From positions 1-34,198 of the forward strand of contig JAMOVK010000097.1 of the NCBI GenBank assembly GCA_027067775.1: a DNA stretch of 34,198 nt, read 5' to 3'. The DNA is from Deltaproteobacteria bacterium. GTDB lineage: Bacteria; Desulfobacterota; Dissulfuribacteria; Dissulfuribacterales; QOAL01. The translations under genes and the position numbers were made by a program. Every line of letters starts with the position of its first letter. Position 1 is the stretch's first letter. This document shows, piece by piece, positions 1 through 34,198 of the stretch. The notes below the pieces were generated by a model, which worked only from the letters and a program-made list of their open reading frames with translations, was not told the DNA's origin and ran no database searches.

Positions 1-33
1 GGTGCCGGTGTTGTAAGTAAGATAATTGAATAA
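1..33 (+). CDS. tuf: Elongation factor Tu, 3' end only
   Basis: The first ten codons of the window read [10 protein letters not shown] followed by TAA, which is the characteristic C-terminus of bacterial EF-Tu, the GTPase that delivers aminoacyl-tRNA to the ribosome. Only this tail is present; the body of the gene lies before the window. A tuf gene directly upstream of rpsJ is the usual junction of the str and S10 blocks, so rpsL-rpsG-fusA may lie further upstream (inference). Confidence 0.9.
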
Positions 34-62
34 GGCTTTTTAACTTAAGGAGTGTTACTGGG

Positions 63-377
63 ATGATGGTCCCTACGCAGAGAATCAGAATAAGGCTCAA
101 GGCCTACGACCATAAGCAGCTTGATAAGTCACTCAATGAAATAGTTGATACTGCAAGGCGGACAGGGGCGAGGATTGCAGGCCCTATCCCCTTGCCTACT
201 AGGATCAGTCGGTACACGGTGCTCAGATCGCCTCATATTGACAAAAAGTCAAGGGAACAGTTTGAGGTGAGAACTCACAAGCGGCTGGTAGATATTCTTG
301 AGCCGACCCAGCAGACCATAGATGCGCTAATGAAGCTCGAGTTATCTGCAGGCGTCGATGTAGAAATAAAACTATAA
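63..377 (+). CDS. rpsJ: 30S ribosomal protein S10
   Basis: S10 is a 30S head protein and also the NusE partner in transcription antitermination. The 104-residue product has the family core [16 protein letters not shown] near residues 6-21, the loop segment GPIPLPTR, and the conserved [16 protein letters not shown] stretch in the C-terminal half. Length is normal (about 102-105). Two ATGs lie in tandem at 63 and 66; AAGGAG at 47-52 favours 63. It is the first gene of the S10 block, 29 nt after the tuf stop. Confidence 0.96.
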
Positions 378-392
378 TTGGGGACTACGGTA

Positions 393-1022
393 ATGGCTGG
401 TATCAATGCCCTTATGGGTAAAAAAATCGGGATGACCAGGGTTTTTGGTGAAGATGGCTCTAGTGTGCCAGTAACGGTGCTAGAAATTGGCCCCTGTGTG
501 GTCTTGCAAAGGAAAACGGCAGACAAGGAAGGTTACAATGCCCTGCAGATCGGTTTTGGGCAGAAGCCTTTAAAAAGGCTGAACAGACCTATGAGGGGGC
601 ATGTGGAAAAGGCCGGAGTGGACAGTGGATTCAGGTACATTAAGGAAATCCCTGTAGACGATCCAAATGAGTTTGAACCTGGCCAGAGACTGACCCTGTC
701 TGATGCTAATATAAGTCAGCTGGTGGATATTGTTAGCGTGGCCAAGGGCCGGGGATTTACAGGAACTGTTAAAAGGCATGGTTTCTCAAGAGGTCCAATG
801 GCACACGGTTCTAAACATCACAGAGCTGTCGGATCCACTGGAATGAGTGCATATCCCTCTAGGGTCCTTAAGGGAAAGAAGATGCCTGGTCGTATGGGTG
901 GTAAGCGCAAGACAGTAAAGAATTCGTTTATAGTAGATGTCCGTCCAGAAGAAAATCTTCTACTTGTAAAGGGCGGTGTAGCTGGTGCCATCAATCAGAT
1001 GGTGCTTGTTTATTTTAAATAG
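393..1022 (+). CDS. rplC: 50S ribosomal protein L3
   Basis: L3 is an early-assembly 50S protein that reaches the peptidyl-transferase centre. The start is taken at the ATG at 393, giving [18 protein letters not shown] and 209 residues, because a GGGG run lies about nine bases upstream. An in-frame TTG at 378 abuts the rpsJ stop but has no Shine-Dalgarno (SD) sequence. Conserved features seen are KKIGMTRVF at the N-terminus, the [13 protein letters not shown] loop, and [12 protein letters not shown] near the C-terminal third. It sits between rpsJ and rplD in the canonical order. Confidence 0.95.
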
Positions 1023-1044
1023 AGTGTAGGAGACAGGGCAAATC

Positions 1045-1668
1045 ATGGCAACCCTGGCAGTATATAGTTCACAAAAAGAAAAGGTTGGAGACATAGAGGT
1101 TTCAGACGCTGTATTTGGTGTTGAGCCAAAGGTCAGTCTCCTTCATGAAGTAGTCAAATGGCAGCTAGCCAAGCGTCGTTCAGGTAACGCCTCTACCAAG
1201 ACCAGGGCCGAGGTGAGAGGTGGTGGGCGAAAGCCTTGGCGCCAAAAGGGAACTGGAAGGGCCAGAGCGGGCAGCATCCGCTCACCGTTATGGAGACATG
1301 GTGGAGTGGCTCACGGACCAAAACCCCGGGATTATTCGTATAGCCTTCCCAAGAAGGTCAGGCGACTTGCCCTTAAAATGGCCCTTAGTGATAAGGTGGC
1401 GTCTGAGAGGATTTACGTACTGAATGATTTTGGAATGGATGAGGTCAAGACAAAAAAGATGGCGGAGCTGTTGAAGCTCTTTGCCTGTCCAAAGGCAGTC
1501 CTGGTAACTTTGGACAAGGATGAGAAGTTGACTCTATCTGCTAGGAATATACCTGGAGTCAAGGTATTGCTGGAAAAGGGCGTGAATGTTTATGACCTTC
1601 TTAAATATGAATATCTTCTTATAGAGGAGAAGGCGGTTCAGGCCCTTGATGAGAGGCTAAGGCAATGA
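1045..1668 (+). CDS. rplD: 50S ribosomal protein L4
   Basis: L4 binds 23S rRNA near the exit tunnel; in enterobacteria it also autoregulates the S10 operon, which I cannot show here. The 207-residue product has the tunnel-loop signature GGGRKPWRQKGTGRARAGS (about residues 59-77) followed by SPLWRHGGVAHGPKPRDY, and the typical C-terminal Rossmann-like half. Length is normal. An SD-like AGGAG precedes the ATG. The stop overlaps the rplW start by four bases (ATGA), implying translational coupling. Confidence 0.96.
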   Translation: MATLAVYSSQKEKVGDIEVSDAVFGVEPKVSLLHEVVKWQLAKRRSGNASTKTRAEVRGGGRKPWRQKGTGRARAGSIRSPLWRHGGVAHGPKPRDYSYSLPKKVRRLALKMALSDKVASERIYVLNDFGMDEVKTKKMAELLKLFACPKAVLVTLDKDEKLTLSARNIPGVKVLLEKGVNVYDLLKYEYLLIEEKAVQALDERLRQ

Positions 1669-1955
1669 AGGATATCTATTCAGTTATAAAGTCTCCGATC
1701 CTTACGGAAAAGGCCACGATTCATAACGAGAAATATAACCAGATCTTTCTCGAAGTGGATAGGCGGGCCAACAAGATCGAGGTTAAAGAAGCGGTAGAAA
1801 AGGTGCTAAAAAAGAAGGTCCTGGCCGTTCAGATTCTAAACAGAAAAGGAAAGAAGAAGAGGAGCGGCAAGTTTATTGGCAAGAGACCAGATACCAAAAG
1901 GGCAATAGTTAGACTTTATCCTGATGAAAAATTTGATTTGTTTGAGGGTGCGTAA
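1665..1955 (+). CDS. rplW: 50S ribosomal protein L23
   Basis: L23 sits at the peptide exit site and is the docking point for trigger factor and SRP. The 96-residue product opens with [16 protein letters not shown], the usual L23 start, followed by a [17 protein letters not shown] helix and the [12 protein letters not shown] basic loop. Start and stop overlap the neighbours (four bases with rplD, one base with rplB), which fixes the frame and suggests coupled translation. Confidence 0.95.
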
Positions 1956-2782
1956 TGCCAATTAAAAAGTATAAACCCACATCGCCTGGAAGGCGCTTTA
2001 TGAGCGTTGTAGTGGATGAGGAGTTGTCCAAAAAGGAGCCGGAGAAGTCTCTTCTTGAACCGCTTAAGCGAAGCAGTGGAAGAAACGTTTACGGACGTAT
2101 AACTAGTAGGCATAGAGGCGGTGGCCATAAGAGGAAATACAGGGTAATTGATTTCAAAAGAAACAAGCTTGGTATTCCGGCAAAGGTGGCGGCCATAGAG
2201 TATGACCCTAACAGGAGTGCCAGAATAGCGCTTCTCCACTATGTAGATGGAGAAAAGAGATATATCTTGGCACCCCTTGGTCTTAAGACAGGGGATCAGG
2301 TGATATCAGATGATGTGACTGATGTGAAGCCCGGTAACTCTATGCCTTTAAAGAATATCCCTCTTGGTACCTTGGTGCACAACATAGAAATGAGACCGGG
2401 CAAAGGTGGACAGATTGTCAGGGGTGCAGGTACTGCGGCCCAGGTGATGGCCAAAGAAGGCCGTTACGTGCAGATCAGGCTGCCTAGTGGGGAGGTTAGG
2501 ATGTTCTTGGAAGACTGCCGTGCGACCATCGGTCAGGTAGGCAATCTGGATCATGAGAACATCTCCATCGGTAAGGCAGGACGAAGCAGGTGGTTGGGCA
2601 GGAGGCCCAGGGTCAGAGGGGTTGCAATGAACCCGGTTGATCATCCAATGGGTGGTGGCGAGGGAAAATCTTCTGGTGGGCGTCATCCATGCAGTCCATG
2701 GGGCTGGCCTACAAAGGGATATCGCACTAGGGGTAAGAAGCCCAGTGACAGATTTATAGTCCGTAGCAGACATAAAAAGTAA
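1955..2782 (+). CDS. rplB: 50S ribosomal protein L2
   Basis: L2 is a conserved 50S protein required for subunit association and peptidyl-transferase assembly. The 275-residue product has the N-terminal [11 protein letters not shown], the RNA-binding [22 protein letters not shown] segment (in pieces across about residues 43-65), and the C-terminal [18 protein letters not shown] with the essential histidine loop, then the HKK terminus. The ATG overlaps the rplW stop by one base (TAATG). Confidence 0.97.
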
Positions 2783-2808
2783 TACGTCTCAAAAAGGAGA
2801 ACAGGCTA

Positions 2809-3093
2809 GTGCCAAGATCAATTAAAAAGGGACCATTTGTTGATGAACATTTGATGAAAAAGGTCAGGAGAGCCCTAGAGACCAACGACCGCAAGGTTAT
2901 AAAGACATGGTCTAGGAGGTCTATGATTATTCCTGACATGGTCGGATTGACCTTTGCGGTTCATAACGGCAGAAAGTTTATTCCTGTGTTTGTTACAGAA
3001 AATATGGTAGGGCACAAGTTGGGTGAGTTTGCGCCAACAAGGACCTTTTACGGGCATGCAGCAGATAAAAAATCCAAGGTAAAGAAGAAATAG
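2809..3093 (+). CDS. rpsS: 30S ribosomal protein S19
   Basis: S19 is a 30S head protein next to S13 near the A-site tRNA. Translation begins at a GTG eight bases after a good AAGGAGA, giving the conserved start [18 protein letters not shown]. Further signatures are [14 protein letters not shown] and [29 protein letters not shown]. The 94-residue length is normal. It lies between rplB and rplV as in nearly all bacteria. Confidence 0.96.
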
Positions 3094-3104
3094 GAAGGTT
3101 GATC

Positions 3105-3437
3105 ATGGAGGCTAGGGCAATAGGCAAATTCAGGCGCATATCCCCTCGAAAAGCAAGGCTTGTGGCGGATCTTATCAGGAACAAGCCTGTAGATGAGGCG
3201 ATGCAGATAGTCAGTCTGTCTCCCAAAAAGGGAGCAAGAATAATAAAGAAGGTACTGGAATCTGCATTGGCCAATGCCACAGAGAACATGAATCTTGATA
3301 TGGATAGTCTTTATGTGAAGAAAATTTGTGTTGATCAAGGACCTCAATTAAAAAGGTGGCGTCCGAGAGCTATGGGAAGGGCCTATGGTATAAGACACAG
3401 GTTATCTCATATAACTATAGTTTTAGACGAATTTTAG
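3105..3437 (+). CDS. rplV: 50S ribosomal protein L22
   Basis: L22 lines the nascent-peptide tunnel. The start is the ATG at 3105, giving [20 protein letters not shown], six bases after AGGAAGG. An in-frame TTG at 3099 lies inside that SD context and is not preferred. The 110-residue protein contains the [15 protein letters not shown] helix, the [16 protein letters not shown] segment and the basic tunnel hairpin [15 protein letters not shown], followed by the family C-terminus RLSHITIVL. Confidence 0.94.
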
Positions 3438-3459
3438 TTCGCTGTACTGGGAGGCAATT

Positions 3460-4119
3460 TTGGGTCAGAAAGTAAATCCAATAGGACTGAGACTAAAGAT
3501 TACGCGTTCGTGGGACTCTAAATGGTTTGCTAACAAAGAGTATCCCAAGTTAGTGCTTGAAGACCATAACATTAGAAAACATGTTAAGGAAAGGATGTCC
3601 CATGCCGGGATATCCAAAGTGGAAATTGAAAGGGCTGCAAAGAGGGTCAGGGTACGGATTCACACAGCGCGTCCCGGTATAGTAATTGGCAAGAAGGGCG
3701 TTGAGATAGAGGCCCTTAAGAAGAGTCTGGAAAAGATAGCCACAGGCCCTGTCCTTATAGATATAACAGAGGTGAGGAGGCCTGAACTGGATGCACAGCT
3801 GGTGGCCGAGAACGTGGCTGCTCAGTTAGAAAGAAGAGTATCTTTCAGAAGGGCCATGAAAAGAGCTGTGGGGCTAGCATTAAAATTTGGCGCACAAGGA
3901 ATACGTATAGCCTGTTCAGGTAGGCTTGGTGGGGCTGAGATGGCTAGGAGAGAATGGTATCTTCAGGGAAGGGTCCCTCTTCATACCCTGAGAGCTGATA
4001 TCGATTACGGGTTTACCGAGGCTCTTACCACTTATGGTGTGATAGGTGTGAAGGTCTGGATATTTAAGGGAGAAGTTCTACCAGACAAGGATGCTGAGTA
4101 TATTTCAGCTGATATATAA
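3460..4119 (+). CDS. rpsC: 30S ribosomal protein S3
   Basis: S3 forms part of the mRNA entry channel and helicase of the 30S subunit. Translation starts at TTG 3460, which gives the invariant [11 protein letters not shown] right after the initiator; no ATG is available and GGGAGG lies upstream. The KH domain is visible with [20 protein letters not shown] (about residues 70-90), and the C-terminal domain has [29 protein letters not shown] in pieces. At 219 residues it is of normal size. Confidence 0.96.
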
Positions 4120-4130
4120 GGTGAAAAAAG

Positions 4131-4547
4131 ATGTTAGCTCCTAAAAAGATTAAATATAGAAAGCACCACAAAGGCCGTATCAAGGGAGTTGCCCACAGGG
4201 GTAACCAGCTCAATTTTGGAGATTTTGGTTTAAAGGCGCTAGGACGCGGACGGATTACTGCACAGCAGATCGAGGCTGCTCGTATTGCCATTACCCGCCA
4301 TGTAAAAAGAAAGGGCAAGATCTGGATAAGGATTTTCCCTGATAAGCCTGTTACGAAGAAACCTGCCGAGACCAGAATGGGAAAGGGCAAGGGTGGAGTG
4401 GAATTTTGGGTAGCTCCTGTCAAACCTGGCCGAATTCTATATGAAATGGAAGGTGTGGACGAAAAGACAGCACGTGAGGCCTTGAGGTTGGCATCCTATA
4501 AGCTGCCCATTCCCACCAAAATTGTAAGCAGGAGTAATACGGTATGA
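4131..4547 (+). CDS. rplP: 50S ribosomal protein L16
   Basis: L16 organises the A-site and peptidyl-transferase region. The 138-residue product begins [19 protein letters not shown] and contains [38 protein letters not shown] and [20 protein letters not shown], which are family hallmarks. An AAGGTG-type SD precedes the ATG. The last four bases overlap the rpmC start (ATGA). Confidence 0.96.
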
Positions 4548-4750
4548 GTGGTGCAGACAAGTTGAGAGAGATGACCATAGAAGAGTTAAGGAAAAAGGAT
4601 ACTGATCTACGCAAGGAACTTTTCAACCTGCGTTTTCAGCATGCGACGCACCAGTTGGAAAATACTGCAAGGCTGAGAACTGTTAGAAGGGAGATTGCCA
4701 GGGTGAATACAATAATTAGAGAGAAACAGTTGGAGGGTGCTGAAGTCTGA
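4544..4750 (+). CDS. rpmC: 50S ribosomal protein L29
   Basis: L29 is a small two-helix protein next to L23 at the tunnel exit. The 68 residues form the expected antiparallel helices: [20 protein letters not shown], then [19 protein letters not shown], then [16 protein letters not shown]. The start overlaps the rplP stop by four bases and the stop overlaps the rpsQ start by one base (TGATG). Confidence 0.95.
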
Positions 4751-5010
4751 TGGAAAAGGCAAAGGGATTACGCAGGACTCTTACCGGACTGGTGGTCAGC
4801 GATAAGAATGATAAGACTGTGACAGTAGAGGTTATAAGGAGATTTAGGCACCCGATTTATGGTAAGTTTGTCCAAAAAAGAAAGAAGTACATGGCGCATG
4901 ATCCCCAAAACGAATGTCGTGTTGGGGATAAAATAATGATAGAGGAGCATCGGCCCCTAAGCAGGAAAAAACGCTGGATTGTCCGACAGATTGTTGAACG
5001 GGCCGTTTAA
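4750..5010 (+). CDS. rpsQ: 30S ribosomal protein S17
   Basis: S17 is an OB-fold primary-binding 30S protein. The 86-residue product has the signature GLVVSDKNDKTVTVEVIRRFRH early on, then HPIYGKFVQKRKKYMAHDP and the C-terminal RPLSRKKRWIVRQIVERA. It is the last gene of the S10 block; a 25-nt gap separates it from rplN. Confidence 0.95.
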   Translation: MEKAKGLRRTLTGLVVSDKNDKTVTVEVIRRFRHPIYGKFVQKRKKYMAHDPQNECRVGDKIMIEEHRPLSRKKRWIVRQIVERAV

Positions 5011-5035
5011 ATTTTGATGCGAGGTATTTAAAAAA

Positions 5036-5404
5036 ATGATCCAGCAGGAAACCAAGCTGAATGTAGCAGATAATTCCGGAGCCAAGAAGGTCCTGTGTAT
5101 TAAGGTTCTGGGTGGAACCAGGAGACGATATGCCAGAGTTGGTGATACCATTGTTGTCTCTGTTAAAGAGGCCATTCCGAATTCCAAGGTTAAAAAAGGG
5201 GATGTGGCGCGTGCAGTGGTGGTCCGTACCAAGAAGGAAATACCCAGGCCGGATGGTTCGTATATCAGATTTGATGAAAACGCCGCGGTCCTCATAAATC
5301 AATACGGTGAGCCAGTTGGAACTCGAATCTTTGGACCTGTAGCCAGGGAGTTGAGGGCCAAGCGGTTTATGAAAATAATTTCATTGGCTCCAGAGGTAAT
5401 TTAA
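5036..5404 (+). CDS. rplN: 50S ribosomal protein L14
   Basis: L14 lies at the subunit interface and contacts 16S rRNA and the silencing factor RsfS. The 122-residue product opens with [19 protein letters not shown] and contains [21 protein letters not shown] and [20 protein letters not shown], all family signatures. Length is exactly typical. It begins the spc block with no obvious promoter in the 25 nt upstream, so it is probably co-transcribed with the S10 genes. Confidence 0.97.
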
Positions 5405-5422
5405 CCAGGGGATTGGTAACAG

Positions 5423-5767
5423 ATGAAAGTCAAAGATAAAAAAAAGACATATCTAAGGAAGAACGATAGGGTCATGGTTATGGCCGGAAAAGATCGGGGA
5501 AAGGTAGGCAGGATAAAGCTTATAGATCTCCGTAAGTACAGGGCCATTGTAGAAGGTGCCCAGATAATCAAGAGGCATACTAAGCCTGGCCCCAGGACCT
5601 CTGGTGGTATCATTGAAAAAGAGGCCCCCATTCATATTTCGAATTTGATGTTAATCTGCCCCAAATGTACTGATCCTGTAAGGATATCAAGGAAAAAACT
5701 AGAAGATGGTACAAAAGTCAGGATCTGCAAGAAGTGTGGGGAAGCGATACCTACCGAGATCAAGTAG
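5423..5767 (+). CDS. rplX: 50S ribosomal protein L24 with C-terminal zinc-ribbon
   Basis: L24 is an assembly-initiator 50S protein. The N-terminal KOW region (NDRVMVMAGKDRGKVGRI, about residues 14-31) is clear, followed by the conserved GPRTSGGIIEKEAPIHISN loop. The tail carries four cysteines in two CxxC pairs (C79/C82 and C102/C105; CPKC and CKKC), a likely zinc ribbon. Such tails occur in part of the family, whereas the E. coli form lacks the full set. At 114 residues it is slightly longer than the E. coli protein because of this tail. Confidence 0.95.
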   Translation: MKVKDKKKTYLRKNDRVMVMAGKDRGKVGRIKLIDLRKYRAIVEGAQIIKRHTKPGPRTSGGIIEKEAPIHISNLMLICPKCTDPVRISRKKLEDGTKVRICKKCGEAIPTEIK

Positions 5768-5788
5768 CCTTTGGGAGGCATTAAGATA

Positions 5789-6331
5789 ATGTTGAGTGTT
5801 GAGCAGAGATATCACCAAGAAGCGGTTCCTAAACTCATAAAAGAGTTTGGATATAAAAATAAAATGCAGGTTCCCAAGATTGAGAAAGTAGTACTCAATA
5901 TGGGATTGGGTGAGGCTATACAAAATGCAAAGATTCTTGAAACCGCGGTAGAAGAACTGTCCTTAATTGCTGGACAGAAAGCGGTTATAACCAGAGCTAG
6001 AAAGTCCATTGCTGCCTTTAAGTTGAGGGCTGGAATGCCTATAGGCTGCATGGTCACCCTTAGAAAAAAACGTATGTACGACTTCTTAACCAAGCTAATT
6101 AATATTGCCATTCCACGAATAAGGGACTTTCGTGGCATTTCCAGAAAGGCCTTTGATGGCAGAGGCAATTACAGCATGGGCATAAAGGAGCACATCATTT
6201 TTCCAGAAGTCGATTATGACAAGATCGACAAGATCAAGGGATTGAATATAACAATAGTAACCACTGCCAATACCAACGAAGAGGCCCTTTGTCTTCTAGA
6301 GGCAATTGGTATGCCCTTTAAGAAACAGTAG
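5789..6331 (+). CDS. rplE: 50S ribosomal protein L5
   Basis: L5 binds 5S rRNA and contacts P-site tRNA. I start it at ATG 5789 ([20 protein letters not shown]), giving 180 residues, the standard family length; GGGAGG lies upstream. The in-frame TTG at 5771 would bury that SD. Signatures seen include [51 protein letters not shown] and the C-terminal [18 protein letters not shown]. Confidence 0.95.
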
Positions 6332-6340
6332 GAGGAAATC

Positions 6341-6526
6341 TTGGCCAGAAAAGCATTGATGGAAAAGGTAAAAAGGGAACCTAAGTTTAAGGTGCGAAAA
6401 TATAACAGATGCCCTATATGTGGAAGGCCCAGGGCATATTTGAGAAAGTTTGGACTTTGCAGGATTTGTTTTAGAAAGATGGCCTCTTTTGGCCTGTTGC
6501 CAGGCGTTACAAAGTCTAGTTGGTAA
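6341..6526 (+). CDS. rpsN: 30S ribosomal protein S14, zinc-binding type
   Basis: S14 is a late-assembly 30S head protein. This is the short 61-residue zinc form with CPIC at 24-27 and CRIC at 40-43, followed by the conserved ending [18 protein letters not shown]. Translation begins at TTG 6341, about six bases after a perfect GGAGGA, giving the usual MARKALMEK start. It lies between rplE and rpsH as expected. Confidence 0.96.
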
Positions 6527-6553
6527 TAAAATTAGGGTTAAGGGTATAGACTC

Positions 6554-6964
6554 ATGTCAATGACAGATCCAATAGCTGATATGTTAACAAGAATAAGAAA
6601 TGCCGTTAGAGCCGGCCATGAAAAGGTGGATATCCCTGCTTCCCGGCTTAAAACGGATATCGCCCGTATACTCAAGGACGAGGGCTATATAAATAGTTAC
6701 CGCATCATCAAAGACGGGAAACAGGGCATTATTCGCATAACATTACGTTATCATACATTGAAGCTTCACAAGAAGATGCCGGTATTAAAGGATTTAAGGA
6801 GAGTCAGCAAGCCTGGAAGAAGGATATATGTGTCAAAAGACGAATTGCCTGTAGTAAGAGGTGGACTCGGCATAGCCATAGTATCTACTTCAAGGGGTGT
6901 TCTGACTGACGCAGACGCCAGACAGATGGGCGTTGGTGGCGAAGTTGTATGTGAAGTTTGGTAA
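6554..6964 (+). CDS. rpsH: 30S ribosomal protein S8
   Basis: S8 binds the central domain of 16S rRNA; in E. coli it also represses the spc operon. The 136-residue product starts [21 protein letters not shown] and ends with the family signature [26 protein letters not shown]. The first of two close ATGs (6554, 6560) gives the commonest family N-terminus. No separate S8 repressor site could be recognised by eye near rplE. Confidence 0.96.
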
Positions 6965-6978
6965 AATCGGAGCTTATC

Positions 6979-7527
6979 ATGTCTCGTATAGGTAGATTGC
7001 CAATAAAGCTTCCCAAGGAGGCCAAGGTTACAATAGAGGGACAAAAGTTTATTGTACAGGGTCCAAAGGGGAAGATGGAAAGAACCATCCATCCTAAGAT
7101 AAAAATTGAGAGGGATGGAGATGAGTTAAAGGTTATCAGAAGTGATGATTCTAAGCCAACCCGTGCCCTTCATGGTCTTACCAGAGCATTGATTGCTAAT
7201 ATGGTGCATGGGGTTACGGAAGGTTTTAAAAGAGAATTAATTGTTACAGGTGTAGGATATAAGGTTGAGGTCAAGGGAAAGATCCTTGTTCTTAACCTAG
7301 GTTATTCCCATCCCATAGAGTTTCCTCTGCCTGAGGGTATCAAGGCTGCTGTGGACAGCAAAAAAGAGACAAGGATTATTTTGGAAGGATATGACAAAGA
7401 GTTGTTAGGCCTTATTGCAGCAAAGATAAGGGCATATAGGCCGCCCGAGCCTTACAAGGGCAAGGGAATTAGATATGCTGACGAGGTAATCATTCGCAAG
7501 GCAGGTAAGGCAGCTGCTGCAAAATAA
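6979..7527 (+). CDS. rplF: 50S ribosomal protein L6
   Basis: L6 contacts the sarcin-ricin loop and factor-binding site. The start is ATG 6979 (MSRIGRLPIKLPKEAKV), giving 182 residues; an upstream in-frame codon at 6958 would overlap rpsH and add residues not found in the family. Two tandem L6 repeats are visible, with GPKGKMERTIHPK in the first and the signature RAYRPPEPYKGKGIRYADE near the C-terminus. Confidence 0.95.
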   Translation: MSRIGRLPIKLPKEAKVTIEGQKFIVQGPKGKMERTIHPKIKIERDGDELKVIRSDDSKPTRALHGLTRALIANMVHGVTEGFKRELIVTGVGYKVEVKGKILVLNLGYSHPIEFPLPEGIKAAVDSKKETRIILEGYDKELLGLIAAKIRAYRPPEPYKGKGIRYADEVIIRKAGKAAAAK

Positions 7528-7548
7528 GGAACGGACGAGATTGATATC

Positions 7549-7920
7549 ATGAAAAGGAATACTAATCCAAAGGTTAAGGCCAGATCTAAACGAAAGCTGA
7601 GGATCAGAAAAAAGATTTATGGAACAGGACAACGGCCACGGTTGTCTGTTTTTAGGAGTAACCGTCATATTTTTGCCCAGATTATTGATGACGAAAAGGG
7701 AGTTACGCTGGTGGCCATTTCTTCTTTCTGCAAAGAGCTTAAAGGAAAGGAACTAGAGGGTGGAAAAAAGGCCATGGCCAGAGAGGTGGGCACGTTAATC
7801 GCCCAAAAGGCCAAGGCAAAGGGTATAGAACAGGTGGTTTTTGATAGAGGCGGCTATCTTTTCCATGGCAGGGTCAAAGAGTTGGCAGATGCAGCCAGGG
7901 AAGCCGGCTTAGTATTTTAG
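7549..7920 (+). CDS. rplR: 50S ribosomal protein L18
   Basis: L18 binds 5S rRNA with L5. The 123-residue product has the basic N-terminus [17 protein letters not shown], the conserved [20 protein letters not shown] strand and the C-terminal [20 protein letters not shown], all family hallmarks. The length is normal and it follows rplF in canonical order. Confidence 0.96.
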
Positions 7921-7928
7921 AAGATTGT

Positions 7929-7934
7929 GAGGGG
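7929..7934 (+). promoter_or_regulatory. Ribosome binding site deciding the rpsE start
   Basis: GAGGGG six bases before TTG 7941 supports that codon over the TTG at 7935, which would leave no spacer. Confidence 0.6.
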
Positions 7935-7940
7935 TTGACG

Positions 7941-8456
7941 TTGCTTACCAACATAGAAAATAAAGATCAGGATTTTATTGAGAAGATTGTTTTTATTAAC
8001 CGCGTTGCCAAGGTTGTTAAAGGTGGTAGGCGTTTTTCTTTTAGCGCTTTAGCCGTGGTGGGTGATGGCGCGGGAAAGGTTGGCTTTGGTTTGGGAAAGG
8101 CCAAAGAGGTTCCTGATGCCCTGAGAAAGGCCACGGAAAAGGCCAGAAAGGCAATGATCGAAGTACCAATGGTAGGTACAACCATTCCTCATGAGGTTGT
8201 TGGTCACTTTGGAGCAGGGCGGGTGCTTTTAAAACCGGCACCTCCTGGTACAGGAGTTATTGCCGGGGCTGTTGTTCGTGCCATAATGGAGGCAGCTGGC
8301 ATAAATGATGTATTGACCAAGTGCATAGGTACAAACAATCCCCATAATGTGTTAAGGGCAACCTTTGAAGGTTTGCAGGAACTCAGGGATTCGGTATTTC
8401 GTTCAAGTCTAAGGGGAGTAGATATTACCGGAACAAAAAAGAGCAAGGCTGCATAA
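7941..8456 (+). CDS. rpsE: 30S ribosomal protein S5
   Basis: S5 is a fidelity protein of the 30S body. I start at TTG 7941 because GAGGGG (7929-7934) lies six bases before it; another TTG at 7935 directly abuts that SD and is unlikely. The double-stranded-RNA-binding-like domain has [20 protein letters not shown], and the C-terminal domain has VPHE-type and [17 protein letters not shown] segments. The 171 residues are close to the norm. The next gene is rplO; rpmD, usually found between them, is missing. Confidence 0.94.
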
Positions 8457-8480
8457 AATTTTGATAGCGAGTGTAGAGTT

Positions 8481-8933
8481 ATGATTACCTTAGATTCACT
8501 TAGACCAGCAGAAGGGTCTTTAAGAAAAAAGAAAAGAGTAGGCAGAGGCCCGGGCAGTGGTCATGGCAAGACTGCATGCCGTGGTTCAAAGGGCCAAAAG
8601 TCACGTTCAGGTGCTGCCATACCGCCAGGCTTCCAGGGAGGCCAGATGCCTTTGTATAGGCAACTTCCCAAAAGGGGATTTAAAAATCCTTTCAGAAAGT
8701 CTTTTGGAGTTGTTAACGTGTCTGAATTAGCCAAGCTGGAATACGAAGGTGTTATTGATATAGAGGTTCTGAAAGACAAGGGTCTTATCAAGAAAAGGGA
8801 AAGGTATGTCAAGATCCTGGGAGATGGCGATTTAACCAAAGCCCTTCAATTAAAGGTGCATGCAGTCAGCCGTAGTGCCCGTGAAAAGATAGAGGGCGCT
8901 GGTGGTTCTATCGAATTGATAGCTATCAAATAG
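8481..8933 (+). CDS. rplO: 50S ribosomal protein L15
   Basis: L15 is a late 50S assembly protein. The 150-residue product has the glycine/arginine-rich N-terminal extension KKRVGRGPGSGHGKTACRGS followed by KSRSGAAIPPGFQGGQMPLYRQLPKRGF in pieces, and the C-terminal HAVSRSAREKIEGAGGSIEL. Length and motifs are typical. It follows rpsE after only 24 nt, leaving no room for rpmD. Confidence 0.96.
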   Translation: MITLDSLRPAEGSLRKKKRVGRGPGSGHGKTACRGSKGQKSRSGAAIPPGFQGGQMPLYRQLPKRGFKNPFRKSFGVVNVSELAKLEYEGVIDIEVLKDKGLIKKRERYVKILGDGDLTKALQLKVHAVSRSAREKIEGAGGSIELIAIK

Positions 8934-8983
8934 GCTGTTAAAGATATTACTTTGAAAACAAACTATAATCTTAGGAGCTATAA

Positions 8984-10288
8984 GTGCTAAAGGGAGCCGA
9001 AGGCCTGGGGAATTATCCTGAACTTCGTAACAGGATCATATTCACGCTGTTGATGCTTGCCGTTTACAGGATAGGTGTACAGATACCTACTCCTGGAATC
9101 GATGCCCAAGCCTTGGCCTCGTTTTTTTCTAGGGCTCAGGGAACGCTATTTGGAATGTTTGATATGTTTTCTGGTGGAGCCCTTCGTAAATTTTCCATAT
9201 TTGCACTGGGTATAATGCCGTATATCAGTGCGTCAATCATATTACAATTGCTTCAGGTTGCGGTACCCCAGCTGGAAGAACTAAAAAAGGAAGGGGAAGA
9301 AGGCCGCAAAAAGATGAGCCAATACACCAGATATGGAACGGTTGGACTCAGTGTTCTTCAAGGTCTTGGAATTGCCATCGGATTGGAAAGCATGGTTGCT
9401 CCTGGCGGGCTTCCGGTTGTAGCTCATCCTGGCTGGGCCTTTCGTTTGCTTACCGCATTAACACTTATGTCTGGAACAGTGTTTCTTATGTGGCTAGGTG
9501 AGCAGATCACGGAAAGAGGTGTTGGCAACGGAATATCCCTGATTATCTTTGCTGGAATAGTGGCCAGGATGCCTTCAGCCATCATTGATACCTTCAGGCT
9601 TATGAAGACTGGTGAGATAAATGCAGCCCTGCTACTGATTCTCCTGATACTCATGATAGCCGTTGTTGCCTTTATATGTTTTATGGAGAAGGCTCACAGA
9701 AGGATTCCCATCCATTATGCCAGGAGAGTGATAGGAAGAAAGGTCTATGGAGGCCAGAGTACACATCTGCCTCTTAAGGTAAATACGGCGGGGGTAATAC
9801 CACCAATTTTTGCCTCTTCCATCATTATGTTTCCGGCCACAATAGCAAACTTCATTAGGGTGCCATGGATGCAGTCGGTTGCACAGGCCTTAAGACCCGG
9901 CAGTTTAATTTATGAAAGCATATACGTAGCCCTTATCATATTCTTTTGTTATTTTTATACGGCAATCATTATTAATCCAACAGACATTGCAGAGAATCTT
10001 CAAAAAAATGGTGGCTACATTCCAGGTATCAGGCCAGGAAAAAAGACTGCGGAGTTTATAGACAACATCTTATCCCGTATAACTTTAATAGGTGCCATTT
10101 ATGTTTCGTTTGTTTGTGTGCTCCCCAGCGTCTTGATTTCCAAATTTAATGTACCTTTCTATTTTGGAGGTACTGCCCTTTTGATCGTGGTTGGTGTAGC
10201 CATGGATACGCTGGGTCAGATAGAGTCATATCTAATAACAAGAAATTACGAAGGGCTTATTCAGGGTGCTAGGCTTAAGGGAAGGTAA
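8984..10288 (+). CDS. secY: Protein translocase subunit SecY
   Basis: SecY is the channel-forming inner-membrane subunit of the Sec translocon. The 434-residue protein has the expected ten hydrophobic segments, starting around residues 18-36. Signatures seen are RIGVQIPTPGID after TM1, the plug region with FGMFDMFSGGALRKFSIFALGIMPYISASI in pieces, the cytoplasmic loop EKAHRRIPIHYARR, and the C-terminal KNGGYIPGIRPGKKT. It begins at GTG 8984 behind TTAGGAGC. It is followed directly by map; adk, often between them, is absent. Confidence 0.96.
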   Translation: MLKGAEGLGNYPELRNRIIFTLLMLAVYRIGVQIPTPGIDAQALASFFSRAQGTLFGMFDMFSGGALRKFSIFALGIMPYISASIILQLLQVAVPQLEELKKEGEEGRKKMSQYTRYGTVGLSVLQGLGIAIGLESMVAPGGLPVVAHPGWAFRLLTALTLMSGTVFLMWLGEQITERGVGNGISLIIFAGIVARMPSAIIDTFRLMKTGEINAALLLILLILMIAVVAFICFMEKAHRRIPIHYARRVIGRKVYGGQSTHLPLKVNTAGVIPPIFASSIIMFPATIANFIRVPWMQSVAQALRPGSLIYESIYVALIIFFCYFYTAIIINPTDIAENLQKNGGYIPGIRPGKKTAEFIDNILSRITLIGAIYVSFVCVLPSVLISKFNVPFYFGGTALLIVVGVAMDTLGQIESYLITRNYEGLIQGARLKGR

Positions 10289-10306
10289 CCCTGTTCAAGA
10301 TACGTA

Positions 10307-11089
10307 GTGAAAAATAGACCAGGCAGTCGAAGAATAATTCTCAAGGCGCCTTGGGAAATAGAGAAGTTAAGAGCAGCCAACCAGATTGTTTCTGACATCT
10401 TATTGGAACTAAAGGGTTTGGTGCGGGAAGGAATAACTACTAAAGATCTCGATGAGGTTGCTGAAGACAGGATAAAAAGGGTAGGCGCAAAGCCTGCATT
10501 CAAGGGATATCATGGTTATCCGGCATGTACATGTATTTCTGTTAACGAGGAAATTGTGCATGGGATTCCTTCCAGGAAGAAGGTTTTAAAGGGCGGGGAC
10601 CTTGTCAGTATAGATTTAGGTGTTATTCTGGACGGCTACTATGGTGATGCTGCTTTTAGTTGTTTTGCAGGGCAGGCCCCGAGCGATCAGGCTCAGGAAC
10701 TTTTAGAGGTGACCAAGAAGGCGCTGTATGCAGGAATAGCCAAGGCCAAGGCCAGGAAAAGGCTGGGAGACATATCCTATGCCATTCAAGAGGTAGCCCA
10801 AAGTCATGGATTTGGCGTTGTACGAAAGTTTGTTGGGCACGGTATAGGCAGGGCACTGCATGAGCCTCCCGAGGTGCCTAATTATGGTGCTAAAGGTACT
10901 GGTCCTGTTTTAAAGAAAGGAATGGTTTTAGCTATTGAGCCTATGTTGACGATGGGATCTTACGAAGTTGAAATAATGAGTGATGGCTGGACGGCAGTCA
11001 CCGCTGACAGATCCTTGGCTGCCCATTTTGAGCATACAATAGCAATTACTGATAAGGGACCTGAAATACTTAGTGAAGGTTTTATGTAA
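10307..11089 (+). CDS. map: Methionine aminopeptidase, type I
   Basis: This enzyme removes the initiator methionine from nascent proteins and needs two divalent metals. The 260-residue sequence retains all five metal ligands by motif: D103 (SIDLG), D114 (YYGDA), H178 (GHGIG), E211 (AIEPM) and E242 (FEHTIAI), plus the substrate-contact histidine H85 (EEIVHGIPS). The start used is GTG 10307. Its SD is weak, so the exact N-terminus is less certain; the conserved region begins by about residue 11. It sits between secY and infA as in many bacteria. Confidence 0.95.
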   Translation: MKNRPGSRRIILKAPWEIEKLRAANQIVSDILLELKGLVREGITTKDLDEVAEDRIKRVGAKPAFKGYHGYPACTCISVNEEIVHGIPSRKKVLKGGDLVSIDLGVILDGYYGDAAFSCFAGQAPSDQAQELLEVTKKALYAGIAKAKARKRLGDISYAIQEVAQSHGFGVVRKFVGHGIGRALHEPPEVPNYGAKGTGPVLKKGMVLAIEPMLTMGSYEVEIMSDGWTAVTADRSLAAHFEHTIAITDKGPEILSEGFM

Positions 11090-11110
11090 AGGATATTAGA
11101 GGTTGTTGCA

Positions 11111-11329
11111 ATGGCCAAGCAAGATGCAATACAGGTAGAAGGTAAGGTTATAGAGACTCTTCCCAACGCAATGTTCAGGGTAGAGCTTGACAATGGCCAT
11201 AAGGTATTGGCTCATATATCAGGAAAGATGCGCATGCACTATATCAGGATTCTTCCTGGTGACAGGGTAACGGTTGAGCTTTCACCCTATGATTTAACAA
11301 GAGGACGTGTTGTATACAGGTCCAAGTAA
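11111..11329 (+). CDS. infA: Translation initiation factor IF-1
   Basis: IF-1 is an OB-fold protein that occupies the 30S A site during initiation. The 72-residue product is collinear with the family: [20 protein letters not shown], then [20 protein letters not shown], then [20 protein letters not shown] and a YRSK end. A single copy between map and rpmJ is the usual arrangement. Confidence 0.97.
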
Positions 11330-11352
11330 GTCAAGATGTGAGGATCTAGAAA

Positions 11353-11466
11353 ATGAAAGTTAGAGCATCTGTAAAAAAGAGATGTAAGGATTGTCGGATT
11401 ATAAGACGTAAAGGTATTGTACGGGTTATTTGTAAAAACCCGAGACACAAGCAACGTCAAGGTTAG
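11353..11466 (+). CDS. rpmJ: 50S ribosomal protein L36, zinc type
   Basis: This 37-residue ORF reads [14 protein letters not shown] at the start and ends NPRHKQRQG. It has the zinc-binding set C11, C14, C27 and H32 of the cysteine-bearing L36 form. It lies in the canonical place between infA and rpsM, with GAGGA shortly upstream of the ATG. Confidence 0.95.
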
Positions 11467-11480
11467 TATTAGGGGGAAAA

Positions 11481-11852
11481 ATGGCACGTATTGCAGGGGT
11501 TGATCTACCCAAAAACAAGCGACTAGAGGTCGCCCTTACATACATTTATGGTATTGGTCGAACATCTGCCCAGAAAATTCTGGATAAGGCTGGGATTCCC
11601 TGGGACAAAAAGACAGATGAGATGACCGATGAAGATATAACAGCCATTCGTAAAATTATTGATGCCGAATACAAGGTTGAGGGTGATTTGCGCAGAGAAG
11701 TATCCATGAACATAAAAAGACTCATGGATCTTGGTTGTTATCGTGGACTCAGGCACCGGCGTGGATTGCCTGTACGGGGACAGCGTACCTGTACCAATGC
11801 AAGAACTAGAAAAGGGCCACGTCGTGCTGCAATAAAGAAGAAAAAGAAGTAG
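11481..11852 (+). CDS. rpsM: 30S ribosomal protein S13
   Basis: S13 is a 30S head protein forming intersubunit bridges and contacting P-site tRNA. The 123-residue product shows [20 protein letters not shown], the helix-two-turn-helix with [14 protein letters not shown], and the signature [18 protein letters not shown] followed by the [10 protein letters not shown] basic tail. A strong GGGGGAAAA SD precedes the ATG. It starts the alpha block. Confidence 0.97.
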
Positions 11853-11870
11853 AAACATACGGAGGAATAA

Positions 11871-12257
11871 ATGCCACCACCGAGACGTGGCGGTAAAAAG
11901 GTAAAAAAGAACATTCCTGAAGGTATTGCCCATATTCAGGCGACTTTTAACAATACTATAATCACCATTACAGACAAGCAAGGGAATACCATTTCTTGGT
12001 CTAGTGCTGGGGCCAATGGATTTAAGGGCTCTAGAAAGGGCACTCCTTTTGCGGCACAGGTAGCAGCTGAAAATGCTGCAAGAAAGGCAGTGGAGCACGG
12101 TGTTCGTACTCTGGAGGTAGAAGTAAAAGGGCCAGGTAGTGGTAGGGAAGCAGCGCTAAGAGCCCTGCAGACAGCTGGACTCCAGATAACTGTTATCAGA
12201 GATGTTACTCCGCTTCCCCATAATGGATGTCGTCCTCCCAAAAGACGAAGGGTTTAA
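11871..12257 (+). CDS. rpsK: 30S ribosomal protein S11
   Basis: S11 lines the mRNA exit on the 30S platform. The 128-residue product contains [43 protein letters not shown] and the C-terminal [18 protein letters not shown], which is nearly invariant in the family. GGAGGA precedes the ATG. Confidence 0.97.
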
Positions 12258-12305
12258 TTTTTTAAGGTGGATAACTAACGTTTTTATCAGAATTGGAGGA
12301 ATATA

Positions 12306-12932
12306 GTGGCAAGATATACAGGTCCAAGGTGTAGACTGTGCAGAAGAGAAGGAAGTAAGCTCTTTCTCAAAGGCGACAGGTGTTTTTCAGAAAAATGCGC
12401 TTTTGAAAGGCGCAGTTACGCCCCTGGTCAGCATGGAAAGGGAAGGATAAAGGTATCGGATTATGGTATCCGTCTTAGAGAAAAACAGAGGGTCAGAAGG
12501 ATTTACGGAGTCAAAGAATCGCAGTTTAGGCGTTACTTTGAGATCGCTGACCGACAAAAAGGAGTAACAGGAACAAATCTGTTGGTTCTGTTGGAAAGGC
12601 GTTTGGACAATGTTGTTTATCGGCTTGGATTTGCCGATTCCAGGTCTCAGGCAAGACAGTTGGTGAAACACGGGCATTTTCTTGTAAACGGTCGGCGTGT
12701 AGATATTCCATCGTTTCAAGTAAAAGTTGGTGATGAAATAAGGGTCCGTGAAAAAAGCAAGGATATAGTGCCAATAGTTCAGGCCATAGAGGCTGTTGCC
12801 AGAAGAGGTGTCCCAGACTGGCTGGAACTGGATGCAGACAATCGCAAGGGTGTGGTAAAGGCCGTGCCCGAACGTTCTCACATAACCATGCCCATTCAGG
12901 AACAGTATATCGTGGAGTTCTATTCTAAGTAG
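12306..12932 (+). CDS. rpsD: 30S ribosomal protein S4, cysteine-bearing type
   Basis: S4 nucleates 16S 5'-domain assembly; in E. coli it also represses the alpha operon. The N-terminus [16 protein letters not shown] carries C9, C12, C26 and C31, the zinc-binding form. The S4 RNA-binding domain is visible as [20 protein letters not shown] followed by [17 protein letters not shown]. Length (208) is normal. Translation starts at GTG 12306 behind TTGGAGGA. Confidence 0.96.
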
Positions 12933-12952
12933 GCGGTATCATATAAGAGATT

Positions 12953-13993
12953 ATGGCTAATACAAATCAGAAACCATTTTATAGAAATTGGCGAGAGTTA
13001 ATAAAGCCAAAGAGAATAGAGGTCAAGAAAGATACTAGAACAGACAAGTATGCCAAGTTTTCATGCGAGCCGCTAGAGCGAGGCTATGGAATTACTCTTG
13101 GTAATGCCCTTAGGAGAATCCTGTTGGCGTCTCTTCAAGGGGCAGCAATTGTTGCTGTTCGGATAGAAGGTGTCGATCATGAGCTAGCTACCATTCCCGG
13201 TATTATAGAGGATGTGACAGCCATAATTCTCAATCTAAAGGGTGTGCGTTTTCGCATGTTCAAGGATGAGGATAGGAGATTAAGGGTTCAGAAAAGAGGC
13301 CCTGGAGAACTTACGGCTGCTGACCTAATCGATCCTGAAGGCGGGTGTGAAGTTTTAAATCCTGACCATAAAATTGCCACCCTGACAGATGACGGAGAAA
13401 TATCAATGGAGTTGCTTGTCAAGTGGGGTAAGGGTTATGTACCTGCTGAGGAAAACGCAGCTCTCCTGGAAGAGGAGCCAGTTGGCACCATTGCCGTGGA
13501 TTCACTTTTTTCTCCGGTTAAGAAGGTCAACTTTAAGGTATCCCAGGCAAGGGTTGGACAGAGGACAGATTACGACAAGCTGACTATGGAGATCTGGACT
13601 GATGGAAGTGTTGTTCCAGAAGACGCTGTTGCCTATGCGGCAAAGATACTCAAGGAGCAGGTCTCAGTCTTTATAAATTTTGATGAGACCGAGGAACCAG
13701 AGGAAAAGCCCAAAGGTCCTCCATACATGGACAAGCTTAAAGATCTCAATAAGAGAATAGACGAACTTGAATTTTCTGTCAGGTCTGCCAATTGTCTAAA
13801 AAATGCCAACATTCACTATATTGGAGAGCTGGTTCAGAAGACTGAGCAAGAGATGCTTAAGACCAAAAATTTTGGTCGCAAGTCCCTGGAAGAAATTCTT
13901 CGTATTTTGGATTCCATGGGACTGACCCTTGGAATGAAACTTGAGGGTTGGACACCACCTGAAACAGATGAGGATAAGGAAGGTAGCAAATAA
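12953..13993 (+). CDS. rpoA: DNA-directed RNA polymerase subunit alpha
   Basis: Alpha dimerises to nucleate RNA polymerase and contacts UP elements and activators through its C-terminal domain. The N-terminal domain has [20 protein letters not shown] (about residues 39-58). After an acidic/proline linker near 244-258 comes the alpha-CTD with R277, N280, C281 (SVRSANCLK) and K310 ([11 protein letters not shown]), matching the E. coli R265/N268/C269/K298 DNA-contact set by eye. The 346-residue length is slightly over the usual because of linker and tail. The stop overlaps rplQ by one base (TAATG). Confidence 0.97.
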
Positions 13994-14730
13994 TGAGGCA
14001 TAGAAGAAGAACAAAATATTTTGGTGTCAAAACTGCCCATAGAAAGGCCATGTTCAGAAACATGGTTACCTCTCTTTTTAGGCATGGAAGAATTACTACT
14101 ACTGTAACCAGGGCAAAAGAACTTAGAAGAATAGCTGATAAGCTTGTCAGCCTGGCCAAAGAAGGCAGTCTTCATTCAAGGAGGCAGGCTCTTTCTTTTG
14201 TGATGGACAAGGCCGTGGTAGCCAGGCTGTTTTCTGAAATAGCTCCTAAAATGGCTGACAGGCGTGGTGGATATACCAGGATAGTACGGATTGGTCCTAG
14301 GAGAGGCGATGGAGCCATGATGTGCCTCATCGAGCTGGTAACAGAATCCCTAAAAGCGATTAAGCCTGGCAAAAAGAAAGAAAAAGCCGTGAAACAGGTA
14401 GCTCCATCTGTCATCCCTGCGGCTTCAACAACAGAAGAAGATAAGCCGAGTGCCTCAGAAGAACAGGAAGAGCAGCCAACCAAGGATGCTGCTGAGGACC
14501 TGGAAGCCGAAGAGGCAAAGGCAGAGGGAGATGATGGAGAGTCATCCGATGAGGTTGCTGAAGATCAAGGCATGATGGCTGATTCTGCTGGGGAGGAAGC
14601 CGTTACTGAAGCTCAGGAAGAAGACCCTTCCGCATCGGCGGAGACAGAGGCTGTAGCGCAGGCAGAAGATGACTCTCAGTCTGAGTCATCTTCTAAAGAA
14701 GAAGATCAGTCTTCAGGAAAAAATGAGTAA
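13993..14730 (+). CDS. rplQ: 50S ribosomal protein L17 with long acidic C-terminal tail
   Basis: L17 lies near the tunnel exit. Residues 1 to about 117 are a normal L17 core ([61 protein letters not shown]). They are followed by a short basic linker (about 125-135) and then roughly 100 residues dominated by Glu, Ala, Asp and Ser (about 148-245), which are presumably disordered. The frame stays open and ends just before the terminator, so this is not an obvious frameshift artefact. Short tails are known on some L17 proteins; the function of this one is unknown. Confidence 0.94.
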
Positions 14731-14815
14731 AATTTTTCTTGACTTTCTGAAGGTCAAAAGTTAATAAGACTACAAACTGTTTGGTGTCAATCTTAAACAC
14801 GTTTTTGGCTATGGC

Positions 14816-14848
14816 AGCCCTTCCAACAATCTTGGAAGGGCTTTTTTT
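14816..14848 (+). terminator. Rho-independent terminator after rplQ
   Basis: A perfect 11-bp stem (AGCCCTTCCAA at 14816-14826 with TTGGAAGGGCT at 14832-14842) encloses a five-base loop, followed by seven T. It ends the ribosomal supercluster. Confidence 0.92.
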
Positions 14849-14888
14849 ATTGAATAAATGGTGGTTGGGTTGTTGGAGATTGGCTGCT

Positions 14889-14916
14889 CCCCGGTTTTTT
14901 TAGCCGGGGTTTTTTT
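14889..14916 (+). terminator. Second tandem terminator
   Basis: CCCCGG (14889-14894) pairs with CCGGGG (14904-14909) around a T-rich loop and is followed by seven T on the + strand. It lies 41 nt past the first terminator. It may act as a backup stopping read-through into the convergent ClC gene. On the - strand there is no T-tract after the stem. Confidence 0.75.
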
Positions 14917-14924
14917 CGGAGTTT

Positions 14925-16745
14925 TTAAAAGGGAATCTCTTCCACATCTTTTTTAGATTCTTTTAATTCGTTTAGTGTCTTGTTGTAAAAGTCTATAACT
15001 TCTCTTCTGCTTATCATTCCAAGGAATTTTCTTGGATCGTTGTCATCAACAACAGGAATCATATCAATGTTTCTTATGGTGAATTTTCTCAAAAGGGTAT
15101 TTATATCCTCGGAAGGCCTGGTGGTAATAACATTTTTTCTGGCGAAGTCTTTGACTATAAGTAAATCTCCCAGGTCCCTGTCAAATAGAAAGTGACGGAT
15201 GTCGTTAATAGAGAAGATCCCTGAAAGCTTTCCTTCCCTGTCCACTACAGGAAAATAGTGTTGTTCTGTTGCTTTGAAAAAACGTCTGAACTGTGAAAAG
15301 GTCATATCTTCAGGAATGACAGCATATACCTTGTGAGGGTTAAATATATCCCTCACTGTTATACCTTCTAGTATGTCGTTTAGAAAGTCTCCCTTGTGGA
15401 CAGGGCTGTCTATTTTGCTTTTCACCTGTGCCCTGTAAAGGTTCCATCTCCTGCAAAGAAAATAACTTAATGAGCAAACCATCATGCTGGGAAGTAGAAG
15501 ATGATAGGAACTTGTTATTTCACTAACCACGATTACGGCAGAAATGGGGATGTTTGAACTTCCTGCTAGAAACCCAGCCATACCGACGATAATAAAGGGC
15601 GATGCCGATGGAACCACATTTGGCACTATATCGTGAAAGAAGAGACCCACGGCCCCGCCAATGGAGCCTCCTATAACAACCGACGGACCGAATACGCCGC
15701 CGCTTCCTCCTGAACCTATAGAAAAGGTGGTGGCAAGTATCTTGCCTAGGGCAACCGCTAAAAATAGTCCCAGAGTCACCTTGTTGTATAGTCCGTCCTG
15801 AATGAATCCATAACTAAAACCAAGGACCTGAGGCAAGAAAAGTCCCAGAGTTCCAGTCATCAGGCCACCGATTGTTGGCTTTAGCCACAGGGGCAGTTTG
15901 ACCTTTTGTTGAAAAAAGTCATGAAATCCCCAAAATATGTTTACAAAAAGAAATATGCCTATGGCCAGACATATGGCCAAGACTGCATAGGGACCAAGGG
16001 CAAGGACATTGGAGAATTTATAATCGCCTGCTTTAAACAGTGAGCCCCATCCATAAACACTGCAGAAAAGTGAATAGGCAATGGTAGATGCAATGGCAGT
16101 CGGTATAATCACATCTGCTTCAAATTCCGGATCTTTGTACAGGATTTCTGAGGCAAAAAGTGCACCGGTAAGGGGAGCCCTAAATATGCTTCCAATCCCT
16201 GCTCCAAGACCCGCTGCCATAAGAATCCTCATCTCCCTAGGGGGAACCTTGAGCTTTTGCGCAAGCAAGGAGCCAAGTCCGGCTCCTATCTGGCATATTG
16301 GCCCCTCGCTGCCTCCTGAACCTCCTGATCCTAGTGTGAGAAAAGAGGCTATCATTTTTACAAAGGGAACCTTTGGCTGAATTAGTCCATTTTTTTTATG
16401 ATAGGCTTCAATGGCAGCATCGGTTCCATGACCTTGGGCCTCAGGGGCAAAGTAGGCTACTAACAAACCACTTAATAGGCCGCCAAGGGCTGGCACTAGC
16501 CAGAGAATCCATTTTCTGGTTTCTCCGTTTATGTGATGATGAAAAAGAGGAGGATCTCCTGCAGGATGACTTGGTTTGTACCCTGCCAGATAGTCTAAGA
16601 AAAAGAAGTGTCCAAAGTGGCAAAGAAAGTGAAACAATATGGCACCGATTCCAGCAAGGAGGCCTACAGCAATGCATAAAAGGAGCCATCTTCCGGCACG
16701 TCTGGCAGGACTTTGTAATTTTATGTGGCCTTCACCTATATTCAT
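14925..16745 (-). CDS. ClC-family chloride channel/antiporter with CBS pair
   Basis: This is an integral inner-membrane anion transport protein of 606 residues: a ClC core (about 20-435) followed by two CBS domains (about 460-590) that in this family bind nucleotides and regulate gating. Visible motifs are GSEGP at 145-149 with the external gating glutamate E147, GGVFGP at 349-354 (GxFxP), and SSYHLLLP with Y414 corresponding to the ion-coordinating tyrosine. The helix-D motif reads GHGTDA (105-110) instead of GSGIP, and by eye the E. coli E203 position is isoleucine, so channel versus exchanger is open. The gene is a single transcription unit, convergent to rplQ. Start is ATG 16745; no clear SD. 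Confidence 0.9.
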   Translation of the reverse strand: MNIGEGHIKLQSPARRAGRWLLLCIAVGLLAGIGAILFHFLCHFGHFFFLDYLAGYKPSHPAGDPPLFHHHINGETRKWILWLVPALGGLLSGLLVAYFAPEAQGHGTDAAIEAYHKKNGLIQPKVPFVKMIASFLTLGSGGSGGSEGPICQIGAGLGSLLAQKLKVPPREMRILMAAGLGAGIGSIFRAPLTGALFASEILYKDPEFEADVIIPTAIASTIAYSLFCSVYGWGSLFKAGDYKFSNVLALGPYAVLAICLAIGIFLFVNIFWGFHDFFQQKVKLPLWLKPTIGGLMTGTLGLFLPQVLGFSYGFIQDGLYNKVTLGLFLAVALGKILATTFSIGSGGSGGVFGPSVVIGGSIGGAVGLFFHDIVPNVVPSASPFIIVGMAGFLAGSSNIPISAVIVVSEITSSYHLLLPSMMVCSLSYFLCRRWNLYRAQVKSKIDSPVHKGDFLNDILEGITVRDIFNPHKVYAVIPEDMTFSQFRRFFKATEQHYFPVVDREGKLSGIFSINDIRHFLFDRDLGDLLIVKDFARKNVITTRPSEDINTLLRKFTIRNIDMIPVVDDNDPRKFLGMISRREVIDFYNKTLNELKESKKDVEEIPF

Positions 16746-16809
16746 AGGCTAAATAATTACCCGATTTTATCAAATAATAAATAGCAAAGAGATAAAATTT
16801 AGATTCAGC

Positions 16810-16836
16810 TTTGATTAATTGAAAAATCTAATCAAA
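16810..16836. promoter_or_regulatory. Inverted repeat in the divergent ClC/ilvB intergenic region
   Basis: TTTGATTA (16810-16817) and TAATCAAA (16829-16836) form a perfect 8-bp inverted repeat with an 11-nt spacer. It lies about 32 bp upstream of the ilvB -35 box and 65 bp from the ClC start, in very AT-rich sequence. It could be a dimeric regulator site; the base composition makes chance possible. Confidence 0.35.
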
Positions 16837-16867
16837 AATTAATAGAAAAAATGCGCTTTTCTATCCA

Positions 16868-16896
16868 TTGACAAGGAATTTCAGGGGGAATATGCT
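16868..16896 (+). promoter_or_regulatory. Sigma70-type promoter of the ilv-leu gene string
   Basis: TTGACA (16868-16873), a 17-bp spacer, and TATGCT (16891-16896) form a good vegetative promoter. Transcription would begin near 16903, leaving a leader of about 33 nt before ilvB. That is too short for a leader-peptide attenuator or a T-box, so regulation by a DNA-binding protein is more likely (inference). Confidence 0.8.
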
Positions 16897-16935
16897 ACGG
16901 ATTCACTTAAAATTCTAGCTCTGAGGTAGATTCAC

Positions 16936-18636
16936 ATGACAAAGTTGCCAGGAAAACAGATGGTAGTAGAAGCCCTTAAGCAAGAGGGCGTTGATGTGGT
17001 TTTTGGATTTCCAGGTGGTGCCATTATAGACGTATACGATGCCATGGAGAAGGATGGCAACATCAAACACGTCTTAGTCAGGCACGAACAGGGCGCAGCA
17101 CATGCGGCTGATGGGTATGCAAGGGCTACCGGCAAGGTAGGTGTATGCATAGCAACTTCTGGTCCAGGCGCTACCAATACGGTAACGGGTATAGCAACTG
17201 CCTATATGGATTCTATACCTATTGTGGTATTCACGGGCCAGGTGCCTACAAGCTTGATTGGTAATGATGCTTTTCAAGAGGTGGACATAGTTGGTATTAC
17301 GCGCCCTTGCACCAAGCACAATTATCTTGTCAAGGATGTACGTAAACTGCCAACGATCCTTAAAGAGGCCTTTTACATAGCAAGCTCCGGAAGGCCTGGT
17401 CCGGTGTTGATTGACCTTCCCAAAGATGTTCAGAATCAGGTAGCCGAATTTGATTACCCGGACAAGATAAAGCTTCGCTCCTACAATCCTGTTGTAGAAC
17501 CCCATACCAAGCAGATAGAAAGGGCGTTTAAACTGATAGAGAAGGCCAAACAGCCAATTATATACGCTGGTGGAGGGGTGATAATTGCCAATGCCCATAA
17601 GGAGCTGAGGAAACTGGCCGAGTCCATCAATGCTCCGGTAACCATGACCCTTATGGGGCTTGGAGGCTTTCCTGGAACTCATAAACAGAGTCTTGGCATG
17701 CTTGGCATGCATGGGACCTACTGTGCCAACATGGCAATGGCCAATACGGATCTGATTATTGCAGTTGGTGCTAGATTTGATGACAGGGTCACAGGCAAGA
17801 TAGAGGCCTTTGCCCCCAATGCTGCTGTAATCCACATAGATATTGATCCCACATCCATTCAAAAGAATGTAAAGGTGGATGTTCCCATCGTTGGTGATTG
17901 CAAGAGAGCCCTTAAAAAACTAGTTAAGGTCATAGAAGAAGATGGTCGTCCGCCAGAGGTCTGGAGAGAAAAGTTTCGACCTTGGTGGGATCAGATTCAT
18001 GCATGGCAGCAGAGGCATCCTCTTACCTACAAGACTGAACCAGGCGTTATAAAGCCTCAATATGTTATAGAAAAGCTTTACGAACTGACAAAGGGCAAGG
18101 CCATAATTACTACTGAGGTCGGTCAGAATCAGATGTGGACTGCGCAGTTTTATAAATTTGACAAACCACGCACCCTTTTGACTTCGGGTGGGCTTGGCAC
18201 CATGGGATATGGATTCCCTGCTGCCATTGGTGCCCAGATGGCATTTCCCAACAAGTTGGTAATCGATGTTGCAGGTGACGGAAGTATACAGATGAACATC
18301 CAGGAAATGGCTACAGCCATGGAGCAGAAACTTCCTGTAAAGATCATAATTTTAAACAACCAATTCCTCGGTATGGTTCGCCAGTGGCAGGAACTGTTTT
18401 ATGACAGGCGTTATGCCGCTACGGAATTTTCAATGACTCCGGATTTTGTAAAACTGGCCGAAGCATACGGTGCCAAAGGTTTTCGGGCAACCAAACCCGA
18501 AGAGGTGGAAGAGACCCTGAAAAAAGGTCTTGCAACCGACTGCCTTACCATCATGGAATTTGCGATTGCAAGAGAGGAAGGGGTATTCCCTATGGTGCCG
18601 GCTGGTAAGGCAACAACAGAAATGCTTCTTGTATAG
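16936..18636 (+). CDS. ilvB: Acetolactate synthase, catalytic (large) subunit
   Basis: Catalyses the thiamine-diphosphate-dependent condensation of pyruvate with pyruvate or 2-oxobutyrate, the first common step to valine, leucine and isoleucine. The 566-residue protein has the three TPP-enzyme domains: the N-terminal PYR domain with catalytic E51 ([20 protein letters not shown]), the central domain, and the C-terminal PP domain with GDGSIQMN (447-454) and [12 protein letters not shown] (474-485) for Mg-TPP binding. Start is ATG 16936 with GAGGTA seven bases upstream. Its regulatory subunit gene ilvN follows after 73 nt. Confidence 0.96.
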
Positions 18637-18659
18637 CTGATAGACAATAGAGTGGACAG

Positions 18660-18678
18660 GGCCTGTGCCTAGCAGGCC
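18660..18678 (+). other. Small hairpin between ilvB and ilvN
   Basis: GGCCTG (18660-18665) pairs with CAGGCC (18673-18678) across a seven-base loop, in an otherwise AT-rich 73-nt gap. No T-tract follows, so it is not a terminator. It may stabilise the upstream mRNA or be incidental. Confidence 0.4.
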
Positions 18679-18709
18679 TTCAAAATAATAAAGTCAGGAG
18701 TTTTAGCCC

Positions 18710-19195
18710 ATGAAACATACCCTTTCTGTACTGGTAGAGAATGAACCTGGAGCCCTTTCTCGTATAACTGGGCTTTTCAGCGGCAGGGGTTTTAATATTG
18801 AAAGCCTTTGTGTTGCTCCAACTTTGGATCAGACCATGTCCCATCTCACCTTGGTTACTTCGGGAGACGAGTTCATTATTGAACAGATAATAAAGCAGCT
18901 TAACCGACTTGTGGATGTGTACAAGGTTGTGGATGTTAGTGAAGGCGAATTTGTAGAAAGAGAGATGGCCCTCATAAAGGTAAAGGCAGAAGATGAGACC
19001 AGGGCAGAAGTGCTCAGGATGTGCGACATCTTCAGGTGCAAGGTGGTTGATGTAAGCCCTAGGACGTACACCATTGAGGTAACAGGTCCTGAGTCAAAGC
19101 TTAAGGCTGTAATGGAACTGCTTAAGCCCATAGGAATTAAGGAGATAACTAGGACGGGAACCATTGCTATACAGCGTGAAAAGAAGACCGTCTAA
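18710..19195 (+). CDS. ilvN: Acetolactate synthase, regulatory (small) subunit
   Basis: The small subunit stimulates IlvB and in this family mediates valine feedback inhibition. The 161-residue product has an N-terminal ACT domain (about residues 3-75: [30 protein letters not shown]) and the C-terminal small-subunit domain ([20 protein letters not shown] through [15 protein letters not shown]). Length matches the approximately 160-residue IlvH/IlvN type. TCAGGAG precedes the ATG. ilvC follows after 16 nt. Confidence 0.95.
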
Positions 19196-19211
19196 GGAGT
19201 GGAGCCTAAAG

Positions 19212-20201
19212 ATGAAAATATACTATGATAAAGACGTCAAGAAAGGCATTCTGGAGGGGAAAACCATAGCCGTCATAGGTTATGGAAGCCAGGGCCATGC
19301 CCATGCACAGAATCTTCGGGATAGTGGACTTAATGTAATCGTTGGTCAGAGACCTGGTTCTGCCAATTATGATCTGGCTGTAAAGCACGGGTTTAAACCG
19401 GTCTCGGCAGCTGAGGCAGCCAAGAAGGCGGATTTGATCATGATCCTTGTCCCAGATCATGTTCAGGCAGACCTTTACAGACAGGATATAGAGCCGAATC
19501 TAGACTCTGGGAATATGCTTCTGTTTTCCCATGGTTTCAATATACACTTTGGTCAGATTGTGGCACCAAAGGATGTGGATGTGGCCATGGTAGCCCCAAA
19601 AGGTCCTGGCCATCTGGTAAGGCGTGAGTATGAAATTGGTCGAGGAGTTCCGTGTCTTGTGGCTGTAGAACAAGATGCCTCTGGTAACGCATTGGATCTT
19701 GCCTTGGGTTATGCCCAGGGGATTGGAGGCACCAGGGCAGGGGTAATTGAGACCACCTTTAAAGAAGAGACAGAGACAGACCTGTTTGGTGAACAGTGTG
19801 TCCTTTGCGGCGGTGTTAGTGAACTCATCAAGGCTGGCTTTGAAACCCTGGTGGAGGCCGGATATCAGCCTGAGATTGCCTATTTTGAGTGTTGTCACGA
19901 ACTAAAGCTGATTGTCGATCTTATTTATGAAGGTGGTCTGTCGCGTATGAGATATTCTATTAGCGACACTGCCGAATATGGCGATCTGACTAGGGGTAAG
20001 AGAGTCATAACCCAGGAAACCAGACAGGAGATGAAACGTATATTAGAGGAAATACAGTCAGGCAACTTTGCTAAGGAATGGCTCCTCGAGAACAGGGTCA
20101 ATCGTCCCGTTTTCAATGCGCTTAGAAAGAGAGAGCGGGAGCATATGTTGGAGCAGGTGGGAGAGAGATTAAGAGAAATGATGAGCTGGCTCAAGAAGTA
20201 G
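19212..20201 (+). CDS. ilvC: Ketol-acid reductoisomerase (class I)
   Basis: Converts acetolactate/acetohydroxybutyrate to the 2,3-dihydroxy acids using NADPH and Mg2+. The start is ATG 19212 ([12 protein letters not shown]; 329 residues), with GGAG seven bases before it; an earlier in-frame codon at 19164 would overlap ilvN. The Rossmann motif [12 protein letters not shown] lies at 23-34, and the specificity loop GQRPGS has the Arg/Ser expected for NADPH. The metal ligands D190, E194, E226 and E230 are all present, at the same numbers as the spinach/Pseudomonas-type consensus as I recall it. Confidence 0.96.
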
Positions 20202-20210
20202 AGTCAAGTC

Positions 20211-20861
20211 ATGCATAATGTCCGAGTGCCTGTGGCCAAGGAGGGTGTACCGTTCATAGGTATATCCACCTTGGCTACTGTTGTTTTGGCGGTGCTTCAA
20301 TTCAAGGTTGCAGCACTTTTATGTTTGTCGCTTACAGGATTTATCCTTTATTTTTTTAGAGATCCAGACAGGATTGTACCTACTGGTGAAGATTTGATTA
20401 CTTCGCCTGCCGATGGTAAGGTGATTGAAGTAACAAGGGACCAGGAACCCTATTTTTCTGGTGATGCTTCCATCAGGATTAGTATCTTTATGAACGTTTT
20501 TAACTGTCATGTGAACAGGGCTCCAATCCATGGGCGCGTTGTTGATATAAAGTATCAACAGGGATGTTTCCTGTGCGCAAATAAAAAAAGGGCCATGGTT
20601 GAAAACGAACGGGCTGCTATGCTTCTAGAGGATGTGAAAGGCCGCAGGGTTACAGTGGTTCAGGTAGCTGGCCTTGTTGCAAGGAGAATAGTGTGCTGGG
20701 CAGAGCCGGGTGACAAGTTGAGGCTCGGGCAGCGTTATGGAATGATAAGGTTTGGATCAAGACTTGATGTTTATTTGCCAGAAAAGGTTAAAGTGACAGT
20801 TGAGAAAGGCCATCATGTTTTAGCTGGCCAAAGTGTTTTGGGCAAAATGGAGAGTGTCTAA
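20211..20861 (+). CDS. psd: Phosphatidylserine decarboxylase proenzyme, short type
   Basis: Decarboxylates phosphatidylserine to phosphatidylethanolamine at the inner membrane; the enzyme self-cleaves to form a pyruvoyl cofactor. The 216-residue protein has two hydrophobic segments (about 13-30 and 33-49), then SPADGK with D68 and NCHVNRAP with H100, both associated with self-processing. The cleavage motif RFGSRLDV predicts cleavage between G182 and S183. The SD is weak, and it lies nine nt after ilvC, so translation may be coupled. It abuts pssA, which supplies its substrate. Confidence 0.94.
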   Translation: MHNVRVPVAKEGVPFIGISTLATVVLAVLQFKVAALLCLSLTGFILYFFRDPDRIVPTGEDLITSPADGKVIEVTRDQEPYFSGDASIRISIFMNVFNCHVNRAPIHGRVVDIKYQQGCFLCANKKRAMVENERAAMLLEDVKGRRVTVVQVAGLVARRIVCWAEPGDKLRLGQRYGMIRFGSRLDVYLPEKVKVTVEKGHHVLAGQSVLGKMESV

Positions 20862-21638
20862 ATGACAGAGACGCTGGATAAAAAACAGTTTAAGAATCCA
20901 AAGAGAGGGGCATATATTCTGCCAAATCTGCTGACCAGTATAAGCCTTTTTGCAGGTTTTTATTCACTTGTTTCCAGTATAGATGGCAAATTTTTGGCTG
21001 CAGCTTGGGCAATCCTTGTTTCTGGTATCTTTGATGGACTTGACGGCAGGGTTGCGCGTATTACAGGTACAACTAGCAAATTCGGTTTGGAATACGACTC
21101 ACTTGCAGATCTTGTAGCATTTGGAGTGGCTCCTGGAGTGCTTGCATTTACCTGGGGACTGAGGAGTTTTGGGCGTTTGGGCTGGCTTGCCGCCTTTCTG
21201 TATGTGGCTACCACCGCGCTCAGGCTTGCAAGATTTAATACCATTGGTTCATCCGGACCAGGTTCCAAAGGTTTTTTTCTGGGTCTTCCATGTCCATCAG
21301 CAGCAGCTATGGTGGCTACAACAGTGCTAATGTGTGATCATTTCGGAATCGGAGGTCCTGTTCATCACTACGGTCTGTTAATAATGATCTATGCCCTGTC
21401 CTTTTTTATGGTTAGTAATGTACGTTACTTCAGTTTCAAGGAAATGCAGTGGTTTAACCAGCATCCATTTAGAGGACTGGTAGCATTGCTGTTAACCATG
21501 GTTGTCATAGCCATTGAGCCAAAGGTTACCCTTTTTGTACTTTTTCTATTTTACTGTTTGTCCGGACCCCTGCTACATCCCTTAGGTTCATTGCTTTTAA
21601 AGAGAAATCGACAGACAGATAAAGCATCTGCAAAATAG
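20862..21638 (+). CDS. pssA: CDP-diacylglycerol-serine O-phosphatidyltransferase
   Basis: Makes phosphatidylserine from CDP-diacylglycerol and serine. The 258-residue membrane protein has the CDP-alcohol phosphatidyltransferase signature D58-G-L-D61-G-R-V-A-R, eight residues, then G75, D79 and D83 (GLEYDSLADLVAFG), with all four aspartates intact. Several transmembrane helices follow. The ATG begins immediately after the psd stop, so the two PE-synthesis steps are encoded as a tight pair. Confidence 0.93.
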   Translation: MTETLDKKQFKNPKRGAYILPNLLTSISLFAGFYSLVSSIDGKFLAAAWAILVSGIFDGLDGRVARITGTTSKFGLEYDSLADLVAFGVAPGVLAFTWGLRSFGRLGWLAAFLYVATTALRLARFNTIGSSGPGSKGFFLGLPCPSAAAMVATTVLMCDHFGIGGPVHHYGLLIMIYALSFFMVSNVRYFSFKEMQWFNQHPFRGLVALLLTMVVIAIEPKVTLFVLFLFYCLSGPLLHPLGSLLLKRNRQTDKASAK

Positions 21639-21668
21639 TGGCAGGTATCTAAAAAGGGGGGTAATCCC

Positions 21669-23201
21669 ATGGGCACCTCAGACAAAAAAAAACCAGACAA
21701 CAATAAGATAATAATATTTGATACCACCCTTAGGGATGGGGAACAGTCTCCTGGCGTTGCTCTTAATATGCAGGATAAGCTTCAGATAGGACGCCAGCTT
21801 GAAAAACTTGGTGTTGACGTTTTGGAGGCGGGCTTTCCAATAGCGTCTCCTGGAGATTTCGAAGGTGTTAAGACCTTGGCCAAGGAACTCCAAGGATTGC
21901 AAGTGGCTGCCCTTGCAAGGGCTACGAAAAAAGATATAGACACAGCCTGGGAGGCAATCAAGGAGGGGGCCGATCCTAGGATTCACACCTTTCTTGCAAC
22001 CTCTGACATACATCTTAAGTATAAACTCAGAAAGACCAGAGAGGAAGTGCTTGAGATGGCTGGAGAGGCTGTAAAGTATGCCTCCCGCTATACCTCAAAT
22101 ATAGAATTTTCAGCAGAAGACGCCAGCCGCACGGACCTGGATTTTCTCTGCCAGGTATTTGAAAGGGTAATAGACTGTGGAGCAACAACGGTAAACTTTC
22201 CAGATACGGTTGGTTATGCCATACCTTGGGACTTTGGCCGTATGATAAAATACGTGATGGACAACACCCCCAACATCCATAAAGCGGTTCTTAGCGTGCA
22301 TTGTCACAACGACCTTGGACTTGCCACGGCGAACGTATTAGCTGCAATTAATGCAGGAGCAAGACAGGTAGAATGTACCATTAACGGAATCGGGGAAAGG
22401 GCAGGTAACACTGCCATGGAAGAGGTCGTGATGGCCATCCGTACCAGGCATGATCTGTTGCCCTTTGAAACTGACATAAACACAAGACACATTGCTGCCA
22501 CCAGTCGTATGGTGAGCATGCTTACTGGCATGGTTGTGCAGCCTAACAAGGCTGTAGTTGGGGCAAATGCCTTTGCTCATGAGTCGGGCATTCATCAAGA
22601 CGGCGTGCTGAAGGAAAGGACGACCTACGAGATAATGGATCCCAGAGACATTGGGCTTTCATCAGGAAGCCTTGTCCTTGGTAAGCATTCTGGCAGGCAT
22701 GCCCTTAAGGCAAAGCTTGAGGAGATGGGTTATGAGCTGTCAGAAGAGGAGCTGGGTCGGGTCTTTGACAGGTTTAAGGAACTGGCAGACAAAAAGAAAG
22801 AGATATTTCCAGAGGATCTTGAGGCCATAGTAGCAGAGGAGATCTTAAGGATTCCTGAAAAATACAAACTTACCTATCTTCATGTGGCGGGAGGTAGCGG
22901 AATCCGTCCGACTGCCACTGTTGGAATAGAGGTTGATGGCAAGGAAGAGGTTGCGGTCTCTATTGGAGCAGGGCCTATTGATGCGGCTTTTAATGCAGTG
23001 TCAAAGATTGTACAAACCAAAAGCAGTCTGCTGAGATTTACGGTTAATTCCATTACAGGAGGAACCGATGCCCAGGGTGAGGTGACTGTGAGGCTCCAGG
23101 AGGGGGACAAGGTGGTTACCGGCCAAGGTGCAGACCCGGATATCATTACTGCCAGTGTGAGGGCATACCTTACTGCCCTTAATCGTTTGGCATACAAGTA
23201 G
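21669..23201 (+). CDS. leuA: 2-isopropylmalate synthase
   Basis: Condenses acetyl-CoA with 2-oxoisovalerate, the committed step of leucine synthesis. The 510-residue protein has the TIM-barrel start [13 protein letters not shown] (17-29) with catalytic R22/D23, HCHNDLGLA (211-219) providing the metal histidines, [12 protein letters not shown], and [11 protein letters not shown] (305-315). The C-terminal leucine-binding regulatory domain follows from about 385. Length suits the classical bacterial form rather than citramalate synthase, though CimA activity cannot be excluded by eye. AAGGGGGG precedes the ATG by seven bases. Confidence 0.95.
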
Positions 23202-23207
23202 GTGTTT

Positions 23208-23236
23208 TTGAGTATCGATATTTGTGTATTTATAAA
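23208..23236 (+). promoter_or_regulatory. Possible internal promoter before leuC
   Basis: TTGAGT (23208-23213), a 17-bp spacer and TATAAA (23231-23236) fit a moderate vegetative promoter in the 58-nt AT-rich leuA-leuC gap. It would start transcription close to 23243. It may be fortuitous. Confidence 0.35.
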
Positions 23237-23259
23237 ATCAAGATTTAAGGGGTTTTTCT

Positions 23260-24525
23260 ATGAGCCAACCCATGACAATTGCAGAGAAGATTTTGGCTGA
23301 TCATGCTGGTCTTGACCATGTTGAACCTGGTCAGCTTATTGAGGTAGATGTTGACATCGCCTTGGGTAATGACATAACGGCACCCATAGCCATTGAGATA
23401 TTTAAGAAAACAGGTGTAAAAGAGGTCTTTGACCGGACGAAAATAGCCCTTGTGGCAGATCATTTTACTCCCAACAAGGATATAAAGAGTGCCGAACAGG
23501 TCAGACTGCTCAGGGAATTTTCTGAGGAGCAGGCCATTGTCCATTTTTATGAAGGTGGTGAGGTTGGAGTGGAGCATTGTTTGCTGCCTGAAAAGGGCAT
23601 AGTGTTGCCTGGAGATGTGGTGATAGGGGCAGACAGCCACACCTGTACCTATGGAGCCCTTGGGGCCTTTGCCACAGGTGTTGGCAGTACGGATTTGGCA
23701 GCTGCTATGATTACTGGAAAGACCTGGTTCAAGGTGCCAGAAAGCATAAAGTTTGTATATAGTGGGCAACTCCAACCCTGGGTCAGTGGAAAAGACCTGA
23801 TTCTGTACACAATAGGTGACATCGGCGTAGACGGGGCACTGTACATGGCAATGGAGTTTACAGGGCCGGTGATAGAAAATATGTCCATGGCCGAGAGGAT
23901 GACCATGTCCAACATGGCTATAGAGGCAGGGGGGAAGGCTGGTCTTATCAATCCAGATGAGAAGACCAAACAGTATGTGGAGCCTCGAGCCAAACGCCCG
24001 TACAAGTTTTTCGAAAGTGACAGCGATGCTGCCTATAAAAAGGTTATAGAGTATGATTGTACCAATATAGAGCCACAGATAGCATTCCCGCATCTGCCCG
24101 AGAATACCATTGGCATGTCTGAAGTGGGCATAGTGGAGTTGGACCAGGTTGTTATCGGCTCTTGCACCAATGGCAGGATTGAAGACCTTGCAGTTGCCGC
24201 TCAAATACTTCAAGGGAAAAAGGTGGCCGAGGGATTGAGGCTCATCATCCTTCCCGCAACCCCACAGGTCTGGGCCGATGCCTTAGAAAAAGGGTATTTA
24301 AAGATATTTTCAGAGGCAGGTGCTATAATAGGGCCTCCTACCTGTGGGCCTTGTCTTGGTGGACACATGGGGGTTTTGGCCAAGGGGGAAAAGGCCCTTT
24401 CTACTACAAACAGAAACTTTGTTGGAAGAATGGGGCATCCTGAAAGCGAGGTGTATCTGACAAGCCCTGCCATTGCAGCAGCAAGCGCAGTGCTTGGACG
24501 CATTGGAAGCCCTTCTGAGTTATAA
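23260..24525 (+). CDS. leuC: 3-isopropylmalate dehydratase, large subunit
   Basis: With LeuD it isomerises 2- to 3-isopropylmalate using a [4Fe-4S] cluster. The 421-residue protein is the shorter archaeal/HACN-like type. The three cluster cysteines are C302 ([11 protein letters not shown]) and C362/C365 ([11 protein letters not shown]). Active-site segments DHFTPNKD (67-74), [20 protein letters not shown] and IGDIGVDGA are intact. The neighbouring leuD supplies the swivelling domain. Homoaconitase or citraconate hydratase activity is possible for this subfamily; the context favours leucine synthesis. Confidence 0.93.
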
Positions 24526-24549
24526 AAATTTGTTAAAGAGGATTGTTAC

Positions 24550-25053
24550 ATGAAGCTTAAAGGAAGAGTTTGGAAGTTTGGAAAAAATATAGATACGGAT
24601 GCCATTATTCCTGCAAGATATCTTAACACCTCTGATCCTGATGAGCTTGCCAGACACTGTATGGAGGATGCCGATCCCGAGTTTCCAAACAAGGTGCAAA
24701 AGGGGGACATAATAGTTGCTGATAGCAACTTTGGATGCGGTTCTTCAAGGGAACACGCCCCCATAGCCCTTAAGGCGGCAGGGGTTGCTTGTGTAATAGC
24801 TCCAAGTTTTGCCCGCATTTTTTACAGAAATGCCTTTAATATGGGGCTTCCTATTTTCGAGTGTGAACAGGCTCCAAAGCTCATAGAGGAAGGGCACGAG
24901 GTGGAAGTGGACGCAGATACTGGTGAAATTATTGATCTTACAACAGGTAAGACCATGAAGGCCCAGCCCATTCCTCCGTTTATGCAGGAACTCATAAGGG
25001 ATGGAGGACTAATTTCTCACATAATGAAAAAGATAGAAAGTCAACAATCTTAA
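24550..25053 (+). CDS. leuD: 3-isopropylmalate dehydratase, small subunit
   Basis: This is the swivelling-domain partner of LeuC. The 167-residue product is the short LeuD type with [20 protein letters not shown] near the N-terminus, the YLNTS substrate loop, and the signature [20 protein letters not shown], then [16 protein letters not shown]. It begins 24 nt after leuC and ends 18 nt before leuB. Confidence 0.94.
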
Positions 25054-25071
25054 ATTTCAAGGAGAACCGAT

Positions 25072-26133
25072 ATGACCAAGTACAAAATTGCAGTAATTCC
25101 TGGAGATGGAACCGGCCCTGAGGTTGTTCGAGAAGGAGTAAAGGTGCTGGAAGCAGCGGCCAAGAAATTCGGCTTTGAACTAGACATGACATGGTACGAT
25201 TACGGTGGAGACAGGTATCTGAAAACTGGAGAGGTCTTGCCAGAGGGTGCTGTAGAAGATTTGAAACAGTACAAGGCTATCTATCTTGGTGCTATAGGTC
25301 ATCCAGATGTCAAGCCTGGTATTCTGGAAAAGGGGATACTTTTGGCCCTCAGGTTTGCCCTTGATCAGTATATAAACTTGAGGCCGGTTATACTCTATCC
25401 TGGTGTAGAGACACCTCTTAAGGACAAGGGGCCTGAAGATATAGACTTTGTGGTTGTGAGGGAAAATACAGAAGGGCTTTATGCAGGTGCAGGGGGTGTT
25501 CTAAAAAAGGGAACCACTGACGAGGTGGCAGTGCAGGAGTCTATTAATACAAGAAAGGGCGTGGAAAGGTGTATCCGTTTTGCCTATGACTATTGCAGGA
25601 AAAGAAACAAGAAAAAGACCCTGACCCTTTGTGGAAAGACAAATGTTTTGACCTATGCCTTTGATCTTTGGGAAAGGGCCTTTTATGAGGTGGGAGAAGA
25701 GTATCCAGACATCAAAAAGGACTACGCCCATGTGGATGCCACATGTATGTGGATGGTCAAAAATCCAGAGTGGTTTGATGTTATTGTTACTGACAACATG
25801 TTTGGTGACATTATCACCGACCTTGGCGCAATGATTCAGGGTGGAATGGGTATTGCCGCAGGAGGAAACATCAACCCAGAGGGAGTTTCCATGTTTGAGC
25901 CAATTGGCGGTTCGGCTCCCAAGTACACTGGCAAAAATGTGATCAATCCTCTGGCTGCTATCTGTGCCGGTCAGATGATGTTAGACTATCTTGGAGAGGA
26001 AGAGGCTGCAAAGGCTGTAGAGGATGCAGTAAAAACAGTTGTTAGCAAGCATCTCAAAAGCCTTTCTGCCGGAAAGATGGGCTATTCCACAACCGAAGTC
26101 GGTGACCTGGTTGCAGACTACGTTAAGGGTTAG
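25072..26133 (+). CDS. leuB: 3-isopropylmalate dehydrogenase (TtuC-like subfamily)
   Basis: This is an NAD-dependent beta-decarboxylating dehydrogenase that in this operon should oxidise 3-isopropylmalate to 2-oxoisocaproate. The 353-residue protein has [12 protein letters not shown] (11-22), the arginine-bearing segments [16 protein letters not shown] and [13 protein letters not shown], the [12 protein letters not shown] lysine helix, the metal site [15 protein letters not shown], and [14 protein letters not shown] for NAD binding. The QYINLRP and RENTEG regions look more like tartrate/D-malate dehydrogenases than E. coli LeuB. Substrate assignment therefore rests mainly on the leuACD context. 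Confidence 0.85.
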
Positions 26134-26153
26134 CACAGAGCGAGGGGCTGATT

Positions 26154-27212
26154 ATGAGTAAGGAGTATTCTGTAGCAGTGGTAGGTGCCACGGGTGCTGT
26201 GGGTAAGACCATGATAAAGGTCCTTGACGAGCGCGATTTTCCTATAAGGCAGATAAAATTTCTTGCCTCTGAAAGATCCGAAGGGAAAAAGTTGCGTTTC
26301 AAGGGCGAAGAGGTGGTGGTAGAGAAGCTTGATCACGATTCGTTTGATGATGTGGACATTGCCCTTTTTTCTGCAGGGGCTTCAAGAAGTCTTGAATTTG
26401 CTCCTTCTGCCGCAAAGGCAGGTGCTGTAGTCATTGACAACTCGAGTGCCTGGCGTATGGACCCTGAGGTACCCCTGGTGGTACCAGAGGTAAATCCCCA
26501 TGCCATAGCCCAATACAAGACCAAGGGTATAATAGCCAATCCAAATTGTTCCACCATTCAGATGGTTGTCGCCTTAAAGCCCCTTTATGATTATTCAAGG
26601 ATCAGGCGCATAGTTGTTTCCACTTATCAGGCTGTTTCTGGAACCGGGCAAAAGGCCATTGATGAGTTGGAAGAGGAAATAAAACAGTGGGTGATAAAGG
26701 GGTGCGGAAATGAACCTGGAAAGTCCAAGGGATATGTGGGAGAATTTGAATACAAGGCCTATCCCCATCAGATAGCCTTTAACTGTCTGCCACACATAGA
26801 CGTATTTCTGGATAATGGCTATACCAAGGAAGAGATGAAGATGGTCAACGAAACCAGGAAGATTATGGAGGATGACTCCATAATGGTTTCAGCTACATGT
26901 GTCAGGGTTCCGGTTTTTTATGGTCATTCTGAATCGGTAAATGTACAGTTTGAATCGCCTGTGGAAATAGAAAAGGTAAGGGAGCTTCTGGAGGCTGCTC
27001 CAGGAGTGACAGTCTTGGATAATCCGGAAGAGGCCTTGTATCCCATGGCGATAGAGGCAGAAGGAAAAGATGATACCTTTGTTGGCCGGATAAGAAAAGA
27101 CATCTCCCAAGAAAATGGAATAGACATGTGGATAGTGGCAGATAACATTAGAAAGGGGGCTGCTACCAATGCAGTCCAGATAGCTGAAAAATTGATAGAA
27201 TCGTATCTATGA
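26154..27212 (+). CDS. asd: Aspartate-semialdehyde dehydrogenase
   Basis: Reduces aspartyl phosphate to aspartate semialdehyde, the branch point to lysine, threonine/isoleucine and methionine. The 352-residue product has the Rossmann motif GATGAVG (11-17), catalytic C132 in NPNCSTIQM, the SGTGQKAIDELEEE segment and the histidine H258 in RVPVFYGHSE. It is the last gene of the ilv-leu string, 20 nt after leuB, and is followed by a strong terminator. Confidence 0.95.
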   Translation: MSKEYSVAVVGATGAVGKTMIKVLDERDFPIRQIKFLASERSEGKKLRFKGEEVVVEKLDHDSFDDVDIALFSAGASRSLEFAPSAAKAGAVVIDNSSAWRMDPEVPLVVPEVNPHAIAQYKTKGIIANPNCSTIQMVVALKPLYDYSRIRRIVVSTYQAVSGTGQKAIDELEEEIKQWVIKGCGNEPGKSKGYVGEFEYKAYPHQIAFNCLPHIDVFLDNGYTKEEMKMVNETRKIMEDDSIMVSATCVRVPVFYGHSESVNVQFESPVEIEKVRELLEAAPGVTVLDNPEEALYPMAIEAEGKDDTFVGRIRKDISQENGIDMWIVADNIRKGAATNAVQIAEKLIESYL

Positions 27213-27221
27213 TTTGGTTAA

Positions 27222-27245
27222 AGGCCCTTTTAAAGGGCCTTTTTT
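27222..27245 (+). terminator. Rho-independent terminator after asd
   Basis: AGGCCCTTT (27222-27230) and AAAGGGCCT (27232-27240) form a near-perfect palindrome, giving a GC-rich stem with a small A/T loop and a T-run continuing to 27245. It sits ten bases after the asd stop and closes the biosynthetic string. Confidence 0.88.
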
Positions 27246-27274
27246 GTTTCTAAATATTTCATCTGGAGGCCCCT

Positions 27275-27946
27275 ATGAGTATCATTTCCGAGCTTTTTGG
27301 CAAATCTCCCTTTGGAGCCCTGGTAGAGCATACCAAGAAGGTCCATGAATGTGTTGAGATGATAAAGCCCCTCATGGAGGCCCTCAGTCACGAAAATTAC
27401 ATTCTTTTACGAGAGCTTCACAACAAGGTTTCAAAGTTAGAGTATGAGGCAGACAAGATAAAGCACGAGGTCAGGGGACTCCTTTCCAGACGAGTCTTTA
27501 TGCCAGTTGATAAAATCGATCTTGAAAATTTTCTAAGATGTCAAGACAAGATTGCCGACTATACAGAGGACTTTTCGGTAATTCTCACCATAAGAAACAC
27601 CAAGATTCACCCAAGCCTGATTGACAAGTTTTTCAAGTTGGTGGATCAGGTCTTTCAGGTAACAGGCACCCTTCTTACTGCTGCTGTTGAACTCCAGAAC
27701 CTGGCAGAAGTTTCCTTTAGCGGAGCAGAATCCCGCAGGGTATTAAAGTGGCTTGATGGCCTCGGAGAAGAGGAATGGAAAGCCGATCGCATAGCCAGGG
27801 ATCTTTCAAGGGATATCTACAAACTGGAAAATGAGGTGGATACCATGACCATCATTTTTTATGAGAAGATGATCCTCACCCTCGGTCAGGTTGCGAACGA
27901 AGCGGAAAACGCAGGCGATATGCTGCGGAACATGCTTATTCGATAA
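27275..27946 (+). CDS. DUF47 / PhoU-like phosphate transport accessory protein
   Basis: The 223-residue, almost entirely helical protein has no signal peptide. It has the DUF47 (TIGR00153) pattern: an N-terminal FGKSPFGALVEHTKKVHECV, then charged helices including LEYEADKIKHEVRGLLSRRVFMPVD in pieces and the C-terminal repeat of that helix pair (EEWKADRIARDLSRDIYKLE). The family resembles PhoU and is commonly encoded next to PiT transporters, where it is thought to modulate phosphate uptake. Here pit follows after 44 nt on the same strand. CTGGAGG precedes the ATG. Confidence 0.9.
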   Translation: MSIISELFGKSPFGALVEHTKKVHECVEMIKPLMEALSHENYILLRELHNKVSKLEYEADKIKHEVRGLLSRRVFMPVDKIDLENFLRCQDKIADYTEDFSVILTIRNTKIHPSLIDKFFKLVDQVFQVTGTLLTAAVELQNLAEVSFSGAESRRVLKWLDGLGEEEWKADRIARDLSRDIYKLENEVDTMTIIFYEKMILTLGQVANEAENAGDMLRNMLIR

Positions 27947-27990
27947 AAAGTCAGGTGTTGATGTTAGATGTGCCACTGTAAGGTGGGAAT

Positions 27991-29298
27991 ATGGAATCTA
28001 TCGTAATAGGTGTTACTGCATTACTGGGCCTGTATATGGCCTGGAATATAGGGGCGAATGACGTAGCCAATTCCATGGCAGATGCTGTTGGCTCAAGGGC
28101 ACTGTCAGTCAAAAATGCAGTTATCTTGGCTGGGATCTGTGAATTTGCTGGGGCTGTACTTGTGGGGGCACCAGTTACCGATACCGTAAGAAAGGGCATT
28201 GTAAGTCCTGACAGTTTTTTGTCCATCCCAGGGATAACTCCAGAACAGGCAGCAGCGCTTTTTGTTATTGGTATGACCTCTGCCCTTCTTTCTGCAGCCA
28301 TATGGTTGAATATATCATCGTTCATGGGGCTTCCTGTCTCTACAACCCATTCCATAGTAGGTGCAGTTGCGGGCTTTGGTATCGCTGCCGCAGGCTGGCA
28401 TTCGGTTCAATGGGGCAAAATGACCCAGATAGTGCTCAGCTGGTTCGTCTCACCAGTTGCAGGTGGAATAATGGCATTTTGGGTGTTCAGATTCATATCC
28501 AGGGCCATACTGGGACAGGACAGGCCTACCAAGGCAGCCATTAAATACGCGCCATACCTTGTGGCCGCGGTTACCGCATCGGTTGTGCTTGCCACCATCT
28601 ACAAGGGGCTCAAGCACGTTATAGGCCACATCACCTGGCTTACCCCTCAAATGTCCATATATATCACGATCCTTTTGAGTACTGTTGCCTGGTTTATTTC
28701 CAGATGGTGGTTAGGAATAAGGCTTAAGGGTAAGGAAAAACTTCCTGTTGCTCAACAGCTAGACCTTGTTGAGCAAGTATTTGTTCCTCTGGTGATAATT
28801 ACATCCTGTTCAGTGGCCTTTGCCCATGGAGCAAATGACGTGGCCAATTCGGTCGGGCCGTTGGCAGCAGTAGTACGTGTTCTCCAAACCGGACATGTAG
28901 CCCAAAAGGTTGGGATCCCTTTTTGGGTGCTTGTTCTTGGAGGCAGTGGTATTGTCCTCGGTCTTGCTACCTTTGGTTACAGGGTCATGCAGACTGTTGG
29001 TACGAAAATAACAGAGATCACACCTTCCAGAGGAGTAGCAGCAGACCTGGCCGCAACCACAACAGTTTTGATATGCACCAGACTAAAGCTTCCCATCTCA
29101 ACCACGCATACCCTTGTTGGAGCGATTCTAGGAATAGGTTTGGCCCGTGGTCTTGCGGGTATTAACAGGGATGTGGCCAAGCGTATCTTTGGAGCCTGGT
29201 TTGTTACAGTTCCAGCAGCAGCCATACTATGTGTTTTATTATTCCTGGTGGGTAAAATATATTTTTGGGATGTGCTGACAAGGGTCTGTACCAAGTAA
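27991..29298 (+). CDS. pit: PiT-family inorganic phosphate transporter
   Basis: This is a low-affinity phosphate permease of the inner membrane, cation-coupled in characterised members. The 435-residue protein shows the internal duplication of the family: GANDVANS at 21-28 and again at 280-287, and PVSTTHSIVGA (115-125) matched by PISTTHTLVGA in the second half. About ten hydrophobic helices are visible. It lies downstream of the DUF47 gene as a module. No clear terminator is seen in the 30 nt before the convergent ABC ATPase gene. Whether it prefers H+ or Na+ coupling cannot be told. Confidence 0.93.
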   Translation: MESIVIGVTALLGLYMAWNIGANDVANSMADAVGSRALSVKNAVILAGICEFAGAVLVGAPVTDTVRKGIVSPDSFLSIPGITPEQAAALFVIGMTSALLSAAIWLNISSFMGLPVSTTHSIVGAVAGFGIAAAGWHSVQWGKMTQIVLSWFVSPVAGGIMAFWVFRFISRAILGQDRPTKAAIKYAPYLVAAVTASVVLATIYKGLKHVIGHITWLTPQMSIYITILLSTVAWFISRWWLGIRLKGKEKLPVAQQLDLVEQVFVPLVIITSCSVAFAHGANDVANSVGPLAAVVRVLQTGHVAQKVGIPFWVLVLGGSGIVLGLATFGYRVMQTVGTKITEITPSRGVAADLAATTTVLICTRLKLPISTTHTLVGAILGIGLARGLAGINRDVAKRIFGAWFVTVPAAAILCVLLFLVGKIYFWDVLTRVCTK

Positions 29299-29328
29299 GT
29301 GATGGAGAAAGGGTTTATACAGAGCCAG

Positions 29329-30303
29329 TTATACTAGATGACATGCCACCTTTCGATTGTTGCCAACTGTTTTTAGTTGGGGCATGACATCGCCACAGAT
29401 ATCTTTGGCAATCTGGCACCTGTCTTTAAAGGCACAGCCCTTGGGTATCTCATCCAGAGCAGGTACCCGCCCTGGAATGGAGGTCAGTCTTTTACGTTTC
29501 ATTCCTTCACCATAGGGTACAGAGGCTAAAAGTCCTTTAGTGTAGGGGTGTAGAGGAGATCTGAAGAGGTCTGTTACAGGCCCGTCTTCCACTATTGAAC
29601 CAGCATACATTACCATGACCCTTTGGGCCACCTTGGCAACTATTCCCAGGTTGTGGGTTATAAGTATGAGGGCCAAATTCATATCGACACTTAGGTGACA
29701 GATGAGTTTGAGAATCTGTGCCTGAATGGTTACATCCAGAGCAGTAGTGGGTTCATCAGCTATGAGCAACCTTGGGTTGCAGGAAAGGGCCATGGCTATC
29801 ATGACCCTTTGCCTAAGCCCTCCAGAAAGCTGATGGGGGTACTGGTTGTATAGGAGATCAGGATCTGGAATACCCACGTTGGTCATAACAGAAAGTGCCA
29901 GGTCTTTTGCCTCTTTTTTGGGAATGGATTTGTGGGCACAGATGGCCTCTACAATCTGGAAGCCTATAGACAGTACCGGATTAAGGGCAGTCATTGGCTC
30001 CTGAAAGACCATGGCAATCTGATGGCCTCTGATCTTTCTCATGTCTTCCTGGGGAACGGATAGTATGTCGGTACCATCAAAAAGAATGTTTCCCGCAATG
30101 GCAAACTGTTCTGGCAAAAGGCGCAATATGCTGAATGCGGTCATGGTCTTGCCACATCCGGATTCTCCCACAAGGCACACCCTTTGGCCCTGGGTCAAGG
30201 AAAAAGAAACGCCCCTTACAGGGTGCAAGGGGCGTTTCTTGTCTTTTATGGTAACCTTTAGGTTTTCAACTTTGAGGAGTTTTGCTATCCGGTTGTTATT
30301 CAC
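29329..30303 (-). CDS. OppD/DppD-type ABC transporter ATP-binding protein
   Basis: This is the cytoplasmic ATPase subunit of peptide/nickel-type importers. The 324-residue protein has Walker A GESGCGKT (46-53), Q-loop Q101, signature LSGGLRQR (159-166), Walker B LLIADEPT with D183/E184, and switch H217. The C-terminal oligopeptide-type extension (HPYTKGLL from 252) carries C290, C296, C303 and C321; in some OppD proteins this cluster binds Fe-S. It starts at GTG 30303, overlapping the end of the upstream ATPase gene by eight bases. No permease, binding protein or OppF gene lies nearby, so the substrate is unknown. Confidence 0.88.
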   Translation of the reverse strand: MNNNRIAKLLKVENLKVTIKDKKRPLHPVRGVSFSLTQGQRVCLVGESGCGKTMTAFSILRLLPEQFAIAGNILFDGTDILSVPQEDMRKIRGHQIAMVFQEPMTALNPVLSIGFQIVEAICAHKSIPKKEAKDLALSVMTNVGIPDPDLLYNQYPHQLSGGLRQRVMIAMALSCNPRLLIADEPTTALDVTIQAQILKLICHLSVDMNLALILITHNLGIVAKVAQRVMVMYAGSIVEDGPVTDLFRSPLHPYTKGLLASVPYGEGMKRKRLTSIPGRVPALDEIPKGCAFKDRCQIAKDICGDVMPQLKTVGNNRKVACHLV

Positions 30304-31084
30304 TGTTTTTTATAAGTAATGTTGCCGGATCTAAGAAAACATCTTCTATGTTTTCATCAGCCTGGCCTTTGAGCACCATTACATTGATTCTTCCTTTTGC
30401 TGCCTTAAGGCCAATAAGGACCTCAAACAGGTCGGAGAGGGACTCCACAGAGGCAGGAATTTGTCCTGATTCCAGAACGTCATCTGGCTTTACAGTTATG
30501 GCATACCAGATTGGAAATCCCATTTCCCTGGCCAGAATCTTCATTTCTGCCAGGGTTTCCCGGCTTTCATCGCTGATTGGAAGGCCGTCGATAATGACAA
30601 GCTGGGGGAAAAAGATTCCCTGCTCGGTCAGATCGTTCAACCTTTCTTCAAGCTTGGCCACAGAGAAATCATCTACGTTAAAGGTCATGATAAAGCGATG
30701 GGGCAATATGGTATCCCAGAGCTCCGAGGTGTTTTTGAGCTCATACTCTGTTGATATGTTGTGAAATACCTCTTCATACCACAGACAGACCTTTCTGACC
30801 GGTTGCGTAAGGCTCACATGGAGCACGTTTCTTTCCCTAAGAAGATTGCTAAGGGCAAGCTGTACCAGAAAGGCGGTCTTTCCCACTCCTGCCTTGGCAA
30901 GTACTGCTCCAAATTCCCCTTCCCTTAGAGGTTCTGTTTCCTCAGTACCAAGTATTCGCAAGGGGTTTCTTAAGATGAGATCTTTTTTAAGCATGGCAAT
31001 TGACCTTTCCCTGAGATAGATGACATTGTCCGTGTCTTTTTGGCGTGCTATGCCGCCCTGTTTTCTTTCCTGGCTGACCTTCAT
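30296..31084 (-). CDS. RecA/KaiC-like P-loop ATPase of unknown function
   Basis: I do not recognise a named family. The 262-residue soluble protein has a P-loop AKAGVGKT (63-70), in which alanine replaces the first glycine, a Walker B strand LVIID (162-166), and strand-helix alternation like the RecA/DnaB/KaiC ATPase core. A likely sensor strand is INVMVLKG (233-240). There is no membrane segment. ATG 31084 lies four nt after the fusA stop. An alternative start is M31 (ATG 30994), which has AGGGAAAGG nine bases upstream and would give 232 residues. The downstream OppD-like gene overlaps its stop, so all three are probably co-transcribed. Confidence 0.75.
   Translation of the reverse strand: MKVSQERKQGGIARQKDTDNVIYLRERSIAMLKKDLILRNPLRILGTEETEPLREGEFGAVLAKAGVGKTAFLVQLALSNLLRERNVLHVSLTQPVRKVCLWYEEVFHNISTEYELKNTSELWDTILPHRFIMTFNVDDFSVAKLEERLNDLTEQGIFFPQLVIIDGLPISDESRETLAEMKILAREMGFPIWYAITVKPDDVLESGQIPASVESLSDLFEVLIGLKAAKGRINVMVLKGQADENIEDVFLDPATLLIKNSE
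31004..31012 (-). promoter_or_regulatory. Ribosome binding site for the alternative ATPase start
   Basis: On the - strand, AGGGAAAGG lies nine bases before the in-frame ATG at 30994. It is stronger than anything before the ATG at 31084, so the shorter protein may be the real or a second product. Confidence 0.4.
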
Positions 31085-31088
31085 CCAT

Positions 31089-33170
31089 TTATGCAGCCTT
31101 TTTGTTTTTTTCCTGGGCCTTTTTTACCAGTTCATCTGCTACTGTCTTGGGTACCTGGCGGTAACATGAAAATTCCATGGTAAACTGGGCCTTGCCTTGA
31201 GTTATTGAACGAAGGTCCGTAGAGTAGCCAAACATCTCTGAAAGGGGTACCTCTGCCTCTATAACACAGGTGTCTCCTTCATCCTGTGCACCAAGTATCA
31301 TTCCCCTTCTCTGGTTCAATGTTCCCATTACTGCACCCTGGAACTCTGAGGGTGTCTCTACTGCCACCTTCATTATGGGTTCCAGTATGGCAGGTTTGGC
31401 CTTTTTAAACCCTTCCTTAAAGGCACCTCGTGCTGCTGCCTGGAAGGCGGTATCTGAAGAGTCAACCGAGTGGGCCTGCCCATCATTAATCACAACACGT
31501 ATGCCAGTAACAGGAAAGCCAAGCAGCTGTCCTTTGTCCATCGCGCTTCTAAATCCCTTTTCTACAGAGGAGATGAACTCGGTGGGTATTGCACCACCTA
31601 CTATCTTGTTCACGAATTCGAATTCACCGTCAAACGGCTCCAGGTAGCCGGCAACCCGGCCATACTGACCAGCACCACCTGTCTGTTTCTTGTGGGTGTA
31701 ATTGAATTCGGCCTTTTGTGTGATGGTCTCCCTGTATGCCACCTGTGGAGCACCTGTGTGAACAATGGCGTTGTACTCTCTTTTCATCCTCTCGATGTAA
31801 ACCTCGAGATGAAGCTCTCCCATTCCAGATATGATGGTATCACCTGTTTCATGGTCAACCCTGACCCTAAAGGTCGGGTCTTCCTTGGCAAAACGTGACA
31901 ACGCCTTGGACATGTTTTGCTGGCTCTTGTTGTCTTCAGGCACGATAGCAAGGGAAATAACAGGTTCTGGAACATGCATTGAGGTCATGCTGTAACGGAT
32001 GCCAGGGGAGGTAAAGGTGTCTCCAGAGGCGCAATCAATGCCAAAAAGCGCTCCAATGTAACCTGCAGGAATCTCCTCTATGTCCTCCATCTGGTTAGCG
32101 TGCATCCTTACTACGCGTCCAACCTTTACCTTTTTGCCTGTCCTGGAGTTGACTATAAAGTCTCCCTTTCTAAGGGTGCCCTGATACACCCTTACATAGG
32201 TAAGCTGTCCATAGCGTCCTTCTTCCAGCTTAAAGGCCAAAGAGACAAGAGGGGCCTCTGGATCAGGCTTCAAGATGACCTCCTTTTCATCGTTTTCAAG
32301 GTCAAGGGCGACATTTTGCACCTCACCTGGATGCGGCAGATACCAGGTGACGGCATCAAGAAGGGGCTGCACACCCTTGTTTTTGTATGCAGATCCCATG
32401 AATACAGGTGTAAGTTCCCTTTTAAGGGTTCCAATCCTGATGGCATCTATAAGAAGCTGTTCGGGAATTTCTCCTTCAAGTGCAGCCTCCATGAGCTCTT
32501 CTGAAAACATAGAGGCGGCATCAATCAGTTCTTCGCGTCTGTTTTCAGCTTCTTCCATGAGTTCTGCTGGAATTTCATCTATCTTGATCTGCTCACCCTG
32601 TTGGCCCTCAAAGTATATGGCCTTCATCTTTACAAGGTCCACCACACCCTTGAAGTCGTTTTCAAGCCCAATAGGTATCTGCATGGCAACTGCATTGTGA
32701 TGCAGTTTCTCCTTGAGTTGTTCCACTACCTTAAAGGGGTTCGCCCCACTTCTGTCACACTTGTTGACAAAGGCTATGCATGGAACCTTGTATCTGGCCA
32801 TCTGGCGGTCAACAGTGATGGACTGGGACTGGACGCCACCTACGGAACAGAGTACCAGAACGCCTCCATCCAGGACCCTTAGAGCCCTTTCCACCTCAAT
32901 GGTGAAGTCTACGTGACCAGGGGTGTCAATAATATTTATCTCGTGGTTGTTCCATTCGCAGTAAGTAGCAGCAGAGGTGATGGTGATGCCGCGCTCCTTT
33001 TCGAGCTCCATAAAATCCATGGTGGCACCTACGCCGTCCTTTCCCTTGACATCATGGATGGCATGAATCCTGTTGGTGTAGTAAAGGATTCTTTCTGTCA
33101 AAGTGGTCTTGCCTGCGTCAATATGAGCGCTGATACCTATGTTTCTAACTTTCTGCGGGTCTTTCTTCAT
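31089..33170 (-). CDS. fusA: Elongation factor G, mitochondrial-like (spdEFG1) form
   Basis: EF-G is the GTPase that drives ribosomal translocation. The 693-residue protein has the five-domain architecture. The GTPase motifs are AHIDAGKT (15-22), RGIT (60-63), DTPGH (82-86) and NKCD (136-139). The switch region [20 protein letters not shown], and [14 protein letters not shown], match mitochondrial EF-G1 and the spirochaete/planctomycete/delta-proteobacterial EFG1 rather than canonical FusA, which has the V.DGAATMDWM.QE type. A canonical fusA may lie upstream of tuf, outside the window. It has its own promoter and a long leader. Confidence 0.93.
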
Positions 33171-33237
33171 TTTTCCTACCTCTTACGTTTATAAGACAAA
33201 ATTGTTTCTTAGGCCTTTTATGGGCCTTTATGTTTGC

Positions 33238-33319
33238 CCTCTAAAGCTATGTTGAAACAGTGATTTTGATGCGGATGAACCGAATCTGCAAGATTTCTCG
33301 CGTTGGAAGACTTTAGAGG
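33238..33319 (-). promoter_or_regulatory. Candidate structured leader of fusA
   Basis: Read on the - strand, CCTCTAAAG (33319-33311) at the predicted 5' end of the transcript is perfectly complementary to CTTTAGAGG (33246-33238), closing a 64-nt loop. Inside lies AATCT-TGC-AGATT, which can form a small hairpin. Together they could form a multibranched 5' UTR element ahead of the fusA SD. No known riboswitch class was recognised. Confidence 0.4.
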
Positions 33320-33325
33320 ATTGCC

Positions 33326-33354
33326 TATCTAACTGCTTGAAAGCGGTTTGTCAA
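33326..33354 (-). promoter_or_regulatory. Sigma70-type promoter of the fusA transcription unit
   Basis: On the - strand, TTGACA (33354-33349), a 17-bp spacer and TAGATA (33331-33326) form a strong vegetative promoter. Transcription would start near 33320, giving a leader of about 150 nt before the fusA ATG at 33170, which has an AGAGGTAGGA SD. It probably also serves the ATPase and OppD-like genes. Confidence 0.8.
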
Positions 33355-33356
33355 GG

Positions 33357-33377
33357 CCAATAACTGTTAAATATTGG
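33357..33377. repeat. Inverted repeat abutting the fusA -35 box
   Basis: CCAATA (33357-33362) and TATTGG (33372-33377) form a 6-bp inverted repeat with a nine-base spacer, two bases upstream of the -35 element and five bases beyond the pyrD stop. It could be a weak pyrD terminator stem without a T-tract, or a regulator site. Confidence 0.3.
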
Positions 33378-33381
33378 TTAA

Positions 33382-34198
33382 TTATTCTATGATTTTTAAT
33401 TCATCAATAGATTGATAGTTATTCCTTTCCATGAAGTCAACAATACCCTGGAGTATTTTTTCGCCTGCTCCAGGATCAACCAAAGTGGCAGTACCCACCT
33501 GTATGGCCCTTGCTCCAGCCATAAAGAATTCTATTGCGTCTTGCCAAGTGGTGATGCCTCCAATACCTATTATTGGAATAGATGTGGCCCTGGCAACCTG
33601 CCACACCATCCTTAAGGCGATGGGTTTTATAGCTGGTCCTGAAAGTCCTCCAAACGTGTTTCCAAGAACAGGTCGTCTTTTTTGAATGTCTATGGCCATA
33701 CCCAGCAGTGTATTTATTAATGATATGGCATCTGCTCCTGCCTTTTCCACAGCAATGGCTATTTCACATATATCGGTAACATTTGGTGACAACTTTACTA
33801 TTATTGGTAAGGCGCATGCCTTTTTGACAGCCTTTGTTACACGGGCTGCCGACTCTGGACTTGTCCCAAAGGCCACTCCACCCTCTTTTACATTTGGACA
33901 GGATATGTTGATCTCCAAGGCGTCAATGCCCTCTACACGGTCGAGTTCCCGGGCCATCTTTTCGTATTCTTCAATGGTGTTTCCAAGGATGTTTACAATC
34001 GTGGTGATCTTTTCTTTTTTAAGCCACTTGATTTTCTGTTCCTTAAAGGCCCTAATGCCTACATTTTCAAGCCCAATGGCATTCAATAGGCCACAAGGGG
34101 TTTCATGAATTCTGGGCGGGGGGTTTCCCTGTCGTGGCTCAAGTGAGATACCCTTAACCACGATGCCTCCAAGCCCTCTTAGATCAATCAGGTCTTTG
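33382..34198 (-). CDS. pyrD: Dihydroorotate dehydrogenase, class 1B (partial)
   Basis: Oxidises dihydroorotate to orotate in pyrimidine synthesis. The reading frame is open to the window edge, so the 5' end is missing; visible codons start KDLIDLRGLGG. Seen are VVKGISLEPRQGNPPPRI, ETPCGLLNAIGLEN, the active-site loop NISCPNVKEGG with the catalytic cysteine of class 1, the lysine strand PIIVKLSPNVTD, and FMN-phosphate binding IPIIGIGGITTWQDAIEF and GARAIQVGTA. Class 1B enzymes work with an electron-transfer subunit PyrK, which would be expected upstream, outside the window. Confidence 0.93.
   Translation of the reverse strand, partial: KDLIDLRGLGGIVVKGISLEPRQGNPPPRIHETPCGLLNAIGLENVGIRAFKEQKIKWLKKEKITTIVNILGNTIEEYEKMARELDRVEGIDALEINISCPNVKEGGVAFGTSPESAARVTKAVKKACALPIIVKLSPNVTDICEIAIAVEKAGADAISLINTLLGMAIDIQKRRPVLGNTFGGLSGPAIKPIALRMVWQVARATSIPIIGIGGITTWQDAIEFFMAGARAIQVGTATLVDPGAGEKILQGIVDFMERNNYQSIDELKIIE

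Follow-up and report, generated by a model that had tools for sequence, protein, structure and literature searches.

The fusA leader opens with a conserved predicted stem

The fusA mRNA of a deltaproteobacterium and of its relatives would open, a few bases from the 5' end, with a stem of nine pairs, P1, that closes an interior of 52–68 nt. The fusA leader with P1 is very probably a real and so far undescribed RNA element, regulatory or stabilising, that occurs in two genera only. The original prediction had seen in it either a cis-regulatory RNA or a 5' stabilising stem; a conserved fusA leader opening with P1 is now found in 11 genomes, whereas the choice between regulation and stabilisation is not decided by the sequence. 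The reading that we tentatively favour, at a probability of roughly 0.45, is that of a lineage-specific structured leader, whose P1 stem forms in the RNA, is recognised by its sequence and tunes fusA expression through mRNA translation or decay.

The analysed stretch of DNA, hereafter the window, comprises 34,198 nt (contig JAMOVK010000097.1). The features of its fusA locus are as follows.

33349–33354, minus strand: -35 box TTGACA, invariant in 11 of 11 aligned leaders
33326–33331, minus strand: -10 box TAGATA, after a 17-nt spacer and inside the invariant GTTAGATA; invariant in 11 of 11
33311–33319, minus strand: P1 5' arm, CCTCTAAAG, from sequence, fold and conservation
33247–33310, minus strand: P1 interior, 64 nt, with weak small hairpins and a moderately conserved sequence
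33238–33246, minus strand: P1 distal arm, CTTTAGAGG, identical in all 11 leaders
33211–33227, minus strand: hairpin H2, AGGCC-CATAAAA-GGCCT, a hairpin at that place in 11 of 11 leaders, with compensatory changes
33179–33182, minus strand: Shine-Dalgarno GAGG of fusA, from the sequence
31089–33170, minus strand: fusA, elongation factor G (EF-G), 693 aa, from NCBIfam TIGR00484 and the list of open reading frames

On the RNA, the order from 5' to 3' is P1, H2, a U-rich stretch, GAGG and the start codon at 33170. As had been predicted, the nine-base arms CCTCTAAAG and CTTTAGAGG are perfect complements with 64 nt between them on the minus strand, and the computed fold places small hairpins inside P1, in line with the smaller hairpin or hairpins proposed within the stem. 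When the G-U pairs at its ends are counted, P1 is a stem of 11 pairs. The predicted RNA from 33321 to 33168 folds at -35.1 kcal/mol, as compared to -24.65 ± 3.79 for its shuffles (z = -2.76). The earlier estimate of a few percent for a chance origin also held: when the leader (155 nt) was shuffled 1000 times with its dinucleotides preserved, 3.3% of the shuffles contained a perfect inverted repeat of at least nine bases. This fraction falls to 0.2% when the repeat is required to start in the first 10 nt, and of 220 unshuffled tiles of 155 nt taken from the window, 11 contain a repeat of this kind. Taken from the window alone, the evidence for P1 is suggestive only.

The fusA locus and its predicted promoter

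The fusA product is a full EF-G, which matches TIGR00484 with 1012 bits against a cut-off of 659. The intergenic region 5' of fusA is 211 nt long, and the upstream reading frame, which ends at 33382, presumably encodes a dihydroorotate dehydrogenase-like protein, judging by eye from its sequence. The genome contains a single match to rpsG, on a different contig from fusA; fusA is thus not located downstream of rpsG here, and may need a control of its own. In E. coli, the str operon, which encodes EF-G, is controlled by ribosomal protein S7, as stated in PMC2704228. Two more EF-G-like genes are present in the genome (G000:C23:10842-12860 and G000:C72:1796-3856), 48% and 38% identical to the fusA of the window, and they have counterparts in most genomes of the family.

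The promoter and the start site were deduced from conservation and position, as TTGACA and GTTAGATA are invariant in all 11 leaders, and transcription would accordingly start at approximately 33319–33322. In all 11 leaders, P1 begins a few nucleotides past this predicted start. A simple promoter scan of the window did not include the fusA promoter among its listed sites; by our count, the -10 box matches TATAAT at just three of six positions. The GAGGT sequence of the Shine-Dalgarno region is also found in family members without the leader.

The element is restricted to fusA in two genera

To collect fusA upstream regions, a DNA search of 60 related genomes was combined with a protein search of the family's 19 genomes. 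The promoter and leader are common to 11 genomes, namely the window, G001–G005, G007 and G008 of the first genus (g1) and G011, G014 and G016 of another (g4), and lie directly 5' of fusA in each of them. The element is absent from all six other family genomes with a readable fusA upstream region (G009, G010, G012, G013, G015 and G017), and EF-G is 86–89% identical in the family genera without it. Left out of these counts were G006, which has no match for this EF-G copy, and G018, which is 55% complete and has no EF-G match at that cut-off. Seven loci (L031–L035, L037 and L046) that are apparently the same contigs as several of these genomes were counted once.

A covariance model of the promoter and P1 (R1) yielded 11 strong matches in 46 genomes of the order, at those fusA sites only (E ≤ 6.4e-22), together with a single weak match in G025 (E = 0.027). 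Run on 34 loci that lack the element, either fusA or paralogues, R1 gave weak matches only, the best at E = 0.033. The pair CCTCTAAA-N45-75-TTTAGAGG occurs at one site each in 10 of the 19 family genomes and nowhere else in them, G011 having altered letters, while its mirrored control was found in one of the 19. The element is thus present at one site per genome, at fusA only. In the window's own genome, GTTAGATAGGCAA occurs at four sites with at most one mismatch; three are away from fusA, and none of these is followed by the leader. A search of the plasmid collection gave no match.

We also read 29 other fusA upstream regions from the rest of the order for a P1 architecture; a 30th, L180, was not located. 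Ten were testable, with a promoter and a leader of adequate length, 13 had no recognised promoter and six were too short. A P1-like architecture beat the shuffles in just one of the 10 testable leaders (G040), where the stem is a tandem repeat, and this candidate was rejected. In two genomes of another family (loci L158 and L160, from G030 and G022), a possible closing stem, TCCGGG/CCCGGA, with its arms approximately 80 nt apart, lies near the predicted 5' end of the fusA leader; it is not above the shuffle level (0.245 and 0.095).

Conservation of the P1 arms

At fourfold-degenerate positions, fusA identity is 43% among members of the first genus and 36% from one genus to the other, and the silent sites are therefore close to saturation, near the loss of any memory of common descent. 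In the leaders of the 11 genomes, by comparison, identity is 100% in the distal arm, 92% in the 5' arm, 56% in the interior and 46% in the downstream part. When the separate 9-mers of the leader are ranked by conservation, the two arms come out on top, and we judge the finding to be real because these two words are perfect complements. With its conservation in 11 genomes, P1 is no longer plausible as a chance repeat. That the element stayed unchanged while the silent sites drifted suggests a control of fusA, and offers a short target for testing. Only two genera, both of uncultured bacteria, have it, and other translation genes with structured leaders are already known.

Conservation and covariation of the arms in relatives had been named as the checks on the stem. 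Both arms are kept in 11 of 11 leaders, so that a lack of conservation did not materialise as a refutation. The covariation check came out neutral: none of the nine P1 pairs is changed on both sides, which neither proves nor refutes pairing, as the arms are nearly invariant. The changes that occur are confined to the 5' arm (G011, G014 and G016), and the distal arm never varies. In G011, two changes in the 5' arm convert C-G to U-G and A-U to G-U, and both pairs are kept in the sense RNA; the ninth pair does not form in G014 and G016. The ACATAG sequence just before the distal arm is largely conserved too. The leader alignments were made without a structure-aware aligner, and shuffle results over homologous leaders ignore kinship and thereby overstate independence.

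The main rival to sequence recognition is a constitutive 5'-terminal stem, working without a regulator, that shields the fusA mRNA from 5'-end-dependent decay in the manner of ompA. Here the 5' arm would be fixed because it lies where transcription begins, and the distal arm would be forced to follow. As with an ompA-type stem-loop, P1 would sit only a few bases into an abundant mRNA, at a position kept in all 11 leaders relative to a start predicted from sequence. In a growing cell, few proteins are as abundant as EF-G, and fusA is presumably highly expressed; moreover, P1 is kept in G011, even though the fusA start is approximately 390 nt away from the start of the leader. In an ompA-type stem, however, pairing matters and not sequence, whereas the arms of P1 are conserved in sequence, with a distal arm identical in all the leaders and a 5' arm that varies in three, the opposite of what a protective stem predicts. 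The conservation of ACATAG also falls outside such a requirement. The invariance of the distal arm thus appears to exceed the needs of a purely stabilising stem, and its being more constrained than the 5' arm points to recognition of the sequence. We hold a purely protective role to be somewhat unlikely.

H2 changes its sequence yet retains its pairing among the few relatives available. Between G014 and G016, all six pairs are kept via two two-sided and two one-sided changes, while in five leaders of the first genus two of five pairs are changed on both sides. Pair counts as high were reached in 115 and 76 of the 500 shuffles of the tool, respectively, so that with these few sequences chance is not rejected. 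The summed folding energy of H2 over the 11 leaders is -106.1 as compared to a shuffle mean of -62.0, and none of 500 shuffle sums was as low, a contrast that is inflated by relatedness. The reverse complement of H2 (33211–33227) scores as terminator-like on the plus strand, where no gene evidently uses it.

The arms could alternatively act as DNA, as a transcription-factor operator with inverted 9-bp sites at the transcription start and approximately 75 bp downstream. In favour of an operator, the sequence of the arms is conserved rather than their pairing alone, and an inverted arrangement is typical of sites that proteins bind. However, the arm spacing is 52, 52, 53, 62, 63, 63, 64, 65, 66, 66 and 68 in the 11 leaders, a spread of about one and a half helical turns with no fixed phase, which RNA accommodates easily. 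Furthermore, the paired site is found at fusA alone, and the changes in H2 argue for RNA. Single copies of CCTCTAAAG are not enriched over the mirrored control in nine genomes of the genus, and a transcription-factor regulon using a single arm was rejected on the same grounds. We therefore regard an operator as unlikely, and in our judgement the fusA leader quite likely acts as RNA.

Computed ensembles of the leader

Full-leader ensembles favour P1 in seven of the 11 leaders (P = 0.37–0.97), and give it a probability of at most 0.05 in G004, G007, G016 and G011. This failure in four leaders implies either that a partner assists P1 or that the energy model is inadequate. In the G004 and G016 ensembles, the Shine-Dalgarno region is instead the partner of the 5' arm (P = 0.72 and 0.77).

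A folding switch would use such pairings to time or gate translation: an internal CTTTAGA would be the initial partner of the 5' arm, to be replaced later by the distal arm, or by the Shine-Dalgarno region. The internal motif, a 6–7-nt complement of the 5' arm, is present in seven of the eight genomes of the first genus (shuffle p = 0.002–0.088 each). On the other hand, the longest internal complement is 3 nt in the window and 4–5 nt in the three g4 genomes. Sequestration of the Shine-Dalgarno sequence by the 5' arm was rejected: in none of the 11 leaders does the arm complement the last 45 nt ahead of the start codon better than in shuffles (p = 0.13–1.0), and the ensemble effects are inconsistent, blocking of the distal arm giving no consistent drop in Shine-Dalgarno access. 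Such a switch appears improbable.

The RNAalifold consensus contains P1 alone, the interior being 52–68 nt long and without a common fold. A P1 that closes a multi-branched 5' region resembles the P1 of an aptamer; yet an interior that varies by 16 nt, and a single gene carrying the element, fit a metabolite riboswitch poorly. Rfam 15 gave no match in the window at the gathering threshold, and none in 33100–33420 even up to E = 5. Within the fusA leader, the scan of the window reported no terminator-like site for the minus strand; a transcription attenuator was rejected on this basis, and no terminator switch is seen. We consider a riboswitch very improbable.

In G011 (locus L121), approximately 240 extra nucleotides separate the leader from the start of fusA, and the leader part contains a strong hairpin with a T-rich stretch behind it, which is terminator-like by eye.

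A possible partner of P1

Under the favoured reading of a structured leader recognised by sequence, P1 would form in the RNA and be read most likely by a protein, and the bound partner would change the translation or decay of the fusA mRNA. Since only fusA carries the element, the simplest regulator would be one concerned with EF-G alone, and we propose on this ground a feedback partner, perhaps a translation factor or a ribosomal protein. Autogenous control of fusA by its leader is a possibility. The specific version, in which EF-G or a ribosome-associated sensor of EF-G supply binds the invariant P1 helix and represses the fusA mRNA, is fairly improbable; such a loop would have arisen in this lineage, whose fusA is separate from the str operon.

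Comparison with known leaders

Our searches of open-licence PMC papers gave no title or abstract opening that describes this fusA leader. The nearest published elements appear to be the rpsL motif of Pelagibacter and the attenuators of rpsL and of streptococcal fusA, whose anatomy as described differs; the comparison covered these descriptions and the Rfam scans. The rpsL motif of 'Candidatus Pelagibacter ubique' (Meyer et al. 2009, PMC2704228) is a str-operon leader that occasionally precedes fusA. Like the fusA leader, it has a P1 that closes a junction, is restricted to one lineage and has no ligand assigned. However, it belongs to an alphaproteobacterium, is found mainly before rpsL and forms a three-stem junction with covarying stems in more than 900 metagenomic copies, whereas here fusA stands alone behind its own promoter, with a nearly invariant P1 and no covarying junction.

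PMC2965389 describes leader and attenuator elements that precede rpsL and, in streptococci, fusA. They are likewise RNAs before translation-factor genes and diverse between lineages; as presented there, they are terminator-based attenuators, whereas the scan of the fusA leader found no terminator-like site for the minus strand. Autogenous ribosomal-protein leaders (such as the 20 candidates in PMC7247131) resemble the fusA leader in serving a single gene of the translation apparatus and in being often lineage-specific. They have a likely ligand, and several imitate rRNA; for the fusA leader, both a partner and mimicry would be conjecture. Neither 'EF-G' nor 'elongation factor' occurs in the main text of PMC7247131.

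Hairpins before fusA in other orders

A simple scan of the fusA upstream regions from the protein search (up to 300 nt each; 78 regions, from 80 loci of which two had no upstream sequence) gave a terminator-like hairpin in 42. Many share a hairpin of the form CCCCATCTGG-N-CCAAATGNGGGG-TTTTT, which in Desulfobacterales and Syntrophales lies close behind a TTGACA promoter and 17–247 nt ahead of fusA. It was extracted at 17 of 28 loci tried (L055, L059, L064, L066, L073, L077, L079, L083, L085, L088, L092, L093, L096, L099, L101, L104 and L110). Rfam gave no match on 16 loci with such hairpins, and the strict CCCCATCTGG/CCAAATGNGGGG pattern occurs in two of 395 genomes of the phylum, at one place each. 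These hairpins may be fusA attenuators in other orders, and they suggest that leader control of fusA recurs in the phylum in unrelated forms.
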